Notes under the pieces: generated by a model
What the model saw: the letters and a program-made list of their open reading frames with translations, nothing else
The model's database searches: none
What the model was told of the DNA's origin: nothing
DNA from: Spirochaetae bacterium HGW-Spirochaetae-1
GTDB taxonomy: Bacteria; Spirochaetota; UBA4802; UBA5550
DNA: 64,000 nucleotides
Assembly (NCBI GenBank): GCA_002839375.1
Contig: PGXY01000004.1
Coordinates: forward strand, 115,612-179,611
Direction of reading: 5' to 3'
Position numbers and translations under genes: made by a program
Shown: positions 1-64,000 of the stretch, piece by piece
Layout of the letters: each line of letters starts with the position of its first letter
How positions within the stretch are numbered: position 1 is the first letter of the stretch

Positions 1-537
1 GGCAATGATGAGTCCGTCACCGCTATAACAGTTGAGGAACTCTCCATCCAGTTCAAGACGCACCGTAATGGCCCGCGAAAAGGCCCCCTTGGAAAGTACG
101 GCATCATTGATAAAATAGGAGCTGTCCTGTTCCTTTCCGTTTCTCAGGTGTACCGCCTTCAGGACTGCACGAGTCCCCAGGCTGAACCGTCCCTCCAGAA
201 TATCGATAAAATACTCCCGGTATTCATGGGGGCTGAATTCCGTGAGAAATCCCAGCGTACCCCGGTTTATCCCCATGATGGGCTGCCCCGATTCCACACA
301 CATTCTTGCCGTTCGAAGAAAAGTACCGTCACCGCCCACAGCCACAACCAGGTCCGATTTTTCTGTAAAATTTTTCTCATGAGCTGTGAATTTACCCAGT
401 CCATGATTATCCAGTATGGAATACCCGGGCAGGAGGACCTGAACGCTGCGCTGTGTCAGTATATCCACCAGGTCCCTGATGAGAGGCATAGAGGCTTCAT
501 CATCGGGCCGGAAGTTGATAGCGACTGACTTTATCAT
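1..537 (-). CDS. nadK: NAD kinase (3' part missing at window edge)
   Basis: ATP-dependent phosphorylation of NAD to NADP. The 179 visible codons start at ATG 537 behind an AGGAGATC-type ribosome site and run off the left edge without a stop. The Gly-rich GGDGT motif of the NAD kinase/diacylglycerol kinase fold is present in the context VAVGGDGTFL. It is followed by an INRGTLGFLTEF segment and a YFINDAVLSKGAF segment, both typical of NAD kinases. The conserved C-terminal beta-sandwich lies outside the window. The family assignment is secure; only the length is unknown. Confidence 0.93.
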   Translation of the reverse strand, partial: MIKSVAINFRPDDEASMPLIRDLVDILTQRSVQVLLPGYSILDNHGLGKFTAHEKNFTEKSDLVVAVGGDGTFLRTARMCVESGQPIMGINRGTLGFLTEFSPHEYREYFIDILEGRFSLGTRAVLKAVHLRNGKEQDSSYFINDAVLSKGAFSRAITVRLELDGEFLNCYSGDGLIIA

Positions 538-713
538 GGCGGATCTCCTCTCTTGATCTGGAATTCTATAGAGCGACATAACCCCGCGTCAATTAAAATA
601 TTATATATGTAACAATATCTTCCTTGCCTTTCTTACTTTTCCCGATACTATGCACATTAATAGGTACGAAGTATCGACTCACTCATTGAACACTATTTAT
701 ACGGAGTAAGCTC

Positions 714-1346
714 ATGAATGTTTCCCAGGCCATAACTGAAAGGCGATCCATCAATTTTTTTGATCCCGGGAGAACCATACCCGACGAAACACTGAATGAG
801 CTGTTTCGCCTGGCCGGCCTGGCTCCTTCCTCCTTCAACCTGCAGCCCTGGGAGGTCATCGCGGTGCGCAGCCCCGAAAGAAAAAAAATTCTCCGCCAGT
901 GCGCCTATGACCAGGCAAAGGTGGAGGAAGCCTCGGTCACTCTCATCATCCTGGCCAACACCATCGCTGTGGAGGAAAATATCAATGAGGTGCTGGAAAA
1001 CCGAATCAGGCAGGGGTACATGAAACGGGAAGATCTGGAAAAAACCAGGAAAGCCCCCTTCAAAATGTACGGCGACCCCGGCAGCGAAAAGCGCACTATC
1101 TTTGCCGTCAAAAACGCCGCCTTCTACGCCATGAACCTCATGATCGCGGCCCGGGGCCTGGGACTGGAGACCCATCCCATGGACGGCTTCGAGAGCGAAA
1201 AGGTCAAAATGGAGTTCGGCATACCCGAACACATCATCATCCCCCTGCTCGTCGCCGTGGGGTACCCGGCCGAGGATCTGAAACTCCTGGAAAGGCCGGC
1301 GCGCCGGGATCCGGAAAAATATGTCATGGTTGACAGGTACCGCTAA
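714..1346 (+). CDS. Nitroreductase family protein
   Basis: A 210-residue FMN-dependent nitroreductase-like oxidoreductase, probably cytosolic and using NAD(P)H. It has the family N-terminus (AITERRSINFFD) and the LAGLAPSSFNLQPWE flavin-binding segment. The central AFYAMNLMIAARGLGLET helix and a C-terminal VAVGYPAED strand also fit the family. The length is normal. It stands alone, with the divergent NAD kinase gene upstream and a small zinc-ribbon gene downstream. The physiological substrate cannot be read from sequence; family members reduce nitro compounds, quinones or flavins, or act in dehalogenation. Confidence 0.88.
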   Translation: MNVSQAITERRSINFFDPGRTIPDETLNELFRLAGLAPSSFNLQPWEVIAVRSPERKKILRQCAYDQAKVEEASVTLIILANTIAVEENINEVLENRIRQGYMKREDLEKTRKAPFKMYGDPGSEKRTIFAVKNAAFYAMNLMIAARGLGLETHPMDGFESEKVKMEFGIPEHIIIPLLVAVGYPAEDLKLLERPARRDPEKYVMVDRYR

Positions 1347-1430
1347 GGAGGTATAATCACGGGCAGGTATGTACAGGAGACAGGGTCAGAGCCTCATTGA
1401 GATATTTCAACAAAAAAGGGAGGATTTATT

Positions 1431-1634
1431 ATGGACGAGTTTCGCGTATGCGCCACCTGCGGTTATTCCAGGGGGTTTCACATATCATTTAAAAAAGCAG
1501 AACAGGGATTTTCCATCATTTTCATCTGTCCCGACTGCGGGTCTTCCTATGACCTGGCCCTGACTGAAACGGGTATCATTGTATCGGAACCGTTGAAAGG
1601 ACTCGTCTTCGAGGAGCACGAGAATCAGTCGTGA
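1431..1634 (+). CDS. Small double-CxxC zinc-ribbon-like protein
   Basis: A 67-residue protein with two CxxC knuckles, CATC near residue 8 and CPDC near residue 35. The spacing fits one zinc ribbon. A clear GGGAGGA ribosome site precedes ATG 1431. Its last ten bases overlap the stop end of the convergent HD-GYP gene. Nothing in it indicates an enzyme; it could be a regulatory or nucleic-acid-binding mini-protein. Function unknown. Confidence 0.62.
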   Translation: MDEFRVCATCGYSRGFHISFKKAEQGFSIIFICPDCGSSYDLALTETGIIVSEPLKGLVFEEHENQS

Positions 1635-2851
1635 TCGGGATAGCGCGACTGTATGGAGCGCAGCACATCGAGTATTTCAAAGAAAATATCCACCAGGTCG
1701 GGGTCAAATTTTGAACCCTTCATTTTCCTGATTTCGTCAAGCACTGCTCCCTCCTGCCAGGCGTCCTTGTATACGCGTTTTGAAGAAAGGGCATCATAGA
1801 CATCGGCAAGCGATACTATTCGGCCGTAGATGGAAATATCCTCACCCTTGCGCGGGAGCGCCTTTCCCCGGGAATCCTTTTCCAGCGGCTTCCCCGTATT
1901 GGCATCCACATATCCGGGATACCCGGTCCCATCCCAGTTCTCATGGTGGGTCAGGGCCACCTGCGCGGCAACCTCATCAAAATGGCTCTGCTTGTCACTG
2001 AAAAGGCGGGCTCCCAGGAAGGTGTGGGCCTTCATGATCTCAAATTCCTCCTGGGTAAAACGTTCGGGCTTTTTAAGGATCAGGTCGGAAATGGCTACCT
2101 TCCCTACATCGTGAAGCATGGCCGCCATCCTCAGGACATCACGGTTCCGTTCGATCTCCTCGGGGGATATCCCTTTGTAATGGGCCCACTTCTCGTATAT
2201 CTCCATGGCATAGGATGCCACCCTGTTTACGTGTGCTCCTGTCTCCTTGGGATCACGGAGCTCGGCCATCTGTATCATGCGAAGCAGAAGGGCGCGCGTC
2301 ATCTGGGCGCGCTGAAGGACCATGCTGGCCGAGCTGGCAAAGTGAGTCACGTAGAGTTCGTCATCAGAGGAAAATACGTCAATGGCGCCGTCTCTGTTCA
2401 GGGTATTGATTATCTGAAGAACTCCGAGGACATCCCCGGTCTGATTCTTTAAAGGCACCGTGAGCATTGACTTCGTTGTGTAATTTGAGCGCTTGTCATA
2501 TGACTGGTCGAAATGATATGATGTCTCACTTTCAATGCCGTATACATCGGGGATATTGAGCAGTTCCCCCCGCGAGGCCACATAGCCCGAAATGGACCTT
2601 TCATTTATGGGAACACGAAAAGAAGAGTATATCAGCTTTTTCCCCGGAGGCAGCTTGTTCTGCTGGGTATCGTTCTGGGCATGAGAAAAAACAAGCTCGT
2701 TGCCTTCCTTGACATAAATGGTACCGGCATCGGCATTGACGAAACGCCGTGCTTTCAGGAGAATGCGCTCCAAAAGAATATCAACATCCTGAACTGTGTT
2801 TAGTTCGGAACCAAGCCGGAGAATCTCCTTTATCGTTTTTGTCTCATCCAT
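1625..2851 (-). CDS. GAF domain-containing HD-GYP c-di-GMP phosphodiesterase
   Basis: A 408-residue cytosolic signalling protein. Residues of about 15-170 form a GAF sensor domain and the C-terminal 200 residues an HD-GYP domain. The metal and catalytic motifs are intact: AAMLHDVGK, HTFLGA, LTHHENWDGTGYPG and DVYDAL. The family hydrolyses cyclic di-GMP to pGpG or GMP. ATG 2851 is preferred over an in-frame TTG three codons upstream. A near-consensus sigma70 promoter lies about 60 bases upstream, so the gene is probably transcribed alone. The GAF ligand is unknown. Confidence 0.9.
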   Translation of the reverse strand: MDETKTIKEILRLGSELNTVQDVDILLERILLKARRFVNADAGTIYVKEGNELVFSHAQNDTQQNKLPPGKKLIYSSFRVPINERSISGYVASRGELLNIPDVYGIESETSYHFDQSYDKRSNYTTKSMLTVPLKNQTGDVLGVLQIINTLNRDGAIDVFSSDDELYVTHFASSASMVLQRAQMTRALLLRMIQMAELRDPKETGAHVNRVASYAMEIYEKWAHYKGISPEEIERNRDVLRMAAMLHDVGKVAISDLILKKPERFTQEEFEIMKAHTFLGARLFSDKQSHFDEVAAQVALTHHENWDGTGYPGYVDANTGKPLEKDSRGKALPRKGEDISIYGRIVSLADVYDALSSKRVYKDAWQEGAVLDEIRKMKGSKFDPDLVDIFFEILDVLRSIQSRYPDHD

Positions 2852-2914
2852 ATGTTTCAACCGTTAACCGGTACGCTGCTGAGCCCGACTATCTGAAAGC
2901 ATGCCATCCAAAAA

Positions 2915-2943
2915 ATATATCCTTTTTTTCCTCGTACTGTCAA
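2915..2943 (-). promoter_or_regulatory. Sigma70-type promoter for the HD-GYP gene
   Basis: Read on the minus strand, TTGACA (2943-2938) is followed by a 17-base spacer and ATATAT (2920-2915). This is a perfect -35 with a good -10. The expected transcription start near 2908 leaves a leader of about 55 bases before ATG 2851. Confidence 0.6.
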
Positions 2944-3041
2944 GTTTTTTGTCTTAACCGTCATTTAATTGTTACGCTGTAAAATTATGATTGCATATAA
3001 CAACACCTGTTTTATCCTTTTATGAGACTACGGCGGAGCAT

Positions 3042-3851
3042 ATGACAGAAAACAAACCCTTTAATAAAAACGATTTCAAATTTTTCATCGATCTCATCAC
3101 AAAGGCCGGCGCATTGGCCCGTGACATCCAGGTGCATGGCATGACAGTACGTCGAAAGGATGATACCTCAATTGTCACCCAGGCTGACCTGCAGGTACAG
3201 GACCTTCTGATCAAGGAGATCAGCGGCAGATTTCCCGGGGCGGTCTTCGTGCACGAAGAAAATTTTGACATCAGCAAACGCCAGATGAGAGATGATGCGC
3301 TCTCCTTTATAATTGATCCCATTGACGGCACCGCCATGTACAGCATGCACCTTCCCATATGGTGTATTTCCATCGGAGTGTTCAGGGGTTATTCCCCCCT
3401 CTATGGATTTGTTTTCTCCCCGGGCTGCGGCATGCTTTTCCACAACGATGATGACCATGCATACCTGAACGGACATGTCCTGGAAGTGGACAAGAATATC
3501 GGCGTGGACAATGAGACTAATATCTTTATTGCATCGGAATTTCCGAGAAAATTTACCCTGACGGCACCGGGAAAAATCAGAAACCTGGGATCATCGGCGC
3601 TTCATGCCTGCCTCCTCGCCGACAACCGGCGCAACCGCTCCCTGGCTTTTATCGGGCAGTCCTACTTATGGGACTGGGCCGGCGCCATACCTGTTATTCT
3701 CAGGGCGGGAGGACAGATTAAATATTTGTCAGGGCGTGACCTGGATTACCGTGAAATTGTGAATAATGATTATAAATTCCCCGAATACGTCGTGGCGTAC
3801 AGCTGCGAGGACTTCGACCTGATAAAAAATTATTTCGTGGAAAAAATATAG
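3042..3851 (+). CDS. Inositol monophosphatase family protein
   Basis: A 269-residue member of the Mg-dependent, Li-sensitive phosphatase family (IMPase/CysQ/FBPase fold). The first metal site is seen in FVHEENF (the E of the usual GEE), the second in IIDPIDGT and the third in YLWDWAGA. ATG 3042 follows GGCGGAG and is preferred over an upstream TTG at 2991. The substrate is uncertain: inositol phosphate, PAP or fructose bisphosphate are family possibilities. Gene order does not decide between them. Confidence 0.85.
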   Translation: MTENKPFNKNDFKFFIDLITKAGALARDIQVHGMTVRRKDDTSIVTQADLQVQDLLIKEISGRFPGAVFVHEENFDISKRQMRDDALSFIIDPIDGTAMYSMHLPIWCISIGVFRGYSPLYGFVFSPGCGMLFHNDDDHAYLNGHVLEVDKNIGVDNETNIFIASEFPRKFTLTAPGKIRNLGSSALHACLLADNRRNRSLAFIGQSYLWDWAGAIPVILRAGGQIKYLSGRDLDYREIVNNDYKFPEYVVAYSCEDFDLIKNYFVEKI

Positions 3852-3852
3852 C

Positions 3853-3890
3853 CGGGGCATCACCCCGCAATATACCGGAAGGATGCCCCG
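3853..3890. terminator. Hairpin between convergent genes
   Basis: Nine-base perfect stem CGGGGCATC (3853-3861) and GATGCCCCG (3882-3890) between the IMPase-like gene and the convergent Lys/Glu-rich gene. On the minus strand it is followed by GCTATATTTTTT, a fair U-tract, so it best serves the minus-strand gene. The flanking A-tract on the plus side makes it partly bidirectional. Confidence 0.6.
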
Positions 3891-3898
3891 AAAAAACG

Positions 3899-4318
3899 TT
3901 ACTTGCCGGAACGGGTTCCCCTTCGCTCCTGTCTCATTTCACGATTCGTTTCTCGTTTCTCTTTTCTTTCCTGAACTGTTTTCTTTTTTTGCTCAGCCTT
4001 ATCCTTGGCCTCATCTTTCTTGTCAACCCTGTTCTGTGCTTTTTCTTTATGCTGTTCTTTCAGGGCTTCCTTTGTTTCATTCCTGTTCTCAAGCCTGTTT
4101 TCAACACGCTCCTGATTCTCCTCTTCTACTGCCGCCTTTTTTTCTTCCCTGATTTCTTTTCGATTCTGGACTCTAGCCTGTTTCTTCTCTTTCTTCTGCT
4201 CACGTACCTCGGCTTTTTTTGCAGGTTTCACCGCATCCGTTGATTCCACATCCTGTGCGTAAAGGCCTGCAGGCAATATCATCGCCATCATTAAAAGAAA
4301 CATATTGATCTTTTTCAT
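3899..4318 (-). CDS. Secreted Lys/Glu/Arg-rich low-complexity protein
   Basis: A 139-residue protein. A signal peptide (MKKINMFLLMMAMILPAG, then LYAQ) precedes an almost purely charged region of K, E, R, Q and N that should form long alpha-helix or coiled coil. ATG 4318 has a strong AGGAGAAAAG ribosome site; the frame extends upstream to codon 4363 but without support. The composition prevents family assignment. A periplasmic filler, adhesin stalk or polyanion-binding role are all conceivable. It has its own hairpin terminator. Confidence 0.6.
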   Translation of the reverse strand: MKKINMFLLMMAMILPAGLYAQDVESTDAVKPAKKAEVREQKKEKKQARVQNRKEIREEKKAAVEEENQERVENRLENRNETKEALKEQHKEKAQNRVDKKDEAKDKAEQKKKTVQERKEKRETNREMRQERRGTRSGK

Positions 4319-4640
4319 TTTCTTTTCTCCTTTTTCTTTCACATGCATCAATGATGCCGTCAATCCTTTCTGGTTTGTTTCTTGAGCCGGCGTTCAGGCA
4401 AACAAATCATTTCGGGATTCTTCGTGCTTCATTCGTACTTTGTGATACAATCATCGGGGAAAGGAATGACAAATTTTTGATGCTTTTCATAATTTTTTTC
4501 CCGTTTCGATGATCCGGATATTTTATATAATTGATTATAAAAAGATTGTCACATAATCAATGCTTGATTGTATTATCATACTAATGGTATTTTGTATATC
4601 CATATGCTCTTTCTGTCATTATTAAGGAGAATGATGATTC
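4319..4640. other. Divergent intergenic region
   Basis: 322 AT-rich bases between two divergently transcribed secreted proteins. It holds a short inverted repeat, AATCAA tgc TTGATT (about 4555-4569), that could be an operator for either gene. No convincing consensus promoter was found. Confidence 0.35.
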
Positions 4641-5564
4641 ATGAGAATAAATACTAAGATTTCTCTTATTTTACTCATCGGTTTGTACCTATATTCCGCA
4701 TCCCCGGTTTCAGCCGCCGACGATAAATCCTGGACAGCCACTGCCGGCATAAAAGGGGCCTTCTCTGCCGGAGGAACCGAAGCATATAACAACCTGCAGC
4801 CCTTTGCATCTTTTCAATATGACCTGGATGCCGTGTCTCTCAAGATTTCCTATCTGCATTATTTGAATTACCAGGTTTCCCCCCTGGTCGATTCACAGAT
4901 AATAGCCTCCACAACAGAATATGATTACCTGCATATCAACCGCTTTGATTTTGGCATCAATCAGAGATATTACAAGAAGCTTGAAGCAGGGGTTGAGGTG
5001 GGATACTTTTTCGGTGAATCACAATATAGAAGGATCGCTTCCCTTTTTACACTGGGCTGGTACTTCGATAAAGTTTATGCCGGCGGAGAATTTTCCTTCA
5101 ACCGGACTTCTTTCTCGTTTTATTCCGATTCATTGGCCGAGAACATGGATATTACATACGACACCTTCGATGTTTATGGAGAGCTGGTCTATACCTACAC
5201 TGACCGGACTTCTCTGGACGCTGGATTGTCCCTGCTCTGGATATCTTCCGATGCCCTGAATGAAACTTTTTCAAAAAAATCGCTTCGCTTCGGTTTTTCC
5301 CATCTCATAGTGGATATGCTTAATTTTTCCGGCGGATTAAACATGGGATACGATTCCAATCAATACTTCCATGCAGGCCCTGATGCGGGATTAGCTCTGA
5401 ATCTCCCGGATTACGTCTCACTGAATTTATTCTATTCCTTTACCTGGTACCGGTACAGCAGCACTAATGTATCTGGGCTGGGTGGCAAGTTTCAAGTAAG
5501 CACAACATCTGTGAGCACCTATAATACTCATTTTCTCAGTTATGGGGCTACGCTCCGGTATTAA
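4641..5564 (+). CDS. Putative outer-membrane beta-barrel protein
   Basis: A 307-residue protein with a signal peptide ending near SPVSAAD. It then has alternating hydrophobic/polar strands rich in Y, F, S and G (for example YDLDAVSLKISYLHYLNYQV and LNLFYSFTWYRYSSTNV) and a terminal aromatic-containing strand ending in TLRY. This pattern fits a 12-16-strand outer-membrane barrel. The start ATG follows AAGGAGAATGATG. It converges on mnmE with only nine bases between stops. No specific family was recognised. Confidence 0.7.
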   Translation: MRINTKISLILLIGLYLYSASPVSAADDKSWTATAGIKGAFSAGGTEAYNNLQPFASFQYDLDAVSLKISYLHYLNYQVSPLVDSQIIASTTEYDYLHINRFDFGINQRYYKKLEAGVEVGYFFGESQYRRIASLFTLGWYFDKVYAGGEFSFNRTSFSFYSDSLAENMDITYDTFDVYGELVYTYTDRTSLDAGLSLLWISSDALNETFSKKSLRFGFSHLIVDMLNFSGGLNMGYDSNQYFHAGPDAGLALNLPDYVSLNLFYSFTWYRYSSTNVSGLGGKFQVSTTSVSTYNTHFLSYGATLRY

Positions 5565-5573
5565 AAGACCGAA

Positions 5574-6929
5574 TCATTTCCCAATACAGAACCGGCTGAA
5601 AATGGATCCCAGAATATCGTCAGGTGTGATCTCACCGGTGATATCTCCCAGGTTTTCCAGGAGTGATTGCAGTTCGAAGGCAATGATTTCCGGCGGCTCT
5701 TTGGACTCCACCAGAAGAAGGGCCTGCTGTACATTTACTATGGCCTTTTCAAGAAGAGTCATAACCCTGACATCGGCAATAAAGGTGTTGCTCACATCGA
5801 CAAACTCATGGTGGAGTATTCCGGCTATAGCCTTTTCCAGGGTTCTCAGACCCTCACCGGTCTTCGCTGAAAAGCGGATCACGGTCTGCATCAGTTCCGT
5901 TTCCATGGGACGCACCGTTTCTTCCGAGGCCAGGTCAATTTTATTGATGAGGTAGAGAGTTCTCTTCGTGCTGACCTCCCTGAGTATATCCCGGTCTACA
6001 TCGGTAATCCCCGTAGTCCCGTCCAGTACCATCACCACGATAGATGCCGTGGCAATGTTTTTATGGCTCAGCTCGATACCGATTTTTTCAATGGTGTCAC
6101 CGCTCCTGTTGATGCCGGCCGTATCAATGAGATTCACGGCCAGTCCCTCTATCTGGACGGTTTCCTTTATAAGATCCCGTGTTGTACCGGGAATATCAGA
6201 AACAATGGCCCTCTCCTGGTTTAAGAGCATGTTCAGGATACTTGATTTACCCACATTGGGTTTCCCCGCAATTGTCACGTCGAATCCCCGGGACACTTTC
6301 TCCCCCAGGCGGCAGCGCAGGAGAACATCCTCCAGGTCACCGAGGATAGTCCCTGCAATACGGAGGGATTCCTCGCTGCTGACAAATTCAATATCCTCGC
6401 CGATAAAATCTATGCCGGCCTCGACATCGGCCTTCAGGGTGATGCACTTATCACGAATTCCGGCAATGGCCTCGCGGAGTGAGCCGTGCATCTGCATCAG
6501 GGCGGCCTCGACTTCCCATGCACTCCTGGCCAGTATCACCTGGTTGATGGCCTCCGCTTCGGTGAGATCCATCTTCCCGTTCAGGAAGGCCCTCCTGCTG
6601 AATTCCCCCGGCTCTGCCATGCGTATCCCCCGGCGAAAAAGAAGATCGAGTATGCGATGCACGATTATCTGGTTGCCGTGGCAGAAGATTTCCACCATGT
6701 CCTCGCCGGTATAGCTGCCGGGTCCTTCATAAAAAACCAGAATAACATCATCGACAGCCTTGCCCTGGTCAATTATTGACCCGTACCGGGCATGACGATT
6801 TTCAATAGAGGAAGCGTTGCTGAAGAGGGATTGTACGGCCCCGAGAGAACCGGGGCCGCTCATACGAATTATGGCGATTGGTGCATTGACCGGAGAAGTG
6901 GCTGGTGCGCAGATTGTATCGTCGTACAT
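5574..6929 (-). CDS. mnmE: tRNA modification GTPase MnmE (TrmE)
   Basis: A 451-residue K+-dependent GTPase. With MnmG it installs the cmnm5 group on wobble U34 of certain tRNAs. Visible are the N-terminal tetrahydrofolate-binding domain (TICAPATSPVNAPIAIIRMSG), the G1 loop GKPNVGKSS, the DIPGTTRD loop, DTAG, the NKID motif and the C-terminal FCIGK box with its catalytic Cys. It starts two bases after the jag stop, so the genes are probably translationally coupled. Length is normal. Confidence 0.97.
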   Translation of the reverse strand: MYDDTICAPATSPVNAPIAIIRMSGPGSLGAVQSLFSNASSIENRHARYGSIIDQGKAVDDVILVFYEGPGSYTGEDMVEIFCHGNQIIVHRILDLLFRRGIRMAEPGEFSRRAFLNGKMDLTEAEAINQVILARSAWEVEAALMQMHGSLREAIAGIRDKCITLKADVEAGIDFIGEDIEFVSSEESLRIAGTILGDLEDVLLRCRLGEKVSRGFDVTIAGKPNVGKSSILNMLLNQERAIVSDIPGTTRDLIKETVQIEGLAVNLIDTAGINRSGDTIEKIGIELSHKNIATASIVVMVLDGTTGITDVDRDILREVSTKRTLYLINKIDLASEETVRPMETELMQTVIRFSAKTGEGLRTLEKAIAGILHHEFVDVSNTFIADVRVMTLLEKAIVNVQQALLLVESKEPPEIIAFELQSLLENLGDITGEITPDDILGSIFSRFCIGK

Positions 6930-6931
6930 TT

Positions 6932-7576
6932 TTACTGATGATTTGCCGGCATTATCTTGATTTTACGGTAAATGCCCTGCCCTTCGCTCTTGGTCGTCAC
7001 CCTGCTGTCATTCTGCAGGGCAAGATGAATCAGACGGCGCTCGAAGGGATTCATGGGTTCCAGGGTCCAGGGTTTTCCCGATTTAATTACTTTGTGTGCG
7101 ATGTCGCGGGACATTTTCCGCAGTGCCCGCTCCCTCTTCTCCCGGTATTCTTCAATATCCAGTATGATTTTTTTCTCACTCTGCGTCTGGTGGTTCACCA
7201 TGAGATTGACCATGAACTGTAGCGCTTCCAGGGTTTTCCCCTTTCTGCCTATTATCAGGCCTGAATTCTTTTCGCTCTCCAGTTCTATGTAGACTTTGGA
7301 TTCACCTTCTTTCAGGTCTTTTACACGGGCATCAATGCCCATTTTATTTAATATCGCGAGAAGAATCTCCCTGGTGGTATCCCCCACATCGGCCGAGCTC
7401 TCATTGTAGAAAACCCGCACCTTGGCCTGCTTTGATACACCAAATCCGAAAATTCCGCTTTTCCCCTGTTCAAGTACTTCAATGTTTACCCTTGAGGCAT
7501 CCTGTATTCCCAGTTCTTCAAGAGCTCTTTTTGTCGCGTCATCTACTGTCTTTCCTTCCATTTCGAGGACTTTCAT
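6932..7576 (-). CDS. jag: Jag/KhpB RNA-binding protein
   Basis: A 214-residue protein with an N-terminal Jag domain (EMEGKTVDDATKRALEELG and GIFGFGVSKQAKV), a KH domain with the IIGRKGKTLEALQFMVN loop, and an R3H domain near the C-terminus (PMNPFERRLIHLAL). KhpB is a cytosolic RNA chaperone linked in firmicutes to cell elongation. It sits between yidC and mnmE as in many genomes and has a GGAGG ribosome site. Confidence 0.95.
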   Translation of the reverse strand: MKVLEMEGKTVDDATKRALEELGIQDASRVNIEVLEQGKSGIFGFGVSKQAKVRVFYNESSADVGDTTREILLAILNKMGIDARVKDLKEGESKVYIELESEKNSGLIIGRKGKTLEALQFMVNLMVNHQTQSEKKIILDIEEYREKRERALRKMSRDIAHKVIKSGKPWTLEPMNPFERRLIHLALQNDSRVTTKSEGQGIYRKIKIMPANHQ

Positions 7577-7640
7577 ATATTGCCTCCATTATATATAAGT
7601 GTCTGTTTTTCCTGTTTCAGGTTATTATTCGGGCAAAAGA

Positions 7641-9308
7641 TTATGCCGTTTCCTTTGAAAATCTATTCACGATAAGCTGGTTTGCCACCTGGAAAAAGTT
7701 CTGCAGCGTCCAGTACAGGACCAGCCCTGAAGGCATGGACCAGAAAATAAAAATGAAAACCAGCGGCATGATGGTCATCATCATCTTCTGCTGCTGGCTC
7801 TGCCCCGTATCCACGGTGGTGAGCTTCTGCTGGAGAAAAGTAGAAATCGTCATAAGAACGGGCAGAATATTCACATTGAATCCAGCGATAGTGGCTACAG
7901 TATCGGGCATTGACAAGTCTTTGATCCAGAATATAAAGGGCGCATGCCAGAGATCCATGGAATTGATCAGGGCGCTGTAGAGGGCGAAGAAAAAGGGCAT
8001 CTGAAGGAGAATAGGCAGACATCCCCCCATGGGATTCACCTTGTTCTCGCGATACATATTCATCATTTCCTTCTGCATCACATCGGGTTTATCCTTGTAC
8101 TTCGCCTTGATTTCATTTATTTTCGGCGTCAGGGCCTGCATTTTTTTCATGGAATCAGTGGACTTCTTCGTCAGCGGCATAAAGACGACCTTGGTGAGAA
8201 TGGAGAAAATTACCAGGGACCACCCCATGTTTCCAAAAAGCTTGTTAATATTTTTGAGAGACCAGATAACGAAATACCGTATAGGCTCAATCAGCATGCT
8301 GATATCGGCCGCCTTTTCGATTTTTTTATCGACTGCTGCCAGACGATCCTTATTCTGCTCGCCCAGAAAGACGGTGTAGCTTTTTGTCACGGAACCGCCG
8401 GGACGCATGGTGTCCACTGGAACAAGCATACCCGTTCTGAAGCCCGTTTCGGCGCGATTATCCATCATCATGCTGGAACCGCTGAATTTTTCCGGAATCA
8501 TTATAACCAGGAGATACCGGCTGGCCACGCCTATCCAGTTCACATTCCCCTCTTCCTTTTTGATGATACCGGCCTTGGAAAAGAACCCGCTCCCTTTGGT
8601 TTCGTTCTTATATTTTTCATTAAGAGAACAAATACCCTTCATGGTGTTATAACTGTTTGTAAAATCAAGGGATGGCCCCAGAAGGTCCGTAGGTGAAACG
8701 ATGATGCTGTTATTAGGCAGGGTCAGATCACTCCTGCCTTTATTGATGAGAGTGTATTCAAGACGGAAACTGTCTCCCTTCTCCGTGAAAATAAATGTTT
8801 TCTGAATTTCCAGGGGAACCCCGTTCAGTATGATTCGGGTGGCAAAACGGATGGTGTTGTTTGCCTTCTCCGTCATGTTCCAGTAAGAAGAATCGAGAAC
8901 ATTGCCGTTCATGAATTCATTATCATTGAAATGCAGGGCAAAATCCAGCATGCCCCGGGCGGCGAAGGTGTTTTGCGGAACAACGACCTGAACATCCTTT
9001 TCCTTGAGAAGCATACTTTTAATGACCGCCCCTCTGTTGCTGAAGACGGCTTTATATTGTTCGGTTTCGACAAGGGTCGTAGTTTCGCTGCCCCTGGTTT
9101 CCGGAGCCGTAATTGATACAGGTTTATTCGAAGCAAGCGGTGTGTTAATTGCAGACCCCTGGTCAGAAGTCTTCTGTGTGGTTTTTTCCTGCTGTGTTTT
9201 CTGGACAGCTTTATTATCTACAACCTGGGGTTCCGGTTTAAATATTATAAACCATGCTATCCATATTGCCGCTGACAGGACAACTGCCAGTAAGGTTCTC
9301 TTTTCCAT
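7641..9308 (-). CDS. yidC: Membrane protein insertase YidC
   Basis: A 555-residue inner-membrane insertase/chaperone acting with or without SecYEG. ATG 9308 gives MEKRTLLAVVLSAAIWIAWF, the usual N-terminal membrane anchor. A large periplasmic domain (about residues 60-345) follows, then the conserved C-terminal five-helix core with NMGWSLVIFSILTKVVFMPL, NPMGGCLPILLQMPFF and MPSGLVLYWTLQN. This is the long Gram-negative type. A further upstream in-frame start is not favoured. It lies in the rpmH-to-mnmE cluster. Confidence 0.97.
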   Translation of the reverse strand: MEKRTLLAVVLSAAIWIAWFIIFKPEPQVVDNKAVQKTQQEKTTQKTSDQGSAINTPLASNKPVSITAPETRGSETTTLVETEQYKAVFSNRGAVIKSMLLKEKDVQVVVPQNTFAARGMLDFALHFNDNEFMNGNVLDSSYWNMTEKANNTIRFATRIILNGVPLEIQKTFIFTEKGDSFRLEYTLINKGRSDLTLPNNSIIVSPTDLLGPSLDFTNSYNTMKGICSLNEKYKNETKGSGFFSKAGIIKKEEGNVNWIGVASRYLLVIMIPEKFSGSSMMMDNRAETGFRTGMLVPVDTMRPGGSVTKSYTVFLGEQNKDRLAAVDKKIEKAADISMLIEPIRYFVIWSLKNINKLFGNMGWSLVIFSILTKVVFMPLTKKSTDSMKKMQALTPKINEIKAKYKDKPDVMQKEMMNMYRENKVNPMGGCLPILLQMPFFFALYSALINSMDLWHAPFIFWIKDLSMPDTVATIAGFNVNILPVLMTISTFLQQKLTTVDTGQSQQQKMMMTIMPLVFIFIFWSMPSGLVLYWTLQNFFQVANQLIVNRFSKETA

Positions 9309-9396
9309 AATCTCATCCCCTGTGAATAATTGAAAGATCTGTTGTGACTGAACGTCACACAATGAAAAGGATACACGAGGGCAATGAGAAGAATAG

Positions 9397-9675
9397 TTAT
9401 CTGTTTAAAAAGTGAAACGTTTCCGGAACAGGGTCGTACCCACCATCACTGTAGGGATTACAACTGATAATGCGTTTGGATGATAAATAAAAACCCTTTA
9501 AAAAACCATGTTTTCTCAATGCTTCAATGGCATAAGAAGAACAGGTGGGGTAATATCTGCACGAGGCTGGCAAAAGTGATGAGATAAAGATCTTATATCC
9601 CTTTATAAAAAGAATCAATACCGTAATCGCTAATGTGCCCACTATACTGGTAATTGCGTGGATATATTTAATCAT
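9397..9675 (-). CDS. yidD: Membrane protein insertion efficiency factor YidD
   Basis: A 92-residue protein with the signature [19 protein letters not shown] and a second conserved segment [14 protein letters not shown]. An extra N-terminal hydrophobic helix (about residues 8-25) makes it slightly longer than the usual 70-85 residues. Its ATG overlaps the rnpA stop by one base (TAATG), indicating coupled translation. YidD assists YidC-dependent insertion. Confidence 0.95.
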
Positions 9676-10061
9676 TATAAAATCCCGGCTTTATGCAGAA
9701 GTCTTCTCAGTTCGTTTTTCTGTTCTTCGTATTTCATATTTTTAAACTCATCATTGGGTCGGATAATAATATGAAATCCTCTTAACATATCTTCCAGCAT
9801 TTCACTGCATAGTGCTCTGATTATCCTTTTTGCCTTATTCCTGACGTGTGCTTTACCAAATCTTTTCTGAATAGTAATGCCGATCTTTATTTCATTTACA
9901 GTATTAAAAACAGATTTTTCTTCTTCCGTGTTCTTCGCGCTTTGTGTAACTCCCGGGCAGGGTAATAATAATAAGTGAATCCCTTTACCTTTGAATCTCT
10001 TCCCTTTTGTAAATATTTCTCTGAATAAATCCCTGCCTTTTAAAGAGTATCTCCTTTTCAC
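9675..10061 (-). CDS. rnpA: Ribonuclease P protein component
   Basis: A 128-residue protein subunit of RNase P, which matures tRNA 5' ends. It starts with GTG. The RNR motif is present in [17 protein letters not shown], and the N-terminal [20 protein letters not shown] segment is typical. A charged insertion (residues about 40-55) between the first strands is not usually that long. It lies 35 bases downstream of rpmH and is one-base coupled to yidD. Confidence 0.93.
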
Positions 10062-10096
10062 TGGATAAAATACTATATCCTTGAGTTTAAACCGGT

Positions 10097-10255
10097 TTAT
10101 TTGGGTAATCTCTTCTCATCAGAAACGGTTAATTTATGTCTCCCTTTCCTTCTTCTTCTTTTCAATACTTTGCGTCCTTCAGCAGAACTCATCCGAGCCA
10201 TGAAACCATGTGTTCTATTTCTTTTCAGTCTGCTTGGTTGAAATGTCCTTTTCAT
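10097..10255 (-). CDS. rpmH: 50S ribosomal protein L34
   Basis: A 52-residue basic protein: [20 protein letters not shown], then [20 protein letters not shown] and a short tail. It matches L34 essentially throughout; the C-terminal extension [12 protein letters not shown] is a few residues longer than the commonest form. An AGGTGACTTGC ribosome region precedes the ATG. It is the first gene of the rpmH-rnpA-yidD-yidC-jag-mnmE run. Confidence 0.97.
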
Positions 10256-10364
10256 GCAAGTCACCTCGTTATTTGTATATAAAGTTGGTAATAATCTCTC
10301 AGTTGTTTGTAAGATGCATTCTCATGCGGTTAAAAATAAACAAAAGCCTGAAAATAGTAAGGGA

Positions 10365-10394
10365 TTAATCTAAAAAAAGTGAGCTATTTGTCAA
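10365..10394 (-). promoter_or_regulatory. Possible promoter of the rpmH operon
   Basis: On the minus strand TTGACA (10394-10389) is followed after 18 bases by GATTAA (10370-10365). The -35 is perfect and the -10 weak. It lies about 110 bases upstream of rpmH in a gene-free AT-rich stretch, a suitable place for the operon promoter. Confidence 0.4.
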
Positions 10395-10418
10395 TAATAT
10401 AAATTAAATTAATCAGAA

Positions 10419-10802
10419 TTAATCCTTAAGTTCAAGCATATCATTAAGCTCTTTACTCTTCAGTTTTTCAATCAATTCATTTTCATTGTTGATAAACTTA
10501 AAATACCGCTTCACGCCGGTTATTTCCAAAAGACCCCGTATTGTTTCATTGGGATTCATGAGCAGCAGGTCAATGCCCGTGGCCGACAATTCCTGCATTA
10601 TTTTTACCAGCAAAGAAAGTGCCGAGCTATTGATGAAAGGCACACTGGCCAGGTTCATTATAACATGCCTGGTTTCACCGGTTACATGGCTCTGGATATA
10701 GTTCTCCACTTTTTTAGAGTCTTCAAAAGTTATCTCACCGACAATATCAATAATATCGTATCCGTATTTTGTCCTTTTTGAGATCGCAAGCTCTTCATTC
10801 AT
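10419..10802 (-). CDS. STAS-domain anti-sigma-factor antagonist-like protein
   Basis: A 127-residue single STAS domain, as in SpoIIAA/RsbV. The conserved phosphorylatable segment is VPFINSSALSLLVKIM, with Ser residues in the usual NSS position. The C-terminal TGVKRYFKFINNENELIEKL helix also fits. Such proteins, when dephosphorylated, bind anti-sigma kinases and free a sigma factor. No RsbW-like kinase is adjacent. A SpoIIE-type phosphatase at 29.6 kb is a possible partner, which is inference only. Ribosome site AAAGGACG. Confidence 0.85.
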   Translation of the reverse strand: MNEELAISKRTKYGYDIIDIVGEITFEDSKKVENYIQSHVTGETRHVIMNLASVPFINSSALSLLVKIMQELSATGIDLLLMNPNETIRGLLEITGVKRYFKFINNENELIEKLKSKELNDMLELKD

Positions 10803-11123
10803 AGGCGTCCTTTCATTCCGTAAAGAATAGTTACTCTATTATTTACTAAAAAATATGCCTCGTGTCAAATGTAATTAATGAGGAAGACTCATTAAAAATC
10901 CTTCACTGCCTGATTTATCGGCACGGCTGGTCAGAATTGGTAATTTCATCGAATCTATAAAACCGTAACTTACCTTTTATCCGCTTATTAGTTACGACCA
11001 TATACTAGCTGCAATAGCCCCGGACCTCATGAAGGAAATAAACAATTGAAAATCTATTCCGGATCATATATGATAACAGCATACTACCAGATTGACACCA
11101 GGCGATTAATAGGAGGCAGGGAA
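10803..11123. other. Divergent intergenic region with a palindrome
   Basis: 321 bases between the STAS gene and the divergent cyclic-nucleotide-binding glycosidase-like gene. It holds a perfect inverted repeat, TTAATGAG gaaga CTCATTAA (10875-10895), about 75 bases upstream of the STAS start. This could be an operator or a small hairpin. No other structure was recognised. Confidence 0.35.
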
Positions 11124-13358
11124 ATGAACGGATACTCAATAGAAAGTCTGACCGGCGAACTCGTTAAAATCCCCGCCCTGTCACATCTGGCCCCGGAAAT
11201 GCTCTTCGGCAAAATCCCCTTTTTCTCCGATGTGGTTCCGGACATGCTGCAGCGGATTTCCCGTAAAACCCTTATCAGGATATTCTCCGGTGGTGATGTG
11301 GTGTGCCGACACGGGATGTTCAACGAATATTTTCATATCATCCTTTCCGGTACGGCCGCGGCCTTCATCCCCACGGAGGAAAATCCGCGCTATGAGCTCT
11401 ACAGCCTGGGACCCAATGATTTTTTCGGGGAAGAGATACTCTTTTCCCGGGAGCCCAGGGAAAATTCCATCATTGCCCGGGACCGGCTCCTCACACTGGC
11501 CCTGGCCCCCGACGACATTAAAATGCTCATGGAAGGCAATGAAAATATACGCTCCCTTCTGGATCAAAACTATATCAGCCGCAAACTCCGCAAGGACCTG
11601 CGCAGCGTGCCTGTTTTCAGCCATCTCAATGACAATCTTTTTGAAGAGGTGCTTGCTCTTGCCAGCCTTGAATCGTGCCGAAAGGGTGAAACCGTCTTCA
11701 GGGAAAAGGATTTCGGCGACGCCTTTTACCTGATCAGGACAGGCGAGGTAGAGATTTTCCGCAGCAGGAAGAAAAATGATACGCTGATTTCCATCCTCGG
11801 CGAGGGGGAGTTCTTCGGAGAAATGGCTTTGCTTACCAGCGAGCTTCGCAACGGCACGGTCGTCGTGAGCAGCGATGCCGACCTGGTGAAAATATCCCGT
11901 GATGACTTTCTTAACCTCATCAGCCGCGATTCATCGGTCAGCCGGCAGCTCAGTTCTGTCGTGGATGAAAGAAGACGGACCAGCGAAGAGGCCATGAGCA
12001 ATCCCCACATGCCCTTTATAAACCAGCGTCTTATCATCCTGAACCGCATGATCAACCGTCATCTTGATATTCTTTCCCAGTGCGCCATTGAAACCGAAAA
12101 GGGAAGCGCCCTCCTTGCCACGCTGCCCGGATCACGCTATCCCTACGTATATCCCCGGGACAGCGCCTGCGCGTCGCGTTTTCTCTACCAGCTGACACTG
12201 ACGCCCATCAAGGCGGGGAATACCGCCTTCCGGCTTCTTTCGGAAATCGCCCGTTTTATCCTGAATTGTCAGCGTGCCGACGGATACTGGGGGCAGCGCT
12301 ACGGCATAAAGGGGGAGGATAAGGGCATATACCGCCAGGAGGACAATGTGGCCCACGGGGTCACCATTTTATGCCGGTATCTGCTGGCGGCCCATCGCCA
12401 GGGAAAAAGCATTCCCGACCTGGACCGGTACATTGACTCGATCAGCCGGGGCGCGGCCTTTGCCCGAAACAATTATTACCGCAACGAGATCCATCTCTTC
12501 TTTTCCACTACCTCCATCCATGAATCGGCCATCGAGGAAGGATACTCTATATGGGTCAATTTCGCCTATCTCCTCATGCTGCGGCTCATTGAAAAGGTGT
12601 GCCTGGTCTACCATATCGGCGACCGCTTTCCCGAGGATATGTCCCTGAAAGCGGGCTTTGAGGCCACGCTGGACAAGGTGTTCTCCATCGGGGACCGGTA
12701 TGTACGCCGGCTCAGGCCTGAAGGCATCGCGGACCTGCGTCCCGATATCACGCTCCTGAGTCCCTTTTTTTTCAACACCGGCATGGAGGATGACTGGTTC
12801 CGAGACAATGACATATTCCGGCGCTCCGTGGAATTTCTCTCCGACAACCTCTGGGACCCGGACCTGGGCATGCTGCAGCGCTACCTTCCCTTTATCGAGG
12901 ACCCGGACACGCATATCCATGCCGGCAACGGCCCCTGGATACAGTACACGGCCATGCTGGCCCAGTACTATTATCATACCGGGGATCTGGAAAAGGGTGA
13001 CGGCATCATGAACCGCATTGACTCATACCAGTCACGCGAGGGGCACCTCTGCGAGCATCTCACCACGCCGGAACGCTTTTTCGAGTTCAAGCGGCTGGAA
13101 TGGATACCCGGCCACGACTATGAAAAGGAATTCGAGGATAAAATCCTGGTCCCCGGACTTCCCTATGACCATATCGTGGAAGAGCTGAACCATATGAAAA
13201 ACGCCTATGCACATATTGAAGAACAGATCACTGCTGGAGGGCCTAAAAAATTCATCTCCTTTGCAACGCCGCTCATGTGGTCCCATGCCGAATACGCCAT
13301 GGCCCTGCTCATGAAGGCAAAGAAGGAACTGGAACGCTATTCCTATACGCTGGGTTGA
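11124..13358 (+). CDS. Twin cyclic-nucleotide-binding domains fused to a GH15-like (alpha/alpha)6 glycosidase domain
   Basis: A 744-residue predicted cytosolic protein starting at ATG 11124 behind AATAGGAGG. Residues of about 35-145 and 160-275 are two cNMP-binding folds. The phosphate-binding cassettes read FFGEEILFSREPRENS and FFGEMALLTSELRNGT, each keeping the FGE and the Arg. A charged linker leads to a 430-residue helical domain (PYVYPRDSACASRF, ADGYWGQRYGIKGEDKG, YRQEDNVAHGVTILCRYLL, GNGPWIQYTAMLAQYY). This resembles the glucoamylase/glucodextranase barrel of GH15. Whether the glycosidase is active cannot be judged. A role in nucleotide-controlled storage-polysaccharide turnover is inference. 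Confidence 0.72.
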   Translation: MNGYSIESLTGELVKIPALSHLAPEMLFGKIPFFSDVVPDMLQRISRKTLIRIFSGGDVVCRHGMFNEYFHIILSGTAAAFIPTEENPRYELYSLGPNDFFGEEILFSREPRENSIIARDRLLTLALAPDDIKMLMEGNENIRSLLDQNYISRKLRKDLRSVPVFSHLNDNLFEEVLALASLESCRKGETVFREKDFGDAFYLIRTGEVEIFRSRKKNDTLISILGEGEFFGEMALLTSELRNGTVVVSSDADLVKISRDDFLNLISRDSSVSRQLSSVVDERRRTSEEAMSNPHMPFINQRLIILNRMINRHLDILSQCAIETEKGSALLATLPGSRYPYVYPRDSACASRFLYQLTLTPIKAGNTAFRLLSEIARFILNCQRADGYWGQRYGIKGEDKGIYRQEDNVAHGVTILCRYLLAAHRQGKSIPDLDRYIDSISRGAAFARNNYYRNEIHLFFSTTSIHESAIEEGYSIWVNFAYLLMLRLIEKVCLVYHIGDRFPEDMSLKAGFEATLDKVFSIGDRYVRRLRPEGIADLRPDITLLSPFFFNTGMEDDWFRDNDIFRRSVEFLSDNLWDPDLGMLQRYLPFIEDPDTHIHAGNGPWIQYTAMLAQYYYHTGDLEKGDGIMNRIDSYQSREGHLCEHLTTPERFFEFKRLEWIPGHDYEKEFEDKILVPGLPYDHIVEELNHMKNAYAHIEEQITAGGPKKFISFATPLMWSHAEYAMALLMKAKKELERYSYTLG

Positions 13359-13760
13359 AGGAGAAGGCCTTATTCTTCGGGAGCATGATATTCAGCCAGC
13401 CGGTCAATGGCAATTTGCCGTATCGTGTTTTCCCTTTTGTCCCCGTCCAGGGAACAACTGCCGGACATTCAGGTCTTCACGCCGAAACGGGGAAGAATTA
13501 TTTTCATGAATAATCTGTAGAGAAAGGTGTGTCCCATTATAAAAATAATAAAAAATAAAACGGCTTTTATTTCCGGAGTCATGGAAAGGTCCTTTTTTTA
13601 GATTTTTAGTATTTTCTTTATTTCTATTACTTTATGTCAATCCTAAAAATAATTTTCATCGCATGGAAACAGCAGGTCCTTTGCCTGCCGAGTTATTTCT
13701 ATTGACAAAAACCGTAACCTGTCCCAGTCTCTTTATAAAAAGGAGCATTCGCTGAGCATA
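13359..13760. other. Intergenic region
   Basis: About 400 bases between two large cyclic-nucleotide-binding-protein genes. It contains a possible tiny minus-strand gene (13469-13582) and a TTGACA at 13702 that lacks a good -10. Nothing else was recognised. Confidence 0.3.
13469..13582 (-). CDS. Possible 37-residue single-helix membrane peptide
   Basis: MTPEIKAVLFFIIFIMGHTF, followed by a basic tail and a stop. One hydrophobic helix spans about residues 7-20. An AAGGACC ribosome site lies seven bases before the ATG. The frame is short enough to arise by chance, but the ribosome site, helix and positive-inside tail are coherent. Function unknown. Confidence 0.3.
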   Translation of the reverse strand: MTPEIKAVLFFIIFIMGHTFLYRLFMKIILPRFGVKT

Positions 13761-15917
13761 ATGAAAGAAGTCAATCCGAAGCAGAAAAACGAAGATCCGG
13801 TCATAGCACTGCCCAGGGGCGGCTACCTTGTCGATACCGACATCGGGTATATACAGTTCGGTTCACCGCCGGAAACAATCAAGGATACCATGCGCATGCC
13901 CAGGGGAGTTCCGCAAATCTTTGTTCTCACGCGGGAGATGTTCAACTGGGTCAAGGGTATCAGCGTTGCCGAAATCGAGTTTCCCCTGTATTACAATTAC
14001 TTTATCAAAAACAAAAAGACCTATATCCTCTGTCGTGAAGAACAGCTCAATCCCATCAAGAGAGTACTCCAGGAATCCATATTCGGTCCCCATGAATTTG
14101 ATCTCTGCATAGATTACGATGTGGAAACCTGCGATCAGACAATACCTGACATCAAAAGTGAAATGGAATTCTTCAGAAATAAAAACAGGTTTTCCAATCT
14201 CTTCGAGGTGGGAATTTTCAAGAACAACCGGTTTACCTTTAAGGGAATAACCATTGAGATCGATGAAAACGACAACTATCATGTATCACAGAAGGGTGCT
14301 AAAATTGCAGAAATACCGGGAAAGGTCCAATACAAGCCGACATACCAGATCGGCGAACGTCTGCCAGAACCCTACAAGCCTCCGCTCTTCGGTGTGACCT
14401 GTCTCGGTCCGAGTCACGGGTTCGACCCTGAAGAAAACACATCGGGGTTCATCATCTGGCTGAACCACAAGGGCATCATGGTGGACCCTCCCGTCAACTC
14501 CACGGAGTGGCTCGAGGATTCCAATGTCAATCCCAAACTGATCGAAAGCATCATCCTGACCCATTGCCACGCCGACCATGACGCAGGCACCTTCCAGAAA
14601 ATTCTAGAAGAGGCGAAGGTGACTATTTACACGACAGAAACGGTCATGATGAGCTTTCTCCGCAAATATTCAGCCCTGAGCGACGTGCCCATAAGCTACC
14701 TGCTGAAGCTCTTCAATTTCAACCCGATAAAAATCGGCAAACCTGTATTCATCCATGGCGGCAAATTCACCATGTTTTACACGCTCCACTCCATACCCAC
14801 TATCGGGTTCCGCATGGAGTTTCAGGACAAATCATTCGTTTATTCATCGGATCACAACAACGATCCCGACGTACATGAAAAGCTCCTGGAGGAGAACATC
14901 ATAACCGAGGAACGATACCTGGAGCTGCGTGATTTCCCCTGGGACTCCGATGTCATCTATCACGAATCGGGAATTCCTCCCCTGCATACGCCTATCAGGG
15001 TTTTTGAATCCATGAAACGCGATATCCAGAAAAAAATTGTCATATATCACATCGCCAAAAAGGATTTTCCAAAAAAATCCCGTCTAACCCTGGCCAGGTT
15101 CGGCATGGAACATACGCTCTACTTCAAGGCGCGGCCGCCCCGTTTCGAAAAGGCGTACCAGATACTGGGTATACTCAAAAACCTGGACTTCATGCGGGAG
15201 ATCACCATCGACAAATCCATGGAATTTCTCGAGATCGTGGAAGAGGAACGGTACCGGAAGGGAGCCCGTATACTTGAAAAAGGGGCCCGTGGGGATAAAT
15301 TTTATATCATCCTCTCGGGAAACGTGTCCGTAGACAGCGGCGGTCTTGACCAGCGGAAGATTTACGGCACCTATGATTATTTCGGCGAAGTGGCCGTTCT
15401 CACCGAGCAGACCAGGGCCGCCGATGTATTTGCCGAAACCGACGTGGTGCTCTTTACCATCGAACGGGATAAATTCCTGAATTTCATCGCCGGCACTGAA
15501 TTTGAAAAAACACTTCTTCGCCTGATCAAAATCCGCACCAGTGAGACATGGAACCTCCTGTCCAACAATACTTTTTTCCAGCAGTGTACGGCATCTCAGA
15601 AAACATGGCTCGAGTCAATCTTCGTTCCCGAGGAGCGGGAAGGTTCAGGGGTCATCCAGAAAGAAGGGGAATTGATCAACGCCATCTACATCATCAGGAA
15701 CGGAACCGTCACCGTTTCCCGGCAGGAAAAGGAAATTGCGGTCCTGGGCAGGGGAAATGCCATCGGTTCCATGCAGAAGGTCCACAGGGAAGCGCCGTCC
15801 AAATATACTTTTTACCATAACAGTTCCGTTTCTCTCTATGCCATGAACCATGATGACGTCATACGTTTTGTAGAGCATAATCCCGGCCTTCTCATGAAGC
15901 TGACCTTTGATTACTGA
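13761..15917 (+). CDS. Metallo-beta-lactamase-fold protein with two C-terminal cyclic-nucleotide-binding domains
   Basis: A 718-residue protein. Residues 1-200 form an unassigned N-terminal domain. Residues of about 205-460 are a metallo-beta-lactamase fold with the metal motif THCHADHD (H268, H270, D272, H273), a later HSIPTIGFRM strand and YSSDHNNDPD. Two cNMP-binding domains follow (about 475-595 and 605-715), with FGEVAVLTEQTRAAD in the first; the second is degenerate. The family includes hydrolases of phosphodiesters and thioesters. Together with the preceding gene it suggests cyclic-nucleotide-gated enzymes. The substrate is unknown. Confidence 0.78.
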   Translation: MKEVNPKQKNEDPVIALPRGGYLVDTDIGYIQFGSPPETIKDTMRMPRGVPQIFVLTREMFNWVKGISVAEIEFPLYYNYFIKNKKTYILCREEQLNPIKRVLQESIFGPHEFDLCIDYDVETCDQTIPDIKSEMEFFRNKNRFSNLFEVGIFKNNRFTFKGITIEIDENDNYHVSQKGAKIAEIPGKVQYKPTYQIGERLPEPYKPPLFGVTCLGPSHGFDPEENTSGFIIWLNHKGIMVDPPVNSTEWLEDSNVNPKLIESIILTHCHADHDAGTFQKILEEAKVTIYTTETVMMSFLRKYSALSDVPISYLLKLFNFNPIKIGKPVFIHGGKFTMFYTLHSIPTIGFRMEFQDKSFVYSSDHNNDPDVHEKLLEENIITEERYLELRDFPWDSDVIYHESGIPPLHTPIRVFESMKRDIQKKIVIYHIAKKDFPKKSRLTLARFGMEHTLYFKARPPRFEKAYQILGILKNLDFMREITIDKSMEFLEIVEEERYRKGARILEKGARGDKFYIILSGNVSVDSGGLDQRKIYGTYDYFGEVAVLTEQTRAADVFAETDVVLFTIERDKFLNFIAGTEFEKTLLRLIKIRTSETWNLLSNNTFFQQCTASQKTWLESIFVPEEREGSGVIQKEGELINAIYIIRNGTVTVSRQEKEIAVLGRGNAIGSMQKVHREAPSKYTFYHNSSVSLYAMNHDDVIRFVEHNPGLLMKLTFDY

Positions 15918-15970
15918 CAAAGAGTATCGGGAAAAAACACAAAAATAGAGAATAAATGCCATTTTTACTC

Positions 15971-15999
15971 TTGCTTAAGCATCCCTGCTAGCGTATAAT
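15971..15999 (+). promoter_or_regulatory. Candidate sigma70-type promoter
   Basis: TTGCTT (15971-15976), a 17-base spacer and a perfect TATAAT (15994-15999) lie upstream of the gene starting at 16055. The -35 matches only in its first three bases, but spacing and -10 are ideal. Confidence 0.5.
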
Positions 16000-16054
16000 A
16001 CCCCTAATCAATTGATCCTTCTCCCCATCATCGTGATAGTGTAATGGTAACGCA

Positions 16055-17140
16055 ATGGCCCATGAAATAAAAACAATAACAGATACCGCTCTCTTTGGAG
16101 AAATTCTCAACAATTATTTTCGTGATTCCAAGCCCGAGGTGCGTCTCTCCAATGGTCATGTATCATCACAGTTTCTGGGATTTAATGAAGGAAAGGCGGC
16201 CTTTAAGGTCTTTAACGTCAAAAACCTCCCGCAGGACTGTATGATCATAACCAAAAAGGGAACCGAACTCGTATATGCCTATATGAAAAATATTGGTCAG
16301 GAGGAAGACCAGCTCTTCATTTTCGTACCGGAAAAATTCCAGATAATTTACTCTGAGAGGAAGGAAGAGCGAATATCTATGCCATCCGACGAGGGAGGGA
16401 AAAAACTGGTATTTGTCACCAATATCATCTCGGACTTTCTCATTGATAACTATCTCTCGCAGGAACAGAAAAAAATTGAACAGATACGGGAAAGAATAAG
16501 CGAGGCCCTGGATAAATCCTTTGAATATATACGGGTCTGTTTTTCCAGCGACGGTACTATGGACTCCCGCATGAAATTTTTCAACACAAGCATCACCCCG
16601 ATATTTATTCCTGACCTGGATAGGAAGGAGTTGTCCAAGGATGAGGCCACGTACAACTTCTATATAAACAATATCTACGCCACGGACTACTATATCAAGA
16701 ATCACAAATACATTTCCGAAATTGCGGTACCGCTGCTCTACCAGATGAAAATGCCCTACGGTTACATACAGGTTAACAGCAAAAATCCCATGAATGAAGC
16801 GATGTTCCGAAGCCTGAAACAATTTTCCATCCAGGCCGATGCTCTCTTCACGCAGCAGAAGATATTCAAACCCGCCGATGAACGCTTCATTGTCACCAAT
16901 ATATCAAAGAAAGGATTTGCCATAGCCTTCAAGGAAAGAAAATTCATTCGCTATTTCAAGGAAAACCGGGCGGTAAGTCTCGATATGATCCTGCCGGGAA
17001 ACAAGAAGGCATCCATCTATGCCATGGTCCGTCACATAACGACCAATGAGAAAAAAATAATTTTAATCGGCCTGGAAATACTGGAAACGGAAGCCCTGGG
17101 CGAGGTGAATTACGACGAATACATAGATACACTGAAATAA
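16055..17140 (+). CDS. Uncharacterised 361-residue protein, possibly Leptospira DUF1577/PilZ-like
   Basis: No signal peptide or membrane helix. The N-terminal 110 residues (VRLSNGHVSSQFLGFNEGKAAF, then ELVYAYMKNIGQEEDQLFIF) look like a small beta-barrel. A helical linker (EQKKIEQIRERISEALDKSF) follows, then a C-terminal segment (FIVTNISKKGFAIAF, VSLDMILPGNKKASIYAMVR) shaped like a PilZ domain. The canonical RxxxR and D/NxSxxG motifs are only approximate: NISKKG is present but no clear RxxxR precedes it. The layout recalls DUF1577 proteins of Leptospira, from memory and not checked. c-di-GMP binding is therefore only a possibility. Confidence 0.55.
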   Translation: MAHEIKTITDTALFGEILNNYFRDSKPEVRLSNGHVSSQFLGFNEGKAAFKVFNVKNLPQDCMIITKKGTELVYAYMKNIGQEEDQLFIFVPEKFQIIYSERKEERISMPSDEGGKKLVFVTNIISDFLIDNYLSQEQKKIEQIRERISEALDKSFEYIRVCFSSDGTMDSRMKFFNTSITPIFIPDLDRKELSKDEATYNFYINNIYATDYYIKNHKYISEIAVPLLYQMKMPYGYIQVNSKNPMNEAMFRSLKQFSIQADALFTQQKIFKPADERFIVTNISKKGFAIAFKERKFIRYFKENRAVSLDMILPGNKKASIYAMVRHITTNEKKIILIGLEILETEALGEVNYDEYIDTLK

Positions 17141-17198
17141 TGTTCCACCAATCTTTATATATTTATAAATACAGAAACATGAGCAGGGGGCATATCAA

Positions 17199-17720
17199 AT
17201 GAAAAAATTATTATTTTCAATCATTTTTATCGCATCCGTCCTGGTTATGCATGTCTTCAGTGAAGACAATAATTCAGCAGGAACCGGTCAGGATCCCGCG
17301 ATTGCTGAAATAATAAACGCTCACAATAAATACCGGTCTGAGCTCGGCATTCCTCCCCTTACCTGGTCGAACACGCTGGCAAAAAACGCAAAAACCTGGG
17401 CAGACCGTCTTGCCGGAGAAAGAAGAATGTATCATAGCTCCGACTCGGGAGAAGGAGAGAACCTGTGGATGGGGACCTCGGGATACTACTCTTTGACGCA
17501 GATGGTGGACAGCTGGGGAAGAGAAAAAAGAAATTTCAAAAAAAGCAGGTTCCCCAATGTAAGCCGTTCAGGAAACTGGGCGGATGTGGGGCATTATACT
17601 CAGATTATCTGGCGGACAACAACTGAAGTGGGGTGCGCACGATCCAGGGGCGGCGGATTTGATTTTCTTGTCTGCCGATATTCTCCTCCTGGTAACTATA
17701 TGGGGAAGGAAGTCTATTAA
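17199..17720 (+). CDS. Secreted CAP/SCP-domain protein
   Basis: A 173-residue protein with a signal peptide ending near VMHVFSE and one CAP (CRISP/PR-1) domain. Signatures are INAHNKYRSELGIPPLTWS, GENLWMG, the GHYTQIIWRTTTEVGCA box and a final VCRYSPPGNYMG. The CAP His and Glu residues (H of the first helix, E of GENL, H of GHYTQ) are present. It is extracellular or periplasmic; bacterial members have varied or unknown roles. The stop overlaps that of the convergent GDPD gene. Confidence 0.92.
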   Translation: MKKLLFSIIFIASVLVMHVFSEDNNSAGTGQDPAIAEIINAHNKYRSELGIPPLTWSNTLAKNAKTWADRLAGERRMYHSSDSGEGENLWMGTSGYYSLTQMVDSWGREKRNFKKSRFPNVSRSGNWADVGHYTQIIWRTTTEVGCARSRGGGFDFLVCRYSPPGNYMGKEVY

Positions 17721-18583
17721 CTTTCCCGTGTTTCATCGACAATTTTCTTCAACGCGTCGGGCCGGTTCGTGATGATCCCGTCAATGCCCCAGCCCAGGAG
17801 CCGCCGCATGTTCTCTTCCCGATCGATAGTCCAGGCGAATATGGGGATGCCCCTTCGGTGAGCGGCGCGGATAAAGGCCGGCGTGATAACACGGATTCCC
17901 TGTCGGCATCCCTTTCCTTCATACTCGGGGTACTTGCCGCTGGAAAACTCCGGGATAGAAAAGACGTCGCACCGGAGAGTACACAGCCGGGAAATCCGCA
18001 GCTTCACCGCAATGAGAAACACGACAATCTCCTTCTTCGAAGCACTGGTTGCCACCAGGGGATACATTCTTCTGATAAATCTCAGAATGCTCCCATTAAA
18101 AGAACCCATGATCACATATTCTGACTCGCCGTAATTTTTTATCGTCTCCAGCACATTCCGGGTAAAATTACGGTCATGATATTTGACATCAATGGATTTC
18201 AGCACATGGGGAAAGGCCGACAGAATCTCTTCCAGTGAAGGTATACGGTATCCCTTTCCCCTGAAAGGATGGGATATTCCCCCGTCGAAGGAAACGGCAT
18301 ATCCGGCATCAAGCCTCTGTATTTCTTCCAGTGAAAAAGACGAAACACTGCCCGTACCGTTGGTGGCCTGTTCCACGGTACCATCATGCATAACCACGGC
18401 ATGCCCGTCTGCCGTTTCCCATACGTCCATTTCAAGAAGAGCCTTTTCATCAATTTCCAGAGCTCTTCCGAAGGCCTCCATGGTATTTGCCGGATGCTCC
18501 TGTGAGGCCCCACGATGAGCCGCCAGGGTAAATGAATCCAGATTTTTAATAAATTGCTTTTTCACCCTGCTTCTATCTTTCAA
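17717..18583 (-). CDS. Glycerophosphodiester phosphodiesterase family protein
   Basis: A 288-residue TIM-barrel hydrolase that releases glycerol-3-phosphate from glycerophosphodiesters. Motifs are AAHRGASQEHPANTMEAF, the LLEMDVWETADGHAVVMHD pair of acidic and His residues, and a C-terminal WTIDREENMRRLLGWGIDGI with TNRPD. There is no signal peptide, so it is probably cytosolic. No ATG is available. I chose TTG 18583 because AAGGGGG precedes it; TTG 18604 or GTG 18565 are alternatives. It begins 24 bases after the carB stop and may be cotranscribed with it. Confidence 0.88.
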   Translation of the reverse strand: MKDRSRVKKQFIKNLDSFTLAAHRGASQEHPANTMEAFGRALEIDEKALLEMDVWETADGHAVVMHDGTVEQATNGTGSVSSFSLEEIQRLDAGYAVSFDGGISHPFRGKGYRIPSLEEILSAFPHVLKSIDVKYHDRNFTRNVLETIKNYGESEYVIMGSFNGSILRFIRRMYPLVATSASKKEIVVFLIAVKLRISRLCTLRCDVFSIPEFSSGKYPEYEGKGCRQGIRVITPAFIRAAHRRGIPIFAWTIDREENMRRLLGWGIDGIITNRPDALKKIVDETRES

Positions 18584-18607
18584 AGAGAGCCCCCTTTTCC
18601 CCAAGAC

Positions 18608-21805
<3,198 letters not shown>

Positions 21806-22118
21806 GGGATGCTCTTCTCCTTCAGTTATTCTTGTATTATGTCTCTCTTTCGGAGAGATGTTTCCCCAGGCGCCCTGGATATTCAAGAATAAAATACATT
21901 TTTGTGTCATTTATTTGCCGACAGTACGGAAATGCATATCCTGATAGAAAAATTAACCTTTGGGCGTCGGGAATGTACTCCCGGGACTCCAGTGTCCGAT
22001 ATGATCTGGAACAATCCTGATACCCTGATTGGCTTATACGGCCTGCGGGTTATTCTATTGACAGGCTTAAAGGGCCATGAAAAAGTCTGTAAAAATGTCC
22101 ATTACATGGGGGTTTGCC
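21806..22118. other. Divergent carB / acyl-CoA synthetase intergenic region
   Basis: About 310 bases with no recognised gene. A short inverted repeat, CGGGAATGTACTCCCG (about 21969-21984), is visible. A TTGACA at about 22059 lacks a matching -10 at normal spacing. The carB leader should lie here. Confidence 0.3.
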
Positions 22119-23969
22119 ATGTCATTCATCAACCAGAAAAACCTTGTACGCTATGGGGTGGGTTTTTTGAATATACGCTTTCATTTCCTGCTCATGACGG
22201 GCTTATGGTGGCGCAGGAACCGTACCTTTTTTATATTCGAAGACAAAGCATATACCTACGGGGAAACCAGGGAACAGGCGCAGCGCTTCGCCCGGCTCTT
22301 TCTTGCCGAAAGAAAAAAACGCGTGGAAGCGGGGACTCTGGGCAAAAAGGATCGCATGGCCATAGCCATCTACCAGGAAAACAACCCGGCATTCATTTTC
22401 TCCCACTTCGGTGCGGCCCTGGCAAACTGCATTGTCTTTGCCGTTAACACGGGATTCCGCGGCGAGACCCTCTCCGGTGTTATGAACCAGTCAGGCGCCG
22501 CGATCCTCATCACCGATCCGGTTCATCTGGGAGAGGTGATGAAGGCCATGCCGGCCATTACAGCCCTGGGAGCATCGGACGTGTATCTGTCGGAAAAATC
22601 ACCTGGTCCCGTGGACCCTGCCGTCCAAAACCTGGACGACGCCGTGGACAAGGCGCAGTCTGTTGATGCCGATCAGTATTTTCTGCCCATTGCGAACACG
22701 AGCCCCATGATCGTCATTTACACCTCGGGCATGACGGGCCTGCCCAAGGGAGTACCCTGCACGCACATCAAGCTCTACGGCGCCGGCCTGTGGACGCAGA
22801 TGCGGATCAGGCTTAATAAAAATGACCGCGGCTATATCTCCATGCCGCTCTTTCACTCCAATGCTCATTATGTGGGAATCATGCCCCTTTTGCTCGTGGG
22901 CGGCAGTTTTGTGCTCAAGCGGAAGTTCAGCGCCAGCGCCTTCGAGGAAGATATGCTGAAATACGGTGTAACCTATTTGAACTATGTGGGTCAGCCGCTC
23001 CATTACATTATCACAGCCCTGGAGAAAAAATACGGAAGCGGCGAGGCCGTGGGAAAGACCCTGGCTAATCATCCGCACAACAATTTTAAAAAGGCCCACG
23101 GGAACGGTGCATCCGTCGTGGACCGTAAAAAACTCAAGCGTTATCTCAACATGCACCACATTTACGAGCTGTACGGCTCCACCGAGGCTCCCATCACAAC
23201 AGCCAATAAGCCCGGCGACCCCATAGAGTCCCTGGGCAGAATACCCGGTTCGGTAGTCATCCTCGACGAACAGGGGAAGCCGTGCCCTCCGGGGATTGCA
23301 GGCCCCGATGGAAGTCTCCTCAACTACGATGATGCCGTGGGAGAGATATGCAAGAAAATGGGAAAGGACAATGTTTTCTTCGACGGCTACCACGGCAACA
23401 CAAAAGCCACGGAGCAAAAATTCCGTGAAGGATATTTCCATTCCGGCGACCTGGGGCATGTGCGCATCGTCAATGGCAGGCGCTACCTGTATTTCAATGG
23501 ACGCACCGACGACTGGATCCGGAAAGACGGGGAGAATTTCTCGGCTGAAAATGTATTACATTACGCGCAGATACTTCCCGGCGTCAGCGAGGCCATAGCC
23601 TTCGGCGCTCCCTGCGAGGTGTCCGACGAGAAGGTCATGATTGTCGTGCAGATGAAAGAGGGGAGGAACTTCGATCCCAGGGCTGCCTATGAGCATTTCA
23701 TGCACCAGCAGCAAAACGGCGGCATGGACCCCAAGTGGATGCCCGACTATATCCGTATCATCGAGGCCTTTCCTGTCACCACCACACAGAAAATAATTGT
23801 CAGGCCCTTTAAAAAGCAGAACTTCAATCTGGCGGAAAATCCCGGCATGGAAATTTATTTCCGACGGCGCGGAGACACCACCTATCACCGCATGACCCCG
23901 GAGCTTTTCCGCGCGATAGAGGATGATTTTGAAAAGACGGGCAGGCTTTCAGTGCTGAATTCGGGCTGA
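22119..23969 (+). CDS. FATP-like (very-)long-chain acyl-CoA synthetase
   Basis: A 616-residue AMP-forming ligase that activates a carboxylic acid to its CoA thioester. Core motifs are IYTSGMTGLPKGV (P-loop), YELYGSTEAP, GYFHSGDLGHV, YFNGRTDDWIRKDGENFS and a C-terminal TTTQKIIVRPFKK with the catalytic Lys region. The spacing and the YRYGVG-type N-terminal hydrophobic segment recall the FATP/SLC27 branch. ATG 22119 is preferred because GGGGG lies seven bases upstream; ATG 22077 would add 14 residues. Chain-length specificity is not known. Confidence 0.86.
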   Translation: MSFINQKNLVRYGVGFLNIRFHFLLMTGLWWRRNRTFFIFEDKAYTYGETREQAQRFARLFLAERKKRVEAGTLGKKDRMAIAIYQENNPAFIFSHFGAALANCIVFAVNTGFRGETLSGVMNQSGAAILITDPVHLGEVMKAMPAITALGASDVYLSEKSPGPVDPAVQNLDDAVDKAQSVDADQYFLPIANTSPMIVIYTSGMTGLPKGVPCTHIKLYGAGLWTQMRIRLNKNDRGYISMPLFHSNAHYVGIMPLLLVGGSFVLKRKFSASAFEEDMLKYGVTYLNYVGQPLHYIITALEKKYGSGEAVGKTLANHPHNNFKKAHGNGASVVDRKKLKRYLNMHHIYELYGSTEAPITTANKPGDPIESLGRIPGSVVILDEQGKPCPPGIAGPDGSLLNYDDAVGEICKKMGKDNVFFDGYHGNTKATEQKFREGYFHSGDLGHVRIVNGRRYLYFNGRTDDWIRKDGENFSAENVLHYAQILPGVSEAIAFGAPCEVSDEKVMIVVQMKEGRNFDPRAAYEHFMHQQQNGGMDPKWMPDYIRIIEAFPVTTTQKIIVRPFKKQNFNLAENPGMEIYFRRRGDTTYHRMTPELFRAIEDDFEKTGRLSVLNSG

Positions 23970-24155
23970 TACATTGAAAACAGTGCACGGAAAGTCCAAC
24001 TCATTCTGAACTGCAATGCAGAGAGAAAGGTTTTCCCCTGTTCCCTGCGAAAGAAGGGAGCCAGTCGTGCATCATGAAAAATCCCTTAAAAGTGTTTTTT
24101 CGATTGCCCTCTCATATACTTAGCGGCATACTTGCCGGATCAAGGAAAGCCCGAT

Positions 24156-25442
24156 ATGGAACTGTTTGGAATCATTATTATATTTCTCATCATTTTTATC
24201 GCCCTCGCTATTCGTGAGAATTCCAAAAGTAAAAATAATCATTTTCCCGGAATAAATTATGCGGGACCGCAATACCTGATCGAGGCCGGAAAATCCCTGG
24301 GATGCAGAATGAACGCAACAGGGACCTACGGCACCGGGACCCTGGACGGTGTCACCTTTTCCCTGAAGACTTTTGTGGGACAGAACGAGCAATTAGGGAC
24401 CGAGGTTTTCATCAATCATACCCTTCCGGTCAGGGGCCTCTCCAATATAACTAAGGAAAACATGCTGAGCAGAATTAAAAAAGATTTCGGCAAAGATGAT
24501 GTCGTCATCGGCGACGGGTTCTTCGATGATAAAATGCTCATCAAGACCCAGAACTCCTGCGGCCTGGCGGCCCTGCTGAACCATAATACCAGAAAACGTA
24601 TCCAGAGGCTTTATGAAATATCGGCCTCCTTCGAGATATCCAATTCCTGGATCAGGACCAATCTCCGCTTCAACGATAACAGCAAACAGGCCATTATCGA
24701 TCTCGTCAAGGCCGCCGTGGCGGTCAGCGCTTCCCTGGTCCGGGAAAGTGATACCCGGCAAATGCTCATGGACAACATCTTTTCCGATCCCGAACCGGGG
24801 GTCCGCCTGAACAACCTGGAACTCCTGGCATCTAATTTTCCTTCATCCCCTGAATTGATGCAGGTCTATGAAGACGCCCTGGCCGACCCCTCCCTTAATG
24901 TGCAGGTAGCCGCGGCCTCACTCCTGGGTGAAAAGGGAATGAGCCATCTCCTGGAGCTGGCAAAAAACGGGAATCCCGAAAAGCTCCTGTTGCTGAAAAT
25001 AATCCGTCTTCTCGGTGAACACCGCCACCTCGCCGGCAAAAACTTTCTCCTGGACCTCTTTACCCGCACCGGGAACAGGGAAATTAAAATTGCAATCCTC
25101 CATGCCTGTGAAGGGATGGCCAGCGAAGAACTCATTCCCTTCCTCGCGGGAATGCTGGAGGAAAAGGACCATACTATCCTTGCTCCTGTCATTGGCGCCC
25201 TGGGGACCTGCGGGAACCTCGATATAATGGAGCGGCTTTATACCTTATACAAAAACAGCCTTCACCCCGGTATTCGCGAAGAGGCCTCGCGGGCCATGAG
25301 CAAAATACAGGGCCGCTTCGGCGTTGAACGAGGCTGGCTCTCCGTAGCGGAGCTGGCCGGAACCGAAGGGGGGCTCAGCCTGGCCGATGAGGCCGGCGAA
25401 GGATCTCTGAGCCTGACGGAAGAAAAGGAATCAGAAGAATGA
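24156..25442 (+). CDS. Membrane-anchored HEAT-repeat protein
   Basis: A 428-residue protein with one N-terminal membrane helix (MELFGIIIIFLIIFIALAI). A middle domain (about residues 35-200) recalls an unassigned alpha/beta fold. HEAT/Armadillo-like repeats fill residues 205-400 (for example DPSLNVQVAAASLLGEKGMS and NREIKIAILHACEGMASEEL). The tail is acidic. Its stop overlaps the following Hsp70-like start (ATGA), implying coupled translation and a shared function. HEAT repeats usually bind proteins; use as an adaptor or co-chaperone for the Hsp70 is inference. Confidence 0.75.
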   Translation: MELFGIIIIFLIIFIALAIRENSKSKNNHFPGINYAGPQYLIEAGKSLGCRMNATGTYGTGTLDGVTFSLKTFVGQNEQLGTEVFINHTLPVRGLSNITKENMLSRIKKDFGKDDVVIGDGFFDDKMLIKTQNSCGLAALLNHNTRKRIQRLYEISASFEISNSWIRTNLRFNDNSKQAIIDLVKAAVAVSASLVRESDTRQMLMDNIFSDPEPGVRLNNLELLASNFPSSPELMQVYEDALADPSLNVQVAAASLLGEKGMSHLLELAKNGNPEKLLLLKIIRLLGEHRHLAGKNFLLDLFTRTGNREIKIAILHACEGMASEELIPFLAGMLEEKDHTILAPVIGALGTCGNLDIMERLYTLYKNSLHPGIREEASRAMSKIQGRFGVERGWLSVAELAGTEGGLSLADEAGEGSLSLTEEKESEE

Positions 25443-27142
25443 AGGATTCGCGATTTGCCATTGATCTGGGAACAACCAATACAGTTGTGGCCCGCTGGAA
25501 TGATGACCTGGGCAGGCCCGAGATCATCCGCCTGGAAGACATCTGCCGGAACCGGGGAATAAATACAGCCATCGACGATTCCTCCACGATCCCATCCTCA
25601 GTTTACCTCCTCCCCCCGGAGGAGTGTTATGGCTTTCCTCTGAAATACCTCTATCGGAACAGGCAGAAATATACGGGCGGGCTCATCGGCCGCCGTGCCG
25701 ATGAACAGGACGGCGGGCTTTGCAGCGACCGGTACATTACCGGGTTCAAACCCGCCCTGGCGGTTAGCGGGTACCGCTTTATCGGCAAACTTGGAAAATG
25801 GAACTTCACTGCCGATGACGCGACGCGCATTTTTTTCAGGTCCCTTTTCAATTCCATAGAAAAATCCAGAAAAATATCCGTTTCCGGTCTCACCTGCTCC
25901 ATCCCCGTGGACTTCTATGAATTTTACCGGGCCCGGCTTCAGAAAATCACCCGCGAAGCGGGCATAAAATATTTCAGGACCATTGACGAACCCGTAGCCG
26001 CCGCCCTGGGCTATGGTCTCAGCATGAGTGAAGGAAAGAATATCCTGGTCATTGACTTCGGCGGCGGGACCCTGGACCTGGCGCTGATACGGATGAAAGA
26101 GGGGAGCGGAAACGCGGGGCACTGCACGGTCATTGCCAAGACCGGCGTCCCCCTGGGTGGAAACACCGTTGATGAATGGATTCTTCAAAAAGTCTGCTCC
26201 CATTACGGGTATGACGCGGCTGCCATTGCGGCAGATCCGTCGTCGCACTGGTGGTACCGCATGCTCCTGGCCGAGTCATGCCGCATCAAGGAATCCCTTT
26301 TCCTGAACGAGAGGGAAACCTTTTATCTTCTGCCTTCCGCCATAGTAGAAGGAAAGAACGTACCATTCCCGGGCAGGCGGGAACATTCCAGAAAGCCCAT
26401 TGATATCACCGGAGAAGAATTTCATGACCTTCTCAGGGAAAAGGGACTTTACGATATTATTGACCGGGCCGTAATCGCGGTACTGGAACGGGCCGGAAGC
26501 ATGGGCGTAAACGAAAAGGATATCAGCGATGTTCTGCTCGTGGGAGGATCAACCCTTCTGCCCGGCGTGTATAAAATGATCGAGGACCGTTTCGGCCGGG
26601 ACCGTGTCCGCGCCTGGCAGCCCTTCAATGCCGTGGCCTTCGGCGCCGCGGCTTTTGCGGCAGAAAAGGTCTACAAGGACGATCACATAACCCATGACTA
26701 TGCCTTTATCACCTATGACCGGAAGAGCCATGACAAGCAGTACAATATAATTATTCCCGCAGGCACGGGGTTCCCCACGCCGCCAGATCTGTGGAAGCGG
26801 CAGCTGACGCCGACCTGCGCCCTGGGAGTACCAGAGCGTCTATTCAAACTGGTCATCTGCGAAATCGGGAAAAAACACGTCGTGGGCCAGGAATTCATGT
26901 GGGATGAAAAAGGTTCCCTTCATTCACTCGATCAAGAAACGGAATCATCACTGATTGTTCCCCTCAATGAATCGGACCCGACCCTGGGAGTCCTTGACCC
27001 TCCCCACCAGCCCGGCGACGTCCATGCCCGGGTTGACCTCTCCTTCATGATTAACGAGGATAAATGGCTCTGCGCCACGGTCTTTGATCTTTTAACAGGG
27101 AAATACCTCTTCAGGGAGAGGCCGGTGATACGGCTCAAGTGA
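25439..27142 (+). CDS. Hsp70/DnaK-like ATPase with atypical C-terminal domain
   Basis: A 567-residue protein. Actin-like ATPase motifs are intact: FAIDLGTTNTVVARW (phosphate 1), VIDFGGGTLDLALI (phosphate 2) and DVLLVGGSTLLPGVYKMI (adenosine). EPVAAALGYG connects the lobes. The nucleotide-binding domain ends near residue 415. The remaining 150 residues do not look like a full DnaK substrate-binding domain and lack an EEVD-like tail. It is shorter than DnaK and overlaps the HEAT-repeat gene by four bases. It is probably a specialised chaperone. Confidence 0.85.
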   Translation: MKDSRFAIDLGTTNTVVARWNDDLGRPEIIRLEDICRNRGINTAIDDSSTIPSSVYLLPPEECYGFPLKYLYRNRQKYTGGLIGRRADEQDGGLCSDRYITGFKPALAVSGYRFIGKLGKWNFTADDATRIFFRSLFNSIEKSRKISVSGLTCSIPVDFYEFYRARLQKITREAGIKYFRTIDEPVAAALGYGLSMSEGKNILVIDFGGGTLDLALIRMKEGSGNAGHCTVIAKTGVPLGGNTVDEWILQKVCSHYGYDAAAIAADPSSHWWYRMLLAESCRIKESLFLNERETFYLLPSAIVEGKNVPFPGRREHSRKPIDITGEEFHDLLREKGLYDIIDRAVIAVLERAGSMGVNEKDISDVLLVGGSTLLPGVYKMIEDRFGRDRVRAWQPFNAVAFGAAAFAAEKVYKDDHITHDYAFITYDRKSHDKQYNIIIPAGTGFPTPPDLWKRQLTPTCALGVPERLFKLVICEIGKKHVVGQEFMWDEKGSLHSLDQETESSLIVPLNESDPTLGVLDPPHQPGDVHARVDLSFMINEDKWLCATVFDLLTGKYLFRERPVIRLK

Positions 27143-27269
27143 GCTCTCCAGCGGCATGAAATGGCAATAATCCATATTGCTAATGATAATATGATTCTGA
27201 TTTATTATTAAAATATATATCAGGACGCATAAGAAGTCATAATATAACTTACTATTTTTCCTGAATAAA

Positions 27270-28316
27270 TTATTCAACAAATTCCAGGATAATAATTTTC
27301 CGCGTTGAGGCTATGTACGCACGATTATTCTCGCATTCAACATCAACCGGTTCACCGATATCGACATTTTCTATGCTGTTTGCAAATTGGTTAACACTGC
27401 TGGAAATCCTTCCCACCTCATTCACAGCTCCGTTAGGACCGAATGTTCCAATACGAATCCCGTTATACGATTGTGCAAATATTATATATTCATCATTGCA
27501 CACATGTGCATCACTACCCCCCGTACCATTCGGTTCCCAGTAATCAAGAAGCATGGGAAAAGCCGGTTCCTGACCATTGATGATCTGTATCGAGCTATTC
27601 TCCGATACTATTGCCAGGCTGTTTTCTGCGTCATAAAATTCAATATCATCCGCCAAGGTATACTCGCCCAGGTTAATATGTGATATGATTGAAATATCAT
27701 CAGTATCAGAATAATCAATACAATCGATATCGATACCGGTCAGGGTTCCCTTGAATTTACAAACATATGCCATCTTGTTTTTAATATCAAGACCGAGACC
27801 ACGCGTTGTATGGTCTATGCTAATAGTATCAACTGGACTTGGATTGAGAGGGCTGGATATATCGTAAATTTCGAGATATCCTCCAGTCACTACAAGAAGC
27901 AGATTGCCGTCGATTTCAACATCCTGAGAGTTTGTACCTGTAAGGTTGACTGTTGTTTCTATTTCAGGATTGCTTTTATTAGAGATATCAACAACGACGA
28001 GTTGATTATTGCCGGTGCACACATATGCTGCCGTATCATTGACTTCGACATCAACGGGGATACCGCTTGAAATTGGTACAGAACCGATAACTCCAGTATT
28101 TGACAAGTCAGTGGCATCGATTATTTGCAGGCCGTTGAGGCTGGCCACATACATGATGCTGTCTTTGACACATATATCTACGGTATCTGTGGCGGCACTG
28201 TAGATATATGCCAAACCAAGGATATCTTCTCCGGAATCCGATTTGCTAGAATCATCACAAAAACTTACCGATAAGACAACGGACAGGATAGCAATGTACT
28301 TCATAGCCTTTTCCAT
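27270..28316 (-). CDS. LVIVD-type beta-propeller lipoprotein
   Basis: A 348-residue putative lipoprotein. The signal peptide ends in the loose lipobox LSVSFC. It is followed by about six repeats of the kind VxGxxAYVxxxxxLxVVDIS, such as DSIMYVASLNGLQIIDATDL and DTAAYVCTGNNQLVVVDISN. These form an LVIVD/YVTN-like propeller. Surface or periplasmic location is expected. Two in-frame ATGs four codons apart (28316 and 28304) are possible. Function unknown. Confidence 0.75.
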   Translation of the reverse strand: MEKAMKYIAILSVVLSVSFCDDSSKSDSGEDILGLAYIYSAATDTVDICVKDSIMYVASLNGLQIIDATDLSNTGVIGSVPISSGIPVDVEVNDTAAYVCTGNNQLVVVDISNKSNPEIETTVNLTGTNSQDVEIDGNLLLVVTGGYLEIYDISSPLNPSPVDTISIDHTTRGLGLDIKNKMAYVCKFKGTLTGIDIDCIDYSDTDDISIISHINLGEYTLADDIEFYDAENSLAIVSENSSIQIINGQEPAFPMLLDYWEPNGTGGSDAHVCNDEYIIFAQSYNGIRIGTFGPNGAVNEVGRISSSVNQFANSIENVDIGEPVDVECENNRAYIASTRKIIILEFVE

Positions 28317-28446
28317 GGAATTTCATCTCTCTCGAATATATAATTAAACTAACTGCACCACTATACAGTTTTCATTATGCTGAGTCAAATAATTTTTATT
28401 AAGCAGGTATCCTTTGATAATATTGAGGAAAATTCCGGTCTCGACT

Positions 28447-29115
28447 TCAGCGAAGGCCCTTCTCAAGACGCCAGGCGATACCAATTACCAGCAGTGAAAC
28501 GGCCATCATTAATGAATACACAACGACAATATTGTCCGGTGACGACGCCAGGCCCAGACTCAGGTGGAAGGCCGTCAGGCACAGGGCGAATACCAGCATA
28601 GTGCGCCTGAAACGGGCAGACGTTACTGTGACTGACCTGAAATAGATCAGAAGGCCCACGACGAACATGCCGATCTCCAGGGAGTTTGAAACAACCGGGT
28701 AATTCCATAGTCCAAAACCCATTTTGGTGCTGTTAAGACCTGAGACATAAATATCGGGAGCATGAACAATAACATCACACAGAAAGTGCGAGAACACACC
28801 CAGGGAGAGCACCAGGGACGCCCTGAGACAGGCGTCCTTTTCCTGTCCTCTCATCCGTCCCAGAAACATCACCGCTGCAAAGACCATCAGGGATATAAAG
28901 GCCATGCCCGCCAGGCTGTGCGTATAGGGCGATTCGCCTTTAATAGGGACCCACCTGGTGAAGCCGGGCACAATTTCCACTTTCTCAACACCGGTTATGC
29001 CCAGAGCATAATGAATAATATCGATCAGGGTCACTGAGAGGAACAACAATCCCAGCGAAAGTTTATTATCCGCCTTTTTCAGGGCCAGGCCCACGCCATA
29101 ATGACCAATAAACAT
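28447..29115 (-). CDS. Membrane-bound metal-dependent hydrolase-like protein (YdjM/DUF457-like)
   Basis: A 222-residue inner-membrane protein with about six hydrophobic helices. Conserved polar positions match the DUF457/YdjM family: GHYGVGLAL at the start, DIIHYALG, SPYTHSLAG, and SHFLCDVIVHAPD, a metal-ligand-like set of His and Asp. Family members are putative hydrolases of unknown substrate. The C-terminal half (helices after residue 130) is less conserved. Confidence 0.68.
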   Translation of the reverse strand: MFIGHYGVGLALKKADNKLSLGLLFLSVTLIDIIHYALGITGVEKVEIVPGFTRWVPIKGESPYTHSLAGMAFISLMVFAAVMFLGRMRGQEKDACLRASLVLSLGVFSHFLCDVIVHAPDIYVSGLNSTKMGFGLWNYPVVSNSLEIGMFVVGLLIYFRSVTVTSARFRRTMLVFALCLTAFHLSLGLASSPDNIVVVYSLMMAVSLLVIGIAWRLEKGLR

Positions 29116-29142
29116 ATCATACTCACTTTTTAATGATTTTTA

Positions 29143-29360
29143 GATTCATAGGAATTTCCTGTGTCAGAAACCGGTCCATAGGACACACGATGTAAGTCTT
29201 GTGCTGTGGTTCGACCGGTCACTGAGCTTTGCCGAAGTGCACCGACCGATATCGAAGCACTTGTGCTGAGCCTGTCGAAGCATCTGAACCTGTTTTTGAT
29301 CACCGCCAGGTTGATGTATTGAAAAAATATACCGGGAAGGCAAGGCTTTTTAGAATTTTT
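29143..29360 (+). repeat. Dispersed repeat, copy 1 (long form)
   Basis: 218 bases. The head is GATTCATAGGAATTTCC and then CAGAAACCGGTCCATAGG. A nested REP-like section carries GTGCTGAGCCTGTCGAAGCA and its partly inverted partner. The tail is TTGAAAAAATATACCGGGA and GGCAAGGCTTTTTAGAATTT. To its right, up to the start at 29556, no intact gene is seen. On the minus strand a short open stretch (about 29361-29470) runs into the repeat tail and may be the end of a lost gene. Confidence 0.75.
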
Positions 29361-29555
29361 CGCACACCAAAATCACCAAAATTAAGAAAATTTGCGTTGT
29401 AGTTCACCGTGAGGCCTTTCATTACCCGCTGAAGGTCCTCCGTACCCAGCTTTGATGCTCAGCCCAAGCCGGTCTCCGATTCTGTGAGGCGCAGCCCTTT
29501 TTGTCGCTTGCATTTGCCTCTGAATCATGGTATCATGGTGCTCCACGGAGGACTC

Positions 29556-31034
29556 ATGGTTGGACGTTTTTTTAACATGATGCTTTCCAGATATGACGAA
29601 AACGACTATGTGCTGCGGCAGAAGGCCAGGGTGCTTCTGGTTATGTACATTGTCGTGTTTCTCGCGGTAGTTTTAGTCGTATCGCAAAATCTTCAGAACA
29701 TGATTTTTGATGTGTGGGTCACTATTCCGTTGATCGGCGGGTTATTTCTGATTTTAGTCATGATATGGCTTCTTTCGCTCGGCTATTATACGTTTGCTGC
29801 ACATTCGCTTATTGTATTTACCATCATTGATATCTGGGTCACGATGTATTTTGAAAAAGGGGAGCTCGTTGCCCGGCTTGACACGATAGCCATACTTATC
29901 GGTATTCTCTCGGTTACCGCTCTGGTGGCGTCGAAACATAAACAGGTGATTATTTTTTATTACGTGTTCAACATAATCTTGCTTCTTGCTTTCATTCCCT
30001 TTATGCGAACCAGACTTGGCATGACTTCTGATCAAATCGCTGAATATATGGGTGATTCGATCGGCGGGATAATCATTGCATGTATGCTCTCGTATCAGTT
30101 TTTTTCAATCTATACGAGCGCCCTTGCCCGGGCTAATGATGAAATTGAAAAAAACTCCGAACTAAATCGTACTCTCGAACAGAAAGTGGAAGTCCGCACA
30201 TCCGAGCTGCAGACGGCTATGGAAGAGATCGAGGCGATGAACGATTATCTCAACGAAACAAACCGAAGTCTTCTTGACGCGCAGCATATTATGCATCGAG
30301 ACATGGACATGGCGGTGAACGTGCAGCGCAAGTTTCTTCCCGGTGGGCCGCCGCAGGTCGACGGATGGGAGATTGCCTATCACTTCAGACCCATGTCCGG
30401 GGTGTCCGGTGATTTTTATGATTTTTATGTGAACGATCGCCGGCTTGACGGTCTCGCCATGTTCGACGTATCGGGGCATGGTATCGCCTCGGGACTCATC
30501 ACCATGATCACGAAATCTATCCTGTATCGCAATTTCTCCCGATATCCCGAAAAACATATCAACGAGGTGCTTTCCATCGCCAACCAGGAAATCATCGAAG
30601 AGATCGGCCAGGTGGACAATTATATCAGCGGTATTTTTTTGCGTTTTGACGGCGGCCAGGTTGAATACGCAAACGCGGGACATATCGACATGCTCAAATA
30701 TTCTGTCGGAAATTGCGTGACTCCTGTGCTGCCGCCGGATGTGGAAAGCAAGGGGCTTTATCTCGGGGTTGACATGATGAACTTTCCCTATCCGCAATTC
30801 CGGTTCAGCATAACGCCCGGTGACGAACTGCTTCTCTTCACCGACGGTCTCGTCGAGGGAAGAAATACCGATCAGGAACAGTACGGAATGCAACGCGTTA
30901 TGGACGTCTTTACAGGTCTTGACCCGAAAGAATCGTGCGAAAACCGCCTGTATTTCCTGGTCAGGAATTTTCTTGAATTCACCGGAAACAATGTAGGAGA
31001 TGATTTGACAGTGATATTGCTGAGAAAGAAATGA
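29556..31034 (+). CDS. Membrane-bound SpoIIE/RsbU-type PP2C phosphatase
   Basis: A 492-residue protein. Residues of about 20-190 hold six or seven membrane helices. A coiled-coil signalling helix follows (NDEIEKNSELNRTLEQKVEV), then a C-terminal SpoIIE phosphatase domain (residues 265-490). Its motifs are HFRPMSGVSGDFYDFY, DVSGHGIASGLITM, YANAGHIDML, LLLFTDGLVEGRN and NVGDDLTVILL. The Mn-binding Asp residues are present. ATG 29556 follows GGAGG. Such enzymes dephosphorylate RsbV-type STAS proteins; the STAS protein at 10.4 kb is a candidate target. Confidence 0.9.
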   Translation: MVGRFFNMMLSRYDENDYVLRQKARVLLVMYIVVFLAVVLVVSQNLQNMIFDVWVTIPLIGGLFLILVMIWLLSLGYYTFAAHSLIVFTIIDIWVTMYFEKGELVARLDTIAILIGILSVTALVASKHKQVIIFYYVFNIILLLAFIPFMRTRLGMTSDQIAEYMGDSIGGIIIACMLSYQFFSIYTSALARANDEIEKNSELNRTLEQKVEVRTSELQTAMEEIEAMNDYLNETNRSLLDAQHIMHRDMDMAVNVQRKFLPGGPPQVDGWEIAYHFRPMSGVSGDFYDFYVNDRRLDGLAMFDVSGHGIASGLITMITKSILYRNFSRYPEKHINEVLSIANQEIIEEIGQVDNYISGIFLRFDGGQVEYANAGHIDMLKYSVGNCVTPVLPPDVESKGLYLGVDMMNFPYPQFRFSITPGDELLLFTDGLVEGRNTDQEQYGMQRVMDVFTGLDPKESCENRLYFLVRNFLEFTGNNVGDDLTVILLRKK

Positions 31035-31143
31035 TGATTTCTCCATTATCTGTTTCCATCCGGCATTGGTGATTGTTTTTTCTGTAATGATTTTTATGGA
31101 TACACAGAAATTTCCTATCTATCAAAAAGGAGAGCTTTCCAAT

Positions 31144-33009
31144 ATGTTAATTCGTTTTAGAATAATCACGGTATTTTTATTGATGATAGTCCTGCATGTA
31201 TTTCCATGTCAGATCTTATATGCCGCGACACCAATAACATTACAGCATGATCAGGAATCATACGAGTTATGGGACCACATTGACATTAATGTTGACCCCG
31301 ACGGAAATCTGGGCCCTGAAACATTATCGCGCGTCCACTGGGAAAAAAACATCAGAAAGGTTATTCAGTATGGCCTCACAGGCTACACGTACTGGATGCG
31401 ATTTACCGTCAACAACACTGCCGGAATCGATTCCGAGTATTATCTTGACACAAACGATACACAGACCGAGATAGTCGAGCTATATCTTGCAACGGGGACA
31501 TCATGGAAACTTCTGAAACAAGCAGGCCGCTTCCACCCTGATTCCTTTAAGCTCTGGAACAGACCTGACATTCCTTTCGTTCCTCCCCGGGGCACCACCA
31601 CGTATTACTTGAAAGCCGCCAGTCAGTCGTATATCAATTTTGAACCGGTACTGAGAACTCCGACAAATTATCTTAAAAAAATTTCGCGCTACCTCTTTTT
31701 GTATGGGGCCTATTTTTCAATTATTGTCGTCATGATTTTATACAATACGCTGCTATTCATCGGCATGAAGAGCAAGACCTATGCCTTCTATGTTCTTTAT
31801 CTTATTTCCATTTTAGGGCACCAGTTTTTCGGCGAAGGGTTTGGCGTTATGTTCTTCGGAGCCGGATATCTCCCTCTCTACTCGGGGATAACCTTCATCG
31901 CAGCATGTCTCTTCACTGACTCGTATTTCGAAAACCGACGAAATCATCCATTGATACATCGGGCCGGCATCTGGCTGATGGTTGCCCTGGGGGTCTGGAG
32001 CGCAGGTTCGCTGTTTATCCATCCACAGCGATATGCCTATTTCATCACAAGCAGCATCGTTTCAACGGTGGTTTACACATATGTAATACTGAACTGTGCC
32101 GCAGCCATAAAGGCGGGGAATAAAACCGCGAGTTTTTTCATACTGGGCTGGTCGGGACTCATCATTTTTTCCGCGATGTATCTCGGGGTCATATTTCAGA
32201 TCATACCCGCGAATGGGTTTACTCTGAACGGTATCGGCATCGGATCGGTCTATGAAGCTGTGATGCTCTCTCTCGCACTCGCCCAGCAGGTCAACATCAG
32301 CAGACAGGAAAGGGAGGAAGCAATACAGCGAAACCTCGACACCCAGACCAGGATGGCCGAGTCCTTTGCACGCTTCGTTCCCAAGGAATTTATTCAATTC
32401 CTGGGCCGGCAGAGCATCATAGACATACAGCTCGGCGATCAGATTCAGAGAACCATAACTATTCTCTTTTCAGACATCCGCTCTTTCACGACCTTCTCTG
32501 AAAAAAATACCCCCCAGGAGACGATAGATTTTTTAAATTCGTACTTTGTAAGCATCGGGCCCATAATTCGCAAAAACAGGGGATTCGTCGATAAATACAT
32601 CGGCGATGCCATTATGGCCCTGTTCCCGGGAAACCCCGATGATGCCATAGACGCGGCTGAGGAGATGATGCATCAGCTCGATAAATTCAATGCAGACAGG
32701 ACCATATCGAATCGTGAGACCATCAGAATCGGTATCGGAATTCATACCGGTGAATGCATGCTCGGCACCATTGGTGAAAAGGACAGACTTGAAACAACGG
32801 TCATCGCTGATGCAGTTAATACTGCCTCGCGACTTGAAGGCCTCAACAAACGGTTCAATACCACTATCCTGATATCACAGAAAACACTGGCGTCATTGAA
32901 AAACCCGGGGAAATATCATGTCAGGGACCTCGGACTTCAACAGGTACGGGGCAAGACCGATAAGCTGCATATCCATGAAATCATACAACAGCACGCACAG
33001 CATGTTTGA
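31144..33009 (+). CDS. 7TMR-DISM receptor-linked class III adenylyl/guanylyl cyclase
   Basis: A 621-residue protein. It has a signal peptide, a DISMED2-type extracellular beta domain (residues 30-160; WMRFTVNNTAGIDSEYYLDT), seven helices (about 180-380), a short coiled coil and a C-terminal class III nucleotide cyclase domain. Metal-binding D444 (ILFSDIRSFT) and D488 (KYIGDAIMALF) are present, as is TVIADAVNTASRLE with the transition-state Asn/Arg. Base specificity is likely ATP but unproven. It could supply cAMP to the cNMP-binding proteins at 11-16 kb. ATG 31144 has an AGGAG site. Confidence 0.88.
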   Translation: MLIRFRIITVFLLMIVLHVFPCQILYAATPITLQHDQESYELWDHIDINVDPDGNLGPETLSRVHWEKNIRKVIQYGLTGYTYWMRFTVNNTAGIDSEYYLDTNDTQTEIVELYLATGTSWKLLKQAGRFHPDSFKLWNRPDIPFVPPRGTTTYYLKAASQSYINFEPVLRTPTNYLKKISRYLFLYGAYFSIIVVMILYNTLLFIGMKSKTYAFYVLYLISILGHQFFGEGFGVMFFGAGYLPLYSGITFIAACLFTDSYFENRRNHPLIHRAGIWLMVALGVWSAGSLFIHPQRYAYFITSSIVSTVVYTYVILNCAAAIKAGNKTASFFILGWSGLIIFSAMYLGVIFQIIPANGFTLNGIGIGSVYEAVMLSLALAQQVNISRQEREEAIQRNLDTQTRMAESFARFVPKEFIQFLGRQSIIDIQLGDQIQRTITILFSDIRSFTTFSEKNTPQETIDFLNSYFVSIGPIIRKNRGFVDKYIGDAIMALFPGNPDDAIDAAEEMMHQLDKFNADRTISNRETIRIGIGIHTGECMLGTIGEKDRLETTVIADAVNTASRLEGLNKRFNTTILISQKTLASLKNPGKYHVRDLGLQQVRGKTDKLHIHEIIQQHAQHV

Positions 33010-33042
33010 TGATATCTTATGGTTAAGAATAAAATATTTCGG

Positions 33043-33145
33043 CTGCATGGGGATCTCGGCCACCCAGAACCGGTTGAGGAGACACGACATGTCTTATCCG
33101 CAGCTGATCACGGCGACCAGAAGGCAAAGGGTTTTCCCTTTATTT
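33043..33145 (+). repeat. Dispersed repeat, copy 2
   Basis: A diverged copy with head GGGGATCTCGGCCACCCAG, then AACCGGTTGAGGAGACACGA, CATGTCTTATCCG, GATCACGGCGACCAGAAGGC and an AAAGGG tail. It lies between the cyclase gene and the 3' end of the anchor-domain remnant on the minus strand. Confidence 0.62.
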
Positions 33146-33495
33146 AACGCCCCTGCCCTTGAGCTTGATGATATAGGCACCTTCGTCGCTGTCATTATTT
33201 ACAATGGTAACCGTGGCAAGACGAATGCCTACACCCGTGGGCTCGAAAACAGCACTGAGTTCCGTGGAACCACCTGGCTGGACCACCAGGGGAGGTTCTT
33301 CCGCTGACACGGGAAGTACGGATATGTCCTTTGCGTCGACCGTTATTTCACTGATTATCAGATCGGCCGTTCCCAGGTTTTTCACCCTAAAGATAACCTC
33401 ATAGCTTGTCGATCCTATCTTCACCGTACCGAAATCGTAGGTGCTTCCCGAAGGCATGTCATTCAAATCCTGCATAATATGTATCTCCGGTTCGA
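33140..33495 (-). pseudogene. Remnant of a choice-of-anchor/HYDIN-like Ig-domain protein
   Basis: The convincing part begins at EPEIHIMQDLN (about 33493) and runs DFGTVKIGSTSYEVIFRVKN, GTADLIISEI, VVQPGGSTELSAVFEPTGVG and VTIVNNDSDEGAYIIKLKGR to a stop. This is a single Ig-like domain of the ASPM-SPD2-HYDIN type, normally repeated in secreted proteins. Upstream codons in the frame are antisense to a LuxR-type fragment and do not fit. There is no signal peptide and no plausible start. I read it as the 3' end of a lost gene, ending beside a repeat copy. Confidence 0.65.
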
Positions 33496-33515
33496 GCACG
33501 GACAACGCAGTGAAT

Positions 33516-33710
33516 GTGAGATATCTGGTACAGCTCATTATCGCCGGGAACGGCAACCGGGAGATTGCCGATACCCTGAATGTTACCGTGAGGACCGTGG
33601 AAACCCATATCACTCATATTTTCCACAAGCTGGGCCTGAAAAACAGGGCCCAGCTCATCAATTACTGCTCGGATCTGTTTTTCACTCCTGCCGATGAGAA
33701 TCATGCCTGA
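33516..33710 (+). pseudogene. LuxR-type HTH fragment
   Basis: An open stretch encoding VQLIIAGNGNREIADTLNVT and VRTVETHITHIFHKLGLKNR to a stop. It closely parallels the C-terminal DNA-binding end of the intact 7TM-PAS-LuxR regulator at 54.1 kb (there LILAGNSNRQIAETMGISLR and so on). Everything upstream of the HTH is missing, and about 20 bases away an unrelated remnant begins on the other strand. It is therefore the 3' end of a deleted paralogue. Confidence 0.7.
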
Positions 33711-33947
33711 AAGGTCACCATGGCTCGGGCCTTTTTTGACATTCCGGGGTCATGGCCCTCTTTTTTATATATTCCCGCGCTAGAAAAAGAGTAAAAACCC
33801 GCCCGTAAAGAATATTTTCCCGCCTATACGGGTTTTCCACGATGGCAGAATTACTTTTTTTAGGTATTATTACCCTGTGTAAAACAGATTTCTGGTATAT
33901 ATTTTCTATATCAACAATTAAGTACGATATCTGTACAGGGAGGAGAA

Positions 33948-34109
33948 ATGGCAAAAGCAGGATCCGGCAAGGCTCTGTTTCATATGCTTTTTATCATTAT
34001 TTTGTTTTGTATAATCGGGTGCTCGGGAGATAAAAGCCCTGCTAATTTGGGAGACGATGATAACTTTGTCTGGGACCAGTGTAACTGGGACCAGTCTAAA
34101 TGGGAGTAG
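33948..34109 (+). CDS. Small 53-residue lipoprotein
   Basis: Begins at ATG 33948 with a strong GGGAGGAG ribosome site. A hydrophobic signal (MLFIIILFCIIGC) carries a lipobox ending in Cys 25. A short acidic mature part contains a tandem WDQ repeat: VWDQCNWDQSKWE. It lies 40 bases before a secreted protein gene, so the two may form an operon. No family recognised. Confidence 0.6.
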   Translation: MAKAGSGKALFHMLFIIILFCIIGCSGDKSPANLGDDDNFVWDQCNWDQSKWE

Positions 34110-34149
34110 GGATTACAGGAAGGACAATAAATAGAAAGGAGATTATATA

Positions 34150-34848
34150 ATGAAACAGTTTTCAGTACATATCATGGCAATGATAGTTGTTTTTTCCTTA
34201 ACAGTCGGACTCAATGCGGCAGATGTAACACTTCCTTATTATTTTGTACCGGATACGCCGGCCAGGGCATCAGAGGTAAATGAAAATTTTGAAGAACTGG
34301 AGAATGCCGTCAACGAGAAGGTGGACCGATCGGGGGATACTATGACAGGGGACCTCACTGTTCCGAAAGTGGTTTATTCCACACCCAGGGAACACCGTGT
34401 TGCAATATCGGGTGTCCAGTTCAGGCCCAGGAACAGTACGGACGGGTATGCAATTGGGAGCAACGGGGGAACGAGAATTACCGCTGCTAATTCTACTAAT
34501 TTTGTGATAGCCCAGGCGAATCTTCCTAATGGGGCAACCATTACGTCAATTACCTATTATATATATGATAGCGATCCTGCCAATGATCTTAGTGTATCCG
34601 GAAGAGTGCATAATTTTGCTACTGGCTCTTTTAGTGAATTACACGTTCCTGTCAAATCAAATGGCAGCACTCCAGCAAGACAGGTTTTAACTGTTACAGG
34701 CACAGCTATCGATCAAGGAATGGCGGTTGTGGATAATACAGACAGTACCATTACTATAGTAGTCTTGCCATATACCAACTGCGTATGGACGGCAAGTCTT
34801 TATATTGTTGGCGTATCAATTACCTATACGCTCAGTGAAGCTCAATGA
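34150..34848 (+). CDS. Secreted protein with tail-fibre-like N-terminal motif
   Basis: A 232-residue protein. The signal peptide ends near VGLNAAD. A motif common at the start of phage-collar and surface-trimer proteins follows (PARASEVNENFEELENAVNE, then KVDRSGDTMTGDLTV). The rest is a beta-rich domain (residues 80-230) with Ser/Thr/Asn-rich strands. The N-terminal heptads may trimerise. The ribosome site GAAAGGAG is good. Exported or surface location is expected; function unknown. Confidence 0.65.
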   Translation: MKQFSVHIMAMIVVFSLTVGLNAADVTLPYYFVPDTPARASEVNENFEELENAVNEKVDRSGDTMTGDLTVPKVVYSTPREHRVAISGVQFRPRNSTDGYAIGSNGGTRITAANSTNFVIAQANLPNGATITSITYYIYDSDPANDLSVSGRVHNFATGSFSELHVPVKSNGSTPARQVLTVTGTAIDQGMAVVDNTDSTITIVVLPYTNCVWTASLYIVGVSITYTLSEAQ

Positions 34849-34926
34849 TGGCAAGGTGAAGCAAGAGCATATCGCTTTGACCTTGGAAGAACCGGCTCTA
34901 TAGCAAACTGGTCTACTTAGCTCTTT

Positions 34927-35060
34927 GGATATATAGGAATCTCCGCCGTCAGAAACCGGTTCATGAAACTGAATATCTCTTATCTGAACCTGTCCCTGGC
35001 AACCGACAGGTCAGATTATTAACAGAAAATTCCGGACAGACAAAGCTTTTTTAAAATTTG
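34927..35060 (+). repeat. Dispersed repeat, copy 3
   Basis: 134 bases. The head is GGATATATAGGAATCTCCGC, then CGTCAGAAACCGGTTCATGA. The middle is TATCTGAACCTGTCCCTGGC and the tail ends CAAAGCTTTTTTAAAATTTG. It lies just 3' of the secreted protein gene. The 330 bases that follow, to 35392, hold no recognised gene. Confidence 0.8.
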
Positions 35061-35441
35061 CTAACGTTATAAAATTAAAATAGAAAATAGTGATACCGAT
35101 ATTCGCTGTTATCAGTCCCGTGTAGACTGGGTTGCGTATATTTTTAAATAACCTGATATACTTATTCCGATGAAAAGTAAAGATGACTATATTTCGAAGA
35201 CAGAGGAGTTAAGCGATGCAGCATATATTCTCTGTTAGTCCCCAAATAACCATAGGTATTAAGACTAATTTAGATTGTATTTCGTATCGCATCATACAAA
35301 ATGATGCATGTCTGGATTTAAATTCAATAAGCAATCAAGATCTTGGCTTCTGACAGATTCATCATAATACCATTCAATCGTGTAAATGAGGCGTTGGGCG
35401 AAGGATTTTGATTCGGCTAAATATTACATGGGTGATTCTTG

Positions 35442-35843
35442 TTACTTGATGATATAAGGAACATACATCATGTCAATATTTAATATATGATATTCCCACC
35501 ATTTTCTTATTTCTTTTTCAAGACGGATAGCTAAATAGGAATCCCCACCTTTTAGTTTAAAATCATCAGCAAAGTCATTAAATAAACTCCTAAATTGTTC
35601 ATGTTGTAAAATATGTTTATCATAGTCTGGGTAGTTGTTTAATTTCATAATATTTTCTTCAAAAGTAAAGTGCTTTTCAATGTATTCTTCAAGAAATAAT
35701 AACAACTCTTTTAAGAATTTCTTACTTTTACCTTCATATATTGCGATAGTTAATATGTCTATTTTTTTGAATAATTGTTTATGTTGAATATCTATAATCG
35801 TAATTTTTGTATCATAATTATCAGTCCATTTAAAATTTTGCAT
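35442..35843 (-). CDS. Bacteriohemerythrin
   Basis: A 133-residue O2-binding di-iron protein. The ligand pattern is seen in DIQHKQLFKKID, EKHFTFEENIM, HILQHEQF and the final WWEYHILNIDMMYVPYI with His and Asp. Bacterial members store or sense oxygen, or deliver it. The gene and its flanks are far richer in A+T than neighbouring genes, suggesting recent acquisition. It lies between an integron-like core and an attC-like palindrome. Confidence 0.9.
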   Translation of the reverse strand: MQNFKWTDNYDTKITIIDIQHKQLFKKIDILTIAIYEGKSKKFLKELLLFLEEYIEKHFTFEENIMKLNNYPDYDKHILQHEQFRSLFNDFADDFKLKGGDSYLAIRLEKEIRKWWEYHILNIDMMYVPYIIK

Positions 35844-35967
35844 TGGATTATTCCCAAATTATATTTATTATATGATTCTTATATAAGATAGTGCTTATTA
35901 AAGAATATTAAAACAAATAAATATTTTGAATATAGAAATATAAATTGAAAATTTAAGTCTTTCGCCC

Positions 35968-36065
35968 AATTAACGCCGAGCTTACCCGATGTTACACAGC
36001 TTTTTCGCAATGTGCCGCTAGGCCAAGCGAGGGACTCCGAGCCCCGCGGGTAAGCTTTGTTGTGT
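35968..36065 (+). other. attC-like recombination site
   Basis: AATTAAC (35968-35974) and GTTGTGT (36059-36065) approximate R'' and R', each with one mismatch to RYYYAAC/GTTRRRY. Inside them AGCTTACCCG (35979-35988) pairs with CGGGTAAGCT (36047-36056) as the L''/L' arms. The total length of 98 bases is within the known attC range, and the interior has further partial dyad symmetry. Confidence 0.5.
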
Positions 36066-36178
36066 GTCGTTCTGAATAAACAGTAAAAAGCTGAGGTTAA
36101 ACATTTATTTTCAAATAATCATAAATAGTTCTTTCCGTTCTATCGATGCCTGCCCGAGAATTCTATTAATAAACATTT

Positions 36179-36350
36179 GATACATATGAATTTCCGGCAT
36201 CAGAAACCGGTCCATGGGACACAAGATGTCTTACTTGTGCTGTGGTTCGACAGGCTCACCAACCGATGTCGATGCATCCAAAGCTGATCCCGGCGACCGC
36301 TGAGTTAATGTATTGAAAAAATATTCCCAAAAGGCAAAGCTTTTTTAAGA
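36179..36350 (+). repeat. Dispersed repeat, copy 4
   Basis: 172 bases with all sections. The head is GATACATATGAATTTCCGG, then CATCAGAAACCGGTCCATGG and GACACAAGATGTC. A REP-like middle reads GTGGTTCGACAGGCTCACCA. The tail is TTGAAAAAATATTCCC and GGCAAAGCTTTTTTAAGA. It stops two bases before the 3' end of the minus-strand symporter gene. Confidence 0.82.
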
Positions 36351-36352
36351 TT

Positions 36353-37834
36353 CTATATTAACCGGGCAAGCGCCGTTGTATCAAAATGTTCGGGATCTTC
36401 CCTGCGTAATTTTAATTCCTCCAAAATGACATCATATACTTCTTCATCAATGAAATATTTTCTTTTAATAATAAAGTACGTTACCCAGGAGAGTATCATT
36501 GGAACAAGAGTAATCCCGCAACGAAGCATCAGCAGCATATCGGGTGAAGCCTGACTGATAATGGCGTTTGCAGCCTCGGAAATATCCGCGCCCGCGCCGA
36601 CATTTTGTTGTTCCAGGGTGGATATTTTATTTGACAGGCTGTAAATTCCGCTGACGATAAGGATCAAGGAAACAATCCCCTGTTGAATTGCGCCGGAAGC
36701 TTTTGCCGTTAACGGGCGTAAAGAAAATAGAATCGCTTCATTTCTTTTACCGGTTAAATATTGATCATATTCAATCGTATTCGTCAGTTGGACTAAAATT
36801 ATTAAATACATCACCGCCTGGGCGGTAAAAATAATGAAGCCGCCGGCACAAAAACTCCAGATGGACTGCGGGATGAACGGCACATATCCGGTGGAGAACA
36901 TGATCAAATAGCCCATAGTCATTATGTACACCGAATATCGGAGCAACTGAGCGCGGTTAAATTTCCCGGTCAGTACAGGATAGATACCGGTTCCGACTAA
37001 AGATCCCAAAGCATAAAAAATAATGAAAATAGACATACTTGCGCCTTGATAACCAAATTCAAAATAGAAAAAATTCATCCCAAGGGAATTTATGATCGCG
37101 CCTAATAAATATAGTAAAAAGACAGAAGCCACAGACCATAAGAGCTGGCTGTTCTTCGATACGATTTTAAACATGTCTGTAAATCGAAGTTTTTCCTTTT
37201 TTTCATAATCCCGGTTTTCTTTAACGAACAACAAAACAGCGCCTTGACTTGCAAAAAATACCAGGGCGCAAACCAGGGCGATCATCCGATAAGCTTCAAC
37301 TGCATTACCGGTTGTGAGTACTGGTATCAGGCCGCCCACTGCAAATGCGCCTACATTGACAAATAATGAGACTAAGGTCATTAATTGATCGCGTGTTTTT
37401 GCCTCAGAACTAAGCGAGGGGATCATGGACCACCATGCAATGTCATTCATGGTCCACGTCATACCCCATAATAAATAGGCAAAACCAAAAAAGATGACAA
37501 AAGACCATCCTTCGGGGCGGAACCAGAATAAAGAAACCATCACCAAAGCATTCAGGACGGCACCCGATATTATCCACGGCTTGAATTTTCCGTACTTGCT
37601 GCGCGTGTTTTCAATGATCGTTCCCATCATCGGATCATTTACAGCATCCCAGATTCTGCAAAATATTATAATGATTGTGATGGCGCTAAACTGCGCAACA
37701 GACAGAGTAACGGTAAATTGGATATAAACCAATAAAAACAATGAAACCAGGTTGTAGGCAGCATCCCGCCCGGCCCCGCTTGAAGAAAAGACCCACTTAC
37801 TGAGGCTGTCCAGCCCATGATTTGTTTTTGTCAT
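36353..37834 (-). CDS. MFS transporter of the glycoside-pentoside-hexuronide (GPH) cation symporter family
   Basis: A 493-residue inner-membrane protein with 12 predicted helices. The GPH signature region is intact: FCRIWDAVNDPMMGTIIENT followed by RSKYGKFKPWI, resembling the MelB cation/sugar motif. It probably takes up a sugar or glucuronide with Na+ or H+. An ATG with AAGGAG lies at 37834. It is framed by same-orientation repeat copies at both ends, and no sugar-catabolism gene is adjacent. Confidence 0.88.
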   Translation of the reverse strand: MTKTNHGLDSLSKWVFSSSGAGRDAAYNLVSLFLLVYIQFTVTLSVAQFSAITIIIIFCRIWDAVNDPMMGTIIENTRSKYGKFKPWIISGAVLNALVMVSLFWFRPEGWSFVIFFGFAYLLWGMTWTMNDIAWWSMIPSLSSEAKTRDQLMTLVSLFVNVGAFAVGGLIPVLTTGNAVEAYRMIALVCALVFFASQGAVLLFVKENRDYEKKEKLRFTDMFKIVSKNSQLLWSVASVFLLYLLGAIINSLGMNFFYFEFGYQGASMSIFIIFYALGSLVGTGIYPVLTGKFNRAQLLRYSVYIMTMGYLIMFSTGYVPFIPQSIWSFCAGGFIIFTAQAVMYLIILVQLTNTIEYDQYLTGKRNEAILFSLRPLTAKASGAIQQGIVSLILIVSGIYSLSNKISTLEQQNVGAGADISEAANAIISQASPDMLLMLRCGITLVPMILSWVTYFIIKRKYFIDEEVYDVILEELKLRREDPEHFDTTALARLI

Positions 37835-37858
37835 TTTTTTTTTCTCCTTAAAAGGTCC

Positions 37859-37984
37859 GGGGAATTTCCACAGCCTGAATACGATCCCTGGAACTGTATA
37901 TCAGTTATTTGAAAATGCTTCAGGTGCCCACAATGTTTAATGCTTAACAGAAAGTTTCTGGCAGGCAAAGCTTTTTTAAATTTT
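37859..37984 (+). repeat. Dispersed repeat, copy 5
   Basis: 126 bases, diverged in the middle. The head is GGGGAATTTCCACAGCCTGA and the tail TTAACAGAAAGTTTCTGGCA then GGCAAAGCTTTTTTAAATTT. It begins about 25 bases upstream of the symporter start and ends at the beginning of an unexplained open stretch. Confidence 0.7.
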
Positions 37985-38151
37985 ACACCTTTTACGCTGC
38001 CGAAGAGGCGACGCTTCTTACTCTCAGTGAAAAAGTTTTTTTTGATTCAAAGAAAAGGCCGATGCCTCACTCTATCTGGCAAAAGACCGTGGAAGAAACC
38101 GCGTCGAAGCTCTGGAAGATTAACCTGCTACACTTTAAAATAGTTTATTAA
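37981..38151 (+). pseudogene. Possible 3' remnant of an unidentified gene
   Basis: An open stretch running directly out of the repeat tail: [52 protein letters not shown], stop. It has no start codon of its own, looks amphipathic and protein-like, and overlaps the 3' end of the convergent MCP gene by 24 bases. The family was not recognised. Chance is a real alternative. Confidence 0.28.
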
Positions 38152-39705
38152 CTCCTGAAGATCCTCAGCATGTTTATTCAAAGTTTCCGCGGTAGAAGAA
38201 AGCTCCTCAGAAGACGCAGCGTTTTGCTGGGTAATATCATTGAGTTGATTCATACCGCTGTTGATTTGTTCTACACCCTGGTTCTGTTCGTCCGAAGCAT
38301 CAGTTATCCCCTGAACAAGTTCAGCGGTTTTGAGAATATCAGGGAGTATAGTTCCGAATATTTCTCCTGCCCTGTTAGAAACGTTACTGCTTGAAATAAC
38401 CAGGTCACGAATTTCCTTTGAAGCGGCCTGACTCTTTTCGGCAAGTTTTCTTACTTCACCAGCGACAACAGCAAAGCCCTTGCCATGGACACCGGCGCGT
38501 GCAGCTTCAATTGAAGCATTCAGTGCAAGAAGGTTTGTCTGTGAAGCTATTTCTTCAATCAATTTAATCTTTTCAGCAATTGTCTGCATGGCTTTTACCG
38601 ATGTTTCAATTATATCTTTTCCTTCTGTTGACTGTTTTGCCGTTGTTCCGGCAATAGTATTGGTTGTTTTTGAATTTTCTGAATTTTGAGAGATCATCGA
38701 ACTTATTTCTTCAAGAGAACTGGTTATCTCTTCAACATTTGACGCCTGCTCACTGGTCGCACTCGCCAGCCCCTGAGAGCTTGAACTGATATCATTACTG
38801 CTTAAAAGTACTGTTTCAGCCGATTCTTTTACATGTACAATAATATCCCGTAAACGATTACTCAGACTATTGATGCTCTGACTCATAAAACCGAGTTCAC
38901 TGCTGGCAAAAAAAGGAACCTCTTCCTGACTAAGGTCTCCTGATTCCATACTTTCAATAGATGATACTATACCGTCTATCGTATTGGTCGATCCTTTTGC
39001 AGATTCATAGAGGGTTGCGACAATGGCCATTAGGGTAAATAATAATATAAAACTAAAATGAAATCCCAGATTTGAAAACTTAACATCATAACTGTTAGCC
39101 AGGACAAAAAAGAACCCGAGCATTATGGACGGCAAAAGCGTAATACTGATAATCATAAAAAGTTTACGCTTGTTTTCACTGAAAACCCTTACCTTTGCCC
39201 TGTTTACAGGGATGCTTTTCAGCTCAGGACTGTTCAGGTACTCCGCAATAACATTTTCATCAGTGAAGAAAAATATCGCCATGCTATAGGGGATTGAAAA
39301 AATCGGCAGACAAATCAGAGTAGCCGTTTGTATTGAATTCAGGTCTAGAAAATTATTTATCAACACAAATCCTATCAGTACGGCCCCTATCCACCGAATG
39401 GCCCCCCAGCAAACATCAAACCATGGTAAATGAATTAACGCCCTCTTAGCTGTTTCCCGATTCTTTAGATCTTCAGAGTTGATCAATAAAAATATTTTTC
39501 GAACTTTATTATAACGAAAAATATGGTGAATAATTAAAACTATGGTTGCGGCGGAAGAAACACACAAAACAAGTAGAAGGATCTGGTCTGCTTTAAACTG
39601 CCCTCCAAAAGCAACAAAATAACCAGCAAAAGGAACAATAATCAATAATGTGTATACTTCGACTTTCAGTAATTTTCTATAAGCCTCATTGGTCTGACTT
39701 CCCAT
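38128..39705 (-). CDS. Methyl-accepting chemotaxis protein with polytopic N-terminus
   Basis: A 525-residue chemoreceptor. The N-terminal 230 residues hold about six hydrophobic helices and no large periplasmic domain. The C-terminal signalling domain is complete, with the hairpin tip [20 protein letters not shown] followed by [20 protein letters not shown]. Methylation-type helices flank it ([35 protein letters not shown]). It probably senses a membrane-linked or intracellular cue. It lies between repeat copies 5 and 6. Confidence 0.92.
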
Positions 39706-39773
39706 GGTTCAAATCCTCATCTCTTTTTGCATAAATTCTATAATATACTAATCTATAAACAACATTTTTTTCC

Positions 39774-39848
39774 GGATACATAGAAAATTCCGTCACCTAA
39801 AACCGGTTCATGGGACACAACGCGGGTTATCGGAACCCGTTCCTGATG
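39774..39848 (+). repeat. Dispersed repeat, copy 6, truncating a GGDEF gene
   Basis: GGATACATAGAAAATTCCGT, then CACCTAAAACCGGTTCATGG and GACACAACGCGGG, then GGAACCCGTTCCTGATGA. The last part matches copy 11 at 62.8 kb (CTGAACCCGTTCCTGAATG). Its right border coincides with the point where the GGDEF reading frame on the minus strand loses homology. Confidence 0.75.
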
Positions 39849-40387
39849 ACCATGCACATCATTAACCGACTTAAAATGATCTATGTCAATCATGATAATA
39901 GACAAGGGAAGTCCCGAACGACGGTTTCATTCGACCTCTTCGGTGAACGATAAGTCAATCTTATGACGATTGTAGAGACCAGTGAGAGAGTCTTTATGGG
40001 ATAAGGATAAGATCGTTTGTTTCTGTAGAAAGTCTGTGCGGTGTAGTTTTTCCATGTGGTAGGAAGCAAACAGACCAACGATGTTCCCCGAAAGCAGGAA
40101 GAAGTTGTTGTTGATGAATACAAACAGGTTCTCATTCAGCTGATCTGTCAGGTGCTGAACAAAGATCACAACGACCTCATAACCCAGCGTGATGATCATG
40201 CCCGCGATGAAGCTGTTCCAGAAACGCAGGCGCAGTAATGGGTAGATCCAGATCAAGACAAGTATCAGGCCGCTGTAGTAATACTTGTACCCAAGCTCCG
40301 AGGGCTGGGAGAAGCCAATCATAGCAACGATGCCTAAACCAGCAACAGCAGAGCTTACTATCAAGATTTCTGCGAATCGTCGTTTAA
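39849..40387 (-). pseudogene. Broken membrane-bound GGDEF diguanylate cyclase gene
   Basis: Reading the minus strand: KRRFAEILIVSSAVAGLGIV, several membrane helices, then the start of a GGDEF domain (ILSLSHKDSLTGLYNRHKID). The frame meets TGA at 39929-39927, then continues in the same frame as [20 protein letters not shown] and VNDVHGHQ before ending abruptly at a repeat copy. The GGDEF loop itself is missing. There is no usable start codon at the 5' end (only TTG at 40364 within coding homology). It has therefore lost its 5' end, gained a stop and lost its 3' half. Confidence 0.8.
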
Positions 40388-40425
40388 CAAGGCAATTATG
40401 CGAAAGGGGTCAGACTGCCCCCCCA

Positions 40426-40758
40426 TTATTCTTTGATAATCCTTCTTAATAATATATCCTCGAAATTCCTTCTTCCATCGAACAATGCAATGATATAAAC
40501 AGTTGGACCTTCAATTTTATAAATCATCCGCCAGGGGGAAATTATCAATTCACGATAATTTTCAATACTATATAGAATTAATTCAGGGACAATGCGCCCG
40601 CGTTCCGGATATTTCCCCAGTTTGATGGCATTATTTTTAATAAGAGTATATTTTTGTTTGGCCGTATCATTACTATCGAGGGATAGATATTCAATAATAT
40701 CAATAAGATCATTTTGAGCGGAATGTGTCCAATAGACCGTAAATTTTCTAGAGCCCAT
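40426..40758 (-). CDS. ParE/RelE-superfamily toxin
   Basis: A 110-residue toxin: YWTHSAQNDLIDIIEYLSLD at the N-terminus, then KLGKYPERGRIVPEL, YRELIISPWRMIYKI and VYIIALFDGRRNFEDIL. These match the ParE/RelE fold. ParE members act on gyrase and RelE members cleave mRNA; the sequence does not decide. Its ATG overlaps the antitoxin stop by one base. Addiction modules are frequent in unstable regions like this one. Confidence 0.9.
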   Translation of the reverse strand: MGSRKFTVYWTHSAQNDLIDIIEYLSLDSNDTAKQKYTLIKNNAIKLGKYPERGRIVPELILYSIENYRELIISPWRMIYKIEGPTVYIIALFDGRRNFEDILLRRIIKE

Positions 40759-41039
40759 TACTTTTTATTTTGAAAATATTTACTTTCTACTGAGGAAAAG
40801 AAATCCGGTTGTTCCTTGATTTTACCCTGTCGAATATCTTTTTCACCTAAAGCAATTAATTTCAATATCCCGATAGCATTGTTCATTGATTCATAACTTT
40901 CGGTATCTAATAATACAGCTCTGGGCTCTCCATTCTGAGTGATAAAAATGGGTCGATGAGTTTCGTTAACCTGATTTAACACATTAGACGTATTTGATTT
41001 AATGTATGATATTGGACGGATATCGCTTTTAATTTTCAC
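40758..41039 (-). CDS. Phd/YefM-type antitoxin
   Basis: A 93-residue protein beginning with GTG behind AAGGAATAACC. The Phd/YefM N-terminal fold is clear: DIRPISYIKSNTSNVLNQVN and then RPIFITQNGEPRAVLLDTES. A C-terminal helix-rich tail should bind the toxin. Members repress their own operon through the N-terminal domain. The antitoxin-first order is the usual one. Confidence 0.9.
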   Translation of the reverse strand: MKIKSDIRPISYIKSNTSNVLNQVNETHRPIFITQNGEPRAVLLDTESYESMNNAIGILKLIALGEKDIRQGKIKEQPDFFSSVESKYFQNKK

Positions 41040-41355
41040 GGTTATTCCTTATGTATGTTCGATTTAATAGTCTAAATATAGGATCAAATATAGCCTCATT
41101 TGTCAAGTAGAAATATTGAAGCCTGGGTTGAGATCTGACTTTTCCAAAAAGATTTACACTGTAGTTCCGGGACCTGCCGGCAACTATAATGAAATATTTT
41201 AAAACTATTGCATGTTTAAGCAAGATAAGGAAGAATGCTGCAAAGGGATACATTGGAGGCAAATCCCCACATTTTCAGTTGACCGCTGGAGCCTGTCATA
41301 GCAGTATGCACTGGTTAAACAGTCACTATCATTATAATAAAAACAAGGCCATACC
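41040..41355. other. Intergenic region upstream of toxin-antitoxin pair and aminotransferase
   Basis: About 315 bases between divergent units. On the minus strand TTGACA (about 41108-41103) lies upstream of the antitoxin, but the nearest good -10 (TATATT) is at an unfavourable distance. No other recognised feature. Confidence 0.3.
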
Positions 41356-42510
41356 ATGCCAGCCACCAGCGACAGAATAAAACATTTCACCGAATCGGTC
41401 ATCCGCCGGATGACCCGCGTAGCCAACGCCCACGGAGCCATCAACCTCTCCCAGGGCTTTCCCGATTTCGAGCCCCCGGAAGAGATCACCCGGGCCCTGG
41501 CCGATATCGCTCCCCGGGGACCACACCAGTATGCCGTTACCTGGGGCGCCCCCGGTTTCCGCCGGGCCCTGGCAAAAAAGCAGAGCCGCTTCATGGGCAT
41601 GGAAATCGATCCGGAAAGCCAGATCGTCGTGACCTGCGGCAGCACCGAGGCCATGATGGCCGCCATGATGACGGTATGCAACCCCGGCGACAAGGTCATC
41701 GTCTTCTCTCCCTTTTATGAAAATTACACGGCCGACACCATCCTTTCGGGAGCGGAACCCATTTATGTGAACCTCTATCCCCCTGAATTCAACTTTAACC
41801 GCGATGAACTTGAGAAGGCCTTCCGTCAGAATCCCAAGGCCCTCATCCTGTGCAACCCGGCAAATCCCTCGGGCAAGGTTTTCACCCGCGATGAGCTGGA
41901 ATTCATTTCCCGGCTCGCCATCCAACACGACTCCTTCGTCATCACCGATGAGGTTTATGAGCATATCGTCTATGAACCCCATGAACATGTCTATATCGCG
42001 AGCCTGCCCGGCATGTTCGAGAGAACCATATCGTGCAGCTCCCTTTCAAAAACCTACTCCATCACGGGATGGAGACTGGGATATATCATAGCACCGGCCT
42101 CAATCATAGACGGCGCGAGGAAGGTCCATGACTTCCTCACCGTGGGAGCTGCCGCGCCATTGCAGGAGGCCGCCATCACGGGCCTGGAATTCCCCGATTC
42201 GTATTATACTGAATTGCGGAACAAGTACACGGAGATGCGCACCATTTTCCTCCAGGGACTCGATGCGGCCGGACTCGCCTACACCACGCCCCAGGGAGCT
42301 TACTATGTCATGGTGGACATATCGGAGTTCAATGCCGCAAGTGATATCGAATTCTGCGAATGGATGGCCAGGGAAATCGGTGTGGCTGCCGTACCAGGGT
42401 CCAGTTTTTTCCGGGAACCCGTGAAGCATCTCATACGCTTTCATTTTGCCAAGAAGAGAGAAACCCTTGAAAGTGCTGTTGAGCGGTTACTGCTGATAAA
42501 AACAAAATAA
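41356..42510 (+). CDS. PLP-dependent class I/II aminotransferase (kynurenine/methionine aminotransferase-like)
   Basis: A 384-residue fold-type I aminotransferase. The N-terminal GAINLSQGFPDFEPPEEI and YAVTWGAPGFRRALA segments, LILCNPANPSGKVFTRDEL and VITDEVYEHIVYE (PLP-binding Asp/Tyr) are intact. So are the Schiff-base Lys region SSLSKTYSITGWRLGYI and the carboxylate-binding Arg near HLIRFHFAK. The SQGFPDFEPP start is common in YbdL/kynurenine-aminotransferase relatives. The substrate is not decided and the gene stands alone. Confidence 0.92.
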   Translation: MPATSDRIKHFTESVIRRMTRVANAHGAINLSQGFPDFEPPEEITRALADIAPRGPHQYAVTWGAPGFRRALAKKQSRFMGMEIDPESQIVVTCGSTEAMMAAMMTVCNPGDKVIVFSPFYENYTADTILSGAEPIYVNLYPPEFNFNRDELEKAFRQNPKALILCNPANPSGKVFTRDELEFISRLAIQHDSFVITDEVYEHIVYEPHEHVYIASLPGMFERTISCSSLSKTYSITGWRLGYIIAPASIIDGARKVHDFLTVGAAAPLQEAAITGLEFPDSYYTELRNKYTEMRTIFLQGLDAAGLAYTTPQGAYYVMVDISEFNAASDIEFCEWMAREIGVAAVPGSSFFREPVKHLIRFHFAKKRETLESAVERLLLIKTK

Positions 42511-42640
42511 TAACACCAGAGTCACGGTCTGATCAGGCGATTACAGCTGTAATTGAATTACAATCTCCGGAATTCTATTGACATTTTGGCTTTGATACTC
42601 CTTAGTTAATTTATTCCGATTATTCCCGGATATTCAACCT

Positions 42641-44281
42641 ATGATCACTTCAAACAACCCCATAAAATTCCTGTTGCCCGTAATACTTATCGTTCTGTCC
42701 CTTTCAGCCGCCGGCAGGTCACGACCGGACAGTCCCGTCCCCGGCCCTGACGAGAATATTGGGAAAGAAATCATCACTGTTGATTCATGGGCCGTTTCAT
42801 TCGAAAATATTGCATCAAAAGAATCCCTGCAGCCCGAAACGGTCTGGCAAAACGTCACTATCCCTGGAACCTTCAGACTGAATGATACAGAACCTTCCAG
42901 CATAAAATATATATGGCTCAGGGGCCGCTTTATCATAGACAAAAATCCCGGCGACTTCTACGGCATATCCCTGGGAAGGATATATCATTCCGACGCGGTG
43001 TTCATCAATTCCGTCCTTGTAGGCTATAAATCATCAAAGGATTTCTTTGAACTGCATCATCCCCGAAACTATACGGTCAACCCGGGTATAATCAGGCAGG
43101 GCATAAACGAGGTGCTGATACGGGTCGGCATTTTCAGTGATCAGTACGGAGGCCTGAGCAACACGGTTCATATTATGGGCCGATCGGCCTTTGAAGATCA
43201 ACTGGCCATGGATAATTTCAAATATTTTCTCGCTCCCTTCGGGATTCTTACGCTGTATCTGGGCTTCGCCGTGCTGCTTTTTCTCCTTTTCTACTACAAC
43301 CGCGTTGAACGAAAACTGATATACTGCTCCATCGGCCTGTTCTTTTATCTCATCCTGATATTGATTATTTTTTTCCCCTATCAGTCTCCCCTGTTTTCAA
43401 CACCCCTGGAAATGCAGCTCTCCATTCAGATTAGCGTCCTGAAAATCATTATCCCTATCTTCATCATTGTCCTGATTTTCATAATCCAGTCCCAGTACCG
43501 GTTCAATCTTGCACGGTATAACAGGATGGCGATTATCTTTTTTTCTATCATGACGACATTGATTATCATCAATTCCGTCGTCTTTTTCAATCCGCTGAGA
43601 GCGGTCTTTACCATTACCCTTTTGCTGATCGTCATCATAACGGGCATATCCTATCTGGTGTTCATGACCTATAAATTGAGCTCATTGCAGGACGACAGGA
43701 TCAAGGTCAGGATGATCGCCGCCATGCTGTTCATGGCAGCCGTAACCATTATCCGTGAAGGCACGTCGTACATCACCGGCGCGGAGACCTACGGATTTTT
43801 CGCCGTATTTACCTCGCCCGTGATAATAACGATTTTTTTAATGCTTTTTGTTAAGGATTACCTGAATAGAAAAATAGAAATGGCCTTATTATACGATAAA
43901 TTAAAAATCTCGTCGAAGCCGGGTGCCGGCCCCGATGATGACCGGCCGGCAATAACCGAATCATCGGAGGAAAAACTGAAAAGGGTGATCGCCTTTATCG
44001 AAGAAAATTACACCTGCGACATCTCCCGTGAGGGCCTGGCTGCCGCCGTTGATTTGAACCCGAACTACATGAGCAGGCTTTTCATGACATATACCGGGCA
44101 AAAAATAAACGATTATATCAACGAACTCCGCATTAAACAGACAATAGAAAAAATCGAGAAGGGCGATATGCTGATTCTTGATATCGCTCTGGAAGCCGGT
44201 TTTGAAAGCATGTCCACCTTCAACAGGGCCTTCAAAAAAATCATCGGCACTACACCCTCGGAATACAAGAAAGCACATTGA
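42641..44281 (+). CDS. Membrane-bound AraC-family regulator with extracellular sensor
   Basis: A 546-residue protein. An N-terminal hydrophobic segment precedes a DISMED2-like or carbohydrate-binding-like beta domain (residues 40-195). Seven helices follow (about 200-410), then a cytosolic AraC HTH pair (residues 440-545: IEENYTCDISREGLAAAVDL, NPNYMSRLFMTYTGQKINDY, DIALEAGFESMSTFNRAFKK). The whole pathway from ligand to DNA is in one polypeptide. Its target genes are unknown; the downstream gene at 44.4 kb is a candidate. Confidence 0.85.
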   Translation: MITSNNPIKFLLPVILIVLSLSAAGRSRPDSPVPGPDENIGKEIITVDSWAVSFENIASKESLQPETVWQNVTIPGTFRLNDTEPSSIKYIWLRGRFIIDKNPGDFYGISLGRIYHSDAVFINSVLVGYKSSKDFFELHHPRNYTVNPGIIRQGINEVLIRVGIFSDQYGGLSNTVHIMGRSAFEDQLAMDNFKYFLAPFGILTLYLGFAVLLFLLFYYNRVERKLIYCSIGLFFYLILILIIFFPYQSPLFSTPLEMQLSIQISVLKIIIPIFIIVLIFIIQSQYRFNLARYNRMAIIFFSIMTTLIIINSVVFFNPLRAVFTITLLLIVIITGISYLVFMTYKLSSLQDDRIKVRMIAAMLFMAAVTIIREGTSYITGAETYGFFAVFTSPVIITIFLMLFVKDYLNRKIEMALLYDKLKISSKPGAGPDDDRPAITESSEEKLKRVIAFIEENYTCDISREGLAAAVDLNPNYMSRLFMTYTGQKINDYINELRIKQTIEKIEKGDMLILDIALEAGFESMSTFNRAFKKIIGTTPSEYKKAH

Positions 44282-44433
44282 TTGTATCCTGATCCCCTTT
44301 CCTTCTTCAATATGTCATTTCAGTACATGCAGAAATGACCATATCAAAAAAGCAGAACCTGTCCAATTGAAAAGCCGTATGACCGCATCGGTCGTATATT
44401 AATGCTGACTTCCAAAAGACAGAGGTGATATAT

Positions 44434-46011
44434 ATGAATACCATAGTCGGCGCCATCCACCTGGGAGGATTCGTTTCTCTACCCAGGGATTACCTTAAAA
44501 CAAGGCTTGGCCTTAATACCATAACCACGGGATGGGAATTTTTACGACTAAAATACGCCAAGCACTTCGGTTTCGGTCTTGAAGTACGAGGGGCATCTCC
44601 CGATTTTAAAAATCCCCAGGCCCTGCGCGATACAGCCATGGAAGCGGTACGTCTGGCCCTGGCCTATTACGGCGATATGCTCATCGAAGCCGACGTGCAG
44701 GTAAAAGAAAAGACCCTTTCTCGCGAAGACACTTTAGTTTCGGGCTATCAGATCGATTTTACTCTTCCCTGGGACTTTTCCAGGCCCGTATTGATCGAAA
44801 TAGACTATGATAGAAAAAACCGTTCATATCGGGTCATGGGAGTATCATATAACCATCTCATTGACGGTGTGCCCCTGGCTCTGTATATACATCTAATTCA
44901 CAACCACATCGTTCTGGGAGAGGCTTCTTTCCTGTGTCAAAGCAAAAGAACATTCACTGATCCGTACCGGTTCCATCGGACTCCCGCTGCAGCGGTGCCG
45001 GATCAAAAAGGATGGCTCGAGTTAGATACTATGAATGATTCCCATCTTCTCCCCGTGGGGGCCCAGATAGATGTTTCGGAAAGCAACATACTCAGGCTCA
45101 GGAAAAAAATAATCCGGGACACGGGCCTGGAAATCTCCAATTCATCCATTGAAATCGCCCTTCTCGGCCTGGAAATGGGGATGACCTGGGCCACAAATTA
45201 TATCGCCCAGGGACATATGAACCCTGAAGGGCGTGTCGACATACAAAAAGGATACCACGGTCTGGGAATCGTGCGGACACAATATTATAACCGCATAAAA
45301 AACGCCGATCCCCTGACACAATACCGATGGATCTGTGATGTTATGAAAGATTCGTACGGTGAAATGAAACTTGAGAGGAAGGGAATGGGCCGCGCCAGCA
45401 GGTTTTACACACGTTATCGAAGAATCGCAAATATCATGGTCGATCTCTTCGACAGGAGAATAAGCTACAACGATGTAATGTCCGTTGCGGGCACACAGCT
45501 GTTAGGTTCCAACCTGAACGGCATCGACTACGGCGTTCCCCTCTTTGTGGGCGGAATAACTCCCGACGACATGAGGTTTATTTTTATACCTTCCCACGGC
45601 GAACACCACGAAAAGACCAAGATTGAACGGGCGAAACGGTCCCTGGAAACCCATGTCACTGAAGTATCATTTTCCTGTGGCCCGAAAATTACTGGAAAGA
45701 ACGGTCGCTCCATAGTGTACAAATCGCTGAAAATTTCTGCATGGAAGGCCCGGGACATTCTTCTGAACTGGGGCCATGATCCCAGGGAAATACTGTCTCT
45801 TACTCCCGAAGAAAGAATCCGGCAGGTATTCATCGAAACGTACAGGCCCGACGCCCCTGAACTGGGCAGGATTGAAGCCAGGGCGACACAGTATCTCGAT
45901 CTACCGGATACAAAGGAGACGCATCAAAAGTCTTCACCCGGAAAAAGGTTGAAATTATATCATCATAGAAGATACAGTGCCAGCTCGAGCAGCAGAGCTA
46001 TACGCATGTGA
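44434..46011 (+). CDS. Putative CAT/condensation-fold acyltransferase
   Basis: A 525-residue protein without signal peptide or helices. Two features suggest the CoA-dependent acyltransferase (CAT/BAHD/condensation) superfamily. A degenerate HHxxxDG appears as YNHLIDGVPLAL (H141, D144). A DFGWGKP-like site near the C-terminal half reads NGIDYGVPLFVGGITPDDMR. Their spacing of about 220 residues is suitable. The first His of the motif is Asn, which occurs in some families. ATG 44434 follows AGAGGTG. The C-terminus is basic and Ser-rich. The assignment is a motif-level guess. Confidence 0.42.
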   Translation: MNTIVGAIHLGGFVSLPRDYLKTRLGLNTITTGWEFLRLKYAKHFGFGLEVRGASPDFKNPQALRDTAMEAVRLALAYYGDMLIEADVQVKEKTLSREDTLVSGYQIDFTLPWDFSRPVLIEIDYDRKNRSYRVMGVSYNHLIDGVPLALYIHLIHNHIVLGEASFLCQSKRTFTDPYRFHRTPAAAVPDQKGWLELDTMNDSHLLPVGAQIDVSESNILRLRKKIIRDTGLEISNSSIEIALLGLEMGMTWATNYIAQGHMNPEGRVDIQKGYHGLGIVRTQYYNRIKNADPLTQYRWICDVMKDSYGEMKLERKGMGRASRFYTRYRRIANIMVDLFDRRISYNDVMSVAGTQLLGSNLNGIDYGVPLFVGGITPDDMRFIFIPSHGEHHEKTKIERAKRSLETHVTEVSFSCGPKITGKNGRSIVYKSLKISAWKARDILLNWGHDPREILSLTPEERIRQVFIETYRPDAPELGRIEARATQYLDLPDTKETHQKSSPGKRLKLYHHRRYSASSSSRAIRM

Positions 46012-46096
46012 TTGACCATCTCTTTCTCCTGTTCTCCTGCGCCTTTGATCTTAATCAGTTTTTTCCGCTTGACTTTTCCTCCCCTCTTCTATAAAA

Positions 46097-46116
46097 GAGA
46101 GTGATCGTTCACTCTC
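46097..46116. promoter_or_regulatory. Perfect palindromic operator before tetR
   Basis: GAGAGTGATCGTTCACTCTC: eight-base arms around TCGT. It lies between a TATAAA (46090-46095; TTGACT 15 bases further upstream) and the tetR ATG at 46129, so a bound repressor would block initiation. Size and TGA..TCA core fit TetR operators. Confidence 0.65.
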
Positions 46117-46128
46117 CATGGTAATAAA

Positions 46129-46770
46129 ATGAAAGAAACCTTTCTCAAACTAGCCGAGGACAAGCGCCTCTTCATCCTGAACGCAGCCGCGGAAATATTC
46201 GCCCGTGACGGGTATCACCAGGCCGGCATATCGGAAATCTGCAAAAACGCCGGCATATCGAACGGCGCCCTGTATAAATACTTTAGCAACAAGGAAGCCC
46301 TTTTTCTCACCATCCTGGACTTCGGGATCGATATGGTGAGAGGCCTGTACCGGCAGTTCCCTGCGACGGGTTCCGTACCCGAAACACTGAACAAAATCTT
46401 CACCGGCATCAGGACAATGGCGCAACAGAAAGGCTTCGTCATTTCCATTTATCTTGATCTCGGCACCTGCGCCATGAACCGTTTTGCCCAGGAAAAATCC
46501 GACGAACTGGAAAGGGTGGGTCGTGATTTTCTCACGGAACTCCTGGAGAATGCCCGGTCACGAGGAGAAATCCCCACAACGGTCGACATTGCGTCAGCGG
46601 TCTATTTCATCGACAACCTCATCATCCTATACAGCTATTCCATGGTTTCAGAGCATCACCGCCGTCGTCTCCTGGTTTTCATGAATGAAAAAAACGATGT
46701 ATCGGATAAAAAGAAAATCGAGTTCATGCTGCAGAACCTGAAGGACATCCTGCGGCTGAAAGAAAAATAA
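46129..46770 (+). CDS. TetR-family transcriptional regulator
   Basis: A 213-residue repressor-like protein. The N-terminal HTH is typical: KRLFILNAAAEIFARDGYHQ, AGISEICKNAGISNGALYKY and FSNKEALF. The C-terminal helical domain (residues 70-210) should bind a small hydrophobic ligand. A perfect palindrome just upstream suggests autoregulation. The genes that follow in the same direction at short spacing (20-30 bases) probably form its regulon. Confidence 0.93.
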   Translation: MKETFLKLAEDKRLFILNAAAEIFARDGYHQAGISEICKNAGISNGALYKYFSNKEALFLTILDFGIDMVRGLYRQFPATGSVPETLNKIFTGIRTMAQQKGFVISIYLDLGTCAMNRFAQEKSDELERVGRDFLTELLENARSRGEIPTTVDIASAVYFIDNLIILYSYSMVSEHHRRRLLVFMNEKNDVSDKKKIEFMLQNLKDILRLKEK

Positions 46771-46790
46771 ATTCTGCGGAGGGACAATCC

Positions 46791-47798
46791 ATGAAAAAGG
46801 TACTCATCACCGGGGCCACGGGCTTTATCGGCGGACACCTGGTCAGGGCGAATCTTTCAAAAAAGAACAGGGTGCGGGCCCTGGTGCTTCCCGGCGATCC
46901 GGCCGCTGCATCTCTGAAGGAACGGGACGTGGAAGTCTTTGAGGGCGACATCTGCGATTTCAACGCAGTAAGGAAAGCCGTGGAGGGCATGGACATTGTA
47001 TTCCACTGCGCGGCCGTGGTCACGGACTGGGCGCCGAAACGTCTTTTCGAAGAGGTTACCGTGGGCGGTACGGAAAACATGTGCCGTGCTGCCAGTGAAG
47101 CCGGCGTATCGCGTTTTGTCGATATAAGCACCAACGATGTCTTCGGCATCGACGAAGAAAACATCATGGATGAGACCTTCCCGCTGCGCCCCTGGAAAGA
47201 ACCCTATCCCGATTATAAGATAAAAGCCGAGGATATCTCCTGGCGGTATCACCGCGAAAAGGGGCTCCCCGTTACCATGGTGTATCCCTGCTGGGTCTAC
47301 GGTGAAGGGGACCAGACCTTTGTACCGCTCCTGGCCGATGCCATTATCAAAAAGGACCTGATCTTCTGGCGGCGCGACGTGCTGGTATGGCCCACCTATA
47401 TCGACAATCTCATCGATCTCCTCATGCTCATAGCCGAGGATAAAAGGGCCGTGGGCAACGGCTACCTGGTGCACGACGGCGAATCCACAACGCTCCAGGA
47501 CTTCTGCGCCGGCATCGCCCGCACCCTGGGAGTTCCGCCCATCACCACGCACATCCCCTATGGCCTGGCCTATGCCGCCTCGTGGGTCATGGAGGGCCTG
47601 TGGAAGGTTCTCATGATAAAAACCCGGCCCCTGCTCACCACCTATACGGTAAAAAACCTGGGCTCACGCTTTCGTTTCAGCATTGCCAAGGCGGAACGGG
47701 AACTGGGCTGGAAACCAAAAATTTCTTATAAAGACGGATTTGCCAAAACCATGGAATGGCTCAGGACCCTGGACCTGGGGACGCTGAAACAAAAATAA
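46791..47798 (+). CDS. NAD-dependent epimerase/dehydratase (3-beta-HSD-like extended SDR)
   Basis: A 335-residue extended SDR. The Rossmann motif is VLITGATGFIGGHLV, a Ser/Thr-containing DISTNDVFG strand is present, and the catalytic YPDYK fits YxxxK. The C-terminal half resembles 3-beta-hydroxysteroid-dehydrogenase-like proteins acting on lipids or isoprenoids (ALRTTYTVKNLGSRFRFSIA-type end). It is the first enzyme after tetR, with a GGAGGGA ribosome site. The substrate is unknown; the context suggests a lipid. Confidence 0.85.
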   Translation: MKKVLITGATGFIGGHLVRANLSKKNRVRALVLPGDPAAASLKERDVEVFEGDICDFNAVRKAVEGMDIVFHCAAVVTDWAPKRLFEEVTVGGTENMCRAASEAGVSRFVDISTNDVFGIDEENIMDETFPLRPWKEPYPDYKIKAEDISWRYHREKGLPVTMVYPCWVYGEGDQTFVPLLADAIIKKDLIFWRRDVLVWPTYIDNLIDLLMLIAEDKRAVGNGYLVHDGESTTLQDFCAGIARTLGVPPITTHIPYGLAYAASWVMEGLWKVLMIKTRPLLTTYTVKNLGSRFRFSIAKAERELGWKPKISYKDGFAKTMEWLRTLDLGTLKQK

Positions 47799-47819
47799 CA
47801 TTCATCACAGGAGAATATC

Positions 47820-48641
47820 ATGAAGGATTTCATCGGAAAAACAGTATTCATTCCCGGCGGTTCCAGCGGCATCGGCCTGTCAACAGCAAAACTCCTGGCA
47901 GGGGAGGGGGGCCATGTAATGATTTTTGCCAGAAACAAAAAACGGCTCGACGAGGCGGCCGAACAGATCGGGAAAAGCAGAAAGAACCCCTCGCAGCGCG
48001 TGGACTGCCTGCAGCTCGATGTTTCGGATTTCAAGGCCGTACAGAAAACCATGACCCGTGCTGTCCGGGATTTCGGCACGCCCGATATTCTCATCAACTG
48101 CGCAGGACGGGCCTATCCCCGAAACTTTGAAGACATCTCCTTTAGCCAGTTCGACGAGACCATGCGCATCAACATGTACGGTATTTGGAACACCTGTTCT
48201 GTCCTGACCCCCTTCATGAAGGAAAGGGGCGGTATCATAGTCAACACGTCGTCCATGTCGGGCTTTATCGGCGTTTTCGGATATACCGATTACAGCGCCT
48301 CTAAGTTCGCCATTGTGGGATTTTCCGAGGCGCTGAAAAGCGAGCTGAAAAACAGCAATATTTCCGTCCAGGTCCTGTGCCCCCCCGACACGGACACGCC
48401 GGGATTTGCCGTGGAAAACACGACCAAACCCGATGAAACAAAGGCCATATCCGCTGCCGCAAAAATCATGTCCCCCGATGACGTAGCCCGGGTCCTGCTG
48501 AAGGAGATCGGCGGGAAAACCTTCATGATCATTCCCAACCTGGATGGAAAATTCACCTATATTATGAAACGCCTTCTTCCGGGAGTCGTTGATTTTGTCA
48601 TGGACATGGACATCAAGAAGGTCCAGAAGAGGAGGGGTTGA
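47820..48641 (+). CDS. SDR resembling 3-ketodihydrosphingosine reductase
   Basis: A 273-residue SDR with FIPGGSSGIGLSTAKLL, NCAGRAYP, NTSSMSGFIG and catalytic YSASK. The segment CPPDTDTPGFAVENTTKPDE, with ETKAIS after it, is strikingly like the conserved PPDTDTPGF...EN..KP.ET region of KDSR/TSC10. That enzyme reduces 3-ketosphinganine to sphinganine with NADPH. The eukaryotic membrane helices are absent. This suggests a long-chain-base or related ketolipid substrate; it does not prove sphingolipid synthesis. It is coupled to the next SDR by TGATG. Confidence 0.8.
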   Translation: MKDFIGKTVFIPGGSSGIGLSTAKLLAGEGGHVMIFARNKKRLDEAAEQIGKSRKNPSQRVDCLQLDVSDFKAVQKTMTRAVRDFGTPDILINCAGRAYPRNFEDISFSQFDETMRINMYGIWNTCSVLTPFMKERGGIIVNTSSMSGFIGVFGYTDYSASKFAIVGFSEALKSELKNSNISVQVLCPPDTDTPGFAVENTTKPDETKAISAAAKIMSPDDVARVLLKEIGGKTFMIIPNLDGKFTYIMKRLLPGVVDFVMDMDIKKVQKRRG

Positions 48642-49471
48642 TGTCAAAAAACCTTGAAGGATCAGTGGCCATCATCACCGGCGCAGCCGGAGGCATCGGC
48701 ACGGAAATCGCCCGCCTCTTTGATGCGAAAGGGATACGCTGCGCTCTCTGCGACATCAATGAAAAGGGGCTGGCACAGACGGCTGACCTGCTAAGCCGGG
48801 AACATCTGACAATTCGCTGTGATATCACACAGCGCAGTGACATAGCGCGTGCCATAGAGGAAACGGAGAAGCGTTTCGGCCGCATTGATATCCTCGTGAA
48901 CAACGCCGGCATCATACATCCCGGGCTCTTCGAGGACTGCACCGGGGAAAACATGGACCGGCAGATCATGATAAACCAGGTGGGGGCCATGAACTTCACC
49001 CGCGCCGTCATCGATCCCCTTAAAAAGAGGGGAGGAGGATATATCATCACCATATCCTCCCTGGCGGGCATTGTGCCCGAAACCCACAGTGCCGTATACA
49101 GCGCCACGAAGTTCGCCCTCAGGGGATTCAATCTCACCCTGAATATTGAACTGAAGAAACATAATATCTTTGCGGGCGCCGTTTTCCCCGATTCCATTGA
49201 TACGCCCATGCTGCGTTACGAGGCGGTCCATGGCGGCTCGCCCCTCACATTCCTTGGCAAACCGGCAAAACCGGCTGCCGTGGCCCGCGCAGTATACCGG
49301 GCCATCACACGTAAAAAGATCGAATCATACGTGCCGGCCTTCTCGGCGACGCTTCCCAAAATCCTCACCTGCGTTCCCGCCCTTATCCCGCCCATCTGGC
49401 GGATGCTGGAGAAATCCGGCGAAAAGAAAAAACTCGCGTATCAGAAAAAATTTAACATTAAAGGAGAATAA
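48641..49471 (+). CDS. Short-chain dehydrogenase/reductase
   Basis: A 276-residue classical SDR: AIITGAAGGIGTEIARLF (coenzyme motif), NNAGIIHPG, ISSLAGIVPE and active-site YSATK. The C-terminal basic tail with PALIPPIWRMLEKSGEKKKL may touch the membrane. The ATG overlaps the previous stop (TGATG), with GGAGGGG upstream. A second oxidoreduction in the same lipid pathway is the natural inference; the substrate is unknown. Confidence 0.88.
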   Translation: MSKNLEGSVAIITGAAGGIGTEIARLFDAKGIRCALCDINEKGLAQTADLLSREHLTIRCDITQRSDIARAIEETEKRFGRIDILVNNAGIIHPGLFEDCTGENMDRQIMINQVGAMNFTRAVIDPLKKRGGGYIITISSLAGIVPETHSAVYSATKFALRGFNLTLNIELKKHNIFAGAVFPDSIDTPMLRYEAVHGGSPLTFLGKPAKPAAVARAVYRAITRKKIESYVPAFSATLPKILTCVPALIPPIWRMLEKSGEKKKLAYQKKFNIKGE

Positions 49472-49474
49472 GCC

Positions 49475-49870
49475 ATGACTGAAGAACAAACAGGCAAAGC
49501 AATCCCCGTGCTCAGCATTATCACCGCCGCCGGCCTCATCCTTTTCTGGATAGGCTTCTTTACCGTGGGCCTGGCGCCGGAAAATCCGCCGCAGTGCTAC
49601 TTCGCCTATGAGCATTCCTTCCCGCTTCCCGATATCATCCTGGCTATAGTCATGCTCGCGGGAGGCATACTGAATCTCAAAGGAATCCCCCTGGGAACGA
49701 CACTCCTGGTGGCCGGCGGCGGCGCCCTTGCCTTCCTGGGCGTACTGGACTTCAGCTTCAACATACAGAACGGTATGTATCTCATCTCAACTATGGACCT
49801 GGTGCTCAATGCCTTTATCAATCTCTGGAGCGTCTGTTTCGGCATCGCCCTCGTGGTAAAGCTGAAATAA
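49475..49870 (+). CDS. Small four-helix membrane protein
   Basis: A 131-residue protein with four hydrophobic helices (about residues 9-30, 45-65, 68-88 and 100-128) and a short polar loop containing APENPPQCYFAYEH. A clear AAGGAG site precedes the ATG, three bases after the previous stop. Its place between the SDR and the acylase gene points to a role in the same membrane-lipid process. No family recognised. Confidence 0.7.
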   Translation: MTEEQTGKAIPVLSIITAAGLILFWIGFFTVGLAPENPPQCYFAYEHSFPLPDIILAIVMLAGGILNLKGIPLGTTLLVAGGGALAFLGVLDFSFNIQNGMYLISTMDLVLNAFINLWSVCFGIALVVKLK

Positions 49871-49900
49871 ACGCTGTCAGAAAAATACTGGAGGACTGAC

Positions 49901-52426
49901 ATGAATCGAACAAAATCATATCAACGACGGCGCTTCGTCATCATGGCCACACTGGCTTGTGGCCTGATCCTCATGCTCCCGGGCTGCATCGTTATGCAGA
50001 AGAAATTCGACAAATCCGTGGAACCCCTTCCTGAATCCATTACCCTGTCGGGCATCAACGATGAAATCATCATCCGGCGCGACTTTTACGGTGTCCCCTA
50101 CATAGAGGCAAAAAATGAGGACGATCTCTTTTTCGCCTCGGGATACATCGCCGCCGAAGATCGCCTGTGGCAGATGGTCATGATGTCCATGCTCATGCAG
50201 GGGAGGCTGGCCGAAATCGCCGGCGAGGACACCCTGAAGCTGGATATCTTCATCCGGAGCCTCAACGCGAAGAAATTCGTCTCCGACGCCATGAAAAAAA
50301 TGGACCCCGCCTCCCTGCGCATTCTGGAAAATTATTCCCGGGGCGTCAATGCCTGGCTGGAAAGTCACAACAACCTTCCAGCCGAATTCATCCTCACGGA
50401 TTATAAACCGGAGAAATGGAAGCCCGAGGATACCCTCTATGTCTTCGGCATGCTCAACATGGACGTTTCCGGTAACTTCATCGAGGAACTGGATTTTCTC
50501 ATACTGGCGGCAAAACTCGGCTACGAGAAAGCGGCCTGGCTCTTCCCCGTCTACCCCGATGAAAAAATACCATTCGAAGAAGCCGCCAAATTAAAAGACG
50601 TGCCGGCCGACAGCATCGTTCAGATTAAGACCGCCTTTATGGAACTCCGCAGGGAAATGAAACAGAAATTACCCATGAGCGTCCCTGCATCGAACAACTG
50701 GGCCCTGTCGGGCCGAAAGACCGCCAGCGGGAAATCCATCGTGGAGAATGACACGCACCTCATGCTCATGATCCCCAACGCCTGGATGCTCATGCACCTC
50801 AAATGTCCCACCTACGAAGCTGCGGGAGTTACCATCCCCGGTGTCCCCTTCATTACCCTGGGATATAACGGCCGCGTTGCCTGGGGGGCCACCATGGTCA
50901 TGGCCGACAGCCAGGACCTTTTCATCGAAAAAATGAGAACTGAAGGCGGCACCGTGGAATACCTCTCTAAAGGCAAATGGCTTCCCGCGATTCAACGGAA
51001 AGAAACTTTCAATATGCAGGGCGGGAAACCCGTGGAAGTAGTGCTGCTGGAAACGAACCATGGCCCGCTCCTGAATACGGGACTGGCCGGTGTTCCCTTT
51101 CCGCCGGAGATGCCCGTGCAGCCCCTCCCCATGACCTCGGAGTACGGCATATCCCTCTCGTGGGCCATGGAGCAGGGAAACCGGACCTTGAAGGCCTTCT
51201 ATGATATCGGGAAGGCCGCTGATATCAGGGAAGCCCAGCAGGCCGTGCGGAATGTGCAGGCTATCTATCTCAATATCGTGTACGGCGACCGGGACTCCAT
51301 TGCCTGGCAGGTCACGGGTTCATTCCCATTACGGAAAAAGGGGAAGGGGATATTGCCGTCTCCGGGATGGACCGGCGAGTATGACTGGACTGGATTTCTT
51401 GCTCCTGACAAACGTCCCTTCAGCATGAATCCCGCCGAGGGATTCATTACCACGGCCAATAACCGTACCGTGCCGAAAAATTTTCCTTACCAGCTTACAG
51501 GTTCATGGTATCACCCTGACCGGGCTGAACGGATTGCCAGTGTTCTGAAAAAAATGGATAAGGCCGCCATGAAAGACATGCTGAAGCTCCAGGGAGAGCA
51601 ATTTTCCTCCATGGCTGAAAAAGTACAGCGGCTGCTCTACTCCGACCCCGTGAACGGCAGGCTGAAAGAGATTATCAAAGGCTGGAAGAATAAAAAGAAA
51701 AAAGCCCGGGCCCTGGAAGCCCTGGCACTGCTCTCTCCAAAAAACTTCAACGCGGTCATGTCGGCAAACAGCGCCAATGCCGCGGTCATGGGCGCCTTCA
51801 TGCACTGCGTCACCCGGGGCATTTTCCTTGACGAACTGGGCGGTGAAGAAAGCCTCCAGTGGCAGGCCTTTCTCGATGTCACCATGATGTCCTACTCGGC
51901 TCCCGAGGATCATCTCCTGTACCGGCCTGAATCACCTTTCTGGGACAACACGGAAACCGGGAAAGTGGAGACGCGTGAGGATATCCTGGCCGAGGCCCTG
52001 GACAGCGCAATCCTTCTCCTGGAAGACCGTATCAGTAAAAACCGGGAAAAATGGCAGTGGGGAAAAATACACACCTATCACTGGAAGCATGAGTTCACCA
52101 AGCAGACCAGCTTTTTCCACGGATACCTGAACCGCGGCCCGTTCCCGGCCGGCGGCGATGTCCATTCGGTCAACGTATCAACCTTTACCTGGGGTGAGAA
52201 TTTCGATACTTGGAACATCCCGGCCATGCGCATGATCGTTGATTTCGGCCTGGACGAACCCATGTCGCTCATCACCGTACCGGGCCAGTCGGGAAATCCC
52301 TCGAGCCCCCATTACGGCGACATGATTCCGGCATTCCTTACCGGGGAGGGGAGACCCATGCCTTTCCGGAAGGAGAACGTGGAAAAGCAATATGACAGTG
52401 TAATGCGAATCGCTCCTGAAAAATAA
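49901..52426 (+). CDS. Penicillin acylase-family N-acyl hydrolase lipoprotein
   Basis: An 841-residue Ntn-hydrolase precursor. A signal peptide with lipobox LMLPGC (Cys 29) precedes an alpha-chain region (FASGYIAAEDRLWQM). The autocleavage/nucleophile site is ASNNWALSG with Ser 264, and the beta chain contains VWGAT-like and HGP-containing loops (ETNHGPLLNTG). The usual Gly before the Ser is Ala here. The family cleaves amides of acyl chains (penicillins, acyl-homoserine lactones, aculeacin, acylated lipids). It ends the tetR-led operon and is followed by a hairpin. Confidence 0.92.
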   Translation: MNRTKSYQRRRFVIMATLACGLILMLPGCIVMQKKFDKSVEPLPESITLSGINDEIIIRRDFYGVPYIEAKNEDDLFFASGYIAAEDRLWQMVMMSMLMQGRLAEIAGEDTLKLDIFIRSLNAKKFVSDAMKKMDPASLRILENYSRGVNAWLESHNNLPAEFILTDYKPEKWKPEDTLYVFGMLNMDVSGNFIEELDFLILAAKLGYEKAAWLFPVYPDEKIPFEEAAKLKDVPADSIVQIKTAFMELRREMKQKLPMSVPASNNWALSGRKTASGKSIVENDTHLMLMIPNAWMLMHLKCPTYEAAGVTIPGVPFITLGYNGRVAWGATMVMADSQDLFIEKMRTEGGTVEYLSKGKWLPAIQRKETFNMQGGKPVEVVLLETNHGPLLNTGLAGVPFPPEMPVQPLPMTSEYGISLSWAMEQGNRTLKAFYDIGKAADIREAQQAVRNVQAIYLNIVYGDRDSIAWQVTGSFPLRKKGKGILPSPGWTGEYDWTGFLAPDKRPFSMNPAEGFITTANNRTVPKNFPYQLTGSWYHPDRAERIASVLKKMDKAAMKDMLKLQGEQFSSMAEKVQRLLYSDPVNGRLKEIIKGWKNKKKKARALEALALLSPKNFNAVMSANSANAAVMGAFMHCVTRGIFLDELGGEESLQWQAFLDVTMMSYSAPEDHLLYRPESPFWDNTETGKVETREDILAEALDSAILLLEDRISKNREKWQWGKIHTYHWKHEFTKQTSFFHGYLNRGPFPAGGDVHSVNVSTFTWGENFDTWNIPAMRMIVDFGLDEPMSLITVPGQSGNPSSPHYGDMIPAFLTGEGRPMPFRKENVEKQYDSVMRIAPEK

Positions 52427-52430
52427 GATA

Positions 52431-52472
52431 CCAAACAGGAATCCCGCGCAAAAGCGCGGGGTTCCTGTTTGG
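52431..52472 (+). terminator. Strong hairpin at the end of the acylase operon
   Basis: Nineteen-base arms, CCAAACAGGAATCCCGCGC (52431-52449) and GCGCGGGGTTCCTGTTTGG (52454-52472), with one mismatched pair and an AAAA loop. It starts four bases after the acylase stop codon. There is no following T-tract, so it may act as an RNA-stabilising or weakly terminating hairpin. Confidence 0.72.
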
Positions 52473-52500
52473 ATATATAAGAAATTCCTTCGCCTGAAAT
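52471..52500 (+). repeat. Dispersed repeat, copy 7 (head only)
   Basis: GGATATATAAGAAATTCCTT then CGCCTGAAAT. It matches the repeat head, shares two bases with the preceding hairpin and breaks off at a gene remnant. Confidence 0.6.
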
Positions 52501-52501
52501 G

Positions 52502-52636
52502 ATCGACAGTATAGATAATACGGAAAACGCGAGGGATCCCCAGGTTGCCGTCACTGCCACTGGTAAAGCCGTGGCCGTGTGGCAACAGAGTGATGGAACC
52601 CGAGACCACATCTGGGCGAACACCTATAATCCGTAA
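52502..52636 (+). pseudogene. 3' remnant of a WQQSDG-type repeat protein
   Basis: A 44-residue open stretch: IDSIDNTENARDPQVAVTAT, GKAVAVWQQSDGTRDHIWAN, TYNP, stop. The DPQVAVxxxGxAVAVWxQSDGTxxxIWAN pattern is one unit of a secreted beta-propeller-like repeat protein. No start, signal or further repeats are present. It begins immediately after a repeat head. Confidence 0.65.
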
Positions 52637-52666
52637 GCGGCCTTTTTTCAAGAATACTGTTGATAA

Positions 52667-52726
52667 TATAGCAAAAATCAGACTATAATAAATAGTCTTG
52701 ACTTTTGCTATATTTTTAATAATAAT
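52667..52726 (+). promoter_or_regulatory. Promoter overlapped by an inverted repeat
   Basis: TTGACT (52698-52703), 17 bases, then AATAAT (52721-52726) make a good sigma70 promoter for the small gene at 52766. The -35 lies inside the right arm of an imperfect inverted repeat (52667-52712), with GACTAT/ATAGTC at its centre and AGCAAAA/TTTTGCT outside. A regulator binding there would control the promoter; alternatively the dyad is a hairpin from upstream. Confidence 0.5.
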
Positions 52727-52765
52727 ATTTAGAATTAAACATTAAATTATCAACGAGGTGATTAT

Positions 52766-52939
52766 ATGTATGGTTTAATGATTGGCATAACAGGAATAAC
52801 AAACCTGATTCTTGTTATATTTCAGCTTCTATCTGGACTTCATATTGTTAAAGTCAATATAAACCTGCATAAAAAAGCAGGGATGGCCCTTTGCTTTTCT
52901 GCGCTGCTGCATATTGTCTTTATTTCATTAGCCCATTGA
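52766..52939 (+). CDS. Small two-helix membrane protein
   Basis: A 57-residue protein: MYGLMIGITGITNLILVIFQ, LLSGLHIVKVNINLHKKAGM, ALCFSALLHIVFISLAH. Two hydrophobic helices with a basic His-containing turn recall half of a cytochrome-b-like or DUF4405-like heme-binding unit, though this is only resemblance. A GAGGTG ribosome site and an upstream promoter support expression. The gene is AT-rich compared with the acylase operon. Confidence 0.6.
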   Translation: MYGLMIGITGITNLILVIFQLLSGLHIVKVNINLHKKAGMALCFSALLHIVFISLAH

Positions 52940-53083
52940 TTATTAAGATTATATATTTGACTCGAGCCTTACAATATACTTACATAAATTTTTAAATGGC
53001 TCTTCTCTGAATCACACTGCTTTTATTATTCAATCCCTCAACAAATCCTACACTTGAGAGAGTTTTTCCAGTTCTCAAAGAAT

Positions 53084-53125
53084 TGATATACAGGAATTTC
53101 CTTCGCCGTAAACCGGTTTATGGGC
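53084..53125 (+). repeat. Dispersed repeat, copy 8
   Basis: GATATACAGGAATTTCCTT, then CGCCGTAAACCGGTTTATGG and GCC. It overlaps the last codons of the minus-strand formylglycine-enzyme-like gene, whose stop codon TAA is inside the repeat. Confidence 0.65.
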
Positions 53126-53927
53126 CGTTGTCGGCGCAGCATCTGAATCCTGTGCTGAAATCTCTGTAGTAGAGGTTGTGCGCGGTTATAGCGTAGTTAC
53201 ACCCCACACCATTGATGACTCCGTCATAGTAATATCCTCCCCTGAGTGTTCCATCTAGATCAGATGTCCATTCGTTCAGATTGCCATGCATGTCGTAGAT
53301 ATTCCCTTCTGCTGCGCAGCCCGTGTTTTCTCCGCTTTTATCCACCGTACTATCAAGCTGGTTCAGGCATGGATGGTCCAGTTCGCTGTAAATCCAGACA
53401 TCTTCGGTTTCAAAGTATTCTACTGCCGGGTGGACAGTGCGCGTTATGTTGCATGCGTCAGCCACAAAATCGTTTCCGTAGGGATATGTGGAATTTGATG
53501 TTCCTTTGCATGCCATAATCCACTCCGCGTTCGTGCAGAGTCGTTTCCCAGCCTGGGCGCAGGCCTCGTCTGCCTGTACCTGGTTTATGTATGCCTGTGG
53601 TACCGCCCCAGACGCGCTCTTCGCGATCATTGTTCTGTCTTCCGGATTCTTGTATGGCGACCAGGGGGCATTTCCCGAGCCTGTCACCTCTTCCAGGTGT
53701 GCCTCCCAGCGGTCCATGCATACTGCTGGATCCTGTGGCAATGCCGTCATTCCGTCAGGGCATCCTCCAACTCCTGCCGGTTCAGTTATTCCCGTGTTGG
53801 GCAGGGGAGCGTCATCAGCTGTGCAGGGTGTTCCTTCTGCCAGTTTTTCTGGTGTATCATCCATGCAGAGTAAAAAGGATGAGAACATTATCAGTATCAC
53901 TATAAAAGGTGTTATTATTCTTAACAT
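53118..53927 (-). CDS. Formylglycine-generating-enzyme (SUMF1)-domain lipoprotein
   Basis: A 269-residue protein. The N-terminal signal ends in the loose lipobox FLLC. The FGE-sulfatase fold is seen in CMDRWEAHLEE, ACAQAGKRLCTNAEWIMACK, TYPYGN, YDMHGNLNEWTSDLDGTLRG and a final STGFRCCAD. Many members of this fold are not true FGEs; here the several Cys and the location outside the cytoplasm fit a surface protein. No sulfatase is nearby. The stop lies inside a repeat copy, so the end may have been altered slightly. Confidence 0.85.
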   Translation of the reverse strand: MLRIITPFIVILIMFSSFLLCMDDTPEKLAEGTPCTADDAPLPNTGITEPAGVGGCPDGMTALPQDPAVCMDRWEAHLEEVTGSGNAPWSPYKNPEDRTMIAKSASGAVPQAYINQVQADEACAQAGKRLCTNAEWIMACKGTSNSTYPYGNDFVADACNITRTVHPAVEYFETEDVWIYSELDHPCLNQLDSTVDKSGENTGCAAEGNIYDMHGNLNEWTSDLDGTLRGGYYYDGVINGVGCNYAITAHNLYYRDFSTGFRCCADNGP

Positions 53928-53956
53928 GTGGTTCCTCCCCTTAACTCAAGTTCATT

Positions 53957-53973
53957 GATACATGGGAATTCCG
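53957..53973 (+). repeat. Dispersed repeat, copy 9 (short head fragment)
   Basis: GATACATGGGAATTCCG matches the repeat head only. It lies between the formylglycine-enzyme-like gene start and the 3' end of the LuxR-type regulator. Too short to stand on its own. Confidence 0.35.
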
Positions 53974-54117
53974 CTCTATCTTTATCAACATTGAATACTA
54001 ATATAAGTACAGTATCATTTAATACATGATCTGTCATCGTGGTAAACCCGTATATCGCAAAAAATAAATTGTCAAAAACGGATATAAAATCTATTTAAAA
54101 TATCCGCAATACTATGA

Positions 54118-55356
54118 TTAAAAATCTGCGGGGGCTGAAGGAGATTCATTGCAGTAATTAATAAGCTCAATGCGGTTCTTTAGGCCCAGTTTATCGAATA
54201 TATGTGTTATGTGAGTTTCAACAGTGCGGAGTGAAATACCCATGGTTTCCGCGATCTGCCTGTTGGAGTTACCGGCAAGGATAAGCTGTATCAGCTGGTT
54301 TTCTCTTTTAGTAACCATGTTTTTTCTAAGCAGGTGATAATTATCCGTTATTTCCTGTGCTGTAATGATAAATCCAAGATCATCCTGAAACCGGTCCTGG
54401 AAAATAGAAAGGGATGCTTTTACCGGAACGATGCTGCATTGAGATATCACCAGGTTGAGATTAATGTCTAAAACCGGCTTATTCCCGATTGAATCGATCA
54501 ACCTCTGCAATAACTCATGCTCAAGGAAAATTTCCTGCAAGGAAAAGATTCCTTCAGGGCGGCCAAGCCTATCCCGCAGTGTCCTGTTGATATTAATGAT
54601 TGTTTTGTTTTTATCGGTGATTATCACCATTTCATGTAAAGAATTGAAAACTTCCATGGTGAGTGTTTTTTTATGTGCGCCAAGAAAACGGTATTTAACT
54701 ATTGCGTACCAGATTATGGATATCCATACAATACTGTATAGCGGGGCCTGACCATAGGTATGATAGTTAAAAAATAGAGGGCCCAGGAAGGGCTCAATGT
54801 TATAGCTTGTTATAGTTATAATGATGGCAATGAGAATAAGCCGGCTCTGCTTCCTGATTCTTATAAATTCTGTTTTTTTTATGCTGACATAAAGAAGAGC
54901 GATAGAAAGAAGGTAATAGCTGAGATAGTTAGCAATGAGCAGATAAAATGCAACAGACTGATAATCGGGAACCATTTCCCAGAATTTTTCTGACCGGTAA
55001 ATATCTACAAAGACCAGGTTATCGGAAAGGCTGATAAAAAGAAAACAGAAGGACGGAATATAAAACGGATAGATCGGAATCTTTTTAATTAGTCCTGTGT
55101 ACCGGATGGTGAAATGCAGTACAAAGGTGTGCATGAAAATAAAACCCGGAGAGGAAACCTTTAACCAAAAAAAAGCCGCCTCTTTTGTCTGTGCGGAATA
55201 TCCGAAAGCTCCCCCAATAAGCCAGATGGAGATAGCGATACATATTAGAAAAAAAAGCCGGTTGGTTTCTGACCTGGCATTTAAAAAAAGAATATAGATG
55301 CCTTCTATCAGGGTAATTGACAGAGCAATGACTGCTAGGAAAGATAGAATATTCAC
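54118..55356 (-). CDS. 7TM-PAS-LuxR membrane regulator
   Basis: A 412-residue protein. Seven N-terminal helices of the histidine-kinase 7TM type span residues 5-225. A PAS-like domain follows (about 230-345: LHEMVIITDKNKTIININRT), then a C-terminal LuxR HTH (LILAGNSNRQIAETMGISLR, TVETHITHIFDKLGLKNRIE). There is no kinase domain, so it acts as a one-component membrane regulator. A fragment of a paralogue survives at 33.5 kb. Targets are unknown; the corrinoid operon lies divergently upstream. Confidence 0.85.
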   Translation of the reverse strand: MNILSFLAVIALSITLIEGIYILFLNARSETNRLFFLICIAISIWLIGGAFGYSAQTKEAAFFWLKVSSPGFIFMHTFVLHFTIRYTGLIKKIPIYPFYIPSFCFLFISLSDNLVFVDIYRSEKFWEMVPDYQSVAFYLLIANYLSYYLLSIALLYVSIKKTEFIRIRKQSRLILIAIIITITSYNIEPFLGPLFFNYHTYGQAPLYSIVWISIIWYAIVKYRFLGAHKKTLTMEVFNSLHEMVIITDKNKTIININRTLRDRLGRPEGIFSLQEIFLEHELLQRLIDSIGNKPVLDINLNLVISQCSIVPVKASLSIFQDRFQDDLGFIITAQEITDNYHLLRKNMVTKRENQLIQLILAGNSNRQIAETMGISLRTVETHITHIFDKLGLKNRIELINYCNESPSAPADF

Positions 55357-55867
55357 TTAAAACCGCTTAGCCTATGATTGCGCCCAAAAAAGAATTCGGG
55401 ATATTTTTCTGATTTAGAGGTATTGTAAGGAATAAAGGTTATGTGGGAAAAAAGGAATCTATTTGAAGAGAATTGTATTTTCATAAAGAAATTTCCTGAA
55501 ACTGGGAGTAATCACTAACTGATACGGCAATTCAGTACTATCATTGGCAGATAGTCAATGATAAGTCGCATTTTAATTATTTTTTTGTCGTTATGATTAA
55601 TTATGGAGCTGGATCATGATTTCCGTTTGGATACAGGTTATCAGAATTCGAAGGTCTATTACGGTCTGGATATTCCGAAATTTCCGTCGCCTGAAACAAG
55701 TTAAGATAAAAAATGTTCAGTCTCATGGACCGGTAACAGTTGGCGGAGATTCCTATATATCAAAGACGGTAATTATTACAGCGGCAATGATTTTAAACCA
55801 CAAATCATGCCATTATCAATTCATATATTGAATACATATATTTATATATTAAATCATTGACAATTTT
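55357..55867. other. Intergenic region with gene remnant and repeat head
   Basis: About 510 bases. From 55603 to 55704 there is a 33-codon frame (MELDHDFRLDTGYQNSKVYY, GLDIP) that runs into a repeat head and stops; it may be a degraded gene end. The rest is AT-rich and may contain promoters for the divergent regulator and corrinoid operon. None is convincing. Confidence 0.35.
55668..55697 (+). repeat. Dispersed repeat, copy 10 (head only)
   Basis: GGATATTCCGAAATTTCCGT then CGCCTGAAAC. It is a good match to the repeat head in the same orientation as all other copies, placed at the end of a short coding-like remnant. Confidence 0.55.
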
Positions 55868-56800
55868 ATGATCCTTCAATCAGGTGAAAACTCATTACCG
55901 GGGATAACCTGTTTGAAAAACTCGACAAAAATAATACTGAGAAAACATGGATGGCGAATCGACAGGTTCTTTCACCATTACATCTACTTCGTTTTTTATC
56001 AGCCCTATATCCGGACCGCTCTTTTCTGTATCAACCTCATGGGAAAAGTCTCCTGGCTCAAACCATTAAATCCCATTATTGACGCCATGTATCAGCGGTT
56101 TCACGCCAAGGTACTGGTTCCGGAGGATACAGCGAAAATTTTTGAACTGAATCAGGACATCGCCGCCGTATCGTCCCTGAACAAAAGAATAATTCCCTAT
56201 AAGTATGCCTATAAAATACTATTTCGCGATCCTGAAGCAATAGCAGTAATGGACTGTCCATGCCGGAAGGTGCTCCCGCCATTCGAAGAAGTGAACTGCT
56301 GTATAGCCATTGGAAAGGAGTTATCCACGTTCTGGCTTGAACATTGTGAAAAATACAACGCGAGGAAAATAACCCAGGCTGAAGCCCGGGCAATAATTGA
56401 AGCTCACCGAAAGACAGGAAATATCACTCAGGCGTTCTTTAAGGTTGCCACGGGAGGCTCAACAGGGGTCATCTGCAGCTGCAGTCCGGAACACTGTATC
56501 AGTCTCAGGGCCACAAGGGTGACGCGAAAATTTCATAAAAGATTGTCACAGAGCGCTTCATCGGGATATTCAATTTCCATTGATCGGAAAAAATGTAATC
56601 AGTGCGGCAAATGCCTGGAGTTCTGCCACGTGGATGCTCTTTCGATTAAGAATAACGGGCTTGAGTATGATACCGACCTCTGTCTCGGCTGCGGTCTCTG
56701 CGTTGAACGCTGCGACCGTGACGTCCTTTCCCTGTATCGGGACAGCGGCAAACCGCTCCCCCTTGATATTGAAATGGTAAAAAGGGAATTTACTCAATAA
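55868..56800 (+). CDS. 2[4Fe-4S] ferredoxin-domain protein of the corrinoid operon
   Basis: A 310-residue protein. The first 240 residues contain a basic amphipathic start, several Cys (MDCPCRKVLPP, NCCIAIG, CSCSPEHC) and no clear fold. The C-terminal 60 residues hold two 4Fe-4S motifs, CNQCGKCLEFCHVDAL and CLGCGLCVERCDRDVL. It heads a run of corrinoid-methyltransferase genes and could pass electrons to reactivate Co(II), as RACo-type activators do. It has no ATPase domain, so that role is inference. The start is uncertain: ATG 55868 lacks a good ribosome site. Confidence 0.78.
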   Translation: MILQSGENSLPGITCLKNSTKIILRKHGWRIDRFFHHYIYFVFYQPYIRTALFCINLMGKVSWLKPLNPIIDAMYQRFHAKVLVPEDTAKIFELNQDIAAVSSLNKRIIPYKYAYKILFRDPEAIAVMDCPCRKVLPPFEEVNCCIAIGKELSTFWLEHCEKYNARKITQAEARAIIEAHRKTGNITQAFFKVATGGSTGVICSCSPEHCISLRATRVTRKFHKRLSQSASSGYSISIDRKKCNQCGKCLEFCHVDALSIKNNGLEYDTDLCLGCGLCVERCDRDVLSLYRDSGKPLPLDIEMVKREFTQ

Positions 56801-56824
56801 ATCTCGTATAACGGTAAACAGAAT

Positions 56825-57979
56825 ATGAACACAGGAAAAATTTTTAATGCCCTGCGACAGGGAATTATTCCGCCCCCCAATGAAATACCAAAACCGCTGC
56901 TAAAGGCCGTTGCCTCGGCCATACACATGAGAGGTAAGATCTCCAATCTCACCTCTGTGGAGCGGACATTTTCCGCGCTTTTTCATCGTGAACCCGATCA
57001 CGTACCGGTTACACCGCTTCTGTGTTCAGCCGCACGGCAGATTAACGGCATATCCTTCCCTGACCTGTCTCTTGACGGTGAAAAGGCCGCTGATGTTTTC
57101 TATTCCGGATGGGAATTTGTGGGAGGTGATCTCATAGTCCTTATGCTTGACCTGTCAGTTGAGGCCGCGGATTTCGGCCAGGCCATGGAATATCCCGACA
57201 TGAGCACCGCGCGGCCCGATTATTCACGACCCGTAATAAAAAACAAAGACGGATACGGAAAACTGAAGCCCATCAAACTTTCGGAAGCACGGCGAATGCA
57301 GGAATTTCTCAAACTCTGCGAAATCATGGTAAGGCGCGTGGGACTGCGGGGCCTTGTGGGGGGATTTATATTCGGTCCTGCGGGAATACTGAGCATGCTT
57401 CGCGGCGCCGAGAATTTTTTCAAAGACTGTATGCTGTATCCGGAGGAAGTGCGCAGGGCCTGCGAGACGATAACCGGTGTGCTCATTGAATACGCCGAAG
57501 CGCAGTGTGATGCGGGGATTCCGGCGATCGCCATTGATACACTGTATGCCAGCCAGAGCGGTCTGCCAAAAAAGGTGTGGGAAGACATTGAGGGCCCCTT
57601 TGCCCGCGATATCAGCAACGCCATAAAGGCGAAGGGATGCATGGTGGGAGTACACAACTGCGGCCACGGACCCTATGCCGATGTGCAGCTGAAATGGATG
57701 GAGCCGGATGTACTGAGTATAGCCCATCTCCCCGATGATTGCGCGAATATAGTTGAATTAAAGGAGAAATACGGCAGGGATGTTACCATCATCGGATATA
57801 TTCCCACGCAACTCCTTATTCACGGAACTCCATCAGAGGTGATGGATGAATGCAGGCGTCAGATAGATGTTATGGCCAGGGGCGGCGGATATATACTGGC
57901 GCCGGGATGCGAATACCCGCCCAATATTCCCCTCACCAATGCTTTCGCCATGATGGAAGCGGCCAGACGTTTCGGCTGA
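56825..57979 (+). CDS. Uroporphyrinogen-decarboxylase-fold corrinoid methyltransferase (MtaA/CmuA-like)
   Basis: A 384-residue TIM-barrel protein. The Zn site of methylcobamide methyltransferases is present as H277-x-C279 (GVHNCGHGPYAD) and C362 (LAPGCEYPP). This argues for methyl transfer rather than uroporphyrinogen decarboxylation. It probably moves a methyl group between the corrinoid protein encoded next and an acceptor or donor. The start is 24 bases after the ferredoxin gene. A substrate-specific MtaB/MttB-type partner is not in the window. Confidence 0.88.
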   Translation: MNTGKIFNALRQGIIPPPNEIPKPLLKAVASAIHMRGKISNLTSVERTFSALFHREPDHVPVTPLLCSAARQINGISFPDLSLDGEKAADVFYSGWEFVGGDLIVLMLDLSVEAADFGQAMEYPDMSTARPDYSRPVIKNKDGYGKLKPIKLSEARRMQEFLKLCEIMVRRVGLRGLVGGFIFGPAGILSMLRGAENFFKDCMLYPEEVRRACETITGVLIEYAEAQCDAGIPAIAIDTLYASQSGLPKKVWEDIEGPFARDISNAIKAKGCMVGVHNCGHGPYADVQLKWMEPDVLSIAHLPDDCANIVELKEKYGRDVTIIGYIPTQLLIHGTPSEVMDECRRQIDVMARGGGYILAPGCEYPPNIPLTNAFAMMEAARRFG

Positions 57980-58016
57980 AACATATAAAATTTGACAGGA
58001 ATGATGGTTCCATACC

Positions 58017-58649
58017 ATGAAAAAAAGTGAGTACATAACAATTCTTGAAAAAGCGGTCCTGGACGGCAACGAAGCGGAAATACGTGATATTCTGAACAAA
58101 AAAGACATATCTTCCGCGGGCGAAAAAAATGTTATTGCTGCGCTATCCGGCGGTATTGAGAAAGCACGGCTCAATTTTCGTAATGGAGTCATATCCATCC
58201 CTGAATTTCTCCTGTGTATTGACGCTTTTAAAGCAGGGGCATCCCTTGTTAAAAAAAGTGTACGCGGAAACAGGGGGATTCCCGTATTTATCGGCGTGGT
58301 GGAGGGTGACGTCCATGACCTCGGTAAGAATATTGTGGCGGCAGTACTGAGTTCTTCAGGATATACAGTTACTGACATGGGCAAAAACGTAACCAGGGAA
58401 AAGGTCCGCAGTTGTATCACCGGGAAAAAAAAGGCGGTTGTTGCCCTGTCCTCGATGATGTCTACATCTCTGGCCCCCATGAAAGACATTATCACATGGC
58501 TTGGAGAGACGCAACCGGGGATCAGAATCATTGTGGGCGGAGCGTCGCTTGATCACAATATTGCCAAAACCCTGGGCGCCCATGGTTACGCGGATAGCGC
58601 CGTGACCGCGCCGGATGAACTGAAACGGATACTGGCAACACTCACTTGA
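58017..58649 (+). CDS. Corrinoid (B12-binding) methyl carrier protein
   Basis: A 210-residue protein of MtaC/MtbC type. The helical cap is residues 1-85, then a Rossmann-like B12 domain with the base-off signature D98-x-H100-x-x-G103 in VEGDVHDLGKNIV. GYTVTDMGKNVT, ALSSMMSTSLAPMKD and IIVGGAS complete the pattern. H100 should coordinate cobalt. It carries methyl groups between methyltransferases; the neighbouring MtaA/CmuA-like enzyme is the likely partner. Confidence 0.94.
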   Translation: MKKSEYITILEKAVLDGNEAEIRDILNKKDISSAGEKNVIAALSGGIEKARLNFRNGVISIPEFLLCIDAFKAGASLVKKSVRGNRGIPVFIGVVEGDVHDLGKNIVAAVLSSSGYTVTDMGKNVTREKVRSCITGKKKAVVALSSMMSTSLAPMKDIITWLGETQPGIRIIVGGASLDHNIAKTLGAHGYADSAVTAPDELKRILATLT

Positions 58650-58653
58650 AACA

Positions 58654-59367
58654 ATGAAAACATATACATACACGGCACAATTTACAGCACCGCATCCCGA
58701 CAAACTGGTACCGGCAATCCTTGTGCAGGGAGGATTTAAAACTCCTGAACAGGCAAATGACGCGATGCACCGAAAAGCGGAAGAAATGGCCCGACGCGTA
58801 TTGTCACTGCCCGCCCCCCGATCAATTATAAGTCAGCACCCCTTTGTGAGTAGCGGGAATGGTGTTCTGAAAGTTTCCTCCGCGGTGCTCAAAAGCGCAA
58901 AACTATATCACCTCACGCAGCACTATGAAAGCCCGGCGGGGATAAGCGTATTCGTGGCAACACTGGGACATGGCTTCGACAGAGAAATGAAAAAGATCAT
59001 GGAGGGTTCAATGCTTGAGTCCCTGTTTCTTGACGCAGCAGGGTCGGTTCTTATTGAGCACTATGTTGGCCTGATAGAGGAAGAGGTAAAGCGCCGTTTC
59101 GCCACGGAGGGACTTGAGGCCTCGCTTCGCTTCAGCCCGGGATACTGCGACTGGGAAACAGGCCAAGGCCAAAAGGCCCTTTTTTCGCTCATCGACGCCG
59201 AATCAATCGGCGTGAAAATCAATGAGTACGGCATGATGACTCCCATAAAATCGGTATCCGGTATCATACTGGGCGCGGGACGGATATCCCACAGGACCCC
59301 ATGCCCGTACTGCGGCAAACAGGACTGTCCTCACCGAAGGGAATCCCGCAGCGATACTGTGGTATGA
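58654..59367 (+). CDS. MetH-activation-domain-like protein
   Basis: A 237-residue protein resembling the SAM-binding reactivation domain of cobalamin-dependent methionine synthase. Visible are the LGHGFDREMKKIM region, a long helix and RFSPGYCDWETGQGQKALFS, the hallmark RxxPGY segment. The C-terminus has CPYCGKQDCPHRR, a possible metal or Fe-S site. It starts four bases after the corrinoid gene. Such stand-alone proteins occur in corrinoid methyltransferase operons, where they may help reductive methylation. No strong ribosome site is visible. Confidence 0.85.
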   Translation: MKTYTYTAQFTAPHPDKLVPAILVQGGFKTPEQANDAMHRKAEEMARRVLSLPAPRSIISQHPFVSSGNGVLKVSSAVLKSAKLYHLTQHYESPAGISVFVATLGHGFDREMKKIMEGSMLESLFLDAAGSVLIEHYVGLIEEEVKRRFATEGLEASLRFSPGYCDWETGQGQKALFSLIDAESIGVKINEYGMMTPIKSVSGIILGAGRISHRTPCPYCGKQDCPHRRESRSDTVV

Positions 59368-59417
59368 TTACAAAAATTCAATAATTATATTTATTTATGT
59401 ATTTTTTAAATTCTTCA

Positions 59418-60482
59418 TCACCGGGGCACATGCCGGTCAAAGAAGACAGCTTCGACTCCGTTCCATTCATTAATCAGATCCGACCTTTTCTCATTGAGGG
59501 CTTTCACCGTACTGTTATATTTTTTGACTGCTTCATTCACTTCATTTACTTTAGCGTTATAGAGATCAACATCCTCCCTGGTCCTCTCGTCTTCTTTCTT
59601 CAATTCATAGGCTTTTTTAAGTTTTTCAAAGGCTTCCTGTTTCATGAGAAAGTCCAGCATAACCGGCATCTTTTCCATGGACTCCGCAGAATAAAAGGAG
59701 AGAAGCTTCTGACATATTATTTTCAGGGAGTTGTCGTTTTTAAATGGCTTGATATTTTTAAGCGCTTTCAATCCTTCCTGGCTGTATTTCTGCAGGGTGA
59801 GTCTATTCTGTTCAATCTTGCTTATGTCGTTGTGCGAAACGGCATCGAGAAGATAGAGTTCCTGTTTGTGTGATTTAAAAAAGATAAGGTAGACCGAGTC
59901 ATGGTAGTTTGTCACCCTCCCGGCCTCCCTCAGGTTCTTCACCGTCTCTGATTCATCGAAGATAAGGTCTATGTTATACAGCGCGGCATACTCTTTCTGC
60001 TTGAGTTCCATTTCGTTGGCAATAGCTGAAAACTTTTCATTAGCCTTCTCCTTTGCTGCTAGATAGGCCTCCATCAGGTCATAGGACTGTTCGGCAATCT
60101 CTTCCATGTTGACCAGTTTGCCATAGTCCTCCTCCATGATATACAACAGTGAATTGACATAATCGGAAAAGGCCTTTTTCAGTATTGTATCATTGTTATA
60201 GGGCTTTATCTCCTTAATGAACTCCACCAGCTTCTTAATTCGCATGATAACAGCCCTGCGTTCCCCCTCAATGGCCTTTGCGTCATTGCTATGGGCTCCC
60301 AGCTTTATGAAATTCCATATTGCATCCTGGATTTCACCGATTTCACCGGTATATGACTCAAGATAGACCACTGACGGGCTTTTCCCGGCCTCCTGGTCAG
60401 ATGCGGGTTCGCTTCCCGCGTGGATTGTGGAAAATGCAAGGATCACGCTCATAATACAAAAATAGTTCATTAGTTTTCTCAT
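59418..60482 (-). CDS. Secreted helical protein, possibly LIC11966-like surface protein
   Basis: A 354-residue protein. A signal peptide (YFCIMSVILAFSTIHAGS) precedes an almost wholly alpha-helical region. A long charged coiled coil spans residues 290-345 (KKAYELKKEDERTREDVDLY). It resembles in length and make-up the LIC11966 family of Leptospira surface proteins; this is recalled, not verified. It lies five bases downstream of the Prc-type protease gene and is probably cotranscribed, so it could be a substrate or partner. Confidence 0.65.
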   Translation of the reverse strand: MRKLMNYFCIMSVILAFSTIHAGSEPASDQEAGKSPSVVYLESYTGEIGEIQDAIWNFIKLGAHSNDAKAIEGERRAVIMRIKKLVEFIKEIKPYNNDTILKKAFSDYVNSLLYIMEEDYGKLVNMEEIAEQSYDLMEAYLAAKEKANEKFSAIANEMELKQKEYAALYNIDLIFDESETVKNLREAGRVTNYHDSVYLIFFKSHKQELYLLDAVSHNDISKIEQNRLTLQKYSQEGLKALKNIKPFKNDNSLKIICQKLLSFYSAESMEKMPVMLDFLMKQEAFEKLKKAYELKKEDERTREDVDLYNAKVNEVNEAVKKYNSTVKALNEKRSDLINEWNGVEAVFFDRHVPR

Positions 60483-60487
60483 GGTTT

Positions 60488-62581
60488 TTACCTTCCCCTG
60501 AAAAGCGGTATATAGTCTTTCATTACCGAATACGCTTCTTCAATATAAACGTCCCTTCCTATGTCTATGCGTAGCTCGTCACTCATTTCCTTCCTGTACG
60601 GGTCCATGCTGCACAGGGGAGCGTCGCTGGAATTATTATCAACTGCATAAAGAAGAGATTTTTTATATACACGGGTATCGGCAGCCCGGATTATTTCCAT
60701 TCGCATATTCATATGCTTCCGGAAGGCTTCAGGCGTGAGCGGGATATTGTCGTGGTCGTAAACGTAACGCCTCATGCGCTCGCTGAGTACGGCCAATTCT
60801 TTCAAACGGGTGCCTGCCCCTGTCCGGGCCCGGCTTCGTTGAACCAGGAAACTCAGTGGAAGACTCCCCTTCCTGTCGATGACCGGTTCCCGGTCGTACT
60901 TCAGCGGCGATACGGAGAGTACATCCTTCCGGTCCCGGTCCGGCACGGCGCCATGGATATCGGGAAGAGTGATATGCGGTGCCACACCCCTGTTATGGTG
61001 GGATGACAGGTGCAGGTCGTAATACAGGTTCGTGGTGATCCTCATATAATCCAATCCAGGGACATATCCCGGAACCCTATCCTTATCATCCCCATCGGCA
61101 AGCGGCAGTATCATCTGTGAAGTAGCCTTGCCGTATGTTGGGCTGCCGATGATCACGGCCCTGTTGTAATCCTTCATTGCTGCTGCAAAGAACTCCGACG
61201 CTGAGGCGCTGTATCTGTTGACCATGACAACCAGCGGCCCGGTGTACACGGTCCCCCTGACATGGTCCTTTATGACAAAGGGTTTATCCTTCCTTGAAGA
61301 TGCGATGCATATGGGCCCTTCATCAATGAAGAGACCGGCAAGCTGAATGGCTTCATACAGCGAACCCCCGCTGTTGCCCCTGAGATCAAGAATCATCCCT
61401 TCAATACCGTCCCGTTTCAGTTTCAGTATTTCCCTGGCCACATCACTGGCGCAGGCCGGTGCTCCCTGCGTGTCCCATTCAGTATAAAAGGATGGAAGAT
61501 AGATGTACCCGACCTTTTTTTCTCCCTTGAGAACATAGCTGGTAACAATGTTGTCCTCGTTGACCAGTTTTTCCTTCGCCAGGGGTACCTGTACAAGGGA
61601 GCCTCCCTGCTTTTCCACGGTGAGCATGATTTTCATTACGGAAGCATCACCAAATATTTTATAAATATCCGAAAGACTTCTGTCCCTGACCTGCACCGGT
61701 TCATCCTTGCCGGGAATCTTTGTTATCGCCACCACAATGTCGTCCCTGTTAAGCCTTCCCGATCTCCACGCCGGTCCTCCCGGCACCAGGCTGTTTATCC
61801 TCAACTCACCGGTTATGCTTCTCTTAAGATTGATGCCGAAGGACATCCTTGTGGCGGAAAGGTTCTGGCGTAACCTGTCCATTTCCACGGAGGAAAGATA
61901 GGAACTGTGAGTGTCATATACCGACGCCACGGCATTCAGATACTGGGATGTGACGGCATTTTCAAATCCGTCGGGGTGCCTGAGAATGTTGATGATGATA
62001 TTCTTTTCCTGCTCATACACGGAACCCCTGATGCTTTCTTCCATTTCATGGAACCTTTTCTCGTAGCCCACGGTGAGATTATTGTCACGATACTCATGGT
62101 AGAAACGGTCCAGCATCCGGTATTTCAGGAATTTTCTCCACCGATCTTCAAGTTCATTCCTGTCCCTGCAGTAACTCTTTCCGGTGAAGGATATTTCTTC
62201 ATCAATCCCGTAATTAAAACCCTTCTTCATTATTTTTTCGATTATGCTCAACGCATCATTCAGGCGGGCCTTGTAAAGATCGCATGTCTTTTTCACAAAG
62301 GGGGCCGAATCACCCTTTCCCGGAAGGGAGAGGTCCAGACCCGTCTCCATGAGAGCCTTCAGGTCATTTTCGGTAAAGTAGTACTTATCGGGGTCCAGGC
62401 CTTTCAGGAACCCGGTCTTGATTTCCTTTACCCGGTCCTCACCCAGGGGAATGTCCCGGTAGTGATACTTTTTCAGCATACCAATCATTGCGTCCGTTTT
62501 CCGGTTTACATCACCGGTGGCCGCACAGCCCGACAGGGCAATAATCAGGGAAAGAAGGAGAAATGACGAGCTTCTGAACAT
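60488..62581 (-). CDS. Tail-specific (C-terminal processing) protease, Prc type, lipoprotein
   Basis: A 697-residue S41A serine protease. The signal peptide ends in the lipobox LIIALSGC. A helical N-terminal Prc region (residues 25-225) contains GLDPDKYYFTENDLKALM. A PDZ domain follows (SLVPGGPAWRSGRLNRDDIV), then the catalytic core with the Ser motif SASASE at 458-463 and Lys in TYGKATSQMILPL. A Prc-type C-terminal domain ends the protein. Its role is periplasmic processing of envelope proteins. Length matches Prc (about 680) rather than CtpA (about 450). Confidence 0.94.
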   Translation of the reverse strand: MFRSSSFLLLSLIIALSGCAATGDVNRKTDAMIGMLKKYHYRDIPLGEDRVKEIKTGFLKGLDPDKYYFTENDLKALMETGLDLSLPGKGDSAPFVKKTCDLYKARLNDALSIIEKIMKKGFNYGIDEEISFTGKSYCRDRNELEDRWRKFLKYRMLDRFYHEYRDNNLTVGYEKRFHEMEESIRGSVYEQEKNIIINILRHPDGFENAVTSQYLNAVASVYDTHSSYLSSVEMDRLRQNLSATRMSFGINLKRSITGELRINSLVPGGPAWRSGRLNRDDIVVAITKIPGKDEPVQVRDRSLSDIYKIFGDASVMKIMLTVEKQGGSLVQVPLAKEKLVNEDNIVTSYVLKGEKKVGYIYLPSFYTEWDTQGAPACASDVAREILKLKRDGIEGMILDLRGNSGGSLYEAIQLAGLFIDEGPICIASSRKDKPFVIKDHVRGTVYTGPLVVMVNRYSASASEFFAAAMKDYNRAVIIGSPTYGKATSQMILPLADGDDKDRVPGYVPGLDYMRITTNLYYDLHLSSHHNRGVAPHITLPDIHGAVPDRDRKDVLSVSPLKYDREPVIDRKGSLPLSFLVQRSRARTGAGTRLKELAVLSERMRRYVYDHDNIPLTPEAFRKHMNMRMEIIRAADTRVYKKSLLYAVDNNSSDAPLCSMDPYRKEMSDELRIDIGRDVYIEEAYSVMKDYIPLFRGR

Positions 62582-63138
62582 AACCGGTACACCACTATCC
62601 TGCTGTTGTTATATATACCGGGACCCTGGGGTACAAAAGACCGAAACCCATAATAATGGGTCCTCTGTCCCGGATCCGCAACACTATGGTGTTTAACTAT
62701 CAGATAACGCTTCATAAAGGCAAGAAGTTTTCCTGCAAGAAGGGGTTGAATATCCCCCCCTGTTTCACAAACAGCAGCAGTAACCGTTATATTTGAAATT
62801 CGGGAATTTCCGCCGCTAGAAACCGGTTGATGGGACACAAAACGTCTCATCTGAACCCGTTCCTGAATGTTTTAGTTTTTTGAAAAAATAACTTATCTGT
62901 TTAACGTCAGAGGTGTAGGGGGGAAGTTTTTGCTGCCGCCGGATCGGGTTTATTACCGATTCCGAACTGTTTATTACTCAAACTGAACTGTTCATTGCAT
63001 TGATGTTGCTTTAAGGATGTGTGTTTGTATTAATTAGCAATAAGTCTTGTTCTGTAACATGTATTTATATTACAGTTAAACTCCAGCCAAAATTTTATTT
63101 TATGGTGTCTTTCTGACGCTAAATAGAGGTATTCAATC
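62582..63138. other. Intergenic region between protease and Ig-repeat lipoprotein
   Basis: About 560 bases. It contains a small perfect hairpin ACCCATAATAATGGGT (62646-62661) and a full-headed repeat copy (62801-62889). An open plus-strand stretch (about 62610-62790) could be a degraded gene but shows no recognisable family. No intact gene. Confidence 0.35.
62801..62889 (+). repeat. Dispersed repeat, copy 11
   Basis: CGGGAATTTCCGCCGCTAGA, then AACCGGTTGATGGGACACAA, AACGTCTCATCTGAACCCGT, TCCTGAATG and a TTGAAAAAATA tail. Its middle matches the end of copy 6, which helps define the repeat interior. Confidence 0.78.
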
Positions 63139-64000
63139 ATGAAAGCAATTATGTATTTATTTTTTTTATCAATTATAATCACTTCCTGTTCTATCGATAA
63201 TAGTGATCCTCCGGATGCAATGCCTCCATCTCTTGTGATATCTTCAGCAGCAGGAGCAACAACTGCAAATTTTCCAATACCAGTAACCTTTACCTTCAGT
63301 GAAACTGTAACAGGTTTTAGTGTCGATGATATTTCAGTAACCAACGCAGCTATCAATGATTTTATTTCTGTCAATGGGGCCACTTATACTGCAAATCTCT
63401 ATCCGGATACAGACCCTGCTTCAGTAACAGTAAATGTAGCGGAAGCCATAGCTCAGGACAATGCCAGCAACGATAATACAGCCGCTTCTGAATTTTCAAT
63501 AGAATATGACGGCAGTGATTTAACTTTAACAATCACATCGTCAGAAACAAGCCCGTCAAATGCCGGAGTAATTCCCCTGATAATAACATTCAGTGAAGAG
63601 GTTATCGGATTTACTGCAGATGATATTATTGTTTCTAATTGCACCAGGGGAATATTAAACACATCAGATAACATAGAATTTACAATGGATGTTACCCCTT
63701 CGGCTGATGGGGAAATTACTATTGATGTAAATAGTTCAATAGCATCAGATGCTTTAACAGAATTAAAGTCAAATAATGCTTCTTTACAATTTAGCTTGGA
63801 GTCAGATAGATCGGCACCTCAAAAAGATGATATTACATTTTGGGACAATCTGACTAATGGCTATACAACAGACTCATCTGCAATTCTTGATATTGATGAA
63901 ACAGATTTTTCTGAATATAAATATAAAGTGGACAATGATACAGTATGGTCTACTTCGAATGATATTAATACCGATATAACAGTATCAGAAGATGGTATAC
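63139..64000 (+). CDS. Lipoprotein with bacterial Ig-like repeats (3' end outside window)
   Basis: 287 codons are visible, open at the right edge. A signal peptide ends in the lipobox SIIITSC (about Cys 14). Two Ig-like units follow, each with the pattern ITFSExVxGFxxDDIxVxN (FTFSETVTGFSVDDISVTNA; then ITFSEEVIGFTADDIIVSN) and ending in xxxASxxxNxAS. A third region (from about residue 230) differs. Such repeats are common in large spirochaetal surface proteins. It starts behind AGAGGT. Confidence 0.78.
   Translation, partial: MKAIMYLFFLSIIITSCSIDNSDPPDAMPPSLVISSAAGATTANFPIPVTFTFSETVTGFSVDDISVTNAAINDFISVNGATYTANLYPDTDPASVTVNVAEAIAQDNASNDNTAASEFSIEYDGSDLTLTITSSETSPSNAGVIPLIITFSEEVIGFTADDIIVSNCTRGILNTSDNIEFTMDVTPSADGEITIDVNSSIASDALTELKSNNASLQFSLESDRSAPQKDDITFWDNLTNGYTTDSSAILDIDETDFSEYKYKVDNDTVWSTSNDINTDITVSEDGI

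Follow-up and report, generated by a model that had tools for sequence, protein, structure and literature searches.

Organization of the locus

The window, which is the whole stretch of 64,000 nucleotides analysed here (Spirochaetae bacterium HGW-Spirochaetae-1, contig PGXY01000004.1), carries on its plus strand a gene of 744 codons plus a stop codon. Its ATG start lies closely 3' of an AGGAGG ribosome-binding site, and the alignment of relatives to the encoded protein begins at this ATG. The protein consists of two consecutive cNMP-binding (CNB) domains, a short helical connector and a GH15-like barrel. The features of the locus are as follows.

11111 to 11116, plus strand: ribosome-binding site AGGAGG upstream of the ATG at 11124, read directly from the sequence
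11124 to 13358, plus strand: CNB-CNB-GH15-like fusion protein, 744 amino acids plus stop; open reading frame, with the same architecture at full length in 14 genomes including its own
11277 to 11534, plus strand: CNB domain A (PF00027; cassette alignment), with the phosphate-binding cassette FFGEEILFSREPRENSI, invariant Glu103 (codon 11430) and Arg112 (codon 11457), departing from the RxA[TS] consensus
11670 to 11930, plus strand: CNB domain B (PF00027; cassette alignment), with the near-canonical cassette FFGEMALLTSELRNGTVV, invariant Glu233 (codon 11820) and Arg242 (codon 11847)
11931 to 12080, plus strand: helical connector, in which the CNB-B helix (residues 270-291) precedes alpha1 of the barrel (residues 296-319), as read from the secondary structure that AlphaFold predicts for the whole chain
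12009 to 13352, plus strand: GH15-like (alpha/alpha)6 barrel, residues 296-743 (AlphaFold, Foldseek, HHalign; TIGR01577 and TIGR01535 matches of relatives)
12156 to 12161, plus strand: Arg345-Asp346 within YPRD, invariant and corresponding to the W/YxRD motif in region S1 of GH15 (YxWxRD of GH15 in HHalign)
12522 to 12524, plus strand: Glu467 (SIHE) of the alpha5-alpha6 loop, a candidate for the general acid that does not vary among 15 diverse members
Codon 12534, plus strand: Glu471, invariant alternative to Glu467 as candidate general acid
13053 to 13055, plus strand: Glu644 (GHLCEHLTT) of the alpha11-alpha12 loop, a candidate for the general base, invariant and aligned with the S5 Glu of GH15 (GLLPEQI)
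13056 to 13268, plus strand: insertion specific to the subfamily, which separates the putative general base from the PLMWSHAE helix (58-column gap in HHalign; conserved family-wide)

An earlier note, made from the sequence alone, had described this gene as a glycosidase-like domain fused to a pair of cNMP sensors. The open reading frame, the PF00027 matches, the barrel model and the recurrence of the architecture confirm this observation. Since 14 full-length proteins, that of the window among them, carry the fusion and form one clade, a chance or misassembled fusion is ruled out. The N-terminus, inspected by eye, lacks a hydrophobic stretch, which speaks against a secreted enzyme; no secretion signal is obvious, in keeping with the cytosolic location that had been proposed.

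Tandem CNB module

In the Pfam scan, PF00027 matches two stretches of the protein (E = 8.5e-37), and the phosphate-binding Glu and Arg are intact in both. The N-terminal half retrieves PKG and PKA regulatory chains in PDB sequence searches, and the tandem CNB modules of PKG and PKA in Foldseek. Cassette alignment of the 14 homologues reveals that Glu103 and Arg112 of CNB-A are invariant, as are Glu233 and Arg242 of CNB-B. The CNB-B cassette is near-canonical in all aligned homologues, FGEM[AS]Lx(5)RN[AG]TV. CNB-A keeps the Glu and Arg but deviates downstream (PRENS or PREST), where the RxA[TS] part is missing. Judged by these residues, the ligand of the pair is probably cAMP or cGMP.

In the full-length AlphaFold model (14 sequences), the CNB-B helix at residues 270-291 runs almost directly into barrel helix alpha1 at residues 296-319. 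As the barrel is poorly modelled in this prediction, it was used for the secondary structure of the connector and not for the arrangement of domains. The adjacency of the two predicted helices may provide a short path for allosteric coupling between sensor and barrel.

A barrel related to GH15

The Pfam scan shows the CNB domains only and finds no match for the C-terminal ~450 residues; the barrel belongs to a family without a Pfam model. The GH15 profile PF00723 has zero matches across the whole genome that holds the window, and sequence searches with the domain, or with profiles of its relatives, do not retrieve GH15 sequences from the PDB. Because Pfam and PDB sequence searches yield no GH15 match, the comparison had to be made by fold search and by profile-profile alignment.

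The AlphaFold model of the barrel domain, built with 25 homologues, reaches a pLDDT of 83 and a pTM of 0.90. Confidence falls below 50 at domain residues 168-173 and 293-306, which are parts of the active-site loops, and the loop of the general acid is one of the regions modelled with least confidence. The best Foldseek match in the PDB is the GH15 structure 5Z3A (E = 1.2e-10, probability 1.00), the isomaltose glucohydrolase KfIG of Kribbella flavida (PMC12446779). After 5Z3A and its mutants follow dextran dextrinase and glucoamylases. Ranks 1 to 13 are occupied by GH15 enzymes or other alpha-glucosidases, seven of these thirteen being one and the same isomaltose glucohydrolase, and the TM-scores against 5Z3A and its mutants are moderate (0.57-0.71).

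Profile-profile comparison leads to the same family. HHalign aligns the barrel family with 12 GH15 proteins of different phyla over 384 columns (99.3%, E = 4e-20); with ten closely similar planctomycete GH15s the match is weaker (95.6%, E = 1.2e-8) and the catalytic loops are partly misplaced. Among 15 diverse members of the barrel family, the GH15-type NCBIfam model TIGR01577 matches 11 at E <= 1 (best 7.1e-10), and a second model of this type, TIGR01535, matches four (best 1.7e-5). The window protein itself lies far below the TIGR01577 cut-off (E = 0.038).

Taken together, the model, its top match 5Z3A, the HHalign result and the relatives' TIGR01577 matches bear out the GH15-like helical barrel of the earlier note, and the structure prediction that the note had proposed as a check does yield an (alpha/alpha)6 barrel. 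The comparison of predicted folds and of sequence profiles supports a distant homology to GH15. Because the PF00723 test failed, we describe the domain as GH15-related and not as a member of GH15. Both halves of the protein, the CNB sensors and the GH15-like barrel, are thus well supported by computation.

Candidate catalytic residues

GH15 enzymes carry their general acid in the alpha5-alpha6 loop and their general base in the alpha11-alpha12 loop (PMC12446779). By helix count of the AlphaFold model, candidate Glu residues of the barrel fall in both of these loops. The use of a more diverse GH15 set in HHalign settled the general base and not the general acid. The conserved base segment of GH15, GLLPEQI, aligns with GHLCEHL, which makes E644 the candidate general base; E644 is invariant in the 15 diverse members. 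The same alignment pairs the YxxRD motif of region S1 with YPRD and PLTWSHA of GH15 with PLMWSHA. Between the E644 segment and PLMWSHA lies a conserved insertion of ~60-70 residues, most of which remains unaligned with classical GH15.

The test of region S3 places both E467 and E471 in the alpha5-alpha6 loop, but this loop is longer than that of GH15 and the register of the general acid is accordingly ambiguous. From the likeness of I-H-E to L-W-E, we favour E467 over E471 as the candidate. E467, E471, YPRD and GNGP are invariant in the 15 diverse members, from spirochaetes to haloarchaea. For the Glu pair sought by the earlier note, the barrel offers two invariant candidates, E644 together with E467 or E471; neither of the outcomes that would have contradicted the note, a missing barrel or a barrel devoid of both acids, was observed. 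The invariance of acidic residues across phyla argues against a pseudo-enzyme.

Compared with GH15 (5Z3A, the bacterial glucoamylase 1LF6 and the oligosaccharide amylase model TIGR01577), the protein has in common the (alpha/alpha)6 barrel fold, a candidate Glu in each catalytic loop, the YxRD motif, the base-loop sequence G-x-x-x-E-[QH] with PLxWSHA after it, and a GNxPW-like segment. In contrast to GH15, it misses the PF00723 and NCBIfam cut-offs, has a longer general-acid loop and the ~60-70-residue insertion after the base, and is fused to CNB domains.

Distribution and origin of the fusion

Relatives were searched for in 59 related genomes and in the GTDB genome collection. Full-length CNB-CNB-barrel proteins occur in 14 genomes including the one studied here, all of one spirochaete order; the 13 others are 51-60% identical to the window protein. 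Within this order, every full-length relative (14/14) carries the fusion. Sampling the phylum more widely gave matches in 20 of 393 genomes, each of them inside the same order. More than half of the genomes sampled from the order lack the fused gene, and in some members it has decayed. Two genomes (G023 and G024) hold apparent remnants on the reverse strand, a 199-aa open reading frame at locus L069 and a 110-aa one at L070, in which the N-terminus is joined almost directly to the C-terminus of the fused gene, as after large internal deletions. These remnants apparently reflect decay or an assembly artefact. Among the viral contigs searched, no relatives were found.

The barrel also occurs without CNB domains. 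In anammox Scalindua/Brocadiaceae, the main group is 47-50% identical to the barrel of the window protein, and a second, paralogous standalone group in the same planctomycetes is 44-45% identical. Three haloarchaeal plasmids carry a standalone barrel of 36-38% identity, annotated as glucoamylase in two of the three. In the maximum-likelihood tree, the 14 fused proteins form one clade (100/100) adjoining the main anammox group. The simplest reading of this sequence-based tree is that the fusion arose in a single event; the sister relation to the anammox group is less certain because the deep branches are long.

Gene neighbourhoods and host genome

On two of the haloarchaeal plasmids, the barrel gene shares an operon with genes for a carbohydrate ABC importer, a dehydrogenase and a protein of the sugar phosphate isomerase/epimerase family, and a TrmB regulator adjoins this operon. 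On one of the two, the operon also contains an AGE epimerase gene, and a glycogen-debranching-type gene is located near the haloarchaeal barrel operon. Among the neighbourhoods of the fused loci, no consistent functional partner was found.

In the window, the next gene downstream (13761 to 15917, plus strand) encodes a protein with two CNB domains (PF00027) C-terminal to a metallo-beta-lactamase-fold domain (PF12706/PF00753), so that two different CNB-coupled enzymes (11124 to 13358 and 13761 to 15917) are adjacent. No orthologue of this downstream gene was seen next to the fused gene at the other loci, most of which have 1.5-5 kb of flank. In two families of the order, a protein of ~553 amino acids is encoded directly upstream of the fused gene (L025 700 to 2361, L027 2366 to 4024, L041 1407 to 3065) and a CCA-adding enzyme directly downstream. 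The upstream proteins of L025 and L027 contain a LamG lectin-like domain; that of L041 is assigned by position and length only. A Scalindua barrel locus, L029, has as a neighbour an ammonium transporter-histidine kinase fusion (7026 to 9020, reverse strand) beside a response regulator.

In the host genome, eight class III cyclases score above the cut-off and there are 32 CNB domain matches. One of the cyclases carries a 7TMR-DISM sensor region and lies in the window at 31066 to 33009 (plus strand), ~18 kb from the fusion gene, where it is a plausible source of the messenger. The glycogen and alpha-glucan enzymes of the genome comprise a GlgX above the cut-off, a strong match to glycogen/starch phosphorylase (PF00343), a sucrose-phosphorylase-like enzyme below the cut-off and a GlgA-related synthase domain in a protein of 1629 residues (G000:C3 310830 to 313382; locus L101 897 to 5783). 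The latter unites GH13-type and glycogen-synthase-type regions in one chain, which is an unusual combination. As the genome encodes both cyclases and glycogen or alpha-glucan enzymes, the cytosol is likely to contain the messenger as well as possible substrates.

Proposed function and alternative readings

We postulate that the protein is probably a cytosolic alpha-glucosidase or glucan hydrolase of GH15 type, gated in cis by cAMP or cGMP. Class III cyclases would produce the cyclic nucleotide, which would bind the N-terminal tandem CNB module. The resulting rearrangement of CNB helices would be passed through the short connector to barrel helix alpha1, thereby opening or reshaping the active site, and the barrel would then use the pair of Glu residues typical of GH15 to split off glucose from an alpha-glucan or alpha-glucoside. 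By analogy with Bd1971 and EPAC, activation is more likely than inhibition. Hydrolysis and the class of substrate are predicted from the relation to GH15; the polysaccharide of the earlier note and a smaller substrate, either an oligosaccharide or a disaccharide (for example isomaltose, maltose or trehalose), are equally likely. The computational evidence covers domain order, barrel fold, distant GH15 homology, conservation of the candidate catalytic residues, intactness of the phosphate-binding residues, co-occurrence with cyclases and glycogen enzymes, and the fusion having arisen once.

An active GH15-type enzyme could also carry CNB domains that bind heme, a nucleoside or another metabolite, or that serve in oligomerisation only. 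CNB domains with a non-canonical cassette are known to bind other ligands (PMC2246266), nucleosides are reported as ligands of trypanosomatid PKA (PMC10959531), and CNB-A lacks the RxA[TS] part of the cassette. However, the near-canonical cassette of CNB-B, with its Glu and Arg invariant in 14 of 14 homologues, and the eight class III cyclases of the same genome make this reading unlikely. We consider it quite unlikely that the protein is a carbohydrate-responsive signalling or scaffold protein, with a non-catalytic or transglycosylating barrel that binds glucan or oligosaccharide and CNB domains that modulate this binding. Dextran dextrinase is a GH15 transglucosylase that retains both Glu residues, so a GH15 sequence alone does not distinguish hydrolysis from transglycosylation (PMC12446779), and the subfamily insertion beside the putative base would fit an altered barrel of this kind. 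Yet the acidic and the subsite-like residues are invariant across phyla in fused and standalone proteins alike, whereas the loss of some of these residues would be anticipated in a domain without catalytic function.

It is highly improbable that the protein is a six-hairpin enzyme with a chemistry other than that on alpha-glucosides, for instance a relative of invertases, mannosidases or epimerases, under cyclic-nucleotide control: invertases, GH125 mannosidase and glucose-2-epimerase do appear in Foldseek, but with weaker E-values and after the GH15 enzymes and other alpha-glucosidases that fill the first thirteen ranks, and both the NCBIfam sequence models and the profile comparison likewise favour GH15.

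Relation to known systems

In animals and fungi, cAMP governs the breakdown of storage sugars via kinase cascades, and in bacteria such as E. coli it works mainly via a transcription factor. If the GH15-type hydrolase gated by cAMP or cGMP is the correct reading, sensor and sugar-cutting domain in one chain would amount to a one-step version of this control, and a small signalling molecule would let the cell start or stop the degradation of sugar polymers directly.

CNB domains fused to oxidoreductase, HisK, CBS and ATPase families have been described (PMC2246266); words beginning with glyco- or hydrolase are absent from the main text of that paper. In the open-access papers searched, we found no relevant report of CNB with GH15, glucoamylase or glycosyl hydrolase. 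The closest bacterial counterpart in layout is Bd1971 of Bdellovibrio, a cAMP-sensing and cAMP-activated c-di-GMP phosphodiesterase that likewise joins an N-terminal CNB sensor to a C-terminal catalytic domain in one chain (PMC6717892). It differs in having one CNB domain and an EAL phosphodiesterase in place of tandem CNB domains and a glycosidase barrel. Two consecutive CNB domains are also found in the PKA and PKG modules and in EPAC2, and EPAC2 couples CNB to catalysis in cis, but these proteins are eukaryotic and their output is a kinase or an exchange factor. In Streptomyces, c-di-GMP is a ligand and regulator of the glycogen-debranching enzyme GlgX (PMC9530166). There, a second messenger acts directly on a glycogen-degrading glycosidase, much as is proposed for the fusion protein; GlgX is, in contrast, a GH13 enzyme that binds c-di-GMP, and it does not unite CNB and GH15-like domains in one chain.

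The statement of the earlier note that it knew of no characterised design of this kind stands in part. The combination of domains is unreported in the open-access papers searched, but direct second-messenger control has precedents in GlgX with c-di-GMP (PMC9530166) and in Bd1971 with cAMP (PMC6717892). We propose that what may be new, judging by sequence and predicted fold, is a CNB-gated enzyme with a new output, a divergent GH15-related barrel, while CNB-enzyme fusions and second-messenger control of a glycosidase are known. The broader statement, in which cAMP or cGMP would directly and reversibly switch a cytosolic glucan or glucoside hydrolase in cis, bypassing transcription and phosphorylation, and in which the barrel would form a Pfam-unrecognised GH15-related subfamily of spirochaetes, anammox planctomycetes and haloarchaea, has in our judgement an even chance of being correct.

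The standalone homologues of Scalindua/Brocadiaceae and haloarchaea share the barrel and the invariant acidic residues with the fusion protein, but have no CNB domains, neither in the protein nor in the neighbouring genes scanned. At about 50% identity, such standalone barrels constitute a natural control for the effect of the added sensor.
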